In this document: one piece after another, positions 1-63,226 of the stretch
Numbering within the stretch: position 1 is the stretch's first letter
Layout of the letters: each line of letters begins with the position of its first letter
Assembly (NCBI GenBank): GCA_021823345.1
Contig: JAKAOF010000002.1
Span: forward strand, 52,792 to 116,017
Length of the DNA stretch: 63,226 nucleotides
Direction: 5' to 3'
From: Thermoplasmata archaeon
Lineage (GTDB): Archaea; Thermoplasmatota; Thermoplasmata; Lutacidiplasmatales; UBA184
Notes under the pieces: model-generated
Told to the model about the DNA's origin: nothing
Database searches by the model: none
What the model saw: the letters and a program-made list of their open reading frames with translations, nothing else
Position numbers and translations under genes: made by a program

Positions 1-193
1 GGGCGCCTTTCACCCTTCGCCGCTCCAACCGATGCAGCTCTCGGACCACGCTGGAGGGCACCATGATGCGGGCATCCTCCACCCAACGGCGTATCTCGGT
101 CTCCAAGGGGAATCGGTGCTCGATGCCGAGTATGAGGGCATTGGCGTCAAGGATCACCGGGGTACCGGTGGTCCGACGGGCCGATTCGGTCAT
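1..193 (-). CDS. PIN-domain protein, N-terminal fragment (truncated by window edge)
   Basis: The first 64 codons are visible and the frame runs off the left edge. The start ATG (193) overlaps the stop of the upstream surface-protein gene as ATGA, so the two are probably translated together. The fragment reads VILDANALILGIEHRF near residue 13 and VPSSVVRELHRLERR near residue 45. This is the beta1-Asp and helix-Glu pattern of PIN-domain RNases of the Fcf1/VapC9-like archaeal group, with the first acidic residue at Asp16. By family knowledge it would be a metal-dependent RNase. No partner antitoxin gene is visible, and the overlapping neighbour is a surface protein, so a toxin role is not supported. 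The remaining catalytic residues lie outside the window. Confidence 0.75.
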   Translation of the reverse strand, partial: MTESARRTTGTPVILDANALILGIEHRFPLETEIRRWVEDARIMVPSSVVRELHRLERRRVKGA

Positions 194-3100
194 GGCCCCA
201 TCCTCGTACCGTCCTCCTCTGCGTGCCCACAAGTGGGGCAGATCAAGCCCTCCAACGGAGTGTTGCACACCGGGCAATTGCTCGGCACGGATTCATGGGA
301 CCCTTCCGCGGTCGATGAAGCTTCCGAGGAGGGCAGTTGATCGAGATAGTCTTCGAGCGCTTTTCGGTCGTCGGAGTCCGACGGGGGCGGGTCATTCGGA
401 GGGGACCCCATGTCCGACGGAGGGATCTCCGCCTCTGGGACTGGGTCTTCCATGGCTTCGGAGGGCTCGGGCGCGGAGCTCGAGGGGTCGCCCCTCGACC
501 CCCGGTTCCGGCGGGTACCGATGACGAAGGTCCCGGCGAGCAGGGCGAGCGCTATGACCACCACCACGATGAGAGAGAACCAAGGGAATCCGCCGCCGGT
601 TCGGGCAAAGGAGAGTTGCACGACTTCGGGCTTTCCCAGTACCTTGACCGGCCCTGCCGAGGGAGTCACGGAGAAGCCCGAAGCGCTCGCCTCGAAGGAG
701 TAGGAACCGTTGACCATCTCGAACGAGAGGGAGGAGTTCGACCCCGAGACGGTCGCGTTCGCCAGGGTCACCGACCAACTGGTCCCGGCCGGGAGACCCG
801 ACTCTTCGAACATCACGGAATACGTGGGGGGTCGAGGGGTGGAGTTCTTCGCATAGGTGAGGTTGAGGTACGACGCTCTCCCTTGGATGGAGACGGTTCC
901 GCTGACGGGGTAGCTCGTGTAACCGGGGACGGTCGGGATGGAGTAAAAGTAAGTCCCGTTCGCCAACGTCACGGTAAGGTTCGTCCAGGTGCTGCGGGTA
1001 AGCCGACCGGAGATGTTGATCCCCCAGGTCGTGGAGGGAGATAGTCCGGCCTCATACACCGTCAGCGGGTACTGAGCGGGGTGGGTAAGGGAGAAGGTGA
1101 TCGCTACCGTCCGGTTGTTCCCACTCACGATAACGTTCCCGATCGCGGGGATCGCAAGATACCCGCGGGGTGGCGAAACGTTGTACGGGTAGGTTCCATT
1201 AAGCACCGCCATCGAGATCGAGCCACCGGAACTCTCGAGATGCGCACCGGCCAGGGTCACCGACCACACCAAAGAGGCCGGAAGCCCCGTCCCTTGAAAA
1301 TCCACCGCGTAGAGCCGGGGCAACTGGAATGGAGTGACGAGGGAGACCGACCCCGAACCATAATCGACCACATAGAGGAATCCTGAACTCGGAGAGTAGG
1401 CGAGACCGAGCGGTTCGCTCCCGACCGAGATGTTCCCCACGAACGCCCCCGAGCTGGCATTTAGGACCTGGATGAGGTCGGATTCGGGCTGAGCGACGTA
1501 GAGCGCCCCGGTCGAAGTGTCCGCGGCGAGTCGGGCCGGGTCCCCTGCTACGTGAAGCACCCGGTATGCGGTCATGGTCCCCGGCAGGAATTCGGAGATG
1601 CTGCCGGCTGCCGGGCTGCTCACGCAAAGCAGCGAGTCGAGCGGGTCGTAGGTGATGGAACTTGGCTCACCGGGAATGGGGATGGAGCCGAGAACGCTCC
1701 CGTTGGCACCGGAGAGCACGGAGATATTGTCCGAACCCTGGTTCGCCACGTAGACGCGACCGTCCGCCGGGTCGAATGCCATGCCAACGGGGTCGGTCCC
1801 TACGGGGACAGACCCTATCGGCTGGTGCGTGGCGAGGGCGATGACGGAAACGTTCCCGGCGAGGTATTGCGCCACGAACAGGAGATTGCTTTCGGGATCG
1901 ACCGCGAGGGCGTCCGGGCCACCGTTCCCGAGCGGCAGGCTCCCCTGAAGGGTACCGGAAGTGGAATTGATGACCGAGACGTTTCCGGAACCATTGTTGG
2001 CCACATACACCATGTTCCGGGCCGGATCTACGACCACGGCGCTCGGGTCGATCCCGGCCGGAAATGTGAAGGAGACCGGGGGGGGAAGGGAGGACACGGC
2101 GACCACTTCCCCCCGGGTGGACAAGGTGGAGTAGACCTCGCCCAAGGAGTCGTCCACGGCGAGCGCGAGGGGACCGGCCCCCACGGGAACTTCCTTGGAC
2201 GAACCCGGGATCAGGTTCAAAGCGCTTACCGAGTCGGACAGACTGTTCGCCGCCAACCAACGCCCCGTCAGGGGGTCGAGGGCGATCCCTTCGGGTTGTG
2301 TCCCGGTCGGGAGAACCGAGAGAATGCTTCGAGAGGAGACGTTCACGACGGCGACCGCGTTCGACCCGCTCTCGGAAATGACCGCCTGGGTCCCGTTCGA
2401 GGTGAGGGCAAGGTAGGAAGGATAGGTTCCCGGGGGGCCCAACGACAACGTGCCGATCGACGTACCGTTGGCGGTGAGGAACGAAGTGTTCCCCGAGATC
2501 TCATTGTCGATCAGGATCTCCCCGGTCTGAGGGATCACGGCGATCCCGATGGGGAAGTACCCTACCGAGACGTTGCGAACGACCGATTCGCCGGTCGCAT
2601 TGATCAGCGTCACGTCGTTTGAGCCCCCGTTCGTGACGACCATCATCTTCGACACCGGGTCATAGGTGACCTCCTCCGGGTCCTTGCCCGTGGATAGGGT
2701 GCGAACTACCAGTCCGAGCGTGCGGTTCAATATGGCCACTCCAGACCCATTCGACTCGGTGACAAAGACATTTCCCGTAAGCGGGTCCGTCACCGCGGAG
2801 GAGGGCCCCTTTCCGACGTTATAACGAGCCTCCGAAAGGAGCGTGGTGGCATTGAGCGCCGTTACCGTGTTGCCGGACTGATCCGCGACCAGGACGGTTC
2901 CCGTCGCATTGTCGATCGAGGCGGCCTCAGGGCCCACCCCGGCTCCGACCGAACTGTCCATCCGGTCCGAGGTCATATTGAACGTGACAAGGTTGTTCGA
3001 CTCGTAACCTGAGACCAGTATGCGGCCATCGAAGGGGTCGTAGACGGCCGCGTAGGGCTCAAGCAATTGCGGCAGGAGAACATTGCCCTTCCAAGACGTC

Positions 3101-3321
3101 CCGTTCAGCAGGGAAACCGTCGAGTTGACGGATCCCCCCTGTACGGACGGAACCTGAACTATCCGACCTCCCCCCTGCCAGTTACCGAGGCTGAGCACCT
3201 CCTTCAAGGCGGGCGGAGCCCGAACGGGTGACCACGACGGGCCGACCGCGAGGACCGCGATGAGTACCACCACGGCCAAGGGGGAACGCCAACGAGAACG
3301 GTTCGGGATTCCGCGTTGCAC
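190..3321 (-). CDS. Membrane-anchored YVTN/NHL-type beta-propeller surface protein with cytoplasmic zinc ribbon
   Basis: The protein has about 1,043 residues. The GTG at 3321 gives a basic N-terminus followed by a hydrophobic export segment (residues 14-28). A longer open frame to 3594 would overlap the upstream gene and lacks this logic. Residues ~50-690 are tandem propeller repeats of the type 'VYVANQGSDNISVL...DPVGMAFDP'. Three 'Y.V.F.E.GLP..T.WSV' repeats follow at ~700-900. A membrane helix lies at ~914-935. The ~105-residue tail is acidic and Pro/Ser rich, with ALEDYLDQL at ~988 and a CPVC...CPTC zinc ribbon at ~1016-1031. NxS/T sequons are dense outside the membrane. The family points to an extracellular adhesion or scaffold role; the ligand is unknown. 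The tail resembles that of the protein at 51.0-54.7 kb. Confidence 0.8.
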   Translation of the reverse strand: MQRGIPNRSRWRSPLAVVVLIAVLAVGPSWSPVRAPPALKEVLSLGNWQGGGRIVQVPSVQGGSVNSTVSLLNGTSWKGNVLLPQLLEPYAAVYDPFDGRILVSGYESNNLVTFNMTSDRMDSSVGAGVGPEAASIDNATGTVLVADQSGNTVTALNATTLLSEARYNVGKGPSSAVTDPLTGNVFVTESNGSGVAILNRTLGLVVRTLSTGKDPEEVTYDPVSKMMVVTNGGSNDVTLINATGESVVRNVSVGYFPIGIAVIPQTGEILIDNEISGNTSFLTANGTSIGTLSLGPPGTYPSYLALTSNGTQAVISESGSNAVAVVNVSSRSILSVLPTGTQPEGIALDPLTGRWLAANSLSDSVSALNLIPGSSKEVPVGAGPLALAVDDSLGEVYSTLSTRGEVVAVSSLPPPVSFTFPAGIDPSAVVVDPARNMVYVANNGSGNVSVINSTSGTLQGSLPLGNGGPDALAVDPESNLLFVAQYLAGNVSVIALATHQPIGSVPVGTDPVGMAFDPADGRVYVANQGSDNISVLSGANGSVLGSIPIPGEPSSITYDPLDSLLCVSSPAAGSISEFLPGTMTAYRVLHVAGDPARLAADTSTGALYVAQPESDLIQVLNASSGAFVGNISVGSEPLGLAYSPSSGFLYVVDYGSGSVSLVTPFQLPRLYAVDFQGTGLPASLVWSVTLAGAHLESSGGSISMAVLNGTYPYNVSPPRGYLAIPAIGNVIVSGNNRTVAITFSLTHPAQYPLTVYEAGLSPSTTWGINISGRLTRSTWTNLTVTLANGTYFYSIPTVPGYTSYPVSGTVSIQGRASYLNLTYAKNSTPRPPTYSVMFEESGLPAGTSWSVTLANATVSGSNSSLSFEMVNGSYSFEASASGFSVTPSAGPVKVLGKPEVVQLSFARTGGGFPWFSLIVVVVIALALLAGTFVIGTRRNRGSRGDPSSSAPEPSEAMEDPVPEAEIPPSDMGSPPNDPPPSDSDDRKALEDYLDQLPSSEASSTAEGSHESVPSNCPVCNTPLEGLICPTCGHAEEDGTRMGP

Positions 3322-3393
3322 GCTGACGCTAGTCAGGCGGAGTTCATCTTTCTTTCTCCTCGGGCCCCTTCCCAAAGACTCGGATAGGAAGGG

Positions 3394-3416
3394 GGGGGAG
3401 GCGGTCCGCCTCCCCC
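3394..3416 (-). terminator. GC-rich hairpin between two surface-protein genes
   Basis: This is a perfect inverted repeat with an 11-base stem (GGGGGAGGCGG pairing with CCGCCTCCCCC) around a single central base, so a realistic hairpin has about 10 pairs and a 3-base loop. It starts about 9 bases after the stop of the gene at 3425-5359 and lies before the start of the next minus-strand gene. No long T-run follows, so intrinsic termination is uncertain; it may instead protect a 3' end or separate the two genes. Confidence 0.4.
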
Positions 3417-3424
3417 ATGCCAGT

Positions 3425-5359
3425 CTACTGTCCAGGCGGAGGGGCTCCCTGAGCTGGTCCGTACGAGGAACTGACGGGGTAGTTTCCGGGGGGTGGGGCC
3501 CCGGCGTTCGTCGGGGTCTTAGGCTTCTTGGCCTTGAAGTAGTACGCCAAGCCCCCGCCCACGGCGGCCACGACCACCACACCAACGACGACATAGATCA
3601 GCAAGTTGTTGTTGCCGTTGTTAGAGTTGTTCCCGTTGCCGTTCGAGGTCCCCGAGGTCACAGTGAGGATGGTGGCCCTGTTCACCGAGTGCTTGTTCGC
3701 GTCGGTGACGGTCACTGTCACGGTGTAATTGCCCGCGGTCGAGGGGGTGCACTGCAGGGAACTCGTGTTCGAGCTCGTGCAACCAGCAGGCAAGGTGGCG
3801 TAGCTGTACGTGTAGGGGGACTTCCCCCCGCTCACCGAGACCGTGAAGGTGGTCGAGCTCCCCGCGGCGACACTGGAGGGAGAGGCCGAGAAGGCGGTAA
3901 TCTGAGGGTATCCGGCCGGAGCGGTCACCGTGAAGACGGCGGGGGCCGAGCTTGCGGCCGTCTTTCCGGTCGAGTCCGTAACGGTCACCGACACCGAATA
4001 GGTACCGGGCGTGGTGGTCACGCAACTGATGGTCGCTAGATTCTGGGACAGGCAGCTCGATGGGAGTCCCGTGTAGGCGAAGGAGTAGGGAGCGGTGCCG
4101 CCCGTGACCCCTACCGCGATGGTCACGGCTGATCCCGGAGCAACACTCGACGGGGTGGCGGTGAAGGAATTGATCACCGGTCCGCCCGCGGAGCCTCCGG
4201 CGGGATTGATGACCGACACGGTTCCCGCTGCGTTGTTGTTGGCCGAGTTGACCACGTAGATGTCGCCGTTGGTGCTGTCATACTCGATCGCATCCGGCTC
4301 CACGCCGACGGCGATGGTCCCGAGAATCGTGTTCGTTGAACCATCGATGACCGTCACCGAGTTGGTATTGTAATCCGTCGTGTAGAGGTAGCCGTTGGCG
4401 GGATCGAAGACGACCCCGTCGGCCCCCGCCTGGGTAGAGTAGCTGACGTTGGTCACGAGCTTGTTGGTCGACCCGCTGATCACATTGGTGACGTTCCCGC
4501 CGGCCACGTAGATGTCGCCGTTGGTGGAATCGTACGCACATCCCCCCTCAACACCCTGTGGGCTCGAGAGGTTGGTGATGAACGAATAGGTGGTGGCACT
4601 GTCAATGGCGATATCCGTAGCCACGCTCGGACCATAGGCGCTCTGATCGACCACGAAAAGTTCGCCATTGGCGGTGTCGATGCATTCGTGCATCGGAGTT
4701 TCCAAGCCGGCTGAATTCGCTGGCTCGGAGAAGAACTGTGTTCCGAGGGTGTTCGACGCGGTGTTGATCGTGTACATGCTCAGGTTGTCGTAGCTGACCA
4801 TGAACAAGGTACCGGTCGTCGAGTCCAAGGCCAGGCTGCCGCTGCTTCCCGCGGAGCCCGAAAGGTTGACCGAGTTCGGGCCCACCGCGTTGGTCGCCGC
4901 GTTCACTACGAAGACTCTGAAGGCATCCTGGTCGACGACGTAGAGGTTGCCATTTGCACTATCGTAGGCCAGCGAGTCGGGAGCTGCACCACCGGAAGTG
5001 GTGAACACTGGAAGTGTAATCCAGCTCGACACGGTGTTGGAGGCCGGGTTGATGACGGTCACATTGCCCGGACGAGCCGTCGTAGCGGCCTCCCCGTTCG
5101 CAACGAAAATTTTGTTGTCGGCCTTGTCAAAGGTAACCCACCCCGGTCCCCAGCCCACCGGGATTGTGGCGACCACGGAACCGATCCCGTGGGGAGCCAA
5201 GGAAGCCGAGGTCACGGAACTTCCGATCGCCAAGTTGGCTTCCGAGGCCCTGGGCTGGACCATCGCCGCTCCGACCAGTCCCATGGACATAGCCAGCGTC
5301 AACACAATTGCGATCGTCCCGAGGGCAAGCTTTTGGCGGCTCATTTGCCATTCGACCAT
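3425..5359 (-). CDS. Secreted YVTN beta-propeller protein with two Ig-like domains and C-terminal anchor
   Basis: The protein has about 644 residues from the ATG at 5359, which is preceded by AGAGG at good spacing. A GTG at 5374 in the same frame is possible. An N-terminal signal segment (residues ~10-32) is followed by propeller repeats at ~40-385 such as 'IYVVNSANNNAAGTVSVI'. Two Ig-like domains follow (~390-560), both of the form 'PYSFAYTGLPSSC...TISC..TTPGTYSVSVTVTD'. A Gly/Asn-rich linker, a membrane helix (LLIYVVVGVVVVAAVGGG) and a short Lys- then Pro-rich tail complete it. It shows the same architecture as the protein at 51.0-54.7 kb but lacks that protein's zinc ribbons. It is predicted to face the outside of the cell, and its ligand is unknown. 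Confidence 0.8.
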   Translation of the reverse strand: MVEWQMSRQKLALGTIAIVLTLAMSMGLVGAAMVQPRASEANLAIGSSVTSASLAPHGIGSVVATIPVGWGPGWVTFDKADNKIFVANGEAATTARPGNVTVINPASNTVSSWITLPVFTTSGGAAPDSLAYDSANGNLYVVDQDAFRVFVVNAATNAVGPNSVNLSGSAGSSGSLALDSTTGTLFMVSYDNLSMYTINTASNTLGTQFFSEPANSAGLETPMHECIDTANGELFVVDQSAYGPSVATDIAIDSATTYSFITNLSSPQGVEGGCAYDSTNGDIYVAGGNVTNVISGSTNKLVTNVSYSTQAGADGVVFDPANGYLYTTDYNTNSVTVIDGSTNTILGTIAVGVEPDAIEYDSTNGDIYVVNSANNNAAGTVSVINPAGGSAGGPVINSFTATPSSVAPGSAVTIAVGVTGGTAPYSFAYTGLPSSCLSQNLATISCVTTTPGTYSVSVTVTDSTGKTAASSAPAVFTVTAPAGYPQITAFSASPSSVAAGSSTTFTVSVSGGKSPYTYSYATLPAGCTSSNTSSLQCTPSTAGNYTVTVTVTDANKHSVNRATILTVTSGTSNGNGNNSNNGNNNLLIYVVVGVVVVAAVGGGLAYYFKAKKPKTPTNAGAPPPGNYPVSSSYGPAQGAPPPGQ

Positions 5360-5434
5360 TTTTCCTCTATTCACTTCCGTTAGCGGTCCGCGTGCGTTGG
5401 ACGCCGGCGAACCGAATTGGCAGTTGCATCTTAG

Positions 5435-5442
5435 TTTATATA
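5435..5442. promoter_or_regulatory. TATA element between divergent surface-protein and regulator genes
   Basis: TTTATATA is the most AT-rich stretch of the 138-base divergent spacer and reads as a TATA box on both strands. On the minus strand it predicts a transcription start near 5412, upstream of the start at 5359. On the plus strand it predicts one near 5464, upstream of 5498. A second AT-rich block (TGATATTCTA, 5451-5460) could serve the plus strand instead. Confidence 0.5.
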
Positions 5443-5497
5443 CAGTCGTATGATATTCTAAGGCATTCAGAGAACGCCCGCCTCAGAGGCTTCGGGG

Positions 5498-8400
5498 GTG
5501 GTCCCGGTCAAGGGGAGCCCGAAGGCTAGTCTCGGCCCCCCACCTTCGTTTGGGTCCGAACACCGCTCGGAGGCCCGGCTGGACGACCCTCAGGACCTGG
5601 TCTTGCTCCTCCTGGGCCTCGATCAACGGATCCGGCAACGCGCCACGCAGAAACTGATCAGCCAATTGACGTTCCTGTCCCAACCCACGGTCTCCCGGCT
5701 ACTGGGGAGCCTCGTCCGGCGGGGGCTTGCGAAAGCCGTCCTGCCCATTCCTTGGGAGCGCAGGCACCCGGAGAAGTGCTACGAGCTTACCCCGACCGGC
5801 CTCGCCAAGTTTCGGGAGGTCTGGGACCGGTTGGGCAACGCACCGAGCTTCGATCCGTCCCTCGTGCTGCGTGACCTCGTAGAACTTAACCCGAGTGATC
5901 CGCCCCTCGACCTCCTCTATCTTTGCCTTCGGGGGATTCCCTTTGATGTCCAGAACCCCCAGTCCGGGCTGGCGGCCCTGAACGTACAGCGTCAGAAGGT
6001 AGGCCCTCTTCCTGCACTCTCCGAACAAGCCGTCTCGGTCAACAGCTCGCAGAACGCGCCTGCGTCCCAGGCACTGGTGGGTCGATTCGAGGAGCGTCGA
6101 TTGATCCTCTCCGCCCTGCGGACCGCGTCGGAGCGCCAACCCCGGAACTCGGCGATATTGTTCATGGGCCCGGCGGGGATTGGAAAGACCACCCTGCTCC
6201 AGTTCGCCCGGGCGGCGGGCGAACGCCGGGGTTTCCGGTGCCGACAGGCGCAGGCCGTCCACCTGGAGAAGTTCCCGTTCTATCTCGTCGACGACCTCTC
6301 TCCGGACGGTCCGAGCTCCGCCGACCCCCCGGTCGAAGATGAACCGTCGAAGTGCGGGCACCAGCTCTCCCTCAGCGACCGCATGTCCCAGGCGTTCCGC
6401 CGTTTGGAGAAGGACACTGAAAAAGGTCCCATCCTGCTCATCGTCGACAGCGCGGAGAACTTGACCGTCGCCGGGCTGTCGATGCTCGAGTTCCTGCTCT
6501 TCAACATCGAGGACAAACACCTGCCGGTGGTAATCGTGCTGGCCGCCCAGACGGGGATCTCCACCAAACCCAGCCTTGCCCGAGTGTCGGAGCGGCTCCG
6601 ACAGTTTGGTCGAGACCAAACGGGTCGACTCACGTTCTGGGAGGTTCCCCCGCTCACCCCAGGGGAATCCCGCGCGCTTGCGCTCCAGGGACTTGCCCCT
6701 CTCCCCGAGGACCGGGTCGAGTGGAGGGTCCTCGAATTCCTCCAGGAACGCTGTCAAGGCAATCCACTTTACATCCGGGAGTGGATCCGGGACCTACGCG
6801 AGGGACACGCTTCCGGGACCGCCCCCGGGAGCCAGCGGCTTCCGTGGCCGCCCCGAGTCCCGGTGAACCTCGTGCGGTTGGTGGAGTCGCAATTGTCCGC
6901 GGTCCCGCCTCACGTGCGGACGCTGCTCGAGATGGCGTCGATGTCGGGCCCCGTCATCGACGTTCCCCCGTTGGCCGCGCTCGCGCAGGAGAACGGTTGG
7001 GGATCCAAGGAAGAGGTGGGGAAGGCACTGGACGAGCTCTCCCGTCGCTCCGACCTCGTGTGCCATCTGTCCCGGTGGAACTTTGCCTTCGGACATCCCC
7101 TGGTGCAGGAGGTCTGCCTTGCCGGCAGTCTGCACCGCCGTGCCTGGTGGGATTTCCTGGGAGGATGGTGGGCTACGCACCGACCCGCGGAGGTCGGGCG
7201 GACGGCGAGATTCTACTACTGGGCGGGAAACAGCAAGGCGGGATTCCCATGGATCGCCAAGGCGGTCGAGCGGGCGCTCCGGTCCGAGGAGTGGGAGGCG
7301 GCGGCGGAATACGTGGCATGGATCGCCGAGCTCCTCGGAACGGGAGATGAACTGTTCGACAAGCGGGTGAAGTTTCAATTGGAGACCGTACGGGAGCTTC
7401 GGTGGGCCGGGGCCCTCCGCACCGCGGAGTCCCTGCTCCAAGACGTCACGAAGGAACCGCTTCCCGAGCGATACCGCTGGGAGGCCGAGGAGAACCTCAT
7501 CGCTTGCCTCTCGGTGACCGACATCAAGGCCGCCCGGGCGCGACTCGAGAGCCTCCTGGGAGCCCCTCAGGGGAGTCCCCCCTTGGAGTGGCAGATTCCA
7601 CTCAACATCCACCGATCATGGATCTCCCTCCGGGAAGGGAATGTCCGGGAGGGGCTCCGATGGGCCCAGAGATCCGTCCAGATGATCCGACGTTCGGACC
7701 CGTCCAGCGACTGGGGGGCCTATGCCGGGGTCGCCCAGGCAAGTGCCCTGCTCCTTCTCGGCCGATACAAGGAAGCGCTGGAGGTTTGCCGCCACTTCCG
7801 CGAGCCCAAGGACGTGAAGATGCGGCCAGCCCTGCGCGTCCAGGTGGAGAACCTCGAGGGGAGGATACGGATCGCCATGGGCAACCCCCGAGAGGCCCGA
7901 GAACACCTCCTACGGGCCTGGAAGGTCGCCCAAGAGGCGGGAAGGACCGTCTCACACGTCATGGTCCTAGCGAACCTTGCCCTTGCACAGATCGACCTCG
8001 AACTGTGGGAAGACGCCGAGGCCTCCATCCAGAACTGCCTCTCGATCTCCCGGCGCTACTCGCTGCCGCTCCCGCGAGCCTGGGCGTTGCTTCGGTCGGG
8101 CCAGCTACGGCTCCACCGGGAGGATCCGGCGGCCCGATCGGACCTCGTGGAGGCGCAGAAGGCATTCCATGCGCTCGGCATGCGAGGAGCGGACCTTCTA
8201 TGCCGTACCTATCTCGGGATCCTGGACGCTCGGAACGCTCCCACCCGCGCGGGGATCCGAAGGCTCGAGACCTTCCGAAAGGACTTTGCGAGCGTTCCGG
8301 TGGAAGAGGTTCCACCGATCTCCTTGTTCATGGCCGGGCTCTGGGAACGGCTCTCAGAGCATCCCCGGGCCCTTGCCGAGATCCAGGCCGGGATCTCCGA

Positions 8401-8581
8401 GGCTCGCGCATCGGGGCGATTGCTCCACGAGGCGCACGCCCATGCGTGCCTCGCCCACTGGCATCGGCTCCATGGCTCAGCTAAGACGGCGGAGCTCGAA
8501 CACCGGACCGCCCTGCGCCAATATCGACGGGCCGGCATCCGGGGAGTCCCCAGCGGGGATCGGTACCTCGGAGCACGATAG
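5498..8581 (+). CDS. STAND-type regulator: winged helix, AAA/NTPase and TPR-like C-terminus
   Basis: This is a soluble protein of 1,027 residues. Residues ~25-105 form a MarR-like winged helix ('ISQLTFLSQPTVSRLLGSLV'). A P-loop NTPase follows with Walker A GPAGIGKTT (~223-231) and Walker B ILLIVDSAEN (~311-320). The C-terminal half is a chain of helical pairs rich in 'AxxxLxxA' spacing, typical of TPR arrays in MalT/LuxR-family and other STAND regulators. By family knowledge, ligand binding to the TPR part controls ATP-dependent oligomerisation and DNA binding. No signal peptide is seen. It diverges from a surface propeller gene, its likeliest target. The GTG start gives a long Pro/Gly-rich leader and could lie slightly downstream. 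Confidence 0.75.
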   Translation: MVPVKGSPKASLGPPPSFGSEHRSEARLDDPQDLVLLLLGLDQRIRQRATQKLISQLTFLSQPTVSRLLGSLVRRGLAKAVLPIPWERRHPEKCYELTPTGLAKFREVWDRLGNAPSFDPSLVLRDLVELNPSDPPLDLLYLCLRGIPFDVQNPQSGLAALNVQRQKVGPLPALSEQAVSVNSSQNAPASQALVGRFEERRLILSALRTASERQPRNSAILFMGPAGIGKTTLLQFARAAGERRGFRCRQAQAVHLEKFPFYLVDDLSPDGPSSADPPVEDEPSKCGHQLSLSDRMSQAFRRLEKDTEKGPILLIVDSAENLTVAGLSMLEFLLFNIEDKHLPVVIVLAAQTGISTKPSLARVSERLRQFGRDQTGRLTFWEVPPLTPGESRALALQGLAPLPEDRVEWRVLEFLQERCQGNPLYIREWIRDLREGHASGTAPGSQRLPWPPRVPVNLVRLVESQLSAVPPHVRTLLEMASMSGPVIDVPPLAALAQENGWGSKEEVGKALDELSRRSDLVCHLSRWNFAFGHPLVQEVCLAGSLHRRAWWDFLGGWWATHRPAEVGRTARFYYWAGNSKAGFPWIAKAVERALRSEEWEAAAEYVAWIAELLGTGDELFDKRVKFQLETVRELRWAGALRTAESLLQDVTKEPLPERYRWEAEENLIACLSVTDIKAARARLESLLGAPQGSPPLEWQIPLNIHRSWISLREGNVREGLRWAQRSVQMIRRSDPSSDWGAYAGVAQASALLLLGRYKEALEVCRHFREPKDVKMRPALRVQVENLEGRIRIAMGNPREAREHLLRAWKVAQEAGRTVSHVMVLANLALAQIDLELWEDAEASIQNCLSISRRYSLPLPRAWALLRSGQLRLHREDPAARSDLVEAQKAFHALGMRGADLLCRTYLGILDARNAPTRAGIRRLETFRKDFASVPVEEVPPISLFMAGLWERLSEHPRALAEIQAGISEARASGRLLHEAHAHACLAHWHRLHGSAKTAELEHRTALRQYRRAGIRGVPSGDRYLGAR

Positions 8582-8587
8582 GACCCG

Positions 8588-8600
8588 CGCCCGTCGGGCG
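8588..8600 (+). terminator. Short hairpin after the STAND regulator
   Basis: CGCCC-GTC-GGGCG begins six bases after the stop codon and lies between convergent genes. It is a small stem without a clear T-run, so it is only a candidate 3'-end signal. Confidence 0.3.
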
Positions 8601-8618
8601 AGTTACCCGCCCTACCCT

Positions 8619-9599
8619 CTAGGAAGTTCCCAACCGGCTCAAGGGGAACCACAATCGAGAAACCTGAGTGACCCCCGACGTTCCATCCAGCTCGACCAGG
8701 ACCCCGGGGGCACGTCCGAACATGCTGTACTCTATCGAGAACCAGTGGACCCGGAAGTGCCGCCCTTCCTGGACGACCTGGGCATACCGATACGAGGAGG
8801 CCAACCACCGGGAACGCTTCATGGCCGGCCCGTAGCTTTGTTGGATGGCATCCTCCGACGTGGCCACGGGCCCCGAGGGACGGTCGAAATTCGCGACGCC
8901 GATCCGCTTCTGGACGGTCGGTTTCCCGCGACCGACCGTGTACTGGGCAACCCGGGAACTCCAGGAATCCTTCGTCTCTCGCTCTTCCACCAGGAACCAG
9001 TGGAAGGGACTGGAGGTCGGGACCACCACGGTGAGCCCTAGCTCGCGCATCTTCACACCGGCGAGGTATCGTCCGATGCCTCTCAACGCAAGATAGGCCA
9101 GGTAGATGGAAAGCAGCACCCAACCGGTCAAGAGCCATGTCGCGAATGGGACGGTGTTGCGTTCATAGACCAGCAGGAAGAATGACGTGAGGCTGATGGC
9201 GAGCGTCACGCCATTCACCGCCCGGTCGGCGTCCAAGTGCAGTTCGACATCGGAAAAGGGGGCCAACGGTGGGACCGCAAAGTGGGTGAAGCCGTCGAGG
9301 ACGATGTGGACAAGTCCCCCGATCTCCATGAAGAGCAGGAGGTACCACGCGTTCGCCCCAGGCACCAGCATCGGCCCAAGCAACGCGCCCGCCACTGCGA
9401 AGACGCTCACGCCCGCGATCGAATGCGTGATCCCGTGATGTCGGAGCAACGGAAATCGGCGAGCGAGTGGCATGAGGAGGATGTCCGAATCGGGCAGCCC
9501 ACCCGCCAGGGAGCCCGCGGCGATGTAGACGGGGCTTTTTCCCAGGGTCAGACCAAAACTGATGAGATAGGCGATGATGACGTGGGTGAAGAGGTCCAT
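8619..9599 (-). CDS. DUF457/YdjM-type membrane-bound metal-dependent hydrolase with soluble C-terminal extension
   Basis: The protein has 326 residues. The N-terminal ~190 residues contain several membrane helices and the family's metal-binding signatures: HHGITHS near residue 53, and HIVLDGFTHF near residue 97. The remaining ~130 residues are soluble, contain no membrane helix and are not recognised. They may be a substrate or partner domain added to the usual short DUF457 protein. It is the last gene of a minus-strand run, starting 12 bases after the aEF1-beta stop, so co-transcription is likely. The family's enzymatic reaction is poorly defined; membrane lipid or peptide hydrolysis is only a guess. 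Confidence 0.65.
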   Translation of the reverse strand: MDLFTHVIIAYLISFGLTLGKSPVYIAAGSLAGGLPDSDILLMPLARRFPLLRHHGITHSIAGVSVFAVAGALLGPMLVPGANAWYLLLFMEIGGLVHIVLDGFTHFAVPPLAPFSDVELHLDADRAVNGVTLAISLTSFFLLVYERNTVPFATWLLTGWVLLSIYLAYLALRGIGRYLAGVKMRELGLTVVVPTSSPFHWFLVEERETKDSWSSRVAQYTVGRGKPTVQKRIGVANFDRPSGPVATSEDAIQQSYGPAMKRSRWLASSYRYAQVVQEGRHFRVHWFSIEYSMFGRAPGVLVELDGTSGVTQVSRLWFPLSRLGTS

Positions 9600-9611
9600 C
9601 CGGAAAGCGGT

Positions 9612-9878
9612 CTAGATCAAGCTCGTGTCGATGACCTCGACACTCTCGACGTTCGGGACCTTCTTGAGGGATTCCTCGACCTGGTCCGCCACGCCGCCCA
9701 TGTCCTCGACCTGGATGGCGAGGATGAGGGCCTTGAGCCCGTAGGCAATGTCCTGGATCTGCATCCCGCGGAGCTTGGCCACGGCGGGCAGCGCCGCCCG
9801 GGCACCTTCGGACATGGCCTTCATGTCGACTTCAACGCCCGTGGGCATCAACCGGTAGACGATTCCTACTTGTCCCAT
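9612..9878 (-). CDS. ef1b: Translation elongation factor 1-beta (aEF1B)
   Basis: The protein has 88 residues, the normal archaeal length, and forms the guanine-nucleotide exchange domain that recharges aEF1A with GTP. Typical features are the N-terminal strand VGIVYRLMPTGVEVD, the central 'IQDIAYGLKALILAIQVED' stretch and the C-terminal 'VPNVESVEVIDTSLI'. It follows the zinc-finger gene by 15 bases, a gene order commonly seen in archaea, and precedes the DUF457 gene by 12 bases. Function in the cytoplasm is well established for the family. Confidence 0.95.
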   Translation of the reverse strand: MGQVGIVYRLMPTGVEVDMKAMSEGARAALPAVAKLRGMQIQDIAYGLKALILAIQVEDMGGVADQVEESLKKVPNVESVEVIDTSLI

Positions 9879-9893
9879 GTGCTTCCCCGAGAT

Positions 9894-10067
9894 CTACGGA
9901 CCGATGAATCCGCACGCCGAGCAGGTGTATTCGACGGATTGGTCCCGACACCGCGAGCAGCGGCCGACCGTGGTCCCGCCACACTTGGGACAGGGAAAGG
10001 AAACGACGCCGCGTCCGACGAGGGGTGTGCCGCAGGAGGTGCAAGTATTGGGTTCTGTCGCGTTCAT
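9894..10067 (-). CDS. Small zinc-finger protein (HVO_2753-like)
   Basis: This is a 57-residue protein with two to three zinc knuckles: CTSCG, CPKCG, CSRC and CSACG. Its start ATG overlaps the stop of the upstream membrane-protein gene (ATGA), and aEF1-beta follows 15 bases later. Small zinc-finger proteins of this type beside aEF1-beta are widespread in archaea; HVO_2753 of Haloferax is the studied example and affects swarming and biofilm formation. Eight cysteines are enough for two zinc ions. The molecular target is unknown. Confidence 0.85.
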   Translation of the reverse strand: MNATEPNTCTSCGTPLVGRGVVSFPCPKCGGTTVGRCSRCRDQSVEYTCSACGFIGP

Positions 10068-10873
10068 TTGGTGCGCTTACGCTTCGGGCCCCCCACCACG
10101 AAGAGTGATATAAAGATGGCCAAAACAACGAGCGACGCTCCGATGAGATAGTAGTAGGTGTAGTCCACTGGGGGCGCCGTCACGTAGAAGGTGGACGAGA
10201 CGGACGCGTCCCCATTGGAGAAGGTCAGCAGACCGTAGGCCCCTTCCAGGGTCAACGTGAAGGTGTGGGAGCCCGAGGAGAGGCCGGCGGTCGTGTAGTT
10301 GTACTGGAAACTGTACGACCCGTTCGCCGCGATGGACGGTAAGGTGACCACGGCCACCTGCGTCCCATCCAGACTGACCTGGATGAGCGCTCCCCGAACG
10401 GTGTAATAATTGTGGTTGTCGATGCTCGCCGACACGACATACGGGATCACCACGAGAAACGCAGCGCCGGCGGAGATGGTCGTGTTGTTCTTGCCGTAGA
10501 CGCTTGTCACGGTGACGGAAAGTGTGTAGCTTCCCGTGTTGTTCGGAGCGGTAAGGTTCAACGTGGTCTCTCCGTTCCGGAGGGAGCCCGTGGAGGGCGA
10601 GACCGAGCCGCCGGTGGTGTTCGCCCCGATGATAGAGGCATTGAAGGTGTAGTTCCCGACAAAGGTGCCGTTCTGAAGCTGGGCTGGGCCCCCGGTCGCC
10701 GAAATGGTGAACGTATACTTGGCGCCGAGCGCCGCCACGGAAGTACCGGTCACATTGGCCTTGAGGGGGGGGTACGTAGCAGCGGCGGGCTGAACAACGG
10801 ATCCGCTGGCGAGAGGGACCATGGTGAGCAACAGTAGCGCGATCAGGCCAAGGGAGAGGGCGGGGAACCTCAT
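10064..10873 (-). CDS. Secreted, C-terminally anchored protein of unknown function
   Basis: The protein has 269 residues. The ATG at 10873 overlaps the aglB stop (ATGA), and this decides the start over an upstream in-frame GTG. It has a clear signal peptide (residues 1-25), a beta-rich ectodomain with about fifteen NxS/T sequons (NGTF, NYTF, NASI, NTTG), one membrane helix (YLIGASLVVLAIFISLFVV) and a basic tail PKRKRTK. No family was recognised. Position directly behind aglB, with translational coupling, suggests a glycosylated partner or substrate of the oligosaccharyltransferase. Confidence 0.7.
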   Translation of the reverse strand: MRFPALSLGLIALLLLTMVPLASGSVVQPAAATYPPLKANVTGTSVAALGAKYTFTISATGGPAQLQNGTFVGNYTFNASIIGANTTGGSVSPSTGSLRNGETTLNLTAPNNTGSYTLSVTVTSVYGKNNTTISAGAAFLVVIPYVVSASIDNHNYYTVRGALIQVSLDGTQVAVVTLPSIAANGSYSFQYNYTTAGLSSGSHTFTLTLEGAYGLLTFSNGDASVSSTFYVTAPPVDYTYYYLIGASLVVLAIFISLFVVGGPKRKRTK

Positions 10874-13800
10874 CGCCGCACCCATCTCCGGGTCTTCCAC
10901 CACCGGCGTCCCAAGGCGTACGCGACGATGGCCACCGCCGGTGCGACGGTAGCGAGGATCGTGAGATACGTCATGTAGTCCGGGGTCGGAGAACCGATGC
11001 TCGGACCGGTGACCACTAGGGGTCCCGGGATCGTGAGCGAGGTCTGAGGCAGCTGGATCGTCAGGGTCCGGGTGAGTCCGGGGGAGGACTTGTCAATGGC
11101 CAGCACCGTGATGCTGGTCGGCGGAGGGACGCCGGCAAGGAACGAAGTGAGCGTCACGGTACCCGTGGTCGCGGGGTTGTTCGGCGTCAGGGCGGCGAAG
11201 CTCTGGGGCATGGACCAGGACCAACCGCTCTGGTTGAGGGCCTCGCCGTTCAGCACCGAGACCGCGACGTTCTCGACACTATTCCCCGTGGCGCTGATGG
11301 AGAAGGAGAGGATGATCGTGTGATTCCCCACTACGTCCCCGGATGGGGTCGACTTGAGCAATAACTCGTGGAGGGGGGCAATGTTCACCGTGAGGCTGGC
11401 CGAGGAGGAGGCCGTCGTGGTGTTGGACAACATCGCCTCGAACGTCGCGGCGTTCGTAGTGGTCAGCGTCCCGTTGGTGATGTGGACGAAGGCATCCACG
11501 CTCGCGGACGTGCCCGGGAGGAGCGAGACGTTGGACGGGTAGAAGGTGAAGTTCCACGTCACCGGGGCTCCCTGGAACTTGAGCGGTTCGAGGCTGTTCC
11601 CGGTGTTCTTCACCACGAAGGAGACGGCCACCGTCGCATTCTCCGAGGTATCCACGCTGGTGGACCCCGAGATCGTCATGGAGGAGGTCCGCACCCACTG
11701 CGGGTCGAGGCTGAGCGAATTGGCCGAGTTCGACCCGGCGTTGATCACGGTCGTGTTGGCGAGCAGCGTCACGTTGGCCCCGTGGAACTGGCTGTTCGTC
11801 GAAGCTTCGAAGTGCCACGTCCCCGCCGGAAGGTAAAGGGCCGTCTGAGCGTTGGTCGAAACTCCAGAGAAGTAGATGGCATCCGCCGTCCCGTTGCGAG
11901 ACACGTTGAGGTCGAGGGTCGACGGCGCCGCCAGCCCGGAGGGAAGGGTATAGCTCAGGGTGTTCTGCCAACCGGGGAGAAGCTGGAGGGAAAGGGGATT
12001 CCCTGACGCACTGTAGGGGAGGACGGCCGTGGAGAAGTTGACGTCCCAATAACCTCCGATGTTCTCCTCCGCGTAGACCACATACGTTCCCGGAAGCACG
12101 TTCGCGGTGAAGCGTCCAGCAGAGATCGGGACCTTGGTCTCTTGGGACAGATTGCCTCCGACCGGCACCAGGTACGCGGTACCAGAGGCGGACGACAACT
12201 GTCCGCCCAAGTACGTCGCACCCTCAACGGTCGTGAACGAATTGATCGTGCGTAGGGATACGGAGCACGTCGAGATCGAGGCGTTCAGGTTGCAGTAGGT
12301 GGGATCAGGCTTGCTGACAAAGGTGGTGTAGTGGACCACACCCGACACGTTGACGAGGTCGGTCGAGTTCACCGACACCGCATAGGTGCCATTCGGCAGG
12401 GGGATCGTGACCGTACCCTCGGTGGTCGTCGAAACGGGTACCGTGGCCCCATAGGCACTTGCGCTCGTGTCGCGGATGGTCGCGTTGATCGGCACATCCT
12501 GGGTCCGGCCGTAGGAGGAACTGAAGGAAAGGGTGACGTTCTGCGCCTTCTCGAGTTTCAGGGTCGGCAAGGCGCCTCCGCTCTGCGCGAGCGTGACGTT
12601 ACCGAGGAAGGTGTAGGACTGCGTCCCGTTGTAGGCCACGACCCACACCGTGTAGCTCCCTGGAGGAGCATGGAAGGGGGCCGAAGCATTGGTGTAGTTC
12701 GCTCCCGAGACGGAGAAGTTCCCGATGAGGGGGGCAAAGAAGTGTACCTGGGAGGTTGCGATGAGGCTGGCATTGGCGGGCCCCGGAAGTGTGATCGACC
12801 CGTTGTACGGCTGCTGCGAGAGGAGCGTGATGGGTGGCAGGGTCAGGGGCCCGGAACCGACCGGTACATCGGCAGCGATCGTGCCCACCTGCGCCCAGAT
12901 ACTTCCCGAGCTGCTGGTGTTGGCCGTGACGAGGTAGGGACCGGGAGAAAGGTTGGCCTGCACGAGGTAGGTCCCGTTGTTCAGCTGACCCGTCGCCTGG
13001 GTGGTGTTCGCCGGAGGAGACTCCGCGTGGAACGTGACAATGGGTGCGCTGGTGCAGCCGCTGCACAAGACCCGTACGGTGACGGGGATGGGCACCGAGG
13101 TCATCGCCAGGTGCGCCGAGGAAAGGAGTGCCGTCTCCGAGGAGTAGGTGAGGCTCTGGGGGAGTACAAATCCGTAGTGCGTGGCGCTCACAGTGAAGGT
13201 CCCGGAGACCTTCGGGAGCACGACGCTCGCAAACCCGGTCGCGTTCGTGACCCCGAGGAGCGTGTTCCCTCCAAAGCTCACGGTCACGATCGAATCTGGA
13301 AGCGGGACGAAGCTCCCGGAGTAGGAGGTATACCCCACCAACGGGTTGTACGAGACCGAGGAAGTGAGCGAGAGGTCAAAGGTCGTCGAAGTGCCCAACC
13401 CCACGGTGCCGACGGCCGCGGCGGTAGGCACGGGTCCCGCCGCCGCGTAGGTCGCGAGCACGGTGTAGGTGTCCGGGGGCAGGAGAAGTTGGTACTTTCC
13501 GCTCGCGTTGGTGGCACCGTTCAAGACGTTCCCGCCGGAGGAACGGAGCGAGAGGAAGACACTGCTCTGGGGAGCGCCGGTCGAAGCCGTGAAAACGGTT
13601 CCCTTCAGGTCGACCGCGGTCTTGAGATCATACGTCCCGGACATCGTGGCCGTACCGTTGATGACCTCGATGTTCGAGAGCGAGGTGACCCAGCTCCCGT
13701 TGAGCGCTCCGAGAGCGTAGACCGACCAGATGCCGGGGGCCAGCCGGGCGACCACGGCCCCGTTCGCGCCGGTATAGCCAACGACGGAGTAGTTGCTCTG

Positions 13801-16800
13801 AGTTCCCAGCGGGCTGAACCGGACCGGGAGGTTAGGGACCGGAAGGTTGTTGTAAAGATAGGTCAACGTCGTGATCGTGGGACGACTGACGGTAAAGTTG
13901 AGCGAGACGTTCTGACCCTCGCTCAGCAGCGACACCGCGGCCGGAGCGGAGGAAAGCCCCCCGGAGCTCGTGGCCCGAACGGTATAGTTCCCCGGCATGA
14001 GCATGGAAAAGTTGTAGCGTCCGTTCACGCTCGTGTTCGTGATTTGCGTCGGATAGCTTGCGGAGGAGAGGGTCAGTGCGGCGTTCGATACCGCGCCGCC
14101 ACTTGCAGAGGACACGGTCCCCTGGATGTGAGTGACCTTGATCGGGATCTCTTGGGTGGCCTGCTGGCCACTTGATAGCGTGACCGTCCCCACGTTGAAA
14201 CTCGTGTGGGGGGCGATGGACACGGTGATGTCGTAGCTGCCCGGAGGGAGGTTGGAGGCGAGGTAGGTCCCGGTGACATCGGTGGTCACCGTCGTGGAGT
14301 AGGTGGCGCCGTTGGTGAGGGTGACCGTGGCGCCGGGCAGAACCACATCCTTCGGGTCAAAGGCGGTGGAATTCGCGACGTTCCAGAAGACCCGGCCGCT
14401 GACGGAGGCCTCGCGCACCTTGATCGGGACAAAGAGGGTTGGGGCGCCATACACGAGACCGAGCGCAGGGGATACCGTGAGGTTCATCGTGTCGATCACG
14501 GTGCCGGTCTGCTGGAGACCAGAGACGGCCCCGTAGCTCACCACGAGGGAGTCGTTCCCGGGAGGAGCGACCAGGTGGAAGGCCCCGTACTTGTCCGTCG
14601 AGGCGACCATGTGAGGGATCCCCCACTGGTCGAGGACCGTGACGTTCACATCCGAGATGGGCTGTCCGTTGGGCAGTGCCACATACCCCGAAACGTTCGC
14701 GCCCGGGTAGTAGCGGAGGATGGTCTCCCCACCGTCCTGCATGTAGATGCTGCCCTGCCCCGTCGACCCGGTCGGAACATACGCGGTACCCGTGTTCGAC
14801 TTCTGGTACTGGATCGCCTGGGCGTAGTTGATCGGGTTGAAGCAACCCGCGGTGACGTTCTTGGAAGGACAGTAGTACGAGGTCTCGTACTCCATCATGA
14901 AGTGCTGCATCATCCAGCCGGGGTCAAGCGGGGAGGTCGATCCCGTGGAGCTGCCCCCGGGACCGCCGACACCCGGGATGTACTGGGAGGAGCCCGTCTG
15001 GGTACCGTTGTACCCCGCGATGATGCGGTAGATCATCGAGCGATAGAAGGCCGGGTTGTAGTTGATCGAGGCGCTCACCACGGAAACTCCGGGGGGAACG
15101 CTGCCGAGCGGGTAGGTGTTCCCGTCAGAGCCGGTGACGTTGACCGAGAAGTAGTAGGTGGGGATCCCGCCGGCGCTGATGACCCCGTCCGTGAGGTCCA
15201 CTGGCGCATAGTAGATCCCGGTGTTGGAACCGGAGGTGGGGAACAGCCGGATGTCCGCCATCGCATAGCCGATGGACCATCCCGTGTAGGTCTGGAGGGT
15301 CTGGTAGACGTTCACGACCTGGCTCTCGTCCAGCGCGCTCGAGATGTACTGGGCAACGGTAAAGTAGAGCGCATTCTCGGCGCCGCCGGTCCCCTCGATG
15401 TTGTTCGCGTTCACCGGTCCGTAGATCTGCGGGTTGTTGATGACCGTCTGAATGTCCTGCGAAGTGTTGACGAGGTAGTTGTGCAGGGTGGTCAAGTTGA
15501 GACCATCGGCCTTCAGCTGGGCGTTGAGCGTGGCGGGAAGGTAGGGATTCTTGCTCTCCTGTTGCTCGGCGTAGAGGAGCGTGGTCGCCATCACGGCGAT
15601 GGCTTGGGACTCGTTCTGGGCAAGCAGGAAGTGACCGGAGGGGACGATCCCATCCTGGAAGTTGTCCGCCACCGTCGGGTGAGAGCCCTCGTCAAGGGCT
15701 TGGAAACCGTAATCCCACCAACTCACGAAAGCCGGACGATCTTGCGGAATGAGATTCGTATCCTGCGTAGCTAACCAATTGTAGCCGTTCTCATCGTACT
15801 GGTTCGGAGTGTCCGTATCGATCCCGGCGGCGCCAAGGTAGGCGCTTGGGCCCAGGCTCGAGCGGAACTCGGCAGGGAGGGTGTTGTAGATTTGGCTCTC
15901 GTAGTTCGACTTGACGTTCCCGGGGATCCCCGCATCGACGGCGTACCACACGTTCGGGAACACGACCCCGAGCGCGATGACGAGGATCAACAGGTGCCGG
16001 ACCTTGAACCCCCGCTTGAAGGCGAACCATGTACCTCCACTCCCCGAGAGCGAGGACATGGTGTGACGCATGTCCGAATACCCCATCCGGTCCAGGGCCA
16101 CTAAGAGCACCTCGGCCGGGAGCAACGCGAACAGTGGCGTTCCGATCAGGAAGAACTTCGCCGCGGAGACCGGGAGATAGATACCGACGATCCCGAGGAT
16201 CACCATGAAGGTGTGCTCGCGTCGGAACTTGAAACGGTAAAGGTACAGGATGAACAGCGCAAGACCGATCACCGCCAAGAAGAACGTGATCGGACCATAG
16301 GACACGATGAGACTATCGAAGCTCGGGGCCTGCGCCTCGGCAACGGTCGAGTAGATGAGGGTCTTGACGAAGTACCCTTGACCGGTGATGACCGCCGTGA
16401 AATCCGCCTTGCTGTAGAGATAGAGGGCCCCGGCCGCGCCCCCGATCGAGCCCAACATGACGAGCAGCGAAGCGAGCCACGGCGTGTCCCGCAGCATCAT
16501 GAATGGCAGCAGGGCCAGGAGCGCCCCGAAGAAGATGATCATCGGCAGCCCGAACCAGTAGACGAAGTCGCCCTGCACGTAGTAGTAGGGCATGGCCATC
16601 AGGAATCCGATGGTACCGGCGATGAGGGTGACCACGTAGGCCCCAAAGCTGTCGTGGCGCCGGATCCGTTCCACCAGGAGTGTGACCGTGAGGAACACCA
16701 CGATGATGGCCACCACGTAGGTGTACCCTTGCCAGGCAAGCATGGTGGCGCCGAAGGAGACCCCCGTGAAGACCGCCCAATTGAAGCTGTTCCGTTCCAC

Positions 16801-17448
16801 CCGGATGAAGTTCTTCGTCCCGTTCCATATCGAGCGGGGGGAACCGTAGTTCTCGACCCAGCGACGGGTGCCGGAGAGCTTGACCGAGTGGATGTAGACG
16901 GCGAGCGTGATGAAAACAAAGAATGCGTAGAAGGACAGGTAGTTCGCGTACGTCGCGACCGTGCTTTCGATACTACCCACGAAGAGCGGGTAGATGAGGG
17001 CGGCCACCAGCCCCATCCGGCGGGAGCTGACCTCCTTGCCGATGAGGTAGACGGGGAACACCCCGAGGGCGGCCCAGAAGGGGGGCTGCATCTCGAGGAA
17101 CCACATTCCGGCGAGGACGGCGTCCCCCCCGAAGAGCGGGGCGAAGATGATGCCCAGGATGGCGTTCATCCAGTCAAAGAGCGGTTCCCGAGGATTGTGG
17201 AGCCCGAGCGGGTAGTTGAGCAGGGGGTCGTTGACGAGGTTGGTATGGTTCTGGATGATCCAGGTGGTGACGCGCGAGTGGTAGAAAGAATCCGAGCCGC
17301 CTGCGAAGCAGTAGGCGATGTTGCACTGCCCGATCAACTGGTACGCGTAGAGCGTACGGATGAGGAAAGCAATGAGAGCCGCTACGGAGAGCAGGAAGAC
17401 TGCCGTCCCGTGGCGTTGCCACCAGCCATATGGCTCACTGTCACCCAT
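10870..17448 (-). CDS. aglB: Giant AglB/STT3 oligosaccharyltransferase with long extracellular repeat tail
   Basis: This enzyme transfers lipid-linked glycans to Asn in NxS/T sequons on the outer face of the membrane. The N-terminal ~470 residues hold about a dozen membrane helices and the first-loop acidic motif GGSDSFYHSR (~residue 55). The catalytic signature WWDYG is at 577-581. The usual soluble domain follows to ~900. After it come ~1,200 extra residues: repeats of 'VSGRVFWN...PGATVTLTNGATYSTTVTTDVTGTY' (carboxypeptidase-regulatory-like) and beta-sandwich repeats, then a second membrane anchor and basic tail (RRWWKTRRWVRR). At ~2,192 residues it is two to three times the usual AglB length. 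The start is the ATG at 17448, close to the predicted transcription start; a GTG at 17460 is possible. It heads a run of short-spaced or overlapping genes. Confidence 0.9.
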   Translation of the reverse strand: MGDSEPYGWWQRHGTAVFLLSVAALIAFLIRTLYAYQLIGQCNIAYCFAGGSDSFYHSRVTTWIIQNHTNLVNDPLLNYPLGLHNPREPLFDWMNAILGIIFAPLFGGDAVLAGMWFLEMQPPFWAALGVFPVYLIGKEVSSRRMGLVAALIYPLFVGSIESTVATYANYLSFYAFFVFITLAVYIHSVKLSGTRRWVENYGSPRSIWNGTKNFIRVERNSFNWAVFTGVSFGATMLAWQGYTYVVAIIVVFLTVTLLVERIRRHDSFGAYVVTLIAGTIGFLMAMPYYYVQGDFVYWFGLPMIIFFGALLALLPFMMLRDTPWLASLLVMLGSIGGAAGALYLYSKADFTAVITGQGYFVKTLIYSTVAEAQAPSFDSLIVSYGPITFFLAVIGLALFILYLYRFKFRREHTFMVILGIVGIYLPVSAAKFFLIGTPLFALLPAEVLLVALDRMGYSDMRHTMSSLSGSGGTWFAFKRGFKVRHLLILVIALGVVFPNVWYAVDAGIPGNVKSNYESQIYNTLPAEFRSSLGPSAYLGAAGIDTDTPNQYDENGYNWLATQDTNLIPQDRPAFVSWWDYGFQALDEGSHPTVADNFQDGIVPSGHFLLAQNESQAIAVMATTLLYAEQQESKNPYLPATLNAQLKADGLNLTTLHNYLVNTSQDIQTVINNPQIYGPVNANNIEGTGGAENALYFTVAQYISSALDESQVVNVYQTLQTYTGWSIGYAMADIRLFPTSGSNTGIYYAPVDLTDGVISAGGIPTYYFSVNVTGSDGNTYPLGSVPPGVSVVSASINYNPAFYRSMIYRIIAGYNGTQTGSSQYIPGVGGPGGSSTGSTSPLDPGWMMQHFMMEYETSYYCPSKNVTAGCFNPINYAQAIQYQKSNTGTAYVPTGSTGQGSIYMQDGGETILRYYPGANVSGYVALPNGQPISDVNVTVLDQWGIPHMVASTDKYGAFHLVAPPGNDSLVVSYGAVSGLQQTGTVIDTMNLTVSPALGLVYGAPTLFVPIKVREASVSGRVFWNVANSTAFDPKDVVLPGATVTLTNGATYSTTVTTDVTGTYLASNLPPGSYDITVSIAPHTSFNVGTVTLSSGQQATQEIPIKVTHIQGTVSSASGGAVSNAALTLSSASYPTQITNTSVNGRYNFSMLMPGNYTVRATSSGGLSSAPAAVSLLSEGQNVSLNFTVSRPTITTLTYLYNNLPVPNLPVRFSPLGTQSNYSVVGYTGANGAVVARLAPGIWSVYALGALNGSWVTSLSNIEVINGTATMSGTYDLKTAVDLKGTVFTASTGAPQSSVFLSLRSSGGNVLNGATNASGKYQLLLPPDTYTVLATYAAAGPVPTAAAVGTVGLGTSTTFDLSLTSSVSYNPLVGYTSYSGSFVPLPDSIVTVSFGGNTLLGVTNATGFASVVLPKVSGTFTVSATHYGFVLPQSLTYSSETALLSSAHLAMTSVPIPVTVRVLCSGCTSAPIVTFHAESPPANTTQATGQLNNGTYLVQANLSPGPYLVTANTSSSGSIWAQVGTIAADVPVGSGPLTLPPITLLSQQPYNGSITLPGPANASLIATSQVHFFAPLIGNFSVSGANYTNASAPFHAPPGSYTVWVVAYNGTQSYTFLGNVTLAQSGGALPTLKLEKAQNVTLSFSSSYGRTQDVPINATIRDTSASAYGATVPVSTTTEGTVTIPLPNGTYAVSVNSTDLVNVSGVVHYTTFVSKPDPTYCNLNASISTCSVSLRTINSFTTVEGATYLGGQLSSASGTAYLVPVGGNLSQETKVPISAGRFTANVLPGTYVVYAEENIGGYWDVNFSTAVLPYSASGNPLSLQLLPGWQNTLSYTLPSGLAAPSTLDLNVSRNGTADAIYFSGVSTNAQTALYLPAGTWHFEASTNSQFHGANVTLLANTTVINAGSNSANSLSLDPQWVRTSSMTISGSTSVDTSENATVAVSFVVKNTGNSLEPLKFQGAPVTWNFTFYPSNVSLLPGTSASVDAFVHITNGTLTTTNAATFEAMLSNTTTASSSASLTVNIAPLHELLLKSTPSGDVVGNHTIILSFSISATGNSVENVAVSVLNGEALNQSGWSWSMPQSFAALTPNNPATTGTVTLTSFLAGVPPPTSITVLAIDKSSPGLTRTLTIQLPQTSLTIPGPLVVTGPSIGSPTPDYMTYLTILATVAPAVAIVAYALGRRWWKTRRWVRR

Positions 17449-17474
17449 GGTTCCCGCCACGGAGAAACCTTAGG

Positions 17475-17485
17475 CTATTTATAGT
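17475..17485 (-). promoter_or_regulatory. aglB TATA box overlapping the upstream stop codon
   Basis: On the minus strand the sequence reads ACTATAAATAG, centred about 26 bases before 17454. This predicts a leaderless or nearly leaderless aglB mRNA. The box includes the TAA stop (17479-17481) of the DUF35 gene, so aglB can be transcribed apart from the thiolase pair. Confidence 0.65.
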
Positions 17486-17916
17486 TTGGACACAAATCGG
17501 TAAAACACCCGACCGTCCCCGGTGTCATAGGTCTCGAACTCGACCGGATCGCCGACGCGGAGATCTTCATACTTCCGTCCTCGGATACGAGAGAAGATTC
17601 GGACGCCGGAGTTCCCCAGCTCGACCATACCGACCACGGCGCCGGCATCCCCCTCCATCCCCATCGGCAGCCCGAGGACGAGGGCACTGAAGGCATACAA
17701 CTTGCCCTCCTTCGGGAGGTCGACCCAGACCAGTCGGTTCCCGTGGCAAAGGGGGCAGGTGACCCGGGGGGGCCAGTGGACGGACGAGTCCGCTTCGCAT
17801 TTGGTGGTGGTAAGCCGTCCTGCCCTCAAATGGGCGAAGAAGGGGGCGATCCGGGTCTGCTTCTCGTCCTCGAGCGGATAGAAGTCCAGGAGGTACGGCT
17901 TGGAGGGGGCGCTCAA
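17479..17916 (-). CDS. DUF35 OB-fold protein, thiolase partner, with incomplete zinc ribbon
   Basis: The protein has 145 residues. An N-terminal helix and rubredoxin-like ribbon are followed by an OB fold ('GKLYAFSALV', 'VGMVELGN', 'FETYDTGDGRVFYRFV'). In archaeal mevalonate-pathway complexes, DUF35 bridges acetoacetyl-CoA thiolase and HMG-CoA synthase. Its ATG overlaps the thiolase stop (ATGA), supporting a shared complex. The ribbon has Cys40, Cys54 and Cys57, but the expected partner of Cys40 is Asp43, so one zinc ligand is missing or replaced. No HMG-CoA synthase gene is beside it, so the pair may serve mevalonate synthesis with a distant gene or another acyl-CoA reaction. Confidence 0.85.
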   Translation of the reverse strand: MSAPSKPYLLDFYPLEDEKQTRIAPFFAHLRAGRLTTTKCEADSSVHWPPRVTCPLCHGNRLVWVDLPKEGKLYAFSALVLGLPMGMEGDAGAVVGMVELGNSGVRIFSRIRGRKYEDLRVGDPVEFETYDTGDGRVFYRFVSKL

Positions 17917-19085
17917 CTTTCCCTCCGATACAGGGTCAAGGTGTGGACGTTAGCGCTTCCGGAGAGGTTGTGGGTCAAAGCCTGGGACGCCCCCTTCACC
18001 AGACGAGCGGCGGGAACGGTGGACTGGAACTGTCCGAGAACCTCCACGGCTTGCCCGATGCCGGTGGCTCCGAGCGGGTGTCCGCACCCCAAGAGTCCCC
18101 CGCGAGGGTTGACCACCACGGACCCCCCCAGGTCACTCTGGCCCTCGGCCGCGAACTTTCCTCCCGCCCCTTTCGGGCAGAAGCCGAGGTCCTCATATTC
18201 CACGATCTCGGAGATCGTGAAACAATCGTGGACCTCCGCGAGCGGGATGTGAGCCGCATCCGTGCGGCCCCGGGCATACAGGTCTTGGGCGGCCCGGCGA
18301 AGCCCGGTCCACTCGGTGAGGGAGGCCATGTTGGCCAGATTATGGAAATCCGTGTACTGCGAAGTGGCGGCGACCCACGCCGGAGTGTCGGTGTACTTGG
18401 AGGCCAATTCCTCTCCCACGAGCAGGACCGCTCCGGCCCCATCGGTCATGGACGAGCAGTCGCCGATTCGAAGTGGGGGAGAGACCATGGGTCCCGTCAA
18501 CAGCTTCTCCTTGGCGAAGGTCTTGGCATAGAACTGGGCCTTTGGGTTCGAATTGGCGAACCGATGGTTCTTCACGGAGACGGTGGCCATCTGCTCCGCA
18601 GTAGTACCGTACTCCATCATGTGGCGTTGTGCGACCATGGCGAAAAAGGGGGGAGCCGTGCCTCCATGCACTCCGTCCCAGGCCCGGTCGAGCACGTTCG
18701 CCATGCTGGTGGTCGCCTCCGCCATCGAAGGGAGGTTCATCTTCTCGACTCCGACCGCCAAGGCGACGTCCGAAAGTCCGGAAGCGATGGCGACGTAGGC
18801 GTCCTGAATGGCCGTCTGTCCGGAAGCGCACGCCAGTTCCACCCGGCGGACGAAACGCGACGGGCGGACCCCCAACAACTCGGCGGCCATGGGTGCAACG
18901 TGCGACTGGAATGCCAGCCGTTCCGGTTGGGCCGCTCCGACAAAGAGACTGTCGACGTCCTTGGCGTCGAGATTACGCGCGTTGGCGAAGAGCTCTTGCC
19001 CCGCTTCCTGAAGTAGTTCCCCCCAGGTTGCCGGGCGAATTCCCCAGGTGGACAACCCCCCTGCGACCAACGCCACTTTTCGCAT
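17913..19085 (-). CDS. Archaeal thiolase (acetyl-CoA acetyltransferase family)
   Basis: The protein has 390 residues, full length for the family. The nucleophile is Cys86 in ELACASGQ. The His motif is 'EVHDCFTISEIVEYEDLGF', and the late glycine loop is GGLLGCGHPLGATGI. It is predicted to make acetoacetyl-CoA from two acetyl-CoA in the cytoplasm, the first step toward mevalonate and archaeal lipids; SCP-x-like thiolases of other specificity look similar. It is translationally coupled to the DUF35 gene. Upstream there is only an 82-base gap to the dehydrogenase gene, with an AT-rich patch (TAATTATC) that may be its own promoter. Confidence 0.88.
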   Translation of the reverse strand: MRKVALVAGGLSTWGIRPATWGELLQEAGQELFANARNLDAKDVDSLFVGAAQPERLAFQSHVAPMAAELLGVRPSRFVRRVELACASGQTAIQDAYVAIASGLSDVALAVGVEKMNLPSMAEATTSMANVLDRAWDGVHGGTAPPFFAMVAQRHMMEYGTTAEQMATVSVKNHRFANSNPKAQFYAKTFAKEKLLTGPMVSPPLRIGDCSSMTDGAGAVLLVGEELASKYTDTPAWVAATSQYTDFHNLANMASLTEWTGLRRAAQDLYARGRTDAAHIPLAEVHDCFTISEIVEYEDLGFCPKGAGGKFAAEGQSDLGGSVVVNPRGGLLGCGHPLGATGIGQAVEVLGQFQSTVPAARLVKGASQALTHNLSGSANVHTLTLYRRES

Positions 19086-19167
19086 GCTCGCTCCCAGTTC
19101 GGCGAACCCCGGACCAGTAATTATCTTTGGCGGAGGGACCTCGTTCCGAAGCGCGAGGCACCACTGC

Positions 19168-20298
19168 TTAGGCGGACTGACGAATCAGTTCGGCCACCAC
19201 GTCGCCGGCACCGGAAGTACTGACCTTCCCCCCCTGGTCGTAGGTCTTGGCTTTGCCGGAGGAGAGCGCCTTCGCCACGGCGGCTTCGATCCGGGCCGCT
19301 TCGCGCCCGAGTCGGGGATCGGCGTGTTTCTCGCCTAACCAGTCGAACATCATCCGCGTCGCCTCGAACGTGGCGAACGGGTTCACCTCGTTCTTCCCCG
19401 CATGCTTGGGAGCGGAACCGTGGACCGGTTCGAACATGCCCCGTTGGTCTCCCACGTTCCCGCCGGCGGCGAAGCCCATGCCGCCCTGGATGACAGAGGC
19501 CAGGTCCGTTACGATGTCCCCAAACATATTGGTGGTCACGACGACGTTGTAATGTTCGGGGGAACGAACGACCCACTGGGCAAAGGCATCGACGTACGCG
19601 TAATCCGGTTCAAGGTCAGGAAACTCCTGGGCGACCCGCCGGAAGGTTTCCCGGAAAAATTGGCAGCCGCGGAGCACATTGGACTTGTCCACGCAGGTCA
19701 CACGCTTGACCCCGTCCTCCGGGGCTCCCCGAGACCGACGACGGGCAAACTCCATCGCCCGGCGAATGATGCGCTCGGCACCCTTTTCGGTGATGATGCG
19801 CGTATCGACGGCGACCTCGGTGCGTCCCCCCCGGGTCAGTTCTCCATGGGCAGGGGTGTAGAGACCCTCGGTGTTTTCCCGGAAGATCACCATATCCACG
19901 TTCTCGGGCTTCCAGACCTCCTTGAACTCGTCCCCGATCTTGTGGACGACCCCAGGGTACAGCCGGCAGGGGCGCACGTTGGCATACAGGTCGAGGCCAA
20001 ACCGCAGTCCCAGGACGAGCTCGTACCCTGCGATGTTGCCGTCCGGACGGACCACTCCGGGCCAGCCGACCGCTCCCAGAAGGATCGCATCCGCCTTCTC
20101 GACCTTTTCGCGTCCGCCGGGCTCCCATTCGGAACCATGGTCCCGATAGTACACCGCCCCGCCATCGACGTGGGTGAGGTTGAACTTCAGGCTCGAACCC
20201 TCTTGGATCGCTTCGATTACCTTCTGGCCCTCTCGGATCACTTCGCGTCCGGTGCCGTCCCCTGGAAGGAGGACCACATCATACCTATCCTTGACCAT
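19168..20298 (-). CDS. leuB: 3-Isopropylmalate/isocitrate dehydrogenase family, NAD-dependent
   Basis: The protein has 376 residues. It opens with 'VVLLPGDGTGREVI' and has the substrate-loop region FRENTEGLYTPAHGE, the Lys/Asp motif CVDKSNVLR, the metal-binding TNMFGDIVTD and the cofactor region EPVHGSAPKHAGKNEVNP. It oxidatively decarboxylates a 2-(R)-hydroxy acid. Its company (synthase and dehydratase genes in pathway order upstream) supports 3-isopropylmalate and leucine synthesis. Homoisocitrate (lysine) cannot be excluded by sequence alone. It is separated from those genes by two unrelated genes and has its own TATA box. Confidence 0.85.
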   Translation of the reverse strand: MVKDRYDVVLLPGDGTGREVIREGQKVIEAIQEGSSLKFNLTHVDGGAVYYRDHGSEWEPGGREKVEKADAILLGAVGWPGVVRPDGNIAGYELVLGLRFGLDLYANVRPCRLYPGVVHKIGDEFKEVWKPENVDMVIFRENTEGLYTPAHGELTRGGRTEVAVDTRIITEKGAERIIRRAMEFARRRSRGAPEDGVKRVTCVDKSNVLRGCQFFRETFRRVAQEFPDLEPDYAYVDAFAQWVVRSPEHYNVVVTTNMFGDIVTDLASVIQGGMGFAAGGNVGDQRGMFEPVHGSAPKHAGKNEVNPFATFEATRMMFDWLGEKHADPRLGREAARIEAAVAKALSSGKAKTYDQGGKVSTSGAGDVVAELIRQSA

Positions 20299-20329
20299 AT
20301 GCGGTACCCGCTACGGCCGATGCTTGTGC

Positions 20330-20338
20330 GCATATAGG
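20330..20338 (-). promoter_or_regulatory. TATA box of the leuB-like gene
   Basis: CCTATATGC on the minus strand lies about 36 bases before the ATG at 20298, predicting a transcript with roughly a ten-base leader. Confidence 0.5.
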
Positions 20339-20382
20339 CTGTATCTGCGCTGTTGCACCATTGGGACGGCCGAGAACGCCCG

Positions 20383-21330
20383 CTACGGACTACTTCCCCG
20401 GAGGTTGATCCAGTCGATCGAACCGCGCCGGAACCGGGAGTAGACGGCGCGGGAGAGCGTGGGAGAAAAAGGATGGAGGCTCCCGCAGAGTACCTCCCTC
20501 ATGTTCGGCACGAGCGGCCCGAACCGGTGTGTGGAAAGGAGCTTGAAATCCGCCCACGCGGCCCCGGTAGGATCCTCGACCCCCCGAGTCCGCATGAGGG
20601 CGGAGAAGTAGAGCCCCAAGAGGCAGGTCAGGGCCTCCTTTCGATCTCCCGTTCCTCCCAGCTCGTCGATCTCCTTGGCGAGCTCGAGATACCCGCGAGA
20701 TAGTCCAATGGGGGAAGGAGCCCCGGGGTCGTAGCGGATCTCGGTGAGCGGCTCCGGTAGCTGGACCATCGTTTTTCCCAGTGCCATGAACGTGTAGTAG
20801 AGCTGCGTATCCGGGATCTCCGGGACCCCGGAAGCGTGCTTGCGCGCATGGGCCACCAGCCGAGGCATCACGTCCTCAAGGTCCCGACGTCGTAGCGCCA
20901 TGCTGGAGCAGTTGAAGTCCGGGATGTGCGGGCCGACCGTGTGCTCCGAAGTCTCGATGTTGAACCGACGGTGCCCGTGGTGGACCATGCTGAGGTCTCG
21001 GTGGGTTGTGAACTCGAGGGCCAGTCGCTTCAGTTTCCCGGGAAGAAATCGGTCGTCATCTTCCAGTAGACATACTACCTCCCCTGTCGCCGCGGCCAAT
21101 CCGGCCGCATACTTCGGGCCGATCTCAGTATCCGTACAGAAGATGACCGAGACGCCCTTCGACACGAGCCACGTATCGACCGCGGGTTCCCGGGCATTCT
21201 TCGCTACCACGACCTGCGCCGGATAATCTTGGTCCAAGATCGACTCGACTGCGCCCTTCAGCCAGCCACGAGGTTTCCACTCGATGACCACGACGCTGAT
21301 ACGAAGAGGATTCTGAGGGACTTCCGTCAT
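20383..21330 (-). CDS. Family 2 glycosyltransferase
   Basis: The protein has 315 residues. A GT-A fold opens with 'RISVVVIEWKPRGWLKGAVESI' and carries the nucleotide-sugar/metal motif LLEDDDRFLP near residue 90. The second half is helical, and no membrane segment is seen, so the enzyme is probably cytoplasmic or membrane associated. It transfers a sugar from a nucleotide donor; donor and acceptor cannot be read from sequence. Together with aglB on the same strand, assembly of the lipid-linked glycan is a reasonable inference. The stop lies 85 bases before the leuB-like gene, which has its own promoter. Confidence 0.8.
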   Translation of the reverse strand: MTEVPQNPLRISVVVIEWKPRGWLKGAVESILDQDYPAQVVVAKNAREPAVDTWLVSKGVSVIFCTDTEIGPKYAAGLAAATGEVVCLLEDDDRFLPGKLKRLALEFTTHRDLSMVHHGHRRFNIETSEHTVGPHIPDFNCSSMALRRRDLEDVMPRLVAHARKHASGVPEIPDTQLYYTFMALGKTMVQLPEPLTEIRYDPGAPSPIGLSRGYLELAKEIDELGGTGDRKEALTCLLGLYFSALMRTRGVEDPTGAAWADFKLLSTHRFGPLVPNMREVLCGSLHPFSPTLSRAVYSRFRRGSIDWINLRGSSP

Positions 21331-21427
21331 CTGCCGCCCGTCCCCTAACTGCCAGGATTAGAAAAAGAATCTCACCGCGGGGTATGCTGCGTGAAGACGA
21401 GCATGTCCATCTGGCGAAGACAGGGGG

Positions 21428-22162
21428 CTAACGACGGACCTCTTCCCAGGTCGGGCATCGACCCACTGGAGCTTCGTGGAGCGCACAGAATTCCTGTTCG
21501 ATCCCGAGCTCCGCCGGGATGGCGGGAGGGACGAAGGCCGATGGAGGAACGGTCTCCCGTTCGACGAGGTACTCTCCCTGAGCTTCCCGCAAGCCCACGA
21601 GGATGATGTCGGTCTGGAACACCCAGGCAAAGGCGCGTGCCTGGGCGCGACCATAGTCGGTCAAGGGGTAGGTCTTGAATTCGAAGTATCTCGCCCGGGT
21701 CTCCTGCGGTCGGCGGTACTCGAGGTCAGGCTGAGCCGCCAGGTAGAGTCCCTCACTCAATCTCCGAAAAGCGGTCCGCGGCTTTCTACCCCGCACCCCC
21801 GCCTGAAGAAGGGCGGAGAACATCTTGACCGCCGCTTGGACCCGTTGCGGAGAGTAGACCCCCTCTTCGCGAAGTCCGGTGGCAATGTTCTGGGAAAAGC
21901 GGCGCGAGAGCTCCTTCGTGGTCTTGGAATTGCGGTAGAGGTAGGTTGCCATCGTGTACTCTTCCTCAAAGACCTTGCCGAAGACCCGCTGTTCGTCGGT
22001 CCCCTCGGGGGCGACCGACATGAGCTTGGCCACTTCGGAGCTCGTGACGACCCGAACCTTCACCGGAGGCGCTAACCCGGCGGAGGCACATGGAGGGGCG
22101 GACTGATGAGACCCCATACCGGGAGGAGGTCCGTGCTCCGGGGCCGGAGACGGATCACCCAT
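21428..22162 (-). CDS. PD-(D/E)XK nuclease-like protein of unknown role
   Basis: The protein has 244 residues with a Pro-rich N-terminus; an internal ATG at residue 16 is an alternative start. Residues ~50-125 are helical and charged. Residues 145-183 read PDLEY, then FEFKTY, then a helix 'RAQARAFAWVF'. This is the order and spacing of the PD-(D/E)XK nuclease core (Pro145-Asp146, Glu161-x-Lys163, Gln174), as in RecB-like and restriction enzymes. The assignment rests on motif pattern only. It sits inside the leucine-type gene cluster, and no methylase or helicase is adjacent, so the biological job is open. Confidence 0.55.
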   Translation of the reverse strand: MGDPSPAPEHGPPPGMGSHQSAPPCASAGLAPPVKVRVVTSSEVAKLMSVAPEGTDEQRVFGKVFEEEYTMATYLYRNSKTTKELSRRFSQNIATGLREEGVYSPQRVQAAVKMFSALLQAGVRGRKPRTAFRRLSEGLYLAAQPDLEYRRPQETRARYFEFKTYPLTDYGRAQARAFAWVFQTDIILVGLREAQGEYLVERETVPPSAFVPPAIPAELGIEQEFCALHEAPVGRCPTWEEVRR

Positions 22163-22258
22163 AGCAGAGTTCCCAGGGTTCGCGCGCGCTCTTGCGAGGC
22201 GCTCCGAACGACACCGCCGGGCGAACTTGAGAAGAGAGGGTGTTCGGTGCCAGGCGCT

Positions 22259-22762
22259 TCACGGCGTGGCGATCTCTCGTCGGACCTTCTCAACCAGTCC
22301 GCCCGAGTCCAGTATCTCGAGAATGTGCGAAGGAAGCGGGGGGAAGCGAAGCTCCTTCGAGCGGGAAAGGTTCCGGATGTACCCCTCGGAAAGGTGGATC
22401 TCGGCCTGGTCGCCGTCGGAGAAGAGCTCCCGAACGCTCGAAACCTCGATGGCCGGCAACCCCAGATTGATCGAGTTCCGGTAGAAGATCCGGGCAAAGG
22501 AGTTCGCCACGACCGCACCTAGACCGACGGCCTGCAACGCGGCGGGGGCGTGTTCTCGAGAGGACCCGCAGCCAAAGTTCTCTCCGGCGACCAGGATGTC
22601 GCCCGGTCGGGCCGCCTTGGAGAACTCCGGAACGAGGTCCTCCATCACGTGCTTTCGGAGTTCTTTCGGGTCGATGATGGTGAGATACTTCCCGGCGATG
22701 AGCTGGTCCGTGTCGACCTGGTCCCCGACGACCCAGACCTTTCCGGAGATGAGGGTCTTCAC
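22259..22762 (-). CDS. leuD: 3-Isopropylmalate dehydratase small subunit (LeuD-type swivel domain)
   Basis: The protein has 167 residues. It contains '[15 protein letters not shown]', the active-site segment CGSSREHAP and '[23 protein letters not shown]', all typical of the small subunit that closes over the Fe-S active site of the large subunit. The specificity loop reads Y26-L-T-I29, which does not by itself separate isopropylmalate from homoaconitate use. Its start overlaps the large-subunit stop, so the two chains are made together. Confidence 0.9.
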
Positions 22763-24027
22763 AGGACCTCCCGAGGGTCAGCGATCTCGCCCCGGATCGC
22801 GCTCAGGGCCACGGCGGCGGGCGACATGAGGTAGACCCGTCCCTTGGTGGAGCCCATCCGGCCCGGGAAGTTGCGGTTCGAGCTCGATGCGCACACCTCT
22901 TCGGCCGCGAGGATGCCCATGTTGCCTCCAAAGCATGCCGAACAACTGGAGTTCGTGAAGACCGCCCCTCCAGCCGTGAACAGATCGATCAGGCCCTCCT
23001 TCAGACACTCCCGGTAGATCCGTGTCGACGCGGGCGACACGATGAACCGGACCCCCGGAGCGACCTTCTCTCCCTTGAATATCTTCGCGGCCTCCCGGAG
23101 ATCGTCCATCCTAGCATTCGTGCAGGAACCCAGGAAGGCCTGGTTGATCTTGACGTGCTCCTTCGCGACCGCGGAAATGGGTCGCACGTTGTCGGGCGAA
23201 TGTGGGCACGCCACCTGAGGCTCCATCCCATCGAGGTTGATGTGGAGCACCCGTTCGTACGTTGCGCCCTCGTCCGGCAAGAGCGGGTGCATCTCGTGCT
23301 TGGCGATCCCCCGCAGGAACTCCTGCGTGGTCGCATCCGGAAGGAACATCCCGGCCTTGGCCCCCATCTCCGTGGTCATGTTCGAGATGGTGAACCGCTC
23401 GGACATGGAGAGCCGGGCCGCGGTGCTTCCATGGAATTCGATGGCCTTGTAACGAGCCCCGTCCGTCTTGACCTCTGAAAGGACCCGGAGGACGATGTCC
23501 TTCGCGTACACTCCCTTTCCAAGCCGGCCCTCCAAGTTGATCTTGAGCGACGGCGGTACCTTGAGCCATATCTTGCCCGTGGCGAGCACGGCCGCGAACT
23601 CGGTCGGTCCGATGCCTACGGCCATGGCCCCCATGGCGCCGAGCATATTGGTGTGGGAATCGGTTCCCACGGCAACGTCTCCCGGGACCACCCAGCCATC
23701 CTCGGCCAGTACTTGGTGGCAGATCCCGTGGTTCCCCACGTCGTAAAAGTGGGGGAGCTTGTAGGTCTGGGAGAACTCTCGGAGCATCTGGTGAAGACGC
23801 GCTGCGCCCTCGGTCGAAGCAGGGACCCAATGATCGATGGCGATGACCACCCGGTCGGGATCCCAGACCTTCTTGGCGCCCATCTGGACGAAGGGTGCGA
23901 TCGCCTGCGCTCCCTGCTCGTGGGCCATGGCAAGGTCCACTTTCCCCACGACGATCTGCCCGGGGACGGGGTCCGGGGTGCCGGATGCCCGGGTCAGGAT
24001 CTTCTGGACCAGCGTTTGCTCGCTCAT
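22759..24027 (-). CDS. leuC: 3-Isopropylmalate dehydratase large subunit (LeuC-type, 4Fe-4S)
   Basis: The protein has 422 residues, the normal length for the archaeal/bacterial LeuC-2 type. Cluster ligands are visible in [12 protein letters not shown] and [13 protein letters not shown]. Other family blocks are '[23 protein letters not shown]' (split here only by wording, near residue 140) and '[17 protein letters not shown]'. It isomerises 2- to 3-isopropylmalate, or the homologous homocitrate step. It overlaps both neighbours (ATGA with the synthase and the small subunit), forming a three-gene operon in pathway order. Confidence 0.9.
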
Positions 24028-25274
24028 GGGGACTTCGGGCGTTCGATGCCCACTTGTCCGGCCAATGTCCAGAACTCGGATTCTTTGAGGCCCGGTTGCT
24101 CGAACTCGTTCTGGTAGTCCGCGACCATACGATTCCGCAACTCCTTCCCCTTGTGTTCTTCGGTGGTCTTCACCAACTCGGTGAGGCGCGCCACTTGGTC
24201 ATCCGTGGGACTGATCCCGCTTTCCTTCAACTTCTCCTGGATGGCTGCACGTCCCGTGTGCTTTCCGAGGATGAAACGCCGTTTCCTTCCCAGGACTTCT
24301 GGCTGGAGGGGCTCGTAGGTGAGCGAGTTCCGGAGCACACCGTGCGTGTGGATCCCCGCCTCGTGCGAGAACGCGTTGTATCCGACGAGGGCCTTGTTGG
24401 GTGGCAACGGGACACCGGACAGTCGCTCGACCAGGCGCGAAAGCTCGTAGAGCTTCTCGGTCTTGATCCCGGTCTTGATGCCATAGAGGATCTCGAGGGA
24501 CATGACGACCTCCTCGAACGAGGTGTTCCCGGCCCGCTCCCCCAGGCCATTCACGCAGACATGGGGGGCATTGACTCCCTCTTCCATGGCCGCGATCGTG
24601 TTGGCCGTGGCCATCCCAAAATCATTGTGGCAGTGGACGGACCAGTCCTTGGGGTGCACGCGAGCGGAGAACTCTCGAAGGAACCAGCGGAAGGTGATGG
24701 GGGACATGACCCCGACGGTGTCGCTGACCACGAGGCGGTCCGCACCGGCGTCGAGGGCCGCCAAGTAGAGCTTTTCTACGAAATCCATGGGTGCGCGTGT
24801 CGTATCCTCCGTGACGAATGCCACATGGAGCCCGGCCTCGTGCGCGCGGCGCACGGAGTCGACCGTGGCCTTCACCACTTCGTCCTGGGACATCCTCAGC
24901 TTGTAGCGAAGATGTACCTCGGAGGCGGCCACGAAGATCGCGGCATGCGTCGCCCCGGTGCGGATGATGGCCTCCACGTCTCCGGGCACGGTCCGCCCGG
25001 CGGCCAAGATGTGCGCCTTGATCCCGGCGTGGGCGATCCGGTGCACCATCGCTTCTTCGTCCTTGCTGACGACGGGAATACCCGCGTTGATGACCTCGAC
25101 GCCGACCTCGGCCAGCTTCTCGGCGATCGCCAGCTTTTCCTCGGCGGAAAAGTGGACGCCGGGCATTTGCTCACCGTCGCGAAGCGTCTCGTCCCAGAAC
25201 GTGATGTGGGCCGGGATGTGCCGCCGAGTCGCCGTCTCTTTGTGGTAATTTTCCGTCAGGGGAGGCTCCGCCAT
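24024..25274 (-). CDS. 2-Isopropylmalate/homocitrate synthase family enzyme
   Basis: The protein has 416 residues. It belongs to the DRE-TIM superfamily: 'FWDETLRDGEQMPGVHF' holds the catalytic Arg-Asp, HCHNDFG the metal-binding His pair, and NGLGERAGNTSFEEVV the Glu region, followed by EAGIHTHG and GKHTGR. It condenses acetyl-CoA with a 2-oxo acid. It is shorter than classical LeuA (~510) and lacks an evident C-terminal leucine-binding domain, as in homocitrate and citramalate synthases. Context (leuCD, leuB, ilvE in the window) favours leucine; lysine or citramalate roles remain possible. The ATG at 25274 lies a few bases after the predicted transcription start. Confidence 0.82.
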   Translation of the reverse strand: MAEPPLTENYHKETATRRHIPAHITFWDETLRDGEQMPGVHFSAEEKLAIAEKLAEVGVEVINAGIPVVSKDEEAMVHRIAHAGIKAHILAAGRTVPGDVEAIIRTGATHAAIFVAASEVHLRYKLRMSQDEVVKATVDSVRRAHEAGLHVAFVTEDTTRAPMDFVEKLYLAALDAGADRLVVSDTVGVMSPITFRWFLREFSARVHPKDWSVHCHNDFGMATANTIAAMEEGVNAPHVCVNGLGERAGNTSFEEVVMSLEILYGIKTGIKTEKLYELSRLVERLSGVPLPPNKALVGYNAFSHEAGIHTHGVLRNSLTYEPLQPEVLGRKRRFILGKHTGRAAIQEKLKESGISPTDDQVARLTELVKTTEEHKGKELRNRMVADYQNEFEQPGLKESEFWTLAGQVGIERPKSP

Positions 25275-25303
25275 AAGTACCCTACCATGACGGAGTATCG
25301 CGG

Positions 25304-25311
25304 ATTAAAAA
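25304..25311 (-). promoter_or_regulatory. TATA box of the leu-type operon
   Basis: On the minus strand this reads TTTTTAAT, centred about 33 bases before the ATG at 25274. It predicts a start of transcription near 25282 and a leader of under ten bases. Confidence 0.55.
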
Positions 25312-25379
25312 GGGTTCTGCCATTCACTGACCCACAATCGAGCCAACGGGCCGGGATGGTCCTGCGACCCGGTGTTCCC

Positions 25380-25387
25380 TTATATAT
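25380..25387 (+). promoter_or_regulatory. TATA box of the taw1-pus10 cluster
   Basis: TTATATAT is centred 27 bases before the ATG at 25411. This implies a leaderless message starting at that ATG and rules out the in-frame GTG at 25372, which would lie upstream of the transcript. Confidence 0.7.
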
Positions 25388-25410
25388 GGGTCGCCCTACG
25401 AACCCCGAAC

Positions 25411-26376
25411 ATGGACGGGTCCGAGAACCTCGGAGAGGACATCGTCACGGTTCCCGGGTACATGTCCGCCGGCCGCCACTCTGCGGTGAAGGTCTGTCAC
25501 TGGACGGCCAACTCGTTGACGGAAGGCCGCGGGTGCTACAAGGCGCGGTTCTACGGCATCGAGAGCCATCGTTGCCTTCAGATGAGCCCGGCCGCCGACT
25601 CCTGCAACCTTCACTGCCGATTCTGCTGGCGGGACCAGAGCTGGGAGTACGATGATTCTCCCCCCGACTTCGACGAACCCGAGCTCGTGCTCACCCGTTC
25701 CCTCGAGGCCCAGCGCCGTCTGATCAGCGGCTATGGCGGCGATCCCCGGGTGGACGCTCAACGACTCGAGGAAGCCCACGATCCTCGCCACGTGGCCATC
25801 TCACTTACCGGTGAACCCACGCTCTATCCCAAGCTGGCCGAGTACATCTCCCTCTGTCACCAGCGAGGAATGACCACGTTCCTCGTGACGAACGGGACGC
25901 ATCCGGACGCGGTCCGCGCGTTGAACCCGCTTCCGACCCAGCTCTACGTATCCGTCACCGCCCCCAACCGGGAGGTCTTTTTCCGACTCACCCATCCGCC
26001 CGGAGAAGACGCCTGGGACCGGCTTCAGGAGACCTTGGGGATCGTGGCGGGCCTCAACACCCGACGGGTCCTTCGGCACACCCTGGTCAAGGGGTGGAAC
26101 ATGGGCTGGGAAGAGCAGTACGCCCGGCTGGATGCGTCCGCCCGGCCGGACTTCATCGAGGTCAAAGGATATGCGTTCATGGGACGATCGCGGCACCGGC
26201 TTACGCGGGACAGCGTTCCGACGATGGATGAGATTCGGCGGTTCGCCGAACGTCTGTCGCGACTCGTGGGTCTCCCGATAGTGGACGAATCCCCCGAGGC
26301 GTCCGTGGTACTGCTCGCCCGGGGGGAACGGCCGCGATACCTCCCCACAGCTCCCCGGAGCGGATCGAACGACTGA
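25411..26376 (+). CDS. taw1: tRNA 4-demethylwyosine synthase (Taw1/TYW1), radical SAM
   Basis: The protein has 321 residues. The radical-SAM cluster ligands are Cys65, Cys69 and Cys72 in DSCNLHCRFCWRDQ. Extra N-terminal cysteines (Cys29, Cys42, Cys55) fit the second Fe-S cluster of Taw1. The motif 'ISLTGEPTLYPKLAEYI' and the C-terminal 'FIEVKGYAFMGRSRHRL' are family hallmarks. It converts N1-methylguanosine-37 of tRNA-Phe to the tricyclic base using pyruvate. It lacks the flavodoxin domain of eukaryotic TYW1, as usual in archaea. Its stop overlaps the pus10 start, so tRNA modification genes are coupled here. Confidence 0.93.
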   Translation: MDGSENLGEDIVTVPGYMSAGRHSAVKVCHWTANSLTEGRGCYKARFYGIESHRCLQMSPAADSCNLHCRFCWRDQSWEYDDSPPDFDEPELVLTRSLEAQRRLISGYGGDPRVDAQRLEEAHDPRHVAISLTGEPTLYPKLAEYISLCHQRGMTTFLVTNGTHPDAVRALNPLPTQLYVSVTAPNREVFFRLTHPPGEDAWDRLQETLGIVAGLNTRRVLRHTLVKGWNMGWEEQYARLDASARPDFIEVKGYAFMGRSRHRLTRDSVPTMDEIRRFAERLSRLVGLPIVDESPEASVVLLARGERPRYLPTAPRSGSND

Positions 26377-27635
26377 TGTTGGGGACGAAACCCTTCGTCC
26401 TGGACGAAGCGGCGCGACGGGCCGCCGAAGCGGTTCGCGGGCTGAGCACGCCACTGTGCGCCGAGTGTTCGGGTCGCTTCTTTGGCAAGATCGGTCACGG
26501 GCTCACCAACTCTGAGCGTTGGGATGCGATCATGCGTGAGCTCGACCCGCAGGGGGCCGCGCGCTCGAACGGAGAGGGCTGCGGTCTCTGCTCCGGAGCG
26601 TTTGGACGGATCGGAGATTGGGTCGATCGGGCCCGACGGAGCGTGGCAGATTATGAATGGGCGAGTTTCCTGTGCGGGTCCCGCTGGGCCCCGGAAACGC
26701 TTGCCCTGGAGGAGGCCCTGTGGGGCGAAGTGGCTACTTCTTGGGGAGAGAGCATCCGGACTGCGTTCAATCGGGAGTTCGGAAAGGCACTCGGGGTCGC
26801 GACCGGGGCGGTCGCCCGGCAGGAGAATCCCGACGTGCTCTTCGTGGCCGACATCTCGGTGGGCCAGATCGAACTCACGATCGCCTCGCTCCACTTCCTT
26901 GGAAGGTACCGAAAGCTTGACCGGACGATCCCCCAGACCCGCTGGCCCTGTCGGGAATGCCGCGGCCGCGGTTGCCGGCGTTGCAACGGGACCGGCAAGA
27001 TGTACGAGACGAGCGTGGAAGAGCTCATTGCGGGCCCCCTGAACCAATCCCTCCGAGGAACGGGTCACCGCTTCCACGGCATGGGACGGGAGGATATCGA
27101 TGCCCGCATGCTTGGCCGAGGACGCCCCTTCGTGGCCGAGATCTTGTCCCCCCATGTGCGCACGATGGATGCGACCGCCGCGGAGAAGGAGATCAACGCC
27201 TCGGCCGGCGGGCGCGTCGAGGTTCTCGAGCTCACCCCCTGTGCCCCGCTGGACGTCCGGCGGGTCAAGGAAGAAAAGCATGACAAGAGCTATCGTGTCG
27301 TGGTCCGAGGGAGCCCAGGGGAGGAAAAGATTAAAGAGGCGGTGAACATGCTCTCCGGACGCGAGCTGGTCCAACGGACCCCGGTGCGGGTAGCCCACCG
27401 GAGGGCCGATCTGATGCGGCATCGCAGCATCAAGGAGATGAAAATGACGCAGATGGGAGAGGGAACGTTCACCCTGGAGATCCGAGCCGAGGCAGGGACC
27501 TACATCAAGGAGTTCGTCACGGGGGACAACGGTCGTACCCAGCCGAACCTTTCCGAGGTGCTAGGGATCCCCCTGAGCGTGGTGGAACTCGATGTGACAG
27601 CGATCCACGATGAGAAGGAGGACGGAACATGGTGA
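26376..27635 (+). CDS. pus10: tRNA pseudouridine synthase Pus10
   Basis: The protein has 419 residues. Zinc-binding cysteines occur near the N-terminus (LCAECSG; GCGLCSG), followed by a THUMP-like region and the Pus10 catalytic domain. Characteristic stretches are WPCRECRGRGCRRCNGTGK, the catalytic region GREDIDARMLGRGRPF (Asp240/Asp242), and the C-terminal TYIKEFVTGDNGRTQPN. It makes pseudouridine at tRNA positions 54 and 55 in archaea. It overlaps taw1 by one base group (TGATG) and rpl21e by seven bases. Confidence 0.93.
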   Translation: MLGTKPFVLDEAARRAAEAVRGLSTPLCAECSGRFFGKIGHGLTNSERWDAIMRELDPQGAARSNGEGCGLCSGAFGRIGDWVDRARRSVADYEWASFLCGSRWAPETLALEEALWGEVATSWGESIRTAFNREFGKALGVATGAVARQENPDVLFVADISVGQIELTIASLHFLGRYRKLDRTIPQTRWPCRECRGRGCRRCNGTGKMYETSVEELIAGPLNQSLRGTGHRFHGMGREDIDARMLGRGRPFVAEILSPHVRTMDATAAEKEINASAGGRVEVLELTPCAPLDVRRVKEEKHDKSYRVVVRGSPGEEKIKEAVNMLSGRELVQRTPVRVAHRRADLMRHRSIKEMKMTQMGEGTFTLEIRAEAGTYIKEFVTGDNGRTQPNLSEVLGIPLSVVELDVTAIHDEKEDGTW

Positions 27636-27931
27636 AGAGTTCGAAGGGGTTTAACAGCCGAACGCGCGGGATTCTGACGAAGAAGGTCCGTGAGAAGGGG
27701 ATGCCTCCTCCGAGCCACTTCATGCGGGAGTTCGCACAAGGGAGCAAGGTGATCATCCGCTTGGAAGCCGCCGACCAGAAGGGGATGCCACACCCGCGTT
27801 ACCAGGGCAAGGTCGGTGTCGTCATCGGACACCGGGGCCGGGCCTATGAGGTGGAGTTCTACGACGGTGGGAAGCGCAAACTGGTGATCTCCCACCCCAC
27901 GCACCTTGTCCCCGCGGATGGCGTTCAATGA
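27629..27931 (+). CDS. rpl21e: 50S ribosomal protein L21e
   Basis: The protein has 100 residues. It begins 'SSKGFNSRTRGILTKKVREK' and contains 'PHPRYQGKVGVVIGHRGRAY' with a C-terminal ISHPTHLVP, the standard L21e pattern. It is a basic protein of the large ribosomal subunit. It overlaps pus10 upstream and rpoF downstream (ATGA), a gene order conserved in many archaea. Confidence 0.96.
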   Translation: MVKSSKGFNSRTRGILTKKVREKGMPPPSHFMREFAQGSKVIIRLEAADQKGMPHPRYQGKVGVVIGHRGRAYEVEFYDGGKRKLVISHPTHLVPADGVQ

Positions 27932-28242
27932 CGGACCCCGTCCCGCTGTTCAAGGTCAAGGAGATGCTTACCGAGGTCTCGACGGAGCGGACGCTCCAGC
28001 GGGAGGGTGTCTCCGCGCTGCAGCACGCCGAGGGTGCACAGAAGATCGAGCCCCCGGCCTCCAAGTCGCTCTTCGAGGCGTTGAAGGCCCTTCCGTTCCT
28101 GAACGACAACCTCACGGTGAAGATCGTCGACATCCTTCCCGAGACCCCGGAGGAGGTTTGGCTCCTCTTCCCGAAGGACAGCCTGCCGCTCGACGAGACC
28201 CAGGTTCGAACAGTACTCGACACGATCGCAAAACATCGGTGA
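27928..28242 (+). CDS. rpoF: DNA-directed RNA polymerase subunit F (Rpo4)
   Basis: The protein has 104 residues. It matches archaeal Rpo4/RpoF, which pairs with Rpo7 to form the polymerase stalk: an N-terminal 'KVKEMLTEVSTER', a central helix and the HRDC-like C-terminal part 'VKIVDILPETPEEVWLLFPK'. Start overlaps the L21e stop. Standard archaeal neighbourhood (L21e, RpoF, DUF655, RsmA) supports the call. Confidence 0.93.
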   Translation: MTDPVPLFKVKEMLTEVSTERTLQREGVSALQHAEGAQKIEPPASKSLFEALKALPFLNDNLTVKIVDILPETPEEVWLLFPKDSLPLDETQVRTVLDTIAKHR

Positions 28243-28266
28243 AACGGTGCAACCGGGGGGATTTAG

Positions 28267-28812
28267 ATGGAGAAACGCGCCTACGTCCTCGATTTTCTAC
28301 CCTCGGGTTGGCCCTCCGACCGGAACTTTAGCCGCGAGCCCGTAGCGATCGGCCTCGGGGAAGAGGAGTTCAAGATCCTCGAGATCTTGATCAAGCCCAA
28401 CGACAAAGTGAATCCGGGGGACCGCTTGGTCCTCCCCCCGAACGAGAACCCGACTCCCGCGGTGGACCACGTGAAACGCCGTCTTTCCTATCCCGACATC
28501 ACGACGGCGGCGAAGTCCGAGCTCCCTAATGCCATCGAGACCATCGTGCTGGCGAACCCGGCCAAGTTCCTCCGCTTCTTCAACGAGGCCCAGGCCATCA
28601 CCCGCCGTTTCCACATGCTGGAGCTCCTGCCCGGAATCGGGAAGAAGTCGATGGATGCCATCGTCCGAGAGCGGGTGAAGGCGCCCTTCGCAAGCTTCGA
28701 GGACCTCGAGCAGCGGGTCAGCATCCGGCACCCTCAGAAGCTCATCGCCGCCCGGATCGAGAAGGAACTTTCCGGTGAAGAGGAGAAGTACCGAGTCTTC
28801 GTCCCCCGTTAG
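28267..28812 (+). CDS. DUF655 protein with helix-hairpin-helix motif
   Basis: The protein has 181 residues. An N-terminal OB-like part ('GLGEEEFKILEILIKPND') is followed by a helix-hairpin-helix 'LLPGIGKKSMDAIVRER' near residue 118. DUF655 proteins are archaeal, lie between rpoF and rsmA and are thought to bind RNA or DNA; their exact role is unknown. It starts 24 bases after rpoF. Its last 38 bases overlap the longest reading of the next gene. Confidence 0.88.
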   Translation: MEKRAYVLDFLPSGWPSDRNFSREPVAIGLGEEEFKILEILIKPNDKVNPGDRLVLPPNENPTPAVDHVKRRLSYPDITTAAKSELPNAIETIVLANPAKFLRFFNEAQAITRRFHMLELLPGIGKKSMDAIVRERVKAPFASFEDLEQRVSIRHPQKLIAARIEKELSGEEEKYRVFVPR

Positions 28813-29704
28813 GTCCCGGTCCGCTCCGCATCCTTCGGCCCTTCCTCAGGACATCGAGGGTGCCCTACGGGCGATGGACCTCACGCCGTCCCGGCGATGG
28901 GGTCAGAATTTTCTGGTGAGCGAGGCGGAAGCGCAGGCGGAGGCCGCGCTTGTCGACCTCCCCCCGGAGAGTTCGGTCGTGGAGATCGGCGGGGGACTCG
29001 GTATCCTTTCCAAGGCGTTACTGGATCGCGGCTTCCGTCCGCTGAGCATCGTCGAGATCGACCCGAAGCTCGCGTCGCTCCTTGAACACAACCTCAAGCA
29101 GCGGGCCACGCTGATCCGGGGAGATGCCCTCACGGTACCCCTGCCGCCCGCGCAAGCCTACGTCGGGAACCTGCCGTTCTCGGTGGCCGTCCCCCTCCTG
29201 CTCCGGCTTCTCGAGGTGGGCATCGAGCACGGGGTGTTCCTCGTCCAACGGGAGGTCGCCGAACGATTGGCCGCCGAACCCGGAGGACGGGATTTCGGGC
29301 CGCTCACCATTCGGGGCCGTCTTGAAGGAGAGTTCCGCATCGCCCGGATCGTCCCGCGGGCGGTCTTCTTTCCGTCCCCCAAAGTGGACGGTGCGGTCGT
29401 GGTCTACCGCCGCAGTCCCATCGAGCCAGCACCCCTCGATGCCGCGCTCACGATGCAGCTCGTCCATCGCGTGTTCAACTGGAGGCGCAAGCAACTCCAA
29501 CGTACCTTGCCGTCGGTCCTGGAGGAGTGGGGATTCGCCCCTGAGTCGTTGTCCCGGATCCTCGAGGAAGCCCAGATCCCCTCCGGATGGGAGCAGATGC
29601 GGCCCGAAGAGCTGACCCCGGAAACCTGGGTGCGAATGGCCAATGGTTTTGTCCGGATGCGGCCGCGAAGGACAAAGTCGGGCCCGCGCGTTGGGCAAGC
29701 CTAA
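28775..29704 (+). CDS. rsmA: 16S rRNA dimethyladenosine transferase RsmA/KsgA
   Basis: The protein has 309 residues from the GTG at 28775. The substrate motif is WGQNFL, the SAM site is 'VVEIGGGLGILSKALL' and the catalytic motif is GNLPFSVAVPLL (NLPF instead of the usual NLPY). It dimethylates two adjacent adenosines near the 3' end of 16S rRNA during 30S assembly. The GTG start overlaps DUF655 by 38 bases. An ATG at 28874 would remove the helix 'DIEGALRAMDLTPSRR', which aligns with the family's usual N-terminus, so the longer form is preferred. Confidence 0.92.
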   Translation: MKRRSTESSSPVRSRSAPHPSALPQDIEGALRAMDLTPSRRWGQNFLVSEAEAQAEAALVDLPPESSVVEIGGGLGILSKALLDRGFRPLSIVEIDPKLASLLEHNLKQRATLIRGDALTVPLPPAQAYVGNLPFSVAVPLLLRLLEVGIEHGVFLVQREVAERLAAEPGGRDFGPLTIRGRLEGEFRIARIVPRAVFFPSPKVDGAVVVYRRSPIEPAPLDAALTMQLVHRVFNWRRKQLQRTLPSVLEEWGFAPESLSRILEEAQIPSGWEQMRPEELTPETWVRMANGFVRMRPRRTKSGPRVGQA

Positions 29705-29743
29705 AAACCCTCTTAGTATGGGGAAGCTCGGGAGGGACCTCAC

Positions 29744-30634
29744 ATGCCAGAAGGAGTCGTGTACATCGATGGTGAATTCGTCAGCCCGAACGATGCAAAA
29801 ATCTCGGTCTTCGACCATGGCCTGCTCTATGGAGACGGGGTCTTCGAGGGGATCCGGTTCTACAACGGCCGGATCTTCAAGCTCGCAGAACATGTCGACC
29901 GGCTCTTCGCCTCGGCGGAGAAGATCGGTCTCACCGTCCCCTGTTCCAAGGAAGAGTTCGCTCAGCTCGTGCTGAAGACGACTGCGAAGAGCGGTCTGCA
30001 TGACGGCTATCTCCGCCCCCTTGTCACGAGGGGATCCGGGGATCTCGGTCTCGACCCCCGTAAGTCAAAAAAGTCCTCGATCGTGATCATCTGCTCGACG
30101 ATCAACCTCTACGGCAGCAAGCACGAGACGGGCCTGAACGCGATCGTGGCCTCCGTTCGCCGGACGCCACCGTCCTCGCTTAACCCGAACATCAAGTCGC
30201 TGAACTACCTCAACAACATCCTCGCGAAGAGCGAGGCGAACGTGAAGGGAGCTGACGAGGCGATCATCCTCGACCAGGAAGGATACGTGGCGGAGGCCTC
30301 CGCCGACAACATCTTCGCGGTCAAGGGAGGGGTCGTCTACACTCCCCCGACCGTCACGAACCTGGTCGGGATCACGCGGGGAACCATCCTCGACATCTCC
30401 AAGGGCACCTACGAGACCCGGGTGGAACGGTTCAAGGTGGATTTCCTCCTTAAGGCCGATGAGGTATTCATCACCGGGACCGGAGGAGAGGTCGCTGGGG
30501 TCGTCGAGATCGATGGCCAGAAGATCGGAGTGGGCGTCCCGGGTCCGGTGACGAAGGACCTGCAGAAGAAGTACTTCGCCTTGGTGCGCAGCACCGGGGT
30601 CCCGATCCCTTCCGCGGGGAACAACGGCCACTAG
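29744..30634 (+). CDS. ilvE: Branched-chain amino acid aminotransferase (class IV PLP)
   Basis: The protein has 296 residues. Family blocks are 'VSVFDHGLLYGDGVFEGIRFY' in the variant ISVFDHGLLYGDGVFEG, the PLP lysine in NIKSLNYLNNILAK, and EASADNIFAVK near residue 187. It transfers amino groups to 2-oxo acids of leucine, isoleucine and valine in the cytoplasm, completing the pathway begun by the leu-type genes on the other strand. D-amino acid aminotransferase and 4-amino-4-deoxychorismate lyase share the fold, but 'YGDGVFEGIR' and the full length favour IlvE. Confidence 0.88.
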   Translation: MPEGVVYIDGEFVSPNDAKISVFDHGLLYGDGVFEGIRFYNGRIFKLAEHVDRLFASAEKIGLTVPCSKEEFAQLVLKTTAKSGLHDGYLRPLVTRGSGDLGLDPRKSKKSSIVIICSTINLYGSKHETGLNAIVASVRRTPPSSLNPNIKSLNYLNNILAKSEANVKGADEAIILDQEGYVAEASADNIFAVKGGVVYTPPTVTNLVGITRGTILDISKGTYETRVERFKVDFLLKADEVFITGTGGEVAGVVEIDGQKIGVGVPGPVTKDLQKKYFALVRSTGVPIPSAGNNGH

Positions 30635-30688
30635 GGCGCCACGGCGTACGGGCTGAGTCGGCCCAGGCCATTCCCGTTCCCGAGGGGA

Positions 30689-30695
30689 ATAAATA
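30689..30695 (+). promoter_or_regulatory. TATA box of the AmrS-like gene
   Basis: ATAAATA is centred 26 bases before the GTG at 30718. The spacing predicts a leaderless mRNA starting on that GTG, and this supports the non-ATG start. Confidence 0.65.
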
Positions 30696-30717
30696 GCCCT
30701 GCGACCCTCGTTCGGTC

Positions 30718-31770
30718 GTGACCAAGGAGGCCGAACTCTACGAGGCCCTTCCGAACGGGAAGGTGCGGTGCACCGCCTGCGCTCGGTACTGTGTCGTGCC
30801 GGCGGGCTCGCACGGGTTCTGTTACGTTCGCGAGAACGTCGACGGACGGCTCTACCTATCGGTCTACGGCCTGGCGGCGGCGGTCCAGGTCGATCCCATC
30901 GAAAAGAAGCCCTTGACGCACTTCATGCCCGGTCGCAGGGTCTTCGGGATCGGGACCGTGGGTTGCAACTGGCGCTGCCAATACTGCCAGAACTTCGAGG
31001 TGAGCCAGGAACGGGAGGCGTGGGGTCGCACGCTGACTCCCCAGCAGGCGGTCGAGTGGGCCCTCCGACAGCACTGCCAGGGCATCACGTTCACCTACAA
31101 CGAGCCCACCATCTTCATCGAGTATGCCCGCGACATCATCGAGGAGGCCCATGCGCACGGCCTCTTCGCGAACTTCGTGACGAACGGGTACATGACCCCC
31201 GAGGCCACCCGGTTCCTCCGAGGAAAGCTCGATGCCGTCTCGATCGACTTCAAGGGAAGCGGGGAGTCCGACTTCATGCGAAAGTACATCGCGGTGAAGG
31301 ATCGGAAACCGATCCTACGGACCATGAAAGAGCTCGCCGAAGGAGGGACCCACGTAGAGGTGACCAATCTCATCGTCCCCCGGGTAGGGGACCACGACGG
31401 ACCTTTGCGTTCCCTGGCACGCGAGATCCGGGAAAACCTCGGGCCAGAAACTCCCCTCCATCTCCTCCAGTGGCACCCGGACTATCAGATGATGGACCTG
31501 CCGGTCACGCCGGTGGCCACGCTAGAGCGGTTGCACGGGATCGCCCGGTCCGAGGGACTGGAATACGTTTACCTGGGGAACATTTGGGGACACCCCCTTG
31601 AGAACACCTATTGTCCCAAATGCGGCGACATGGCCGTCAAGCGAAATGGGTTCTACATCGAACAGTGGCGCCTGGCTCCCGGGAACCGGTGCTCCCAGTG
31701 CGGACATCGCATCCCGATCGTTGGCGAATTACTGCCCGACTATGAACCCACCCATGTAACGGCACTCTAA
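30718..31770 (+). CDS. amrS: AmmeMemoRadiSam-type radical SAM enzyme (AmrS)
   Basis: The protein has 350 residues. It begins with a zinc-like CTACARYC pair, followed by the radical-SAM motif GCNWRCQYCQNFE (Cys83, Cys87, Cys90), the 'FTYNEPTIFIEYARDI' block and a C-terminal zinc ribbon (YCPKCG...CSQCGHRIP). It resembles pyruvate formate-lyase activating enzymes but belongs to the archaeal AmmeMemoRadiSam group, whose substrate is unresolved. The usual AMMECR1 and Memo partner genes are not adjacent here. Confidence 0.87.
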   Translation: MTKEAELYEALPNGKVRCTACARYCVVPAGSHGFCYVRENVDGRLYLSVYGLAAAVQVDPIEKKPLTHFMPGRRVFGIGTVGCNWRCQYCQNFEVSQEREAWGRTLTPQQAVEWALRQHCQGITFTYNEPTIFIEYARDIIEEAHAHGLFANFVTNGYMTPEATRFLRGKLDAVSIDFKGSGESDFMRKYIAVKDRKPILRTMKELAEGGTHVEVTNLIVPRVGDHDGPLRSLAREIRENLGPETPLHLLQWHPDYQMMDLPVTPVATLERLHGIARSEGLEYVYLGNIWGHPLENTYCPKCGDMAVKRNGFYIEQWRLAPGNRCSQCGHRIPIVGELLPDYEPTHVTAL

Positions 31771-31871
31771 GCCGGCGTAGGGAACGCATCGTTGATCGAA
31801 CCCACGGAAAGATGGTCACGTCCCATCTTCAGAATCCGCCCCGGGGAATTGTGCTCAAGTCGCGGCATCTT

Positions 31872-31901
31872 AAGGGCGAACGCCCGACTTCCTTCGCCCT
31901 T
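31872..31901 (+). terminator. Nine-base-pair hairpin downstream of amrS
   Basis: AAGGGCGAA and TTCGCCCTT pair perfectly around a 12-base loop, about 100 bases after the amrS stop and about 120 bases before the J-domain gene. A pyrimidine stretch (CTTCTCC) follows. It may mark the end of the amrS transcript or a leader structure of the next gene. The rest of 31771-32018 shows only a weak TATA-like CTTAAAT near 31979. Confidence 0.35.
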
Positions 31902-32018
31902 CTTCTCCACTCAGACCCATTTTCGAATAGGATCTTCAATCTAGGAGAGCCACTAAGAGATTGCCGTGGCGCTTCAGCGCTTAAATCAACCCCGGGCATA
32001 ACTATTGGAGAGGAAGAG

Positions 32019-32945
32019 ATGCCCGAGCCGAGCCCCTACGAGGTCTTGGGGGTATCCCGTGACGCGTCTCCTCGTCAAATCAAGGCGGCCTACTGGAAAT
32101 TGGCCCGCCGACTGCATCCAGACAAGAATGACGGGTCCCGTGAGTCAACGATGGCCTTCGAAGACTTGCAGGTCGCCTACGATACGCTCCGAGACCCCGA
32201 GAGGCGTCAACTGTACGATATGCAGCACCCCGTCCGAGAGCCCCCACCTCCTACCCCATCACGAAGTCGACCCAAGGTCGCAGAACCGCAAGGGTCCCGG
32301 GACGAAACGGACACCCCCCGATTCCCGGCGGGATGGATGATCCAAGACCCCAACGACTCGTGGGACGCCCCGAACAAGGCCCACAAACGACCCATGTCCC
32401 ATTCCGACCTGACCCGTATGCGACGGTGCAGTGAGGCATTGCCACTGGTACCTGGAGAGAAGATCCTCGCCTGCTGGCGGGCCACCTATGAGAAACGCGG
32501 ACCCGGCGTAGCGAGGTTCCAAGGTTTCCTCTTCCTGACCAACCAGCGCGTGATGTTCTCTCACTGGGTCGGGATTGGGAACCTTGGGGCGGCCGAACTG
32601 ATCCCGAGAGCTACGCTGCGACTGGACCGACCACAGTTCATCCCGTACACGGCGAAATACCTGGGTTGGGTCGGATACGACCTCATCCGCCTTTCCTACG
32701 ACAACGTCGCCGATGTCCTGTTCAAGTTCCGGCAGGTTACGGAAGAGTTGATGGCGAAAAAGGAATCCTCGAAAGGGTCGTCCACGCTTCCTTCCGAGAA
32801 CGAAGCAATGGGGAACCAAGACGAGGATAGCCCGTTACCCGACCCGGATCATGACGGGGGCCTTCGGTCCTGCCCGCATTGCAACGCCTTGATCGAGGAA
32901 GGGACGTCGACCTGCCGCCGGTGTGGAAACCTCCTCGACGGGTAA
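32019..32945 (+). CDS. J-domain protein with GRAM/PH-like middle and C-terminal zinc ribbon
   Basis: The protein has 308 residues. The ATG at 32019 follows GGAGAGGAAGAG and begins directly at the J domain ('SPYEVLGVSRDASPRQIKAA', HPD at 33-35); a longer frame to 31812 adds no domain. A Pro-rich linker is followed by a region with 'GFLFLTNQRVMFSHW' (~residue 175), the pattern of GRAM/PH-like domains. A zinc ribbon CPHCNAL...CRRCGNLL closes the chain. There is no Cys-rich DnaJ zinc domain or substrate-binding domain, so this is a J-protein that probably recruits Hsp70 to a specific site rather than a general DnaJ. No dnaK or grpE is adjacent. Confidence 0.8.
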   Translation: MPEPSPYEVLGVSRDASPRQIKAAYWKLARRLHPDKNDGSRESTMAFEDLQVAYDTLRDPERRQLYDMQHPVREPPPPTPSRSRPKVAEPQGSRDETDTPRFPAGWMIQDPNDSWDAPNKAHKRPMSHSDLTRMRRCSEALPLVPGEKILACWRATYEKRGPGVARFQGFLFLTNQRVMFSHWVGIGNLGAAELIPRATLRLDRPQFIPYTAKYLGWVGYDLIRLSYDNVADVLFKFRQVTEELMAKKESSKGSSTLPSENEAMGNQDEDSPLPDPDHDGGLRSCPHCNALIEEGTSTCRRCGNLLDG

Positions 32946-33104
32946 TCGCGGACCCCCCGGTAATATCGACGATTGTTGCCCCTCGATGAAAGGTTCGAAC
33001 GTCGGAGAAGTGTCCCAATACCGCTCTTCAGAGGAACCCACACGCTCTACGAACGAAGTCGAGTCCACCGAGGCCTGGAAGTGCGGCCCGTCCCATCGCG
33101 ACGG

Positions 33105-34724
33105 TCACTCTGAGGACCCGGTTCCGGCCGGGAGTTTGGCGACATCCGTGGACGCCCCCCATCCCCGGTACAGGAGGTCACGCGCAATGGCCAGACGAGC
33201 GAGCTCCTGCGGGGCCTCCGGGCGAGAGGACAGCCACAATCTCACTCCGCTGGACACGGCCTTCTTGATCAGGGAACTTTCGCAGGTTACGGACGTGGCG
33301 GAGACTCCCACCTCGATCGGGACCTCATGCTTTGCCAAGATGTTCCAGGGCAAGTGGAGGATTCCCGCGTCGAGGTCTTCCAGATGGCCTAGGTACACCG
33401 GCCGATGGTGTTCCTTCGCGGAGATGAGGAGTTCTTCCAACGCCGAAGGCTGCGAAAATCCCGCAGGTCCGGGGCGTAGGATGAGGTAATCACAACTCGC
33501 CCAAGGAAGCTCTGCTTCGGCGAGTTCCGGGAGATCGCCCTCGAGTCCCCACGCGACGAAGGAGGAAGAACGGGAGGAGCGAGCATCGCTCGCATGCTCG
33601 GAAGCGTGCCGAGCACGAACTCCACCCAACAGGTGTAGTCCCAGTTTCTCGGCTTCGCCAAGCCACTCCCGTTGAACGGCGGGGGAGTCGAACGTCGGCA
33701 CGTGAATATGGATTTCCCCCGAAGGAAGGAAGTTGTCGGGTTGTGCGGGCAGTTTCCCGGCCTGGGCGGCCTCTACCTCGCCCGAGTTCTCCCGTAACTC
33801 GGGTCGAATGTAGGGAAGCCCGATCAACGAGTAGAGCGTCGCCTCGTCCGGAGTGGGCACCGTGGTCCCATCTCGCGTCACCCCATACTCGTTGATGCTC
33901 AGGCCCCGTTGCAGGGCCATCGACCGGGTCCGGACGTTGTGGTCCTTGGATCCGGTGAAGTACTGGAGCGCCGCCGCATAGGACTCGGGAGAGACCACTC
34001 GAAGGTCGACCTGCACCCCGGATTTGAGGACCACGGTGGCCCGAGTCTCTCCGCTCATCCGGATGTTCTCGATAATGGGAAGTTGCACGAAGGCGGCGAT
34101 CAGCTCAGCGGCGTGCGCGGAAGTGGCCAGGATATCGAGATCCCCCACGGACTCCCGTCGTCGCCGAAGGCTGCCCGCGTAGGTCAGACGTTCATGCGGG
34201 ACCGGTATCTGTTGGATGGATCGCAGGAGGTCATCCGCGATGCTCTGGGCCACCGGTAGGCTCAGCCGACCCCGCGAGGGAAGGGATACGGCTGCAGCGC
34301 GAAACTGTGCGATGCGCTTCGGTCCGAACCCCTTGAGACCTGTGAGACGTTCCGCATCGATCGCCTTAACCAGTTCTTCCGGGCTCGTCACCCCGAGCTC
34401 CATCATGAGACGCCGGGTCGTCTTGGGCCCGAGCCCTTCGAGGTGCATCAAGCGGATGACCCCGGGAGGATGGCCCAATTGGAGCCGCTCCAGGTACGCC
34501 ACCTTGCCGGTGTCGAGATACTCCTCGATCTTCTTTCCGATCGCGGGACCGACCCCCGGGAGAGCGTGCAGGCGGCCCTCACGGCGGAGGATGCTAAGGT
34601 CATCGGGAGCCTGTTCCAAGGTCCGCGCGGCGCGCCGATATGCCTCGGGCTTGAAGCGCTCCCCCTCCAGGTCGAGCAGGTCCGCGATCTCGAAGAATAT
34701 CCGGGAGATTTCCTCGTTGACCAT
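33105..34724 (-). CDS. polX: DNA polymerase X family protein with degenerate PHP domain
   Basis: The protein has 539 residues. Helix-hairpin-helix motifs are at ~53-70 (LPGVGPAIGKKI) and ~95-135 (LEGLGPKTTRRL, LKGFGPKRIAQ). The nucleotidyltransferase site is AGSLRRRRESVGDLDIL with Asp195 and Asp197, and the third carboxylate Asp240 is in QVDLRVV. It should fill short gaps in base-excision repair. The C-terminal PHP domain keeps HIH (339-341) but lacks the later metal ligands of active PHP exonucleases (the 'DHS', 'SxH' and 'STDAH' blocks read otherwise), so 3'-5' exonuclease activity is doubtful. A TATA-like CTTTTTAGC on the minus strand lies ~26 bases before the ATG. Confidence 0.9.
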   Translation of the reverse strand: MVNEEISRIFFEIADLLDLEGERFKPEAYRRAARTLEQAPDDLSILRREGRLHALPGVGPAIGKKIEEYLDTGKVAYLERLQLGHPPGVIRLMHLEGLGPKTTRRLMMELGVTSPEELVKAIDAERLTGLKGFGPKRIAQFRAAAVSLPSRGRLSLPVAQSIADDLLRSIQQIPVPHERLTYAGSLRRRRESVGDLDILATSAHAAELIAAFVQLPIIENIRMSGETRATVVLKSGVQVDLRVVSPESYAAALQYFTGSKDHNVRTRSMALQRGLSINEYGVTRDGTTVPTPDEATLYSLIGLPYIRPELRENSGEVEAAQAGKLPAQPDNFLPSGEIHIHVPTFDSPAVQREWLGEAEKLGLHLLGGVRARHASEHASDARSSRSSSFVAWGLEGDLPELAEAELPWASCDYLILRPGPAGFSQPSALEELLISAKEHHRPVYLGHLEDLDAGILHLPWNILAKHEVPIEVGVSATSVTCESSLIKKAVSSGVRLWLSSRPEAPQELARLAIARDLLYRGWGASTDVAKLPAGTGSSE

Positions 34725-34825
34725 CGAGAGGGGACTACGGACAGGTCAGCTAAAAAGGTCCGCCTCGGGGTCGCGGGCGCTGTTCGCCCCATGGATAAGG
34801 TCAATTGCCCCCGGAGGTGCTTCCG

Positions 34826-35734
34826 ATGTCGATGAAAGAGACCGCTCGAGACGGTTTTCTTGAGTCCGACGGGTATCGGATCTTCTATCGCGAATTCGGA
34901 GAAGACACTCGCGGGACCCTTCTCTGTGTGCACGGGGGTCCGGGAATGACCCACGACTACATCCTGCCCCTCTCCGACCTGATGCGGGACGGGTACCGCG
35001 TCGTTTTCTACGATGCGCTCGGCTGCGGGCGTTCTGAGCTTCCGAAGGATCCATCGAAGTTCAATCTTGAGCACGACCTGAGGGTGCTCGATGACGTTCG
35101 ACGGTTTCTCGGCCCAGGTGACGTCCATCTGATGGGCTCCAGCTATGGCGGGCTCCTGGTCCTGAAGTACGCCACCCGCTGGAGCGACCGCATCCGCAGC
35201 GTCACGAGCACCGGCGGACTGAGCGACGTTCCCTTTGCGGTCGCCGAGATGAACCGATTGAAATCGCTCCTCCCAAAGAAGGTCCGAGCGGTCATGGAGG
35301 ACTGCGAAGGGCGAGGAGCATTCTCCGACCCGACCTACTTGGCCACGGTGCTCGAATTCTATCGGCGGCACCTGTGCCGACTGGACCCGTGGCCCCCGGA
35401 GGTCGCCTACTCGATGGACCACATCAGCCAGCCCGTCTATCTGACCATGAACGGCCCGAACGAGTTCACCATCGTCGGGAACATTCGGGACATTGACTTT
35501 ACGGACGAACTCCACCAGATCAACGTACCCACCCTGCTGATCCACGGGAAGTACGACGAGGTCACCCCGGCCGTCGGCGAGCGTATCCACGAGCAGATCC
35601 CGGGCTCCCGCCTCGTCATTCTGCCGAGGAGTTCCCACATGGGGTTCTGGGAAGAACGGGAACGGTACATGGACCTCGTGCGAACCCACCTCAAGTCATC
35701 GTCCGAGGTTCCGGCGGGAACAAAGCCCCGATGA
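34826..35734 (+). CDS. pip: Proline iminopeptidase-family alpha/beta hydrolase
   Basis: The protein has 302 residues. GGAGGTG seven bases upstream fixes the ATG at 34826. HGGPG (oxyanion hole) is at 36-40, the nucleophile Ser106 is in GSSYGG, Asp lies in HGKYDEVTP and His in SSHMGF. This matches the F1 tricorn-interacting factor/proline iminopeptidase family, which releases N-terminal residues from short peptides made by the proteasome or tricorn protease. No signal peptide is present, so the enzyme is cytoplasmic. Its stop overlaps the start of a membrane-protein gene. Confidence 0.87.
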   Translation: MSMKETARDGFLESDGYRIFYREFGEDTRGTLLCVHGGPGMTHDYILPLSDLMRDGYRVVFYDALGCGRSELPKDPSKFNLEHDLRVLDDVRRFLGPGDVHLMGSSYGGLLVLKYATRWSDRIRSVTSTGGLSDVPFAVAEMNRLKSLLPKKVRAVMEDCEGRGAFSDPTYLATVLEFYRRHLCRLDPWPPEVAYSMDHISQPVYLTMNGPNEFTIVGNIRDIDFTDELHQINVPTLLIHGKYDEVTPAVGERIHEQIPGSRLVILPRSSHMGFWEERERYMDLVRTHLKSSSEVPAGTKPR

Positions 35735-36516
35735 TGAACGCGGCCCCCCCCACTGACGCCAAGGCTCCCGTTCCGCCACCCCCGAAGGAGGACCTTCGCA
35801 CCAAGGTCCCTCGATGGCTGATTCGAGCGATCGCGGTCTATACCGCGATCGCGATTCCGATCATTGTCCTCGCGGTGATGGTGGGATCCCATGATCCGGC
35901 GGCGAAGGCCATCATCCTGATGGGACTTGGATTGGTGGTGATCTGGTGTCTTGGGTGCGGCAGCATCATGCTCCGCTATGCGGAGAACTTCCGAGGGTGG
36001 ATCGCCCGATGGAACCTACGATGGGAGTGGAAGTTCGTGGGAGGGGCGACCGTGTTCGCCCTTGCCGAGGAGGTTGTGACGACCTCCTTGACGAATGTCG
36101 TGCCCCCGTTCTTCGGGGTGACCAGTGCCCAGGCGCACATCACTGCGTCGAGCAACTATCTCATCGTCATCTGCTTTTCCTCGGTGGTGGTGTTCGTACC
36201 CGAGTTTGTGGGGTGGGTCCTCCTCCTGCGCCGGCTAACGTTCACCCCGAACGAGGTGTTCCTGCTCTACGGCTTTCTGGGAACTACGATGGAGGCTTCG
36301 ATCAACCCGACGGCGTTGTTCGCCGGCTTCTGGTTCTTTGTCTATGGTCTCATGGTCTATCTGCCAGCCTATGCCCTTCCTACGCGACCGAACGCCGTCC
36401 GCCCACGGTGGTGGCACTATGTGTTGTCCTACATAGTTCCGCTCGCCTGTGCGCTACCCGTGGTGGCGGCGGACACCTTATTGGCACGGGCACTGGGAAT
36501 CACGCTTTGGCACTGA
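35731..36516 (+). CDS. Multi-pass membrane protein of unknown function
   Basis: The protein has 261 residues. A Pro-rich cytoplasmic N-terminus (APVPPPPKEDLRTK) is followed by about six membrane helices. One helix carries a paired glutamate (VFALAEEVVTTSLTNVV), another two acidic/aromatic positions (FVPEFVGWVLLL). Paired intramembrane glutamates occur in CPBP and PrsW proteases, but the rest of those motifs is not visible, so no function is assigned. The start overlaps the stop of the peptidase gene, suggesting joint expression. Confidence 0.65.
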   Translation: MMNAAPPTDAKAPVPPPPKEDLRTKVPRWLIRAIAVYTAIAIPIIVLAVMVGSHDPAAKAIILMGLGLVVIWCLGCGSIMLRYAENFRGWIARWNLRWEWKFVGGATVFALAEEVVTTSLTNVVPPFFGVTSAQAHITASSNYLIVICFSSVVVFVPEFVGWVLLLRRLTFTPNEVFLLYGFLGTTMEASINPTALFAGFWFFVYGLMVYLPAYALPTRPNAVRPRWWHYVLSYIVPLACALPVVAADTLLARALGITLWH

Positions 36517-36552
36517 AACCAGGGCGTGGTGGGCGAGCCACCTCCACGGAGG

Positions 36553-36625
36553 TAGCCCCGAGCGGATTCGAACCGCTGTCACAGGCTCCAAAGGCCCGTA
36601 TGCTTGGCCACTACACCACGGGGCT
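36553..36625 (-). tRNA. tRNA-Gln (anticodon UUG)
   Basis: The 73-base cloverleaf reads on the minus strand with acceptor AGCCCCG pairing with CGGGGCT and discriminator A. The anticodon stem CGGGC/GCCTG encloses the loop CTTTGGA, giving UUG. The T arm is AGCGG-TTCGAAT-CCGCT. CCA is not encoded and there is no intron. Confidence 0.93.
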
Positions 36626-36650
36626 GCGGCGCACCCTTAAATCTCTCAGG

Positions 36651-36657
36651 TTTATAT
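36651..36657. promoter_or_regulatory. Shared TATA element for tRNA-Gln and infB
   Basis: TTTATAT lies 29 bases before the 5' end of tRNA-Gln on the minus strand and about 29 bases before the infB ATG on the plus strand. It is the only AT-rich box in the 57-base spacer, so one element appears to direct both genes, with infB leaderless. Confidence 0.6.
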
Positions 36658-36682
36658 CCACCGCCTGTGAAGGGGGGGGACC

Positions 36683-38431
36683 ATGACGCTCAGGCAACCT
36701 ATTGTTTCAGTCATGGGCCATGTCGACCATGGCAAGACCACCCTTTTAGATCTCATCACGGCCTCTAAGAAGGCCGAACGCGAAGCCGGGGGCATTACCC
36801 AGCAGATCCAGGCCGTCGAAGTTCCCCTGAGCAACCTGGAGAAGCTCTGCAAGGGTCTCATCAAGCCGGGCCAGTTCTCCGTCCCGGGCCTGCTTTTCAT
36901 CGACACCCCGGGACATCGGGCCTTTGTTTCGATGCGACGGCGGGGCGGGTCCCTCGCCGATGTCGCGGTGCTCGTGGTCGCGATCAATGAAGGGTTCATG
37001 CCGCAGACGAAGGAGGTGCTCCAGATCCTTCGCCACGAGCGGACCCCGTTCGTCGTAGCCGTGAACAAGCTGGACATGATCCCGGGGTATCGACCTCTCC
37101 CCAAGAACCAGCCGTTGGCCAAATCGATCGAAACGTTGCCCGCCGATGCCCAGAAATACCTTGACGAACGCATCTACGCCATCGCCGAGGACCTCTACAA
37201 GGCGGGGTTCTCCGCGGACCGCTACGACAAGGTCACCGACTATGCGCACAACGTTGCCCTCGTACCCGTCAGCGCCAAGACCGGGGCCGGAGTTCCGGAC
37301 CTCGTCGCCCTCCTCGTAGGACTTTCCCAGAAGTTCCTCTCGACTGACCTCAAGGAAAGTGAGGGACGAGGAGAGGCCACCGTCCTCGAATGCAGCGAGG
37401 AAAAGGGGCTGGGGGCCGTCGCCAGCGTGATCCTCTACGAAGGGTCGATCGGAGAAGGCGACACGATCGCCGTCTCAGGTCAGGAGACGCCGTTCCTCTC
37501 GAAGGTCCGCGCGCTTTACCATCATGGGAAGGGGACCGGCGACAAGCTTCAGGAGATCAAGCAGGCGAAAGCCGCGGCCGGGCTGGTGCTGTCCGCCCCG
37601 GACATGGACCGGGCGCTCCCCGGCGGGATCGTCCGAGTAGTACCTCCCGGGGTCGAGCCCGCCCGGGCGCTCGAAGAGCTGGGGCTCGAGACCACCCCGG
37701 CCCGCTCGGTCGTCGACAACGGAATCTGGCTCAAGTCCGACACGCTGGGGAGCCTGGACGCGCTCTTCTTCGAATGCCAGGAGGCCCGCATTTCGGTCAA
37801 GGGGTTAGAAGTGGGCACCGTGACCAAACGGGAGGTCACCATCATGAGCGCGGTCCGGGACCCGACCTGCCGGGCCATCCTCGTCTTCAACAATGCCATT
37901 ACCCCGGATGCCGAAACGGCGGCCGAAGCGTCCGGAGTCCGGATCTTTTCCGACGAGGTCATCTTCCGGCTCATCGACAAGTACCGTGAGTGGCGGGAAG
38001 AGTCCAAGCTAGCCGTCGAGCGAGAGCGCCGAAGAGAGATCCCTCACCCCGCCAAGATCCAAGTGATGCCCGGGCACGTGTTCCGTTCCTCGAAGCCCGC
38101 GATCGTGGGCATCCGGGTGATGATCGGCATCATCCGGCCCCAGACCCGTCTGGTCAATGCGGCAGGAGTCGAAGTGGGACTGCTCAAGGGCATCCAGGAG
38201 AGCAACCACGCGGTTCCCGAGGCAGGCGAGGGGGCGGAGGTCGCGGCCGCCATCGACGGCGCGATCGTGGGTCGAACTCTGTCCGAAGGAGAAGTGCTCT
38301 ATGTGTGTTTGAGCGAAGGGGCGGTCCGGGAGCTCAAGAACGTCGAGCTCAGTGCCACCGAGCGGCAGGCCCTCCAGGAGTACATCGGTATCCAGAAGTC
38401 CAAGACCGGGAACCGCTTCTGGGGGCTCTGA
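36683..38431 (+). CDS. infB: Translation initiation factor aIF5B (IF2 homologue)
   Basis: The protein has 582 residues, the usual archaeal length. GTPase motifs are GHVDHGKTT (G1), DTPGHRAF (G3), NKLDM (G4) and SAKTG (G5). Domains II-IV follow, including the '[19 protein letters not shown]'-like segment near residue 460. It promotes subunit joining and initiator tRNA placement. No intein is present in the G1 region, where some archaea carry one. The stop abuts the stop of the convergent gene with no spacer. Confidence 0.95.
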
Positions 38432-39013
38432 TCAATCCTCGCGTGTGGGCTCGCTGTCGGATTTCTCGGGGGGCGGACCGTAGAGGTTGCCCCGTAGGAA
38501 GATCCCGAGGAAGCTAGCGAGCGTCCCGCCGGCCAGGAGCACTACGGCCCCGGCGAGTATCACCACCTCCTCCCAGTCGGGAAGCCCCCGAGAGGATTGG
38601 GTGGTCAAAGCGGCGGACATCGTCACGGTCGTGCTCTGGTTTCCCGACTCGTGCACCACGGCATAGATCGGCAGATGCGGATTCTTCGCAAACAGGGAAA
38701 GGTCCGTGGAGGCGGTCGTGTTCTGTGAGAGGACGCACGAGGGCGGGATCTTGGATGCGAACGGGCAAGAGGAGAGCCAAGCTTCGACGGGATAGCTCGA
38801 GTGCAGCTGGACCTCGAGGGAGATGTAGGCTCCCGAGACGCCACTTACGTTCGCAACCGTGAACGAGCCGCTGGAATTGGCCGGCAGGGTGATCGTGCTA
38901 CTCTGGTCGGTCACCACCTGGACCGAAACCGGATAGCTCAACACCCCCAGGACCGTGAGCGAGACACCCAAGGCGGCGAGTCCCGCTCCGAGGAGAAAGA
39001 GCCCCCACCTCAT
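38432..39013 (-). CDS. Membrane protein with two terminal helices and a small ectodomain
   Basis: The protein has 193 residues. A helix at ~5-27 (LFLLGAGLAALGVSLTVLGV) and one at ~150-172 (VVILAGAVVLLAGGTLASFLG) flank a ~120-residue extracellular beta-rich domain with sequons and two cysteines (CPFASKIPPSC). The acidic tail is cytoplasmic. No family was recognised. It is convergent with infB with zero spacing and lies 50 bases after the first Fe-S carrier gene. Confidence 0.65.
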   Translation of the reverse strand: MRWGLFLLGAGLAALGVSLTVLGVLSYPVSVQVVTDQSSTITLPANSSGSFTVANVSGVSGAYISLEVQLHSSYPVEAWLSSCPFASKIPPSCVLSQNTTASTDLSLFAKNPHLPIYAVVHESGNQSTTVTMSAALTTQSSRGLPDWEEVVILAGAVVLLAGGTLASFLGIFLRGNLYGPPPEKSDSEPTRED

Positions 39014-39063
39014 GACGAGGCTGAGAGGCCGGAGGTTCTGATAAAGCTAGCTTCGTTGGAGGC

Positions 39064-39480
39064 TTAGCCGCCGCAGCCGCATCCGCCGCTGCCACAGCCG
39101 CAACCGCCTTCGCTGCCGCAAGATTCGCCTTCGGCCGCCTTGGGCAGGTTCGGGCTGTCGATCTTGAATCCGGACTCTTGTCCCTCGGTCACGTACTGGA
39201 TGTTCGCCCCGTTGAGGTATTCCACCGAGTAGGGGTCGAGGAGCAGATTGATGCCGTCCACGCTGTAGGTCTTGTCGCCGTTCTTCGGGGTATCGAGCGC
39301 CATCCCGATCTGCGCTCCGCCTCCGCCGCAACAGCCGCCACCGATCTGGACGAAGACCCGTATGGAGAGTCCCGGCCGCTGGGTCTTGAGAACCTCCCGA
39401 ATCTGGCTTTGCGCTTCGGTAGAGATTTCGATCTTGAAGGGCGATATCTCCGTCGTTGGTGCTTCTGTAACTGCGGCCAT
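39064..39480 (-). CDS. A-type Fe-S carrier (IscA/HesB family) with Cys-rich tail
   Basis: The protein has 138 residues. The IscA-like fold begins 'IEISTEAQSQIREVLKTQ'; the first ligand region is GGGCCGGGGAQIG (Cys50, Cys51). Instead of the standard C-terminal CGCG-SF, the chain extends into ESCGSEGGCGCGSGGCGCGG with Cys121, 127, 129, 134 and 136. It is predicted to carry or hand over Fe-S clusters in the cytoplasm. The tail could bind the second half of a cluster or another metal. It has its own TATA box behind the related gene at 39520. Confidence 0.82.
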   Translation of the reverse strand: MAAVTEAPTTEISPFKIEISTEAQSQIREVLKTQRPGLSIRVFVQIGGGCCGGGGAQIGMALDTPKNGDKTYSVDGINLLLDPYSVEYLNGANIQYVTEGQESGFKIDSPNLPKAAEGESCGSEGGCGCGSGGCGCGG

Positions 39481-39507
39481 TATCCTATCCTCTTGAACTC
39501 CTTTCCT

Positions 39508-39516
39508 CTATATATC
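39508..39516 (-). promoter_or_regulatory. TATA box of the Cys-tailed Fe-S carrier gene
   Basis: GATATATAG on the minus strand is centred about 32 bases before the ATG at 39480 and lies just after the stop of the upstream IscA-like gene, so the two paralogues can be transcribed separately. Confidence 0.6.
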
Positions 39517-39519
39517 TCC

Positions 39520-39915
39520 TTAGCCGAAGCTCTTGCCACAAGAGCACACCTCGTGGGCGTTCGGATTCCGAATCTTGAACCCGGATTCTTCCAAGGAGAG
39601 GGCAAAGTCCACGGTAGCGTGGTTGAGGAGCGGAGCGCTGATCGGGTCCACGATGACCGTGAGCCCGTCCTTCCGGGCGGCGATGATGTCGCCCTGTTTC
39701 ACCTCATCGAAGTCCATCTTGTAGGTGAACCCGGAGCAACCACCCCCCTGGACCCCGATCCGGAAGGCCCGGCCCTGCTTCCCGGATTGGTCCCGGATCT
39801 TGAGCAACTGCTCGGCCGCCCGGTCGGTCACTTCGAGACGCACATCCTCGGGAAGAGGAGGCGCGGTGCCGAGCTTGACGAGACTACCGGTCATGGACTT
39901 GCTCAAGGGTACCAT
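39520..39915 (-). CDS. A-type Fe-S carrier (IscA/ErpA family), canonical
   Basis: The protein has 131 residues from the ATG at 39915. All three classical ligands are present: Cys60 in GGGCSGFTYKMDF, and Cys124 and Cys126 in CSCGKSF. It acts as a cluster carrier in Fe-S protein maturation. A longer open frame to 40455 only runs antisense through the Nudix-like gene in another frame and is not credible. AT-rich sequence (CTTAAATAA and AAATAGC) lies 15-25 bases upstream, suggesting a leaderless message. Confidence 0.9.
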   Translation of the reverse strand: MVPLSKSMTGSLVKLGTAPPLPEDVRLEVTDRAAEQLLKIRDQSGKQGRAFRIGVQGGGCSGFTYKMDFDEVKQGDIIAARKDGLTVIVDPISAPLLNHATVDFALSLEESGFKIRNPNAHEVCSCGKSFG

Positions 39916-39941
39916 CGGGGGACCCTTATTTAAGCTATTTG

Positions 39942-40517
39942 TCAGGCTTTTTGTGGCGGAACTGACGGGGCTGGGGTCGCCGGGCTTCGGGGATCGGTGT
40001 CGACCTTGAGGAGGTCCTCCAGCAGCGCTCCCTGGGCGCTCCCGAACTCGAGGGGACGAAGGGAAGAGCCTTCCCGGAACTCGACCGCGGAGAACCAGGG
40101 GCGGCCCACCGGGGGATCCTTGAGAGAAATTTCGAAGAAGAAGCAGTAGTCCCAGTGCATCTCGCCCGGGAACCGACGGCTGGGGCTGAAGTAGCTTTTC
40201 AGCCGGTGGTTGGTCACCGCATACTGGGGAAGTCCCAACTGTTCCACCATGACCCGGCCCAGCGCCTCTTCCGGAGCCTCCCCCTCGAAGTGGTAGGTGC
40301 TCGGAAATCGCCACCGCCGGTACTCTTCCGAGAGCGAGACCGGATCGTAGATCCGCCAGTTCGGCGCCCATTCTCCGAGCCAGCGGGGATGGTCCAGGGG
40401 CTTGACGAGGAGGAGTTTGCTCCCCTCCCGTATGATGGCGAACGACGAGATGCAAAAACCCCCTTTCATCACGTAGTGTTGGTCGGTCGGGCCGAGGAAT
40501 GCGAACGAATGGGCCAT
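39942..40517 (-). CDS. Nudix-fold protein with degenerate catalytic box
   Basis: The protein has 191 residues from the ATG at 40517; a GTG at 40535 is an alternative. The Nudix fold is suggested by 'FAIIREGSKLLLVKPLDHPRWLGEWAP' and the helix EGEAPEEALGRVMVEQLGL (residues 78-96). Against the consensus GX5EX7REUXEEXGU, Glu80, Arg88, Glu92 and Gly95 are kept, but two metal-binding Glu positions are Val89 and Gln93. It may be a non-catalytic nucleotide sensor or hydrolyse an unusual substrate. It is 26 bases upstream of the IscA-like gene on the same strand. Confidence 0.7.
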   Translation of the reverse strand: MAHSFAFLGPTDQHYVMKGGFCISSFAIIREGSKLLLVKPLDHPRWLGEWAPNWRIYDPVSLSEEYRRWRFPSTYHFEGEAPEEALGRVMVEQLGLPQYAVTNHRLKSYFSPSRRFPGEMHWDYCFFFEISLKDPPVGRPWFSAVEFREGSSLRPLEFGSAQGALLEDLLKVDTDPRSPATPAPSVPPQKA

Positions 40518-40616
40518 AGACTTCCTAGGGCGCACCCCTACTTTAGAGAGGGTAAGCTCGGGACGGAACGGGGATTTTTCGAGGAAAAGACCAAAAAAAG
40601 GGGAGACGGGCCGGAG

Positions 40617-40700
40617 CGCGGGGAAGGGGATTTGAACCCCTGAGGTGCAAGCACCACAGGATTAGCAATCCTGCGCCTTACCAGGCTGGGCCATCCCCGC
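40617..40700 (-). tRNA. tRNA-Ser (anticodon GCU)
   Basis: The 84-base cloverleaf on the minus strand has acceptor GCGGGGA/TCCCCGC and discriminator G. The anticodon stem CAGGA/TCCTG encloses loop TTGCTAA (GCU, reading AGC/AGU). The long variable arm is typical of class II tRNA-Ser, and the T arm is AGGGG-TTCAAAT-CCCCT. CCA is not encoded and no intron is seen. Confidence 0.93.
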
Positions 40701-40748
40701 AGCCGGGCCACCGAGAGGAAGACGCGGAGATAAAGGCTGTTCAAACGA

Positions 40749-40756
40749 TTTATATG
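40749..40756 (+). promoter_or_regulatory. TATA box upstream of the FKBP gene and its mini-ORF
   Basis: TTTATATG predicts a transcription start near 40779, two bases before the ATG of a 22-codon open frame and about 72 bases before the FKBP start. Confidence 0.6.
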
Positions 40757-40780
40757 CCTCCCCCTATCCGAGGCGGGGGA

Positions 40781-40849
40781 ATGATGAGCACCTGTCTCAC
40801 TGAACCGATGAAGAGACCATACGACATTCTGACCCCCAGGGGGGGCTGA
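40781..40849 (+). CDS. Putative leaderless 22-residue upstream ORF
   Basis: ATG at 40781 opens a 22-codon frame (MMSTCLTEPMKRPYDILTPR plus two Gly) ending in TGA three bases before the FKBP ATG. It is in the same frame as FKBP. The ATG falls where the TATA box predicts the first transcribed base, so ribosomes would meet it first, and the FKBP start would be reached by re-initiation. There is no homology evidence that the peptide itself has a function. Confidence 0.35.
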   Translation: MMSTCLTEPMKRPYDILTPRGG

Positions 40850-40852
40850 AGC

Positions 40853-41767
40853 ATGGCCGCACCGAAGGTCTCCCCGTGGCCGATCGTCGCCATTTCCATC
40901 ATTGTGGTATTAGGAGGGGTCGGGGCGGGGGTCTTCATGTATGAAGAGTTCAACAAGCCGTTGCCCGCCCCGTCCCCACGTCTCGTCGAGGAGGGGGACA
41001 ACGTCACGGTCAACTACATCGGGTCGTTCGGCAGCGGTTTTGACCAGGGCAAGGTCTTCGATACCTCGTACCTTTCCGTGGCCACCGACAACGCGACCTA
41101 CCCCAAGGCCATCAGTTTCCAGTTCCGGGGCGCTGCCGGGTACACCCCGCTCAAGGCCCACGTAGGACCCACCACCGAAGGGGCGTACACCTCGCTCATC
41201 ACCGGGTTCTGGAAGGGAATGGTCGGCATGTCCCCGAACCAGTCCAAGACCGTGGTGATCCCCCCCTCGCAGGGGTATGGGCCCGCCAACCCCGCCAATC
41301 TCCTGACCCTCCCGCTCACCCAAGAGATGCCCATGGTGACCACGTACACGGCGTCTGAGTTCGGGAAGAACTTCTCGGGCATCGCCGCACAGAACGGGGC
41401 GGTCTTCACCGACCCCCACTATGGCTGGCAGGACACGGTGCTCAGTGAGAACTCCACGAGCGTCACCGTAGAGGCCCTCCCTTATGTCGGAGAGATCGTG
41501 AAGCCCTACGGATGGCCGGTCCTCGTGACGCAGGTGAGCTCGACCACGGCCGCTTCGGGAACCATCACTCTGCAAAATGAACTGACCCCCCAGGACGTGG
41601 GCATGTACAAGGGGACCTACCTCCCCAACGGCAAGACCTTCTACCTGAGCGATGTCAGCACTAATGCGAGCACCTACACCATCGATTTCAACCAAGAGGT
41701 CCAGGGAAACACCCTGATCTTCGTGATATCGGTCTACAGTATCGTCCTACCCACGTCGACGGCGTGA
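40853..41767 (+). CDS. Membrane-anchored FKBP-type peptidyl-prolyl isomerase
   Basis: The protein has 304 residues. An N-terminal signal anchor (VAISIIVVLGGVGAGVFMY) places the rest outside the cell. The FKBP domain begins 'VEEGDNVTVNYIGSFGSGFDQGKVFDTSY' and continues with LITGFWKGMVGMSPNQSKTV and IPPSQGYG. A flap insert of the archaeal (long FKBP) type separates its halves. A C-terminal beta-rich domain follows. It would assist folding of exported proteins, which are abundant in this window. Its end overlaps the convergent coiled-coil gene by 21 bases. Confidence 0.85.
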   Translation: MAAPKVSPWPIVAISIIVVLGGVGAGVFMYEEFNKPLPAPSPRLVEEGDNVTVNYIGSFGSGFDQGKVFDTSYLSVATDNATYPKAISFQFRGAAGYTPLKAHVGPTTEGAYTSLITGFWKGMVGMSPNQSKTVVIPPSQGYGPANPANLLTLPLTQEMPMVTTYTASEFGKNFSGIAAQNGAVFTDPHYGWQDTVLSENSTSVTVEALPYVGEIVKPYGWPVLVTQVSSTTAASGTITLQNELTPQDVGMYKGTYLPNGKTFYLSDVSTNASTYTIDFNQEVQGNTLIFVISVYSIVLPTSTA

Positions 41768-42721
41768 GTCCTTCTCGTCCGCAGTGGATGCGGCCGGGAC
41801 CTCATCGGGTTCCCCGAGGCCGATCTCTACCTTGCCGTTCTTGAGCAGGGCGCTCAGGAGCTCATCTGCGGCCCGTTCGCGGGCCCCCTCGTTGAAGCTG
41901 GAGCGTTGATGGGATCCGTGCTCCGCGATGCGAGCGCGTGCCTCTGAAACCCGCTTACGGGACTCCCGCTGGAGGTCGAGGACGGTCCGGCCCATCTCCT
42001 GCATCTGCTGGGCGATGCCCCGGGCCTTGTCGAGCATATCGGTCCGGATCTTGCCCTTGGACCGGATCTCGTTCAGGACATGGCCGACCTCCCCCAGGGA
42101 GCTCTGGATCTTGGCCATGGCGGCATCCCGCTCGCCGTGGAAGGAGTCGAGCCGCTCGTTGGCCTGCTGGAGCTTCTTCCGAAGCTCGAGGATCTCATCC
42201 TTAACGGTGGACGCTTCGGATTCCGTCTTCATCCAGTCGGCCTCCACCTTCTCCCGCTCCAAGAGCTGGGATCTCATGTGACGGATCCGGTCGATGAGGG
42301 CGTTCTCCTCTTTGAGGGTCATTACCCGGGTCTGTTGCTCTCGCTCGAGGCGGGCGATATCGGCGGCCACGCTCCGAGCGTTGGGCCCCTTGTCCCGGGT
42401 GTTCTCGCCCTTGGTCTTGTGGAGCGAGTGGGTGAGTTCCTCGAGGCGGTCGAAGAGCCGCTTGCGCTCCTCGCGTAGGTGCTTCTGCTGGTCGCCCAAG
42501 CTGCGGAAGCTGTCGTGGGCGTTCTGCACCTCCGTATTGAGTTCCTGACGGCGCTTTTGGAGCGTAAGGATCTCTTCCGAGAGCCGATCGACCAGGTTCA
42601 GCGAGTCGCTCCGCTGACGGCGGAGGGCCTCGAACTTGTCTTCCGCAGCGAAGCGCTTCTCGCGAGATTCCTTCTCGGCCTGAAGGTCATCGTCAGAAAG
42701 AAGATGGTCGACTCGTGGCAT
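41747..42721 (-). CDS. Long coiled-coil protein (COG1340-like)
   Basis: The protein has 324 residues, nearly all alpha-helical with heptads: 'LSEEILTLQKRRQELNTEVQ', 'LREERKRLFDRLEELTHSLH', 'ILELRKKLQQANERLDS'. The ATG at 42721 begins shortly before the helix; a longer frame to 42982 adds low-complexity sequence only. There is no Walker motif or membrane helix. Archaeal proteins of this kind are of unknown function, possibly structural or chromosome associated. It is convergent with, and overlaps, the FKBP gene. Confidence 0.7.
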   Translation of the reverse strand: MPRVDHLLSDDDLQAEKESREKRFAAEDKFEALRRQRSDSLNLVDRLSEEILTLQKRRQELNTEVQNAHDSFRSLGDQQKHLREERKRLFDRLEELTHSLHKTKGENTRDKGPNARSVAADIARLEREQQTRVMTLKEENALIDRIRHMRSQLLEREKVEADWMKTESEASTVKDEILELRKKLQQANERLDSFHGERDAAMAKIQSSLGEVGHVLNEIRSKGKIRTDMLDKARGIAQQMQEMGRTVLDLQRESRKRVSEARARIAEHGSHQRSSFNEGARERAADELLSALLKNGKVEIGLGEPDEVPAASTADEKDSRRRRG

Positions 42722-42890
42722 GTACGGATGAAAGCCATAGCGAAGGTCGGTACTAAAGTCCTTCGCCCTTCCTGTTCGCCTTGAAACCCCCCTTTTGTGC
42801 CCGCGGAGCCCCGATTCTTCGCCGTGAGTGTCCGGGGAAGAGGCGGCCGGCTCGTGCTTGCTGCGCCATCCCCCCCACCCCCCCAATGGA

Positions 42891-42897
42891 TTTATAC
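42891..42897 (+). promoter_or_regulatory. TATA box of the peroxiredoxin gene
   Basis: TTTATAC predicts a transcription start near 42921, about ten bases before the ATG at 42932. The G/C-rich run CCCCCCCACCCCCCC lies directly upstream. Otherwise the 42722-42931 spacer shows nothing else. Confidence 0.5.
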
Positions 42898-42931
42898 GAT
42901 GAATAGACATTTCCCCCACAGGTAATTGCCC

Positions 42932-43384
42932 ATGCTCACCGAAGGAACGAACGCCCCGGACTTCCACGGGGTCGACCAGCAAGGACGGACGATCGGGCTA
43001 TCGGACCTCAAGGGGAAGTGGGTGGCCCTCTACTTCTATCCCAAGGACGATACGCCAGGATGCACGGCCGAGGCCTGTGCGTTCCGGGACAACATGGAGA
43101 GCCTAACGGCGCTCGGCCTAGAGGTGGTGGGGGTGTCCACACAGGACGCCGAGTCCCATGACCAGTTCGCGAAGAAGCACCACTTGTCGTTCCGGCTCAT
43201 CGCGGACCCGGACAAGAAGATCACGACGGCCTTCGATTCGGTCGGGATGTTCGGGATGGCGAAACGCGTCACCTTCCTGCTCGATCCGGCCGGCGTCATC
43301 CGGGACGTATATCAGTCGGGGACCCGACCCACAAGCCATGTGGCCCACGTCCAGGAAGCGTTCGGCCGCTTGAAGGCCAAGTAG
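42932..43384 (+). CDS. bcp: Peroxiredoxin, BCP/PrxQ type
   Basis: The protein has 150 residues. The active site DDTPGCTAEACAFRD holds the peroxidatic Cys44 and, five residues later, Cys49 as resolving Cys, the classical PrxQ arrangement. It reduces H2O2 and organic peroxides with thioredoxin-like donors in the cytoplasm. The ATG at 42932 is preferred to a TTG at 42926. It is convergent with a small membrane-protein gene; a small hairpin (CCCGCT...AGCGGG near 43393) spans the junction. Confidence 0.93.
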   Translation: MLTEGTNAPDFHGVDQQGRTIGLSDLKGKWVALYFYPKDDTPGCTAEACAFRDNMESLTALGLEVVGVSTQDAESHDQFAKKHHLSFRLIADPDKKITTAFDSVGMFGMAKRVTFLLDPAGVIRDVYQSGTRPTSHVAHVQEAFGRLKAK

Positions 43385-43398
43385 ACCGATTTACCCGC

Positions 43399-43779
43399 TT
43401 AGACGAGCGGGGTGCTGTACTGCAGGAGGATGCTCACCGTCACCCCGGAGCCCGCCTGCGTCAAGCAGGCGACGCTGTAGGCTCCGGAGTGGGCCGGGAA
43501 AGTGCCGCTGCCCGAGGTGACGGTCACTTCGGCGGGGCCGTTCTCCCAGGCGAGGTTCTGCCCCTGGCCCACGACCAACCACACCGAGGCGCTCGAGTTC
43601 CACTGGATGCTCACGGTGGCCGTGGGCAAGGTGAAGTTCAGGTACTGGATGATCTGGCCGGGCTGTTCGCACGTGATCACGTACGTTTGTGCGTGGGATT
43701 CGATGGGCACGAACAGGAGAACAATGACCAACATGGAAATCACGACCACGACGCCGATGGCGATCCAGGAGCCCTTCAC
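43399..43779 (-). CDS. Small membrane-anchored extracellular protein
   Basis: The protein has 126 residues. An N-terminal signal anchor (GVVVVISMLVIVLLFVPI) precedes a ~95-residue beta-sandwich-like ectodomain with two cysteines (ITCEQPG, VACLTQ) that could form a disulphide. Its start overlaps the stop of the large propeller protein upstream (ATGA), suggesting it is an accessory of that protein. No family was recognised. Confidence 0.65.
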   Translation of the reverse strand: MKGSWIAIGVVVVISMLVIVLLFVPIESHAQTYVITCEQPGQIIQYLNFTLPTATVSIQWNSSASVWLVVGQGQNLAWENGPAEVTVTSGSGTFPAHSGAYSVACLTQAGSGVTVSILLQYSTPLV

Positions 43780-46700
43780 GCGGCCTCCCCCGGTGGTGCC
43801 TCGTCGGTCGCCCGCTTCCGCTTTCTATAGAGCACGAACCCGACCCCCGCCAACACCACGATCACGACCACCCCGAGCACCAGATATAGGGCCCATGGGG
43901 GCAGGTTACTTGAGCTATTGTTCGCCGCCTGCGAGTGGAAGGTGACGATCAGGCGTCCCACAGCGCCATTAATGGTGATGGTGAAGTTCGCCGGCGTGAC
44001 CGAGTACCCTGACAGATTCCTCACTCCGCCCGAATACGTTCCATTCGGCAGGGTGAAGTTGACCTCGGTCAGGGCGGAGTGGTTCTGCGACCCGTTCAGG
44101 GTCACGTACCACGTCGTGCCGGCCGAAAGTCCCACCTCGGAAATGGAGACCAGATAGACCGAGCGATAGTGCGCCGTCTCGTTGATGGGACCATGCATAA
44201 TGGTCGAGTAGGTTGGCAGGGGCCCGCTGTAGCTACCCGATCCCGACCCGACCCACCCCAAGAACTCGTGACCTGAAAGCACCTGGGCAGAAAGGTCAAC
44301 CTTTGTCCCGTTGGCATACCAGCCGCTCCCCGGGCTCACGCTCTGATTGGGAGCCCCGACCACCAGCATTGAAAGCTCGAAGTAGGTCCGGAACCCGACC
44401 GAGACGTTCTGGGACCCATTCGAGACGCTAAGATTCCCCGAGGCCGGGCTCGGTACGTACCGAGTTCCCGGCTGGCTCGCGGTGGAGGCGGTGATCGAGT
44501 ACGAATAGTTGCCCCGAGGCTCTTGGAAGAGGACCGTGGCCGAGAAGGACTGCTGGAGCACGCCGTTCAGGGTGACCGACCAGGGAATCCCCGAGGGAAG
44601 GCCCGACTCGAGGAACGTCAGTGAGTAGGTCACCGCACTGAACGAGACGTTCACCGTTGCCGGGTGACCCCGGACGGTCACGGCACCGGCGGCCGGGCTT
44701 CCGGCGTAGCCCAGCACCGTGGGCACGGAATAGCGGTACGTCCCGTTGGGCATCTGGAAGGACACCTTGCTCGAATTGCTCGACTGGGCCGACCCCGCCA
44801 AGGAGACCGTCCATGGAAGGGAAGCCGGCAGACCGCTCTCTTGGAACGTGACCAGGAACCGGGGGGGAGGTAGCGGGTGGAGAATCGTGATCGTGCCAGA
44901 AAGGGTGTTGGTCACATAGACCGAGCCCGAGGCCGGGTCCACGGCCACCTGGGAAGGGTTGACCCCGGCGGGGATCGTAGAGACCACTTGCCCGCTCAAG
45001 GGATCGATAACGGAGATGTTGTTGGACCCGGAATTCGCAACGTAGAGGTACCCGTTGAGCCCGTCGACGGCGATCCCCTCGGGGGAGGAGCCGACCGATA
45101 TGGAACCGACCACCGAGTCCGTGGTGCCGTTGATGACGCTTACATTGTTGGAACCGGAGTTCGTCACGTACACCAACCCATTGTCGGGGTCGATGGCCAC
45201 GCCCGAAGGGGTGCCGCCCACGGGGATGCCCGCGTGGAACGTGTTGGAGCCCCCGTCGATGACCGTCGTCTCGTTTGAGTTCCAGTTCGTGATGTAGACG
45301 AGGTCCGTCACGTTGTCGACGGCGATGGAGCTTGGGCCGAACGACGTACTGATCGACCGCACGGTCGTCTGGGTGACGGGATTGATCACCGTCAAGTTAT
45401 TCGACCCGGCATTGGCCACGTAGAGGAGGCCGTTCGCGGAATCATACGCGACGCTGCGCGGGCCAAGCCCCACGGGGATCGTGGAATTGATCTTCCCGGT
45501 GGTCCCGTTCACCTCGAGCAGGAAGTTTCCGCTGGTCAAGACCCCGTAGTGGGTCACAAAGAGATCTCCCAGACGTGGAACGTAGGTGAGCCCATAGGGT
45601 TGGGCCCCGATGGGGTCCCATCCCATGGAAAAATTGGTGACCACCTGCGAGGTACTCCGGTTGATCTCGGCGATGGCGTTTGCATCGGTTTCGGAGGCAA
45701 AGATCATCCCGGTCTGCGGGTTCTCCGAGAGACCATAGGGTTGGACCCCGAGGGGGATGGACCGGGAGGCCCGGTTCTGTTGGTCGGCGATGACGCTCAC
45801 GTTATCCGAGGCATAGTTGGTCACGAAGATGGCGTGGTCGACCGGGTCGTAGGCCGCGTCCTGCGGGAACTGACCCACCGTGATCGTGCGCGTGATCGAA
45901 TTGGTCGACCCGTTGATCACCGTGACGTTGACCAGGCCCACATTGGTGACATAGATGTCGTGATTCCCCGAATCGTAGACCACGCCCGTCGGGTAGGCAT
46001 TCAGGCCGTAGCCGATGACCAGGGTATCCATCAACCGGTTCGAGGTTGCGTTGATGATGCTCACGGTGTTGTTGTAGTTGTCCGTCACGTAGAGCTCTCG
46101 GTTGGATGAGTCGTACGCGATATCGTAAGGGTAGGTGGCCATTCCGATGTGCACGGACGTGATGTTGGCTCCCGATGCCGCATCGACCACGGAGATATTG
46201 CCCAGATAGAGTTCGGAGAGGTAGAGGTTGCCGTTGTCGGGATCGTAGGCAATCGCGTACGGGTCCTGAAACCCGGAGATCGAGCGAACCACAACGTTGG
46301 TGGAACCATTGATCTCGGTGATGTTACCCGAGTACCAATTCGTCACGAAGAGATGCCCATTGGCCGTGTCGAGCGCGATTCCGCTCGGGAGGTTCCCCAC
46401 GGGGATCGTCATCACCACTCGAGCCATGGTCCCGTTGATGACCCCCAATTCCGAGAGGGAGGGAAGGGCGACATAGACGAGCGAGTTCAAGGGATCGCTG
46501 CAAATAACGCCCGGAACTCCTGGAAGTGCGATCGTACCCACCACCCGACCCGTCGACGCGTCGATCGAGGTCACGAAGTCATTCCCGCCGTCGGCCACGT
46601 ACACGAGTCCGTCCGAAGAGTCGTAGGCAACCTGGTTCGGCTTGATGCCATTCTCAGGCAAGTAATTCCCTTGCACCAGCGTGTTGTTGAGGAGGTCGAG

Positions 46701-46949
46701 CGTCTCCTCCGGGGTCGACACCCCGCTCGATCTGAAGTGAGGCGAAGCAGGCGAGGGAGACACCGCTGGGGACGATGCACGATGCCCCAGGCCATTCTCC
46801 TCCAAGTTGACAGGAGCAACGTTCCCAACATGCCTGTCGGCAGGGAACAGCGTAGGATAGAGCGCAGAAGTGCCGAGGAGCACCAACAAAGTGCCCACGA
46901 TGGCGACCGAGTCCCAGCGCTTGACTTTTCGATACACTTTTGAGTCCAC
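43776..46949 (-). CDS. YVTN beta-propeller surface protein with GLPxGT and InlB-like repeats
   Basis: The protein has 1,057 residues. A signal anchor (~14-32) is followed by about fourteen propeller repeats (~80-690) such as 'GLVYVTNSGSNNVSVINGTTDSVVGSI'. Three 'GLPxGxPWSV' repeats follow (~700-860 and ~940). One segment, 'WYANGTKVDLSAQVLSGHEF' with 'TAHY' at its end, resembles InlB B-type/bacterial repeat domains. The helix LYLVLGVVVIVVLAGVGFVLY and a short basic/acidic tail end the chain. There are many NxS/T sequons. It is a predicted S-layer-associated or adhesive protein, with no zinc-ribbon tail. Confidence 0.82.
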   Translation of the reverse strand: MDSKVYRKVKRWDSVAIVGTLLVLLGTSALYPTLFPADRHVGNVAPVNLEENGLGHRASSPAVSPSPASPHFRSSGVSTPEETLDLLNNTLVQGNYLPENGIKPNQVAYDSSDGLVYVADGGNDFVTSIDASTGRVVGTIALPGVPGVICSDPLNSLVYVALPSLSELGVINGTMARVVMTIPVGNLPSGIALDTANGHLFVTNWYSGNITEINGSTNVVVRSISGFQDPYAIAYDPDNGNLYLSELYLGNISVVDAASGANITSVHIGMATYPYDIAYDSSNRELYVTDNYNNTVSIINATSNRLMDTLVIGYGLNAYPTGVVYDSGNHDIYVTNVGLVNVTVINGSTNSITRTITVGQFPQDAAYDPVDHAIFVTNYASDNVSVIADQQNRASRSIPLGVQPYGLSENPQTGMIFASETDANAIAEINRSTSQVVTNFSMGWDPIGAQPYGLTYVPRLGDLFVTHYGVLTSGNFLLEVNGTTGKINSTIPVGLGPRSVAYDSANGLLYVANAGSNNLTVINPVTQTTVRSISTSFGPSSIAVDNVTDLVYITNWNSNETTVIDGGSNTFHAGIPVGGTPSGVAIDPDNGLVYVTNSGSNNVSVINGTTDSVVGSISVGSSPEGIAVDGLNGYLYVANSGSNNISVIDPLSGQVVSTIPAGVNPSQVAVDPASGSVYVTNTLSGTITILHPLPPPRFLVTFQESGLPASLPWTVSLAGSAQSSNSSKVSFQMPNGTYRYSVPTVLGYAGSPAAGAVTVRGHPATVNVSFSAVTYSLTFLESGLPSGIPWSVTLNGVLQQSFSATVLFQEPRGNYSYSITASTASQPGTRYVPSPASGNLSVSNGSQNVSVGFRTYFELSMLVVGAPNQSVSPGSGWYANGTKVDLSAQVLSGHEFLGWVGSGSGSYSGPLPTYSTIMHGPINETAHYRSVYLVSISEVGLSAGTTWYVTLNGSQNHSALTEVNFTLPNGTYSGGVRNLSGYSVTPANFTITINGAVGRLIVTFHSQAANNSSSNLPPWALYLVLGVVVIVVLAGVGFVLYRKRKRATDEAPPGEAA

Positions 46950-46994
46950 TCTCCGGGCCCAAAGACAGCTACCGAGACCGGAGGTTTAAGCGTT

Positions 46995-48227
46995 TCAGGT
47001 AGGGCGCAGGGCGGTTGTGGGTACCGGCCTTGGGGGGGGAGGGCTCCGTTCGAGCCAACGCTGTACGGGCAGGAACAACACCGCGAAGAGGACGCATCCC
47101 CCTGCTAGGATCGCCCACATCCAGTAGAGCGACTGCGAGAAGTAACCGAGCATGAACGTCCCGACAAACGGGCTGAAGGGTAGGATCACCCCCGAGAACA
47201 AGGCACTGACGCCGAAGTACTCCCCTCGTCGGTCCTCCGGGGCGATCTTGGAAAGGATGACCTGGGAATAGGGGGTGGTGAAATTCTCCCCCGAGGTCAA
47301 CAGCACCACATTGGCGGCGAGGACCAGGGGGTTGCCCGTCATCCAAAAGACCACATCGGAGACGGCGTAGAGGAGCAAGCCGAGGGAAAATGCGATGCCG
47401 GCCCCCACTCGTTTCGAAACCCGGTTCACCAAGAATTGCAAGGACACTACGGTCACGCAGTTGACGGCGTAAAGGACGGTCACGAGATAGATCGGGGTTC
47501 CGAAGTGACCGTTGAGATAGAGGGGCATCATGGGGGTCTCCCACTGGTTGGCCACGAGAGCGGCCAAGGGGAGCAACACGGCGACCGCCAGGAGACGTTT
47601 GTCTCGAAACGCGCGCAGCAAGTGTCTCTGCGGCTGCGGGAGGGTCGACTTCTCCGGGGAGGTGAGCGACTCGGGGATCCACCCCCAGAATAGGATCACT
47701 TCCACCACTGCGCCGAGCACCGGTGCGAGGAAGAAGAGGCCGGGCCAGAATTCCGAGGAGAACCCGGCGAGCACCAACCCCGCCCCGATCCCGGCATTTC
47801 CCGCCACCCGTTGGAGACTGAAGTAGTCCAGACGCTGCTCCACGGACGAGACGTCCGTCACGACGGCGCTGATCCCCACAAACTCGAGGCTGTTCAAGAC
47901 GTTGACCGACACCAGGGCAATGACGATGATGGCGATCGACCAACCGTAGGTGACCGAGACGAACAGAAGACCGTAGCCCGCGATCATGGCGAGAATCGTA
48001 CCCAAGAGCAGGGGGCGCCGACCGGCCCGGTCCGCGAACCGCCCACCAAAGATGCTGAACGGAGAAGAGGCGGCCCCTGAGAGCAAGAAGATGATGGCGA
48101 TGTCCTCGTCGCTCAAGTGACGGACCGTGGCGAAGTAAAGGGCAAGAAGGATCCAAAGCGGGTAGCGGGAAAACCCGCTGACCACGTTGGTCAGGGCGAT
48201 GGTCTTGATCGTGCGGGTGAAGCGCAT
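46995..48227 (-). CDS. MFS transporter
   Basis: The protein has 410 residues from the ATG at 48227, which lies ~28 bases after an AT-rich box (GTCATAACTT); a longer frame to 48281 is less likely. About twelve membrane helices are visible. The first cytoplasmic loop carries the MFS signature in the form GGRFADRAGRRPLLLG. The substrate cannot be read from sequence; multidrug-type exporters often look like this. It is the only transporter in the surface-protein island and has no visible regulator next to it. Confidence 0.85.
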   Translation of the reverse strand: MRFTRTIKTIALTNVVSGFSRYPLWILLALYFATVRHLSDEDIAIIFLLSGAASSPFSIFGGRFADRAGRRPLLLGTILAMIAGYGLLFVSVTYGWSIAIIVIALVSVNVLNSLEFVGISAVVTDVSSVEQRLDYFSLQRVAGNAGIGAGLVLAGFSSEFWPGLFFLAPVLGAVVEVILFWGWIPESLTSPEKSTLPQPQRHLLRAFRDKRLLAVAVLLPLAALVANQWETPMMPLYLNGHFGTPIYLVTVLYAVNCVTVVSLQFLVNRVSKRVGAGIAFSLGLLLYAVSDVVFWMTGNPLVLAANVVLLTSGENFTTPYSQVILSKIAPEDRRGEYFGVSALFSGVILPFSPFVGTFMLGYFSQSLYWMWAILAGGCVLFAVLFLPVQRWLERSPPPPRPVPTTALRPT

Positions 48228-48385
48228 GGGTGGACCGTGGGTGGGAGCGAAGTTATGACGGCATCGGATAAGCACGACCAAGCCCGGCGAGCGGACGGTG
48301 CATTCGTTCCGGATCCTCTGACCCGCGCATCCGTTGAGGTCGACTCACGGGACCCGGCGCAATCTGCCGACGAGTGCGACTCGGC

Positions 48386-50797
48386 CTAGGAATGTGCGGA
48401 TTCTGGCGGATCGCCCGCGGTGTGGGGAGGTTCTTTCGGCTCCGGCAGGTAGAGACGCCGGGGGGGGCCTGGAGAAGGGGGTCGCCATCGGTTCTTGGGA
48501 CCCGACCACAAGAGGTAGAGCAACCCGAGCGACATCAGGAAGAGAAGGCCCAGGGCATTCGAGGTTGGATTGCCGACGCCATTCCCGATCCAGGGCAAGG
48601 AATGGATCACGACACCCGCACGATTCCCCCCCGGGGGAGGGGGAGCTGGAACGCGCACGATGCCGCCCGCGCTGACCCACAGCCCCAGAAGGTCCCGTAC
48701 CCGGACCGACACATGGTAGATCCCCGGGTGAAGATACTCCTCGTGGGTCGAGAGTGGGCCCGTGGCGTTCACTCCGTTCCCGAAGTCCCACTGGGCTCTA
48801 GAGTCATTGAGATCCGAGTTCGCAGCCCCGACCGCCGCAAAGGAGACCACTTCAGGGGCCCCACCGGTGCTCGCGTTGATCGAAAGTGTGACCACGTCCT
48901 TGGGATCGATGCGGATAGGGACGGATCTTGCCACCGTGAGACCGTTGCTGTCTGAAGTGCTTGCCCGGATGTAGAATACCCCGACCGAGGTCACGTTGTA
49001 GGTGTGGTCCGCCGGGTTCCCGGTGCTCGAGGTACCATCTCCCCAGGACCATTGGATAGGTGAATAGTGCCCGTTGCCCCCAAAAACCGAAGCCGTTGCG
49101 TTGACACTGAACGGAGCGTCGCCCAAGGTACCGTTGAGTGCCACCGACAAGTTGAGTCCCAACACGGAGATCGACGTCGAGGCGGAGGTCAAGTTTCCAC
49201 CGGAGTCGGAAACCTGAACCACAAGGACGTAATTCCCGGGGTGAGCGTATGAATGGGTTATCTCGAGTCCGTTGGCCACCGACCCATCACCGAGGGTCCA
49301 GGTTACCGAAGTGTAGACCCCGGTGCCCCCCTCGATCGAGGCAAAGGCAGTGACCGGGAGTGGGGCGGTCCCGCCGGTGACGTTGGTGCTCGCTCTCACC
49401 GATAGCGGAGCGCTCGTCCCCCCGCTCACGTTCACATACGTGCTGGCCGTCCCCGTTCTTCCGGAGGCATCCGTCACCGTCACGGTCACCTGGTAACTCC
49501 CCGCCACCGTGTAATTGTGGCTCGAGAGCATCCCGCTACCGTTCGAGCCATCCCCGAAGTTCCAGATGGCCGTGAACGGAGACGTCCCAGAGATCGCCTT
49601 CGCCGCGAACGTGGCCGAGAACGGAGCCGTTCCTGACGAGGGGGAAGCCGTCACGTGTACTGCCAGGGGTGGCAACGATGCGAGCACCGTGATTGCCACG
49701 GACTTCGTCGCCTTCGTTCCGGTAGCGTCGGTCACGCTGAGGGTGGCCGAGTAGTTCCCCATTGCCGAATAACGGTGGGACGCCGTGGAACCGGACCCGT
49801 TCGATCCATCGCCGAAGCTCCAGGCATAGGCGTACGGGGGAGACCCGCCGATACCCGCACCCGTGAAGTCGACCGAGAGCGGGGCGACCCCGGAAGTAGG
49901 GCTGGCACTTGCGGTTGCCGAAAGTGCGGCCGGCGGTAGTGCCGCGATCTGGAGGGCCGCGGTCGAGCTCGCTCCTGTCGAGTCGGTGACGGTGACGACC
50001 GCGGTGTAGGAGCCGGCAACGGTATAGGTGTGGGAAGGGTCTTGAGAGGTGGATACCGTACCCCCGTCCCCGAAATTCCAGGAGTACGAATACGGAGCGC
50101 GCCCGCCCAGGGCCGAGCCATTGAGATCGACGAAGAGGGGGACATACCCAGTCAACGGACCTCCGGTGGCCTGCGCCTGAACGGAGGGTGGGACGACGTT
50201 CACGATATTGGCCCGTAGGTTTTCGTGGCCCGGACCGCAGTAGATCGTGCAATAGATCTCGTTCCCCGTGGAAGGGGTGCTGGGCGCGACGAACGAGGCA
50301 CTCGCCCAAGAACCGACCGGGGCAGCGATGTTGAGCAACAGAGCACCACCAACGAGCAGGCCCACCCCATGTTGGCCCGTGCCATCGAACGAGGGATCCG
50401 GAGGAAGACTGGTCGCATTCACATGGATCGTGAAGCCCTCGAAGAGGTCCCAAGAGCTCGACTCGTTCGTTCCATCGACCGTGTTGATGATCCAAAAGCC
50501 ATAATCATACCCCGTGATGTTGAACCACTGGGAGCCAGCGCCGTTGGACGAGGCGGCGGGGCCGAGCCAACCCCCGGGACACGCCAGAGACCCTGGAAGG
50601 TGGCACCGGACCGTACCGGGGACCAGCGAACCGAACCCCGAGAAGACCACCACGACCACCAAGGCCCACGTGAGCGTGACGCGAGTGAATTCTCCGAGAT
50701 GCGCGGGCCCGACCGGACGGCGGTCCCGCGGCTCCCTACGAAGAAGGGCGGGTCCCGGACCGGCGCGAGCACGTTGCAAAGAAGTTCCCCGGTTCAA
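48386..50797 (-). CDS. Cupredoxin (CuA-like) domain fused to six PKD repeats, membrane anchored
   Basis: The protein has 803 residues from a TTG at 50797, which coincides with the transcription start predicted by its TATA box; longer frames begin upstream of that point. A membrane/signal segment (LTWALVVVVVFSGFGSLV) is at ~48-65. Residues ~95-200 have the cupredoxin pattern: His143 in GQHGVGL, then IYCTIYCGPGHENL with Cys183, Cys187 and His191. This matches the CxxxCGxxH core of the CuA site of cytochrome oxidase subunit II, with Leu194 in place of the usual Met. Six PKD repeats ('WNFGDGS...HTYTVAGSYTAVVTVTD') follow (~205-720), then a C-terminal helix and Pro-rich tail. An extracellular electron-transfer or copper-binding role is inferred. 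Confidence 0.75.
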   Translation of the reverse strand: MNRGTSLQRARAGPGPALLRREPRDRRPVGPAHLGEFTRVTLTWALVVVVVFSGFGSLVPGTVRCHLPGSLACPGGWLGPAASSNGAGSQWFNITGYDYGFWIINTVDGTNESSSWDLFEGFTIHVNATSLPPDPSFDGTGQHGVGLLVGGALLLNIAAPVGSWASASFVAPSTPSTGNEIYCTIYCGPGHENLRANIVNVVPPSVQAQATGGPLTGYVPLFVDLNGSALGGRAPYSYSWNFGDGGTVSTSQDPSHTYTVAGSYTAVVTVTDSTGASSTAALQIAALPPAALSATASASPTSGVAPLSVDFTGAGIGGSPPYAYAWSFGDGSNGSGSTASHRYSAMGNYSATLSVTDATGTKATKSVAITVLASLPPLAVHVTASPSSGTAPFSATFAAKAISGTSPFTAIWNFGDGSNGSGMLSSHNYTVAGSYQVTVTVTDASGRTGTASTYVNVSGGTSAPLSVRASTNVTGGTAPLPVTAFASIEGGTGVYTSVTWTLGDGSVANGLEITHSYAHPGNYVLVVQVSDSGGNLTSASTSISVLGLNLSVALNGTLGDAPFSVNATASVFGGNGHYSPIQWSWGDGTSSTGNPADHTYNVTSVGVFYIRASTSDSNGLTVARSVPIRIDPKDVVTLSINASTGGAPEVVSFAAVGAANSDLNDSRAQWDFGNGVNATGPLSTHEEYLHPGIYHVSVRVRDLLGLWVSAGGIVRVPAPPPPGGNRAGVVIHSLPWIGNGVGNPTSNALGLLFLMSLGLLYLLWSGPKNRWRPPSPGPPRRLYLPEPKEPPHTAGDPPESAHS

Positions 50798-50817
50798 CGA
50801 ATTAGACGTTCCACCCC

Positions 50818-50825
50818 TATTAAAG
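50818..50825 (-). promoter_or_regulatory. TATA box of the cupredoxin-PKD gene
   Basis: CTTTAATA on the minus strand is centred 25-26 bases before the TTG at 50797, predicting a leaderless transcript. It lies inside a longer open frame, which argues against starts farther upstream. Confidence 0.5.
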
Positions 50826-51001
50826 ACCATTCGATCAATTCCGACCAGGAACGTACCACGAACCGAACCGCGGGCCGCATCCGGACGATCCCCCCAAGGA
50901 CACACCAAGTTCGACTCTTGCGGGAAAGCCGAGTGGACTACCTGTCGCAAGCATCACCGGGTCGGTAAGTTTTTGTAGTCGTAACCTCTTTAAAGGATGG
51001 G

Positions 51002-54000
51002 ATGCGGGAACGAATCTTCGGCTCCCGGCATGCCGGTGGGGTAACGAGCAGGGCAACCGGCATGCACGGGCGATGGGTGCCCACAGCATCCTTGCTGTTC
51101 GTTCTGCTGAGCCTTACGCTCCTCCCCTCTGCTTCGGCGGGGGTGTCCGTGTCCGGCCACGGACCGAACGCTACCCACCCTGGCGGGTCGTCGCCCGGGG
51201 TCCGAAACCCGAACCTCACATGTGCCGGTGCCACCACCGACAGCAGTTACGACCCCGGGTGTCCGGTCTCCACACCTTCCACCTCGGCGCACCCCGCCGA
51301 GTCCGGCGCCGTGGTCGCCACGATTCCGGTCGGTTGCGGCCCCTATGGGGACACCTACGATAGCGGGAAACAGGAAATCTTCGTGGTGAACTCTTGCGGG
51401 AGTTCTGTCACGGTCATTTCTGCGGTCACGGAATCGGTGGTTGCGACGATTGCGTTGCCCGCCGGCAGCAATCCCGAGGGCGACACCTACGATAGCCAGA
51501 ACGGTTACATCTATACTGCGAACACGGGCGGGGGAACGGTGTCCGTGATCTCGGACGCCACCAATACCGTGGTCAGGACCATCGCCGTACCGAACCCAGT
51601 GTATCCGTGGGGGATCGCCTACGACAGCCGCAACGGGTACGTCTATGCCGCCAATGACGGGGGAGGGGACGATGTGTGGGTGATCTCGGGCATCTCAGTG
51701 ATCAAGACCATCGGGGTTGGAAGTAGCCCGGACGGAGTTACTTACGATGGGGAGAACGGGAATGTCTACACTGCCAACAGCGGCAGTCAGACCCTGACCG
51801 TGATCTCGGGGGCCACCAACACGGTCATCGGTACCGTGACGGAATCTGGGAGCTGGTACCCCTATTGGGTAGCCTACGGGGCCAAGAGCGGCAACGTCTA
51901 TGTGGCGAGCTACGGGACCCGGGACATCTACGTGATCTCCGGTTACACGAACGCCTTGGTTGCGGCGATCCCCGTGCCCTCCACCAATATCGAGATGTCC
52001 TACGACAGCGGGAACAACGATGCCTACGCGACGCCGTGCGGAGGCAATCAGGTCTACGTGGTCAACGGATCGAGCAATACGTATCTTACGTCGATCACGG
52101 TCGGCAACAATCCATGCGCGGTGGTCTATGACACGGCGAATGGGAACGTCTATGTGACGGATGCCGGATCGAACACGGTCAGCGTGATCTCAACCTCGAA
52201 CCCTCAGGTCACCGTCCCCGCAGCGTCCAAGCCCAATGTGGACCTCAGCCAGAGCGTGACCTTCTCTACCACCTCGTTGGGGGGGGTGCCTCCTTACACA
52301 TACACCTGGTACGGGCTACCTCCGGGTTGCCCCTCGGTGAGTGCCACTTCCATCACCTGCACGCCGACCGGGGCCGGATCCTTCACCGTATCCGTGACCA
52401 TCAAGGACAGTACGGGCTACACCACCTCCAGTGGGATCCTTCCCTTCAACGTGTACACTGACCCTCAGGTGGCCGGTCCGATCGCTTCCCAAAAGTCGGT
52501 CGACGCCAACCAGACCTTGACCTTCAACGCCTCCGCCAAAGGGGGCACGGGCAACTACACTTCCTTCGTTTGGACCGAGTCCTCGACGAACCTCGGCTGC
52601 ACGCTGACCAGTGCTCAGTCGATCGTATGTACCCCCGTGAAGAACGGCACGTACACGACAAGCGTTGTCGTGACGGATTCGAACGGCTGCTCATCGGGAA
52701 CTCCGGGGGGGTGTACCGCCGCGCCGAACAGCTCCGCCGTGCTCGCCGTGTATGCCGATCCCACGGTCGGACCCCCCACGATATCTCCCGGGGTCGTGGA
52801 TGCCTACCAATGGGTGAACCTCACGAGCTCGACTCCCGTCGGGGGTTTGCCACCGTACAATTTCACATGGAACGGTCTTCCGTCGAATTGCGCAAGCTCC
52901 GGGACGCTCAAGGACGTCTGTGTCCCGCAAAGCGGTGGCACCTTCAACGTCAGTGTGACCGTGACGGATTCGAACGGCTACTCCATCACCAGTCCCCGAG
53001 TAAAACTTCTCGTGAACAACTCGCTTTCCTTGGTCCTTTCGGCGAGCGCACGCACCCTGGACATCGGTCAGAACGTCACGTTCACCGCGACGGGCTCGTA
53101 CGGTTCTCTTCCCTACACCTATACCTGGGCCTACGCCTCCGGCATGGGGTGCACTCCTTCGAAGAGCCCCACGCTCCGTTGTGCTCCCACTCAACAGGGG
53201 TACTCCACCATCGGAGTCACGCTGACGGATGCCACGGGAAAGAACGTTTCCAACATCCTGGTCGAAACGGTCAACACTCACCCGACCATCACCCTCCAAG
53301 GGGTGAACTCGACCGACCTCAAACAAACCCTCAAGTTCACCACGGTCGAGTACGGGGGAACCTCGCCGGACACCTATCAGTGGAGCGCGGCACCTGCGCT
53401 CGGCTGCATCACCTCGGCCGCGGGGACCAAGGAGACCTGCACCCCCACGGCGATCGGGATCTACGCCCTATCGGTCACGATGCAGGACGCGGTGGGGGTT
53501 GTCGACACTTCTACGCTTTCCGTGACCGTCAACTCGGCGCCGAGTGTGATCCTCTCCGGTCCCACCGTGACGGACGTGAACCAGTCCTTCACGCTGACCA
53601 CGTTGGTCCACAATGGCACGGCGCCGTACAACTACATCTGGTCCACGGGCAAGGGATTCACGTGTGCCGCCTCCAACAGCACGAACATGTTCTGCCAGCC
53701 GATGAACCCTGGCCGGTACCAGGTCGGCGTGCGGCTCATCGATTCGGCGGGACTCTCCAGCGTCTCGAACCTCACGGTACAGGTCAACACCGACCCTCGA
53801 GCCATCTTGTTGGGAAAGAACGCCACGATGGAGCAGAGCACTTGGCTCCTGAATGCGAAGGTGGTCGGCGGGACAGGTCCCTACACTTACAGCTGGGCGT
53901 TCCCGGCGGCGATGGGATGTGCCTCCACCAACACGGCACTCCTCAACTGCACCCCGGCTCTGGCCGGGAACTATACCGTATCAGTATCCATCGTGGATGC

Positions 54001-54730
54001 CGTGGGAGTCTCCTCTACGACGTCCTTGCTGGTGCACGTGACGACGCCCCCGCTCCCGGTCTCCCAACCGTCGGAGCTCACCTGGTGGATCCCTTCGCTT
54101 ATCGCCATCCTCCTAGTGGTCGTCTTCTTCATACTGACCGCTCGAAGATTGCGAAAATCGCACTCGGAGAAGAAGGCGGAGGAGGAGGGGTCTGCGGCCC
54201 CGGTTGCTTCGGCACCCGCGGCCACGCCATCGGAACCGGTTTCGGACGCCCCCGCGGCGGTGATGGCCGAACCCGTGATCCCGGTGTCGGAGCCCGAACC
54301 CGTCTATGTGGCACCTGAGCCCGAGTATGTGGCCACCGAGCCGTATGCTCAGGGTCCGCAGGACTACGTTGGGGCCAGTGACATGGCCATGCCGGAAGAG
54401 CCCTACCTTCCCCCCGCGGCCGACCTCCCGGGGTGCCCGGAGTGCGGGTCGCCGGTCGTCCCCGGAGAGCAATGCCAAGTTTGCGGGAGCCCCACGGGCC
54501 TCCCACCGTTCCCCGAGGAGCCCCAGCCGACCAACGACGAGATGGCACTGCGAGATTACCTGGACAACTACCATGCCGGTCCCCCTGCCCCCAGCCCGGA
54601 GTCTACCTACTCCGCTACGGAGAACCAGGAGAAAGGGATCCAGACGTGTCCAAAGTGCGGGTTCCCGCTCCCGGGACCGGGGGCACCCTGCTCGATCTGC
54701 TCGCTCGAAGGACAAACCAAGAAGCCTTGA
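51002..54730 (+). CDS. YVTN beta-propeller/Ig-like surface protein with two cytoplasmic zinc ribbons
   Basis: The protein has 1,242 residues from the ATG at 51002; the ATG at 51062 would give a tidier signal peptide (MHGRWVPTASLLFVLLSL). Propeller repeats (~95-400, 'GNVYTANSGSQTLTVISGATN') are followed by seven Ig-like domains (~405-1015) of the pattern 'PPYTYTWYGLPPGC..ITCTPTGAGSFTVSVTI', each with a Cys pair. A membrane helix lies at ~1026-1047. The ~195-residue tail is acidic and Pro rich, then CPECG...CQVCG, ALRDYLDNY (~1181) and CPKCG...CSIC. The tail resembles that of the protein at 190-3321. The role is unknown: surface binding outside, protein contact inside. Confidence 0.8.
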   Translation: MRERIFGSRHAGGVTSRATGMHGRWVPTASLLFVLLSLTLLPSASAGVSVSGHGPNATHPGGSSPGVRNPNLTCAGATTDSSYDPGCPVSTPSTSAHPAESGAVVATIPVGCGPYGDTYDSGKQEIFVVNSCGSSVTVISAVTESVVATIALPAGSNPEGDTYDSQNGYIYTANTGGGTVSVISDATNTVVRTIAVPNPVYPWGIAYDSRNGYVYAANDGGGDDVWVISGISVIKTIGVGSSPDGVTYDGENGNVYTANSGSQTLTVISGATNTVIGTVTESGSWYPYWVAYGAKSGNVYVASYGTRDIYVISGYTNALVAAIPVPSTNIEMSYDSGNNDAYATPCGGNQVYVVNGSSNTYLTSITVGNNPCAVVYDTANGNVYVTDAGSNTVSVISTSNPQVTVPAASKPNVDLSQSVTFSTTSLGGVPPYTYTWYGLPPGCPSVSATSITCTPTGAGSFTVSVTIKDSTGYTTSSGILPFNVYTDPQVAGPIASQKSVDANQTLTFNASAKGGTGNYTSFVWTESSTNLGCTLTSAQSIVCTPVKNGTYTTSVVVTDSNGCSSGTPGGCTAAPNSSAVLAVYADPTVGPPTISPGVVDAYQWVNLTSSTPVGGLPPYNFTWNGLPSNCASSGTLKDVCVPQSGGTFNVSVTVTDSNGYSITSPRVKLLVNNSLSLVLSASARTLDIGQNVTFTATGSYGSLPYTYTWAYASGMGCTPSKSPTLRCAPTQQGYSTIGVTLTDATGKNVSNILVETVNTHPTITLQGVNSTDLKQTLKFTTVEYGGTSPDTYQWSAAPALGCITSAAGTKETCTPTAIGIYALSVTMQDAVGVVDTSTLSVTVNSAPSVILSGPTVTDVNQSFTLTTLVHNGTAPYNYIWSTGKGFTCAASNSTNMFCQPMNPGRYQVGVRLIDSAGLSSVSNLTVQVNTDPRAILLGKNATMEQSTWLLNAKVVGGTGPYTYSWAFPAAMGCASTNTALLNCTPALAGNYTVSVSIVDAVGVSSTTSLLVHVTTPPLPVSQPSELTWWIPSLIAILLVVVFFILTARRLRKSHSEKKAEEEGSAAPVASAPAATPSEPVSDAPAAVMAEPVIPVSEPEPVYVAPEPEYVATEPYAQGPQDYVGASDMAMPEEPYLPPAADLPGCPECGSPVVPGEQCQVCGSPTGLPPFPEEPQPTNDEMALRDYLDNYHAGPPAPSPESTYSATENQEKGIQTCPKCGFPLPGPGAPCSICSLEGQTKKP

Positions 54731-55081
54731 TTCGAACTGTCGGGGTTTGGGGTACATTTCGTACGGTGGACTCCCAGTCCGTGTGAAAACCGGGCCGAGA
54801 CCGGTCAAGGTCCAACGAAAGCGTCTGACCGCCCAGGAAGGGATTTCTACCCTCAGGGGGTGGGTTTCTCCGATAGCGTGGGCCCGACCCCATCATGCTC
54901 AGCGAGGTCGAGTACTGGCATCGAGAATGTGGTTCTAGGGCTTCCCCCCTTCGGAACGAAACCGCAAGGCGAAGGTAGGCGGAAACCAAGCCGAAAGACC
55001 CCTCGCAAAACGACCCGTCAAAAAATGGTTAAATAGGCAACCTAACATTGTATGACATGGGGTGACATTGTGGACAGGGCT
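54731..55081. other. Intergenic region of about 350 bases, with promoter and possible small structure
   Basis: No coding frame with support is seen. Near 54947-54978 CCTTCG and CGAAGG can pair around a 16-base loop, and GGC...GCC pairs follow, so a small structured RNA or 3' end of the upstream transcript is possible. A TATA-like GTTAAATA is at 55028-55035. The rest of the stretch shows nothing recognisable. Confidence 0.4.
55028..55035 (+). promoter_or_regulatory. TATA box of the VWA-like surface protein gene
   Basis: GTTAAATA predicts a transcription start near 55058. That lies downstream of the first ATG (55052) and favours the GTG at 55070 or the ATG at 55082 as the real start. Confidence 0.5.
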
Positions 55082-57442
55082 ATGCAACGCATCTTGGGCG
55101 TTGCGGTTCTCCTCATAGGTTCCCTCAGTGTCGTTGTATCGCTCTATCCGGCGGTCTCATCTCCGGTCAACGTCGTGGGCCTACCCCCCACGAACGCGAG
55201 TCCCGCCACGAACGTTCACCCAAGCGTAGCACAGACTTCTGCGACGGGGACCTCGCTGTCTTCACCGATGGGTAAATTCGTCCTACCTCAGTCGCTCTGC
55301 ACGAGTGGGCTCTCCGGCACGTGCCCGCATCTTGTTCCCTCCATCAGTGTGAGCCCGTCCGAGATTTGTGTCGAGGGCGGAACCGGGTGTGGGCCGATCC
55401 CCATTGACGCCCGGGTGACCCTGAACGTGACGGCCGAAGGTTCCGCACTCGGGTATCCTCCGAACGTCCAAGTGGTCTTTGTGATCGAGACCACCCCATA
55501 CGACGGCGGATACGATCCGGGGTCCCAAGACTATGGAGGCTCCTCCCCGGGAAGCTTCAACTCTGGAGGTCCGGACGACCCATGCCACGGACCCTGCATG
55601 GAATCGAACGCCGACCCGTTCTTCTTCAATAACGCTGGGACCATCGCCGCCAACATCGCGGCCAAGTACGGGGCGAGCGTGAACTCCTGCTCGTCCACCA
55701 GCACCCAGAACTCCGTGTGCTTTGCCTTGGTCGATTACTTCGCCACCTGCACGAACTCCCCCCCCGCCGCCTGTGCCGGGGGAGCCCACAACGATGCCGA
55801 CGGAAGTGAGTATAACGTGGACATCTCGAGCTTTGTACCGGCCTCGACCTTCGGGTCCATGGTCGGCAGCATGCTGAGCGCCGGTAGCCTGCTGGGGGGC
55901 CAGTTCAACAACCCGAACTGCTATGACGGCAATGGCGCTTGGCTCTACTGCGACTCGGACCTATCGGACAACTTCCTGAGTTCCTCGTCGATAACGGCCC
56001 TCTACGGGGCGCTCGGAGGGAGCGGGCTGGGTTGGAACAAGACCCAGGACCACGCCATCGTGCTCATGACCTCCACGATCCCCCGGTCCCCCTCCTTCCA
56101 GGTGCAGTACGCTCCCACCTACTCCGACTGGTGGAACCAGGGGCCCAGTTCCGTGTGCGAGCCATCCTACAACTATCCGGGCGGAGGTTCTTCGCCCGCG
56201 TGTGTCGGTTGGACCCTGCCCGGTCCAGGGGGAGTGGGTTCGATCGCCCAGATGGCCAAGAGCCAGAACGTCACGATCAACGTAATCGACATCCCGAACG
56301 GGATAACGGAGGTGAATTCGGGAGATTACAATCTCTCCACCCCGGTACTCGCCAGTGAGGCCACGAACGATACGCAAGAGATCCTCGCCGCCGGTTGCGA
56401 CATGGCGGTAGCGACCGGAGGGATGTGGGAGGGGCCTGCGGGCTACCATTGTTCCGCCGCACCCAAAGGCAGCGGAGGTCAGGGAAACCTGACCATCAGT
56501 TGTGTCTCCCCGGTTGTCGGATGTATCCCGCTAGGACAGAACAACAACCCGTCGGTCACGTGGATGTCGAATCCGGCCCTCGGCTGGGCACTTTCCAACA
56601 TCAATTTCCCCTTCATCAAGTCCTCGCTCGCCGCGCGGAACACGAACTCCGGGATCTTCGAGTTCATTCCGAACGGGAACTTCTCCATCGATTTCGCGCC
56701 CTATGGCGGCTCGATCGGTTCCCCGTCGTGGTCGGTCCAGTGCCACAGCTTGGTGAACCCGAACCCCCCGTGCGTGGCCACCCCGTTCGCTACCGGGCTG
56801 CCGAACGGGGGAGTGAGCTGGGCCTGGCCGTACAAGTTCATGTACCTCAATGACAGCTGGGTCGAGTCCTTCAATCTCGTGGCCCTGCCCACGTTCCCAC
56901 CGACGTTGTTGAACAGTCCGGTTCCCGTGGACGCATGTGTCAACGCCCCCAATCCCTGGACCGCCTGCGGAGGCTACGTGGCGGGAGGCATTGCGGACGT
57001 CAATTACACGAACTACCAGGGGACGGCCCGAGTCCAGCAATCGTTCCCCCCCGGGATGGTCATGGTGGTGGGAATCTTGATCGCTCCACCTCCACCACCG
57101 CCTCCACCCCCTCCGCCGCCGCCGCCCCCGCCTCCTCCGATGCCCATCATCAACCCCGTCGGGATCGTCACGGGCAATCCGCTCAACATACCGATATCTA
57201 GCCCGGCGATCCAATCCGTCACCGTCAGTGTGTCTCAACCCTCTCTGGCGGGACTCACGCTCACCACCCCACTCGGCACGAGCATCCCGGGCGCGGCGGG
57301 ATTCGTCGGGGTGTTCACCTCCCTCGGCGTCATGAACCGTCAGCGCCAGAAGAAGATGGTGGCCATGGGGATGGGCCAGCGGGCCAAGCGGCCCGCCACC
57401 CCGAAGGCCGGTGAGACGAACTCCATCGGCGCCATGGAATAG
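55082..57442 (+). CDS. Surface protein: split SWAWPY-type domain with inserted VWA-like domain and polyproline run
   Basis: The protein has 786 residues from the ATG at 55082, giving the signal MQRILGVAVLLIGSLSVVVS. Residues ~80-125 ('LVPSISVSPSEICVEGGTG') and ~530-660 (SWAWPYKFMYLNDSW...FPPGMV) match two parts of the N-terminal domain of the protein at 59955-62726. Between them lies a VWA-like fold: strand VQVVFVIETT (129-138), 'FALVDYFAT', DHAIVLMTST (~323-332) and 'AKSQNVTINVIDIPNG'. The MIDAS DxSxS is replaced by ETTPY, so metal binding is doubtful. Eighteen consecutive Pro (669-686) precede a weakly hydrophobic, basic C-terminus. Function unknown; probably cell-surface binding. Confidence 0.72.
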   Translation: MQRILGVAVLLIGSLSVVVSLYPAVSSPVNVVGLPPTNASPATNVHPSVAQTSATGTSLSSPMGKFVLPQSLCTSGLSGTCPHLVPSISVSPSEICVEGGTGCGPIPIDARVTLNVTAEGSALGYPPNVQVVFVIETTPYDGGYDPGSQDYGGSSPGSFNSGGPDDPCHGPCMESNADPFFFNNAGTIAANIAAKYGASVNSCSSTSTQNSVCFALVDYFATCTNSPPAACAGGAHNDADGSEYNVDISSFVPASTFGSMVGSMLSAGSLLGGQFNNPNCYDGNGAWLYCDSDLSDNFLSSSSITALYGALGGSGLGWNKTQDHAIVLMTSTIPRSPSFQVQYAPTYSDWWNQGPSSVCEPSYNYPGGGSSPACVGWTLPGPGGVGSIAQMAKSQNVTINVIDIPNGITEVNSGDYNLSTPVLASEATNDTQEILAAGCDMAVATGGMWEGPAGYHCSAAPKGSGGQGNLTISCVSPVVGCIPLGQNNNPSVTWMSNPALGWALSNINFPFIKSSLAARNTNSGIFEFIPNGNFSIDFAPYGGSIGSPSWSVQCHSLVNPNPPCVATPFATGLPNGGVSWAWPYKFMYLNDSWVESFNLVALPTFPPTLLNSPVPVDACVNAPNPWTACGGYVAGGIADVNYTNYQGTARVQQSFPPGMVMVVGILIAPPPPPPPPPPPPPPPPPPMPIINPVGIVTGNPLNIPISSPAIQSVTVSVSQPSLAGLTLTTPLGTSIPGAAGFVGVFTSLGVMNRQRQKKMVAMGMGQRAKRPATPKAGETNSIGAME

Positions 57443-57498
57443 ATGCGCTCAAGGGGTCGCCCCTCTCTGCGCAGGTTCCACCCGTTACTCGCGAACGG

Positions 57499-59766
57499 TC
57501 AGCGCTCGTCCGTTTCGGACTCTTCCTCCTCCTTGAAGGGGAGGAAGCCGAGGTACGCAGGAGCGGCAGGACCCGAGCGTTCCTTCTTCTCGCGTTCGGA
57601 CTTCACCCGTGCGGCCTTGCGACGCCGGAGGACAATCCATACGGCCAAGAGGGCAATGATGGCCGCCGCGGCGGCGGCGATCACCCAAAGGTAGAGGTCC
57701 GCGGAATAGGGGGAAGCCGGATGCCCCGTTACGGTGGACAGCACGTTGAGGGAGACCGCTCCCTGCACGCCGGATGATGTGGCCGTGATGGTATCGTTCC
57801 CGCTCGTGCTGCCGATATGCAGGGAAACGTTGAGGACCCCGCTCGAGGGGACGGTGACCCCTTGGGGAGGGAAGTCGTGGAGACTATCGGTGAGGTTCAG
57901 CGGGGCCACTCCCACCGGATTCCCGTAGGCATCGGTGGCGACGATGTGGAGCACGACCGTTCCCCCTTCCTTGACCGAACCGACGGAGAGGGTCAACCGC
58001 AGGTTCGAGAGCGTGGATGCCTGCACGGAAATGCTCGTGAGGGCACCGCTCAGTCCCGGGGCTTCGGCGAAGACCGAGTAGTTGCCATTACGGTCGATCT
58101 GGAGCGTGGTACGGGCAGTTCCGTTCACGACCGTAACGTTGGTGAGGCCACTGACCCCGTTGGAGCCCACCGTGACGGTTCCGTTCCACCAGGGGGTCAG
58201 GGAACCCGTCGCGTTCACCGCCTGGAGCGAGACGTTGAATGGGCTCCCTGCCTTGGTGGTGCTGGGAACAGAAAGCCGGAGCCCAGCGGAAGGAGCGTGG
58301 ACGACCAGCGGAAGTTGGGTGCACACTCCCCATTGACACGCAGATACCACGTCGTTCGGGTTCGGGACCCATACCGTTACCATCTCCCGCCCCACCCCTT
58401 GAACCAGGCTGATCTGCTTGGGGGTGAGCGAACCTCCCTTATCGGACAAGGAAATGTTGAGATTGAGACCTCCCTCGGGCCCCGCTCCCTTGGCCAGGGA
58501 GGCCGAGAGGTTGAAAGGAACTCCAGCGACAATGGGACCCGCCGAAGACGCACTCAGGTTCCAACCCACGTATCGGACCAAGCTCGTGGACTCGTAGTCC
58601 GTGAAGCGAGGGTTGCCGAAGACGTTCAGGTTCAGGCCCCCGAACAAGATGACCCCATGGAGAGAACTATCCCACGAGCAGGCGCTTCCCGACACGGGCC
58701 CAGGGGGTGTGTCCGCGGGCAGGATCTGCTGCCAACCCCCAACGGGAGACCACTCCCACGTAGTGTTGCTTGAACCAACCAGGCCCGATCCGCCGATGTA
58801 GTCCACGTACCCATTGATGGGATTGTAGTAGCTACATCCCAGCGCGGGAGTGGGTGTCGGGAAGGTCGAGGTTCCGAGGGAAGTATTGGTCAACTCCTTC
58901 CAAGCCCCGCTGGTCGTGCTATAGGTCCAGGTGTCGAGATACTCGATGGTCTGTTTGTTCAACTCGCCGATGCCCCCCGCAAGAAGTAAGGTCGAACTGA
59001 TCCCGGAATAGTCGAACATCGCCCCGACCCGGCCCCCGGGATATGTCGGTGGCGTGACATTCGTCCATCCCGCGGAGGGGGAGTAGGACCAGAGATCCGA
59101 GTAGTACACTTCTTTCGAGGAGAGGGACCCCACGTTGCCGGTCGCATTGGCCCCCCCGAAGAGGTATACCTCATCCGTTCCGGGCAACTGCGCCAAGCTG
59201 GGCAAGATCCGGGCCGCCGGTTGAATGGTGGTCGGGACCAAGGTCCAGTTCAGTGTCGTGATGTTGAACGTCCATGTTTGGGAGTAGGGTGTCGTAAGGT
59301 TGGCCCCCCCGAAAAGGAGGAACTCGCTGGCGGGCGGAGGCAAGAACACCATCGCCGCTCCCGCGCGGGCGGTAGGAGAGTTTGCGGGATGCAGTTCCGT
59401 CCAGGTACCCGTCGGAGAAAGCTCCCACGTGGCATTGCTCAAAATAGAGCTGGACCCATTCCCAGAGACGATACCCCCCCCAAAGAGCAAGAAGATGCCG
59501 AGCGCGGGATCGTACGCGGAGGCTCCGGTCGACAGCGGAGGAGGCGTGTCGAACGCATTCGTCAAGTTGGTCCAGACGCTCGCGTACGAGGTCGCCGAAC
59601 TCGATACTGCGGGGGAGCCCACCGATCGGGGGGACGATACCGATTGCGCTGCGTCGACAACTGGGGAGGGGGTCGAAGGATGGGACAGGTATTGCCCGCC
59701 GGCGGGTATCGAGAAGACCACGAGCAAAACCGACAGCAGGAGTAACCCCCCCGGCTTCTTCGTCAT
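57499..59766 (-). CDS. Kelch-repeat beta-propeller surface protein with Ig-like domains
   Basis: The protein has 755 residues. A signal peptide (LLLLSVLLVVFSIPAGG) is followed by six Kelch-type blades (~60-420) marked by FLLFGGG, FLLFGGAN, VYLFGGAN, LLLAGGIGE, VDYIGGSG and VILFGGLN. Two or three Ig-like domains ('SAGLRLSVPSTTKAGSPFNVSLQAVN') follow, then a helix (LWVIAAAAAAIIALLAVWIVL) and a charged tail. It is a different propeller family from the YVTN proteins nearby. Extracellular carbohydrate or protein binding is the usual role; galactose-oxidase-type copper ligands were not seen. Confidence 0.82.
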   Translation of the reverse strand: MTKKPGGLLLLSVLLVVFSIPAGGQYLSHPSTPSPVVDAAQSVSSPRSVGSPAVSSSATSYASVWTNLTNAFDTPPPLSTGASAYDPALGIFLLFGGGIVSGNGSSSILSNATWELSPTGTWTELHPANSPTARAGAAMVFLPPPASEFLLFGGANLTTPYSQTWTFNITTLNWTLVPTTIQPAARILPSLAQLPGTDEVYLFGGANATGNVGSLSSKEVYYSDLWSYSPSAGWTNVTPPTYPGGRVGAMFDYSGISSTLLLAGGIGELNKQTIEYLDTWTYSTTSGAWKELTNTSLGTSTFPTPTPALGCSYYNPINGYVDYIGGSGLVGSSNTTWEWSPVGGWQQILPADTPPGPVSGSACSWDSSLHGVILFGGLNLNVFGNPRFTDYESTSLVRYVGWNLSASSAGPIVAGVPFNLSASLAKGAGPEGGLNLNISLSDKGGSLTPKQISLVQGVGREMVTVWVPNPNDVVSACQWGVCTQLPLVVHAPSAGLRLSVPSTTKAGSPFNVSLQAVNATGSLTPWWNGTVTVGSNGVSGLTNVTVVNGTARTTLQIDRNGNYSVFAEAPGLSGALTSISVQASTLSNLRLTLSVGSVKEGGTVVLHIVATDAYGNPVGVAPLNLTDSLHDFPPQGVTVPSSGVLNVSLHIGSTSGNDTITATSSGVQGAVSLNVLSTVTGHPASPYSADLYLWVIAAAAAAIIALLAVWIVLRRRKAARVKSEREKKERSGPAAPAYLGFLPFKEEEESETDER

Positions 59767-59793
59767 TTACCAGTACTCCAAAGACCCGCCCAT

Positions 59794-59800
59794 CTATAAA
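59794..59800 (-). promoter_or_regulatory. TATA box of the Kelch protein gene
   Basis: TTTATAG on the minus strand is centred about 31 bases before the ATG at 59766, predicting a leader of about five bases. Confidence 0.55.
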
Positions 59801-59954
59801 AGAAGCCTGAAAGCTAGATTCCACCGACCAGAGCGCCCGTGATGAATGGACTAGCCGGGTACGAAGGAGGAAGGGCGTTCCCCGCCCCCCCTTCTCCGCG
59901 GAAACCTTGTCCGTAGCGCGCTCTTCTTTAGCACGGGTTGTATCACCTTGTAAG

Positions 59955-62726
59955 ATGCCAAGACGCAGGGCGATCTGGGCCAGCATCTCCCTTGCCTTGA
60001 TCCTAGCCGTCCCCGGCTCGGCGGGCACGACCTGGAACGAAACCCCGGGGGTCCATCATGTCGGGGAGCATGGGCGGACGAGTGGAGGGCTCACCGGGCT
60101 CCCGCGAAATCCGCTCGGGCCGAACGTTACTGGGATGGTCTGCAGCTGGGGCCATCCCCTCAACTCTTCCCCGCAGTTGGTACCGTCGATCTGTGTCTCT
60201 CCCCCCACGCTCTGCGAACCGGCGTACTGTGGGCCGAACATGACCTCAGTCGCCACCGTCACCCTGATCGTGAACGCCTCGGCGAACTCTTCGTACTCTG
60301 GAATCGTGGCATCGGGCGCCAACGAGGATACCTTCCAGTTTATCCCGACGATAGGCGTCGAAATGGGTCCTGGAGGGGTCACTTACTACTGCTTCCACAA
60401 CGGGAGCAATATCGAGGTGCTATGCCAGCAGGCTCCCCAATACCCCGTTGGTTATGGGATCGGCTGGGCATGGCCCTATGCAGTAATGTATCCCAATGAC
60501 ACGTGGAGTGTGACTTTCAACGTCTCCGTGTCATCCACGTTCCCAACCACTCAGCTTGGCAAGTGGATCCCCATCGACTGGTGTTCACTTAGTCAATACT
60601 CGACCTGTCAGGGGGGGCCTCCGACGTACTCTGAGGTGAGATACACCGACTTCGAGGGACATGGGGAGAACACCTCTTTCCCACCGGCACTAGTCCAAGT
60701 GGGTGCTTCGGTGCCCAGATATGCGGTCACGTTCTTAGAGAATGGGCTTCCCGCAGGGACGCCGTGGAGCCTATACTTCAACGAAGCCGCCATTGCAAAC
60801 TCTTCGACCACGACGGAGATCGTCGTAAATGCTACGGACGGAAATTATGTCTACACGGTCAGTCCCTCGAAGCGCTATGTTCCGAACCTGCCAGATGGCA
60901 ACGTATCCGTGCAGGGTTCGCCCGTGAAAGTGAGAGTGCAGTTTAGTTCAACGGCCAACGGCACGTACCCCGTCAGCTTCACCGAAGTGGGCCTACCTAA
61001 CGGCACGGCATGGCCCATTACGGTGGGCCGTGTGGCCATGACGTCCACGAATGCTTCCCACTTATTCTACCTCCCCAACGGGACGTTTTCTTGGGGGGTA
61101 GGAGGTGTTGTGGGATTCATTCCCTCGGTTGCGTGGGGCGAGGTATCCATCAATGGCAGCGCAGTTACTCAGTTGGTCTCGTTTCAGCCGATTCCTTCCA
61201 CCAACTCCACCGTGATCTTCCAGGAGCACGGCCTACCGACCGGTACGCAATGGTCGATCTGTCTCTGTCCACCCAGCAGTGGCCCCCCACCCCCGCCGGG
61301 AAACCCATTATCTCCACCCCCTCCCGATTACGGCTTTACGACAACTTCCGTCGCTTCGGAGATAGAGTTTTCCTTGGTAAACTACACCTACTATATCGAG
61401 GCAAGTACGTTCTCGCCCTTCTTTACTAGCTTGGTGTACAATCAAACGTTGCAGGTCACCGGTTCACCGGTGTTCGAGGTTGTCAACTTCGCCCAAATCT
61501 ACTCCGTTACCTGGACATCGCGCGGCCTGCCCGTTGGAACGTACTGGTCTGTCCAGTCAAGAGGGACGATACAAGGGTCGGATGCACCACAGAACGCGAC
61601 CGCCCCAGGTCTACTGAACGGAACGTTCGCTTACCAAGTGCTCCCGGCAGAAGGTTACCTCCCAGAGACCCCAAACGGAACCGTCTTGATCGAGGGAAAC
61701 AATGTTACCGTGATCGCTACATTCTACCGAACGGCCCCGGGGATGTACTCGGCAGTGTTTGAATATTTCGGACTGCCGTCAGACTCCGATTGGAGTATTG
61801 CGATCAGCTCTAGGCTCCTTGAGGGGTCCTTCACTTCAGGGTTGATAGCCACTAATCTCTCCAACGGAACCTACACCTACTACGTCGGCACGTCCGGGAT
61901 GGAATTCCCGGACGGTTACGTAGGGACGGTAACCATCTTCGGACAGAACGTATTCACCTATGTCGGCTTCTCGCCTGCGATGATAGGATCGTACTTGGTA
62001 AATTTCAACTTGACACGGTCCCAATGGGGGCATCTCTGGCAAATCTCCGTTGGGAACACCACGATCAGCTCGAGGCTCCCCTCCATCGGGATCTTTGAGC
62101 CGAACGGCACACTCCGCTACACTGCGACCTACCTAAACTCATCGCGACCCGCCCAAGAGAGTGGCGAATTCACTGTCAACGGAAACAATGTGACCGTCCC
62201 GCTCTTCCTCACCCCGCCCGCTCGGCTCTACGCCGTCAACATCTCTGAGATCGGGTTACCTACGGAAGACATCTGGTCCGTTCGCGAGAACGGGAGCCTG
62301 TTCTCATCCGACACCAGCTACGTGGACATCGATCTAGCCAATGGAAGCTACACATTCTCCGTGATCGCCCCGTCGGGGTACGACGCGTCCTGGACCAGTG
62401 ACTCGCTCAATCTGAACGGACAGGGAGAGCAGCTCCAGATTCACTTTGCGAAGTCCCCGGGCGCACCCAACTCCCTTCTCGGTCTCCCGACCCAAGTGGC
62501 GTACTTCCTTCTCGGCGTCGTCGTCACGCTCATCGCCGCGATGGGGATCCTCCTTCCCAAGGCCCGACGCGCCCGACGGAAGTCCCGTTCCCGCAAGAGC
62601 CCCCGCGGCCGGGACCCCCGTCCCAAGACCCCCCGAGCGGGACTCCCGGACCCGCCGAAGGGGCACACGTGGCAGATCGTCCGAGAACCGCTCACGGACA
62701 GCCCCGCAGAAGAGGAATTGGAATAG
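59955..62726 (+). CDS. Surface protein with SWAWPY-type N-terminal domain and seven GLPxGT repeats
   Basis: The protein has 923 residues. The ATG at 59955 lies ~26 bases after a weak TATA-like CTTTAG and opens a signal peptide (AIWASISLALILAV). Residues ~60-250 form a Cys-containing domain with 'LVPSICVSPPTLCEPAYCGP' and GWAWPYAVMYPNDTW, also found, split, in the protein at 55.1 kb. Seven repeats of 'YAVTFLENGLPAGTPWSLYF' type follow (~255-840); these are common in Thermoplasmata surface proteins. A membrane helix (VAYFLLGVVVTLIAAMGILLP) and a long Arg/Lys/Pro-rich cytoplasmic tail end the chain. Base composition is slightly more AT-rich than its neighbours. Confidence 0.75.
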   Translation: MPRRRAIWASISLALILAVPGSAGTTWNETPGVHHVGEHGRTSGGLTGLPRNPLGPNVTGMVCSWGHPLNSSPQLVPSICVSPPTLCEPAYCGPNMTSVATVTLIVNASANSSYSGIVASGANEDTFQFIPTIGVEMGPGGVTYYCFHNGSNIEVLCQQAPQYPVGYGIGWAWPYAVMYPNDTWSVTFNVSVSSTFPTTQLGKWIPIDWCSLSQYSTCQGGPPTYSEVRYTDFEGHGENTSFPPALVQVGASVPRYAVTFLENGLPAGTPWSLYFNEAAIANSSTTTEIVVNATDGNYVYTVSPSKRYVPNLPDGNVSVQGSPVKVRVQFSSTANGTYPVSFTEVGLPNGTAWPITVGRVAMTSTNASHLFYLPNGTFSWGVGGVVGFIPSVAWGEVSINGSAVTQLVSFQPIPSTNSTVIFQEHGLPTGTQWSICLCPPSSGPPPPPGNPLSPPPPDYGFTTTSVASEIEFSLVNYTYYIEASTFSPFFTSLVYNQTLQVTGSPVFEVVNFAQIYSVTWTSRGLPVGTYWSVQSRGTIQGSDAPQNATAPGLLNGTFAYQVLPAEGYLPETPNGTVLIEGNNVTVIATFYRTAPGMYSAVFEYFGLPSDSDWSIAISSRLLEGSFTSGLIATNLSNGTYTYYVGTSGMEFPDGYVGTVTIFGQNVFTYVGFSPAMIGSYLVNFNLTRSQWGHLWQISVGNTTISSRLPSIGIFEPNGTLRYTATYLNSSRPAQESGEFTVNGNNVTVPLFLTPPARLYAVNISEIGLPTEDIWSVRENGSLFSSDTSYVDIDLANGSYTFSVIAPSGYDASWTSDSLNLNGQGEQLQIHFAKSPGAPNSLLGLPTQVAYFLLGVVVTLIAAMGILLPKARRARRKSRSRKSPRGRDPRPKTPRAGLPDPPKGHTWQIVREPLTDSPAEEELE

Positions 62727-62734
62727 TTCCCCGA

Positions 62735-62752
62735 ACGCATCCTGGGATGCGT
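62735..62752. terminator. Palindrome between convergent surface-protein gene and 23S rRNA
   Basis: ACGCATCC-TG-GGATGCGT is a perfect inverted repeat beginning eight bases after the stop of the upstream gene. It can form a seven- to eight-pair hairpin on either strand and may mark the 3' end of that gene or of the rRNA transcript arriving from the right. There is no T-run directly after it on the plus strand. Confidence 0.35.
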
Positions 62753-62854
62753 CCACACGCGCAACGCAAACCGGCTAAGAAAATTCGGAGGCCCCTCGCT
62801 CAGAGGGATTGGGTATTCACACGCAGTTCCTGCTTAACGGTGAGTGAGCCTCAG

Positions 62855-63226
62855 ACAGCCTCGATCGTTAGTGGTCTCGGGCTGAAACGGTCGCCCGAGG
62901 GCTTCCGTCGTACACCCAGACTCTATCAAACCCGACTTCCACGGATGATCTCGAAGGTGTCTATTTTTGAGGGGGGTTTCGGGCTTAGATGCTTTCAGCC
63001 CTTATCCCGTAGCGCGTGGCTGCCCTGCGATACCCTGCCGGATAACAGGTAAACTAGAGGCGCCGATTCCCCGTTCCTCTCGTACTGTGGGAACCTTCCC
63101 CTCAGACACCAAAACACCACTGCCAAAAAGCAACACACCTGTCTCACGACGGTGTGAACCCAGCTCACGATCCCTTTTAATGGGCGAACAACCCCACCCT
63201 TGGTAGCTGCTGCACCACCAGGATAG
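62855..63226 (-). rRNA. 23S ribosomal RNA, 3' portion (runs off the right edge)
   Basis: On the minus strand the sequence contains the sarcin-ricin loop AGTACGAGAGGAAC (63073-63086), GCTGAAAGCATCTAAGCCCG and an archaeal-style 3' end ('CAGCCCGAGACCACTAACGATCG'). About 370 bases of domain VI are present. The exact 3' end is estimated from the pattern of archaeal 23S ends and could differ by 10-20 bases. No 5S rRNA or tRNA lies in the ~110 bases between it and the convergent gene. The short frames that can be read across this stretch are not genes. Confidence 0.9.

Follow-up and report, generated by a model that had tools for sequence, protein, structure and literature searches.

Two proteins, P0001 and P0002, are encoded in a 63,226-nucleotide stretch of genomic DNA from an uncultured Thermoplasmata archaeon (the window, meaning the whole of the stretch analysed). 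They share two blocks of sequence that lie much further apart in the first protein than in the second. This raises the questions of whether the blocks form a single domain that is interrupted in P0001, what the interrupting region is, and which of the two arrangements came first. The original prediction was of an unnamed domain, split in P0001 by a nested VWA-like domain that lacks the metal site (MIDAS) and that had been gained by one paralogue. The main features of the two genes, all on the plus strand, are listed here.

55052..57442, + strand: P0001, predicted split-form surface protein of 796 aa (motif positions checked), with a predicted signal peptide at residues about 1-36 (by eye) and a TATA-like promoter element, TTAAATA, ~26 bp upstream of an apparently leaderless ATG (by eye)
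55325..55453, + strand: block 1, the N-terminal two strands of the P0001 Ig-like beta-sandwich (alignment; AlphaFold2 strands at residues 93-101 and 119-129)
55463..56497, + strand: nested VWA-like domain, P0001 residues 138-482, without a Pfam match (AlphaFold2, Foldseek, conservation)
56618..57079, + strand: block 2, the remainder of the P0001 Ig-like beta-sandwich (alignment, AlphaFold2, BLAST)
57086..57439, + strand: proline-rich stretch and C-terminal module that other surface proteins in this genome also have (56% identical at C35, 52% at C40)
59907..62726, + strand: P0002, 939 aa from a TTG (alternative ATG at 59955), a form in which the VWA has been lost; an Ig-like domain, then GLPxGTxW-type repeats
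60165..60716, + strand: uninterrupted Ig-like domain of P0002 (AlphaFold2)

All of the motifs quoted for the shared blocks were located in the two proteins. In P0001 these are LVPSI (residues 94-98) and CGP (113-115) in the first block and WAWPY (590-594) in the second, with VVFVIETT (141-148), FALVDYFAT (224-232), AIVLMTST (335-342), and VTINVIDI (407-414) between them; in P0002 they are LVPSI (91-95), CGP (108-110), and WAWPY (187-191). The likeness is beyond chance. Block 2 of P0001 matches that of P0002 with a BLASTP E-value of 4e-14 and has a score of 179, where 1000 shuffles reached at most 65; block 1 scores 64, where the shuffles reached at most 52. Two details needed correction. The predicted spacing of ~100 residues holds for P0002 (96 residues), but in P0001 the blocks are 496 residues apart and not ~400, a figure nearer the length of the insert; and the second block, described as ending in FPP after a W, reads FPT in P0002.

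VWA heads nested within Ig-like domains occur in animal integrins and at some bacterial pilus tips. An AlphaFold2 model of P0001 residues 85-680, based on an alignment with 48 homologues, has a mean pLDDT of 82.6 and a pTM of 0.66. Between the blocks, its elements run in the order b1 (138-146), a1, b2 (220-229), b3 (255-262), a2, a3, b4 (333-340), a long insert (341-397), a4, b5 (407-413), and a5, and the four strands originally named as being in VWA order all fall on core strands. As modelled, the middle region is a Rossmann-type fold with the VWA order of strands and helices, and both model and alignment place it between the second and third strand of the Ig-like sandwich. The N-terminal domain of P0002 was modelled with the insert carried solely by other rows of the alignment, and here blocks 1 and 2 form a single continuous beta-sandwich (pLDDT 87.5, pTM 0.83). 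The two predictions, along with Foldseek comparisons, bear out an Ig-like domain split by a nested VWA-like one: the blocks are related parts of the same sandwich, and the middle region of P0001 is Rossmann-like and of VWA type. The highest-ranking PDB structures for P0001 are Mfa5 (E-value 6.6e-9), SpaC (1.1e-8), and PitA (5e-8), followed by integrin beta chains (about 1e-6 to 1e-4), with GBS104 and RrgA lower. Whole-chain TM-scores are low (0.2-0.4), so the likeness to adhesins and integrins is one of fold and plan and not of close kinship. P0002 matches integrin alpha-chain and RrgA Jo.In sandwiches. In a viral fold library two matches fell below an E-value of 0.001, with low TM-scores, and the named ones were mostly viral VWA proteins; a search of viral contigs found no relatives.

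Sequence-level searches do not recover this fold. Pfam searches gave no match to PF00092 for P0001 or for 48 other homologues, and no sequence match to a VWA came from Pfam, NCBIfam, or the PDB. The split domain was rightly called unnamed, as Pfam and NCBIfam recognise no part of it. Comparison by hhalign with canonical VWAs of relatives gave probabilities of 1.3 and 2.5%, which are not significant, with both short matches in the right register.

The canonical MIDAS has the form DxSxS...T...D. The corresponding parts of P0001, and the insert close to them, are as follows.

55487..55519, + strand: altered MIDAS loop 1, ETTPYDGGYDP (E146, T148, Y150, D151; alignment of 73 homologues)
55952..56008, + strand: DSDLSDN...SSSSITALYG, an acidic loop and the MIDAS Thr position (S311, register by eye; alignment)
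56054..56086, + strand: strand b4 and loop 3, AIVLMTSTIPR, with S341 at the place of the canonical VWA Asp (AlphaFold2, alignment)
56072..56242, + strand: ARM2-like insert of 57 residues between b4 and a4 (P0001 341-397; AlphaFold2), with conserved C..EPSY..SP.C.GW, in the same position as ARM2 of Mfa5, RrgA, and GBS104 (PMC7835359)

As predicted, DxSxS is absent from P0001, which has ETTPY at that place. The description of the domain as MIDAS-less holds in that the canonical motif is gone, but the loops, although altered, are strongly conserved across the 73 homologues. Most members have E146, T148, Y/F150, S311 (register by eye), and S341 at the five positions where the canonical site has D, S, S, T, and D. 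The residue pair 146/341 is E/S in 63 of the 73 sequences, D/D in four (L060 among them), D/A in three, N/D in one, E/T in one, and cut in one. Furthermore, conserved acids adjoin the altered site (D151, D155, DSDxSDN, and DDGDG). No part of the family is better conserved than the nested VWA insert, for which the mean column conservation is 0.63 compared with 0.47-0.48 in the two blocks, with 59 columns reaching at least 90%. Against the orthologue in genome G002, dN/dS is ~0.05-0.09, with dS near saturation. When a VWA tree is built without the MIDAS columns, the D/D and N/D sequences come together in a single clade with 100/99 support that lies among the E/S sequences, and the coupled change at 146 and 341 therefore rests on one event; since canonical D/D replaces E/S in this clade, both states can be compared inside one family. 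A diverged branch (L151, L152, and L153, from G182, G275, and G238) has DVSQM, DVSEF, or DESPM as loop 1, nearer to DxSxS, without the loop-3 Asp; L151 also has PKD domains (Pfam).

Different explanations can be proposed for such a protein. The one that we consider probable is that P0001 is an archaeal protein, secreted or displayed on the surface, whose VWA-like head, nested in an Ig-like sandwich, binds a ligand with its top face. Computation shows the two blocks in common, the nested position and VWA order of the middle region, its conservation, and P0002's loss of the head; surface display, ligand binding, and any metal at the altered site are inferred. The head would consist of the VWA-like domain, set into an Ig-like (hybrid/CnaA-like) beta-sandwich after its second strand and before its third, and would be held off the cell by the sandwich and the proline-rich stretch. 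Its top face, to which ETTxYDG, DSDxSDN, the SSITALYG Ser, and the ARM2-like insert contribute, would most likely bind a neighbouring cell, a glycan, or a mineral surface; as for pilus-tip adhesins and integrin beta chains, the sandwich would pass on or bear the load. An unsystematic look at the surroundings of P0001 noticed no pilus genes and no genomic link to any ligand. We suggest only tentatively that the metal-dependent adhesion site has been rebuilt, with E-T-T-x-Y/F-D-G as loop 1, Ser in place of both the Thr of loop 2 and the Asp of loop 3, and the conserved acidic DSDxSDN, and that it may still bind ligand, perhaps with another ion or none, as a new class of VWA/I-like head. The same substitutions (D to E at 146, Ser to Tyr/Phe at 150, and D to S at 341) would also suit a VWA fold that serves as a scaffold or protein-protein platform, with neither metal nor ligand site. 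This seems rather unlikely, as few parts are better conserved than the altered loops and one clade is acidic at both positions, which suggests a site in use. It is far less credible that the middle region belongs to a different Rossmann-like kind, such as an enzyme domain. Such an identity would fit the lack of a sequence-level VWA match, but the 50 best Foldseek matches in the PDB are VWA/I-domain proteins, some with identical nesting, VWA proteins are among the best viral fold matches, and both the ARM2 position and a C-terminal TGG motif fit a VWA domain.

The split form is the common one. P0001 matches six places in its own genome: P0001 itself, C8, C40, C3, an uninterrupted protein at C35, and P0002; C8, and C40 with C3, are split forms or pieces of them. 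The end of contig C3 and the start of contig C40 share exactly 127 bases within a split-form gene, most likely a single gene that the assembly cut. As assembly thus breaks at this repeated family, such MAGs give only rough copy counts. Matches to P0001 occur in 22 of 61 relative genomes, with G037, from outside the family, matching in the C-terminal tail only. The named relatives by sequence include Thermoplasmata MAGs. Across the class, 30 of 300 genomes carry the split form, all in one archaeal family, and a phylum sample gave matches in 11 of 390 genomes, again in that single family only. The proposed search for homologues without the insert found uninterrupted copies behind other N-terminal heads, and these are rarer. 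Their profile, run against 101 family genomes, matched ~15 proteins over its full length, 12 of which had gone into building it, and many more in block 2 without an adjoining block 1. The further uninterrupted copies from this run include G286:C103, G235:C61, and G013:C86. Uninterrupted Ig-like domains lie behind a Kelch propeller in L147-L150 (Pfam match for L147; others by eye) and behind a cysteine-rich head at G000:C35 (L080:951-2984). A PA14 identity for the C35-type head, suggested by eye only, has no support from Pfam or a PDB sequence search.

The prediction that the insert was gained in one paralogue is reversed for this pair. A tree built from just the sandwich nests P0002 and its orthologue in G002 among split forms, beside L029 and L013, and these four together have 96/96 support. 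In block 2, P0002 shares 69% identity with the C40 split paralogue in the same genome, compared with ~33% with P0001. Placing all uninterrupted copies in one group is rejected (p-AU 3e-17), as is grouping P0002 with the C35 type (p 6e-4). Because of this nested position, the block 2 identity, and the rejected joint grouping, P0002 is, as judged from sequence relationships, a descendant of a split form that lost its VWA domain. The opposite history, with an older Ig-like domain into which the VWA was inserted in the P0001 lineage and P0002 as the original state, draws on the uninterrupted copies in C35-type and Kelch-headed proteins, which can be grouped together without rejection (p 0.098); given these copies, a single insertion early on, at the family's base, is possible. 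For P0001 and P0002 themselves this history is refuted by the three observations above, and we regard it as improbable. The repeats that follow the Ig-like domain in P0002, of the type F.E.GLPxGTxWSV, extend over 60714-62486, and another two large proteins in the window (190-3594 and 43776-46949) have similar stretches.

The surroundings of P0001 are conserved as far as another genus. An NHL/PKD protein gene (51002-54730) lies upstream on the same strand, and this pairing recurs in G002 and in G016 and G021, which belong to another genus. G002 keeps the order PKD protein, NHL/PKD protein, P0001, two Kelch proteins, and P0002, with a C35-type gene at the other end. Since 321 bases with the TATA-like box precede the P0001 gene, it is probably transcribed from a promoter of its own. 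Two genomes of the genus have a canonical VWA gene next to a long split-form gene and divergent from it (G000:C8:27630-27827 and G004:C36:157491-157700). The C-terminal module consists of a long proline run, MPVxxPV..., a short hydrophobic stretch, and a basic RxKQRKMVAM-like end. Copies are found at G000:C35:5630-5983, at G000:C40:1467-1820, and in L026 (G037:C2), following differing heads that include the canonical VWA protein L026 of another family. The module may be a shared element for sorting or for attachment at the surface.

These proteins can be compared with several known systems. Among the canonical VWA proteins of the same archaea (G037:C2, L026), one shares the proline-rich C-terminal module of P0001, but such proteins differ from it in having an intact DxSxS, T, D motif and a Pfam match. 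In Mfa5 of Porphyromonas gingivalis, the VWA domain interrupts D2 after two strands, between B and C, and ARM2 lies between the fourth strand and fourth helix of the VWA (PMC7835359). P0001 resembles Mfa5, RrgA, GBS104, SpaC, and PitA in carrying a VWA in an Ig-like (CnaA-like) domain after two strands, in its long ARM2-type insert between b4 and a4, and in its further modules and probable surface display. It differs from these pilus-tip adhesins in its conserved sandwich cysteines, ~10% identity, and lack of a canonical MIDAS; as the complete MIDAS is missing, P0001 is not filed as a member of the split-Ig VWA adhesins. The sandwich of heavy chain HC1 of inter-alpha-inhibitor is likewise split by a VWA (PMC7170535), and P0001 is like HC1 and the integrin beta headpiece (I domain in hybrid domain) in nesting a VWA/I domain within a beta-sandwich. 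Unlike an integrin beta chain, it is archaeal, a single chain with an altered metal site, and no partner alpha chain was identified. The family offers natural experiments, with related proteins that have the head, that lack it (P0002), or that have canonical or altered acids at the site. It is a new archaeal family with a known nesting plan and an altered metal site, and thus extends the split-Ig VWA plan to archaeal proteins that are unseen by Pfam and NCBIfam and often present in several copies per genome.
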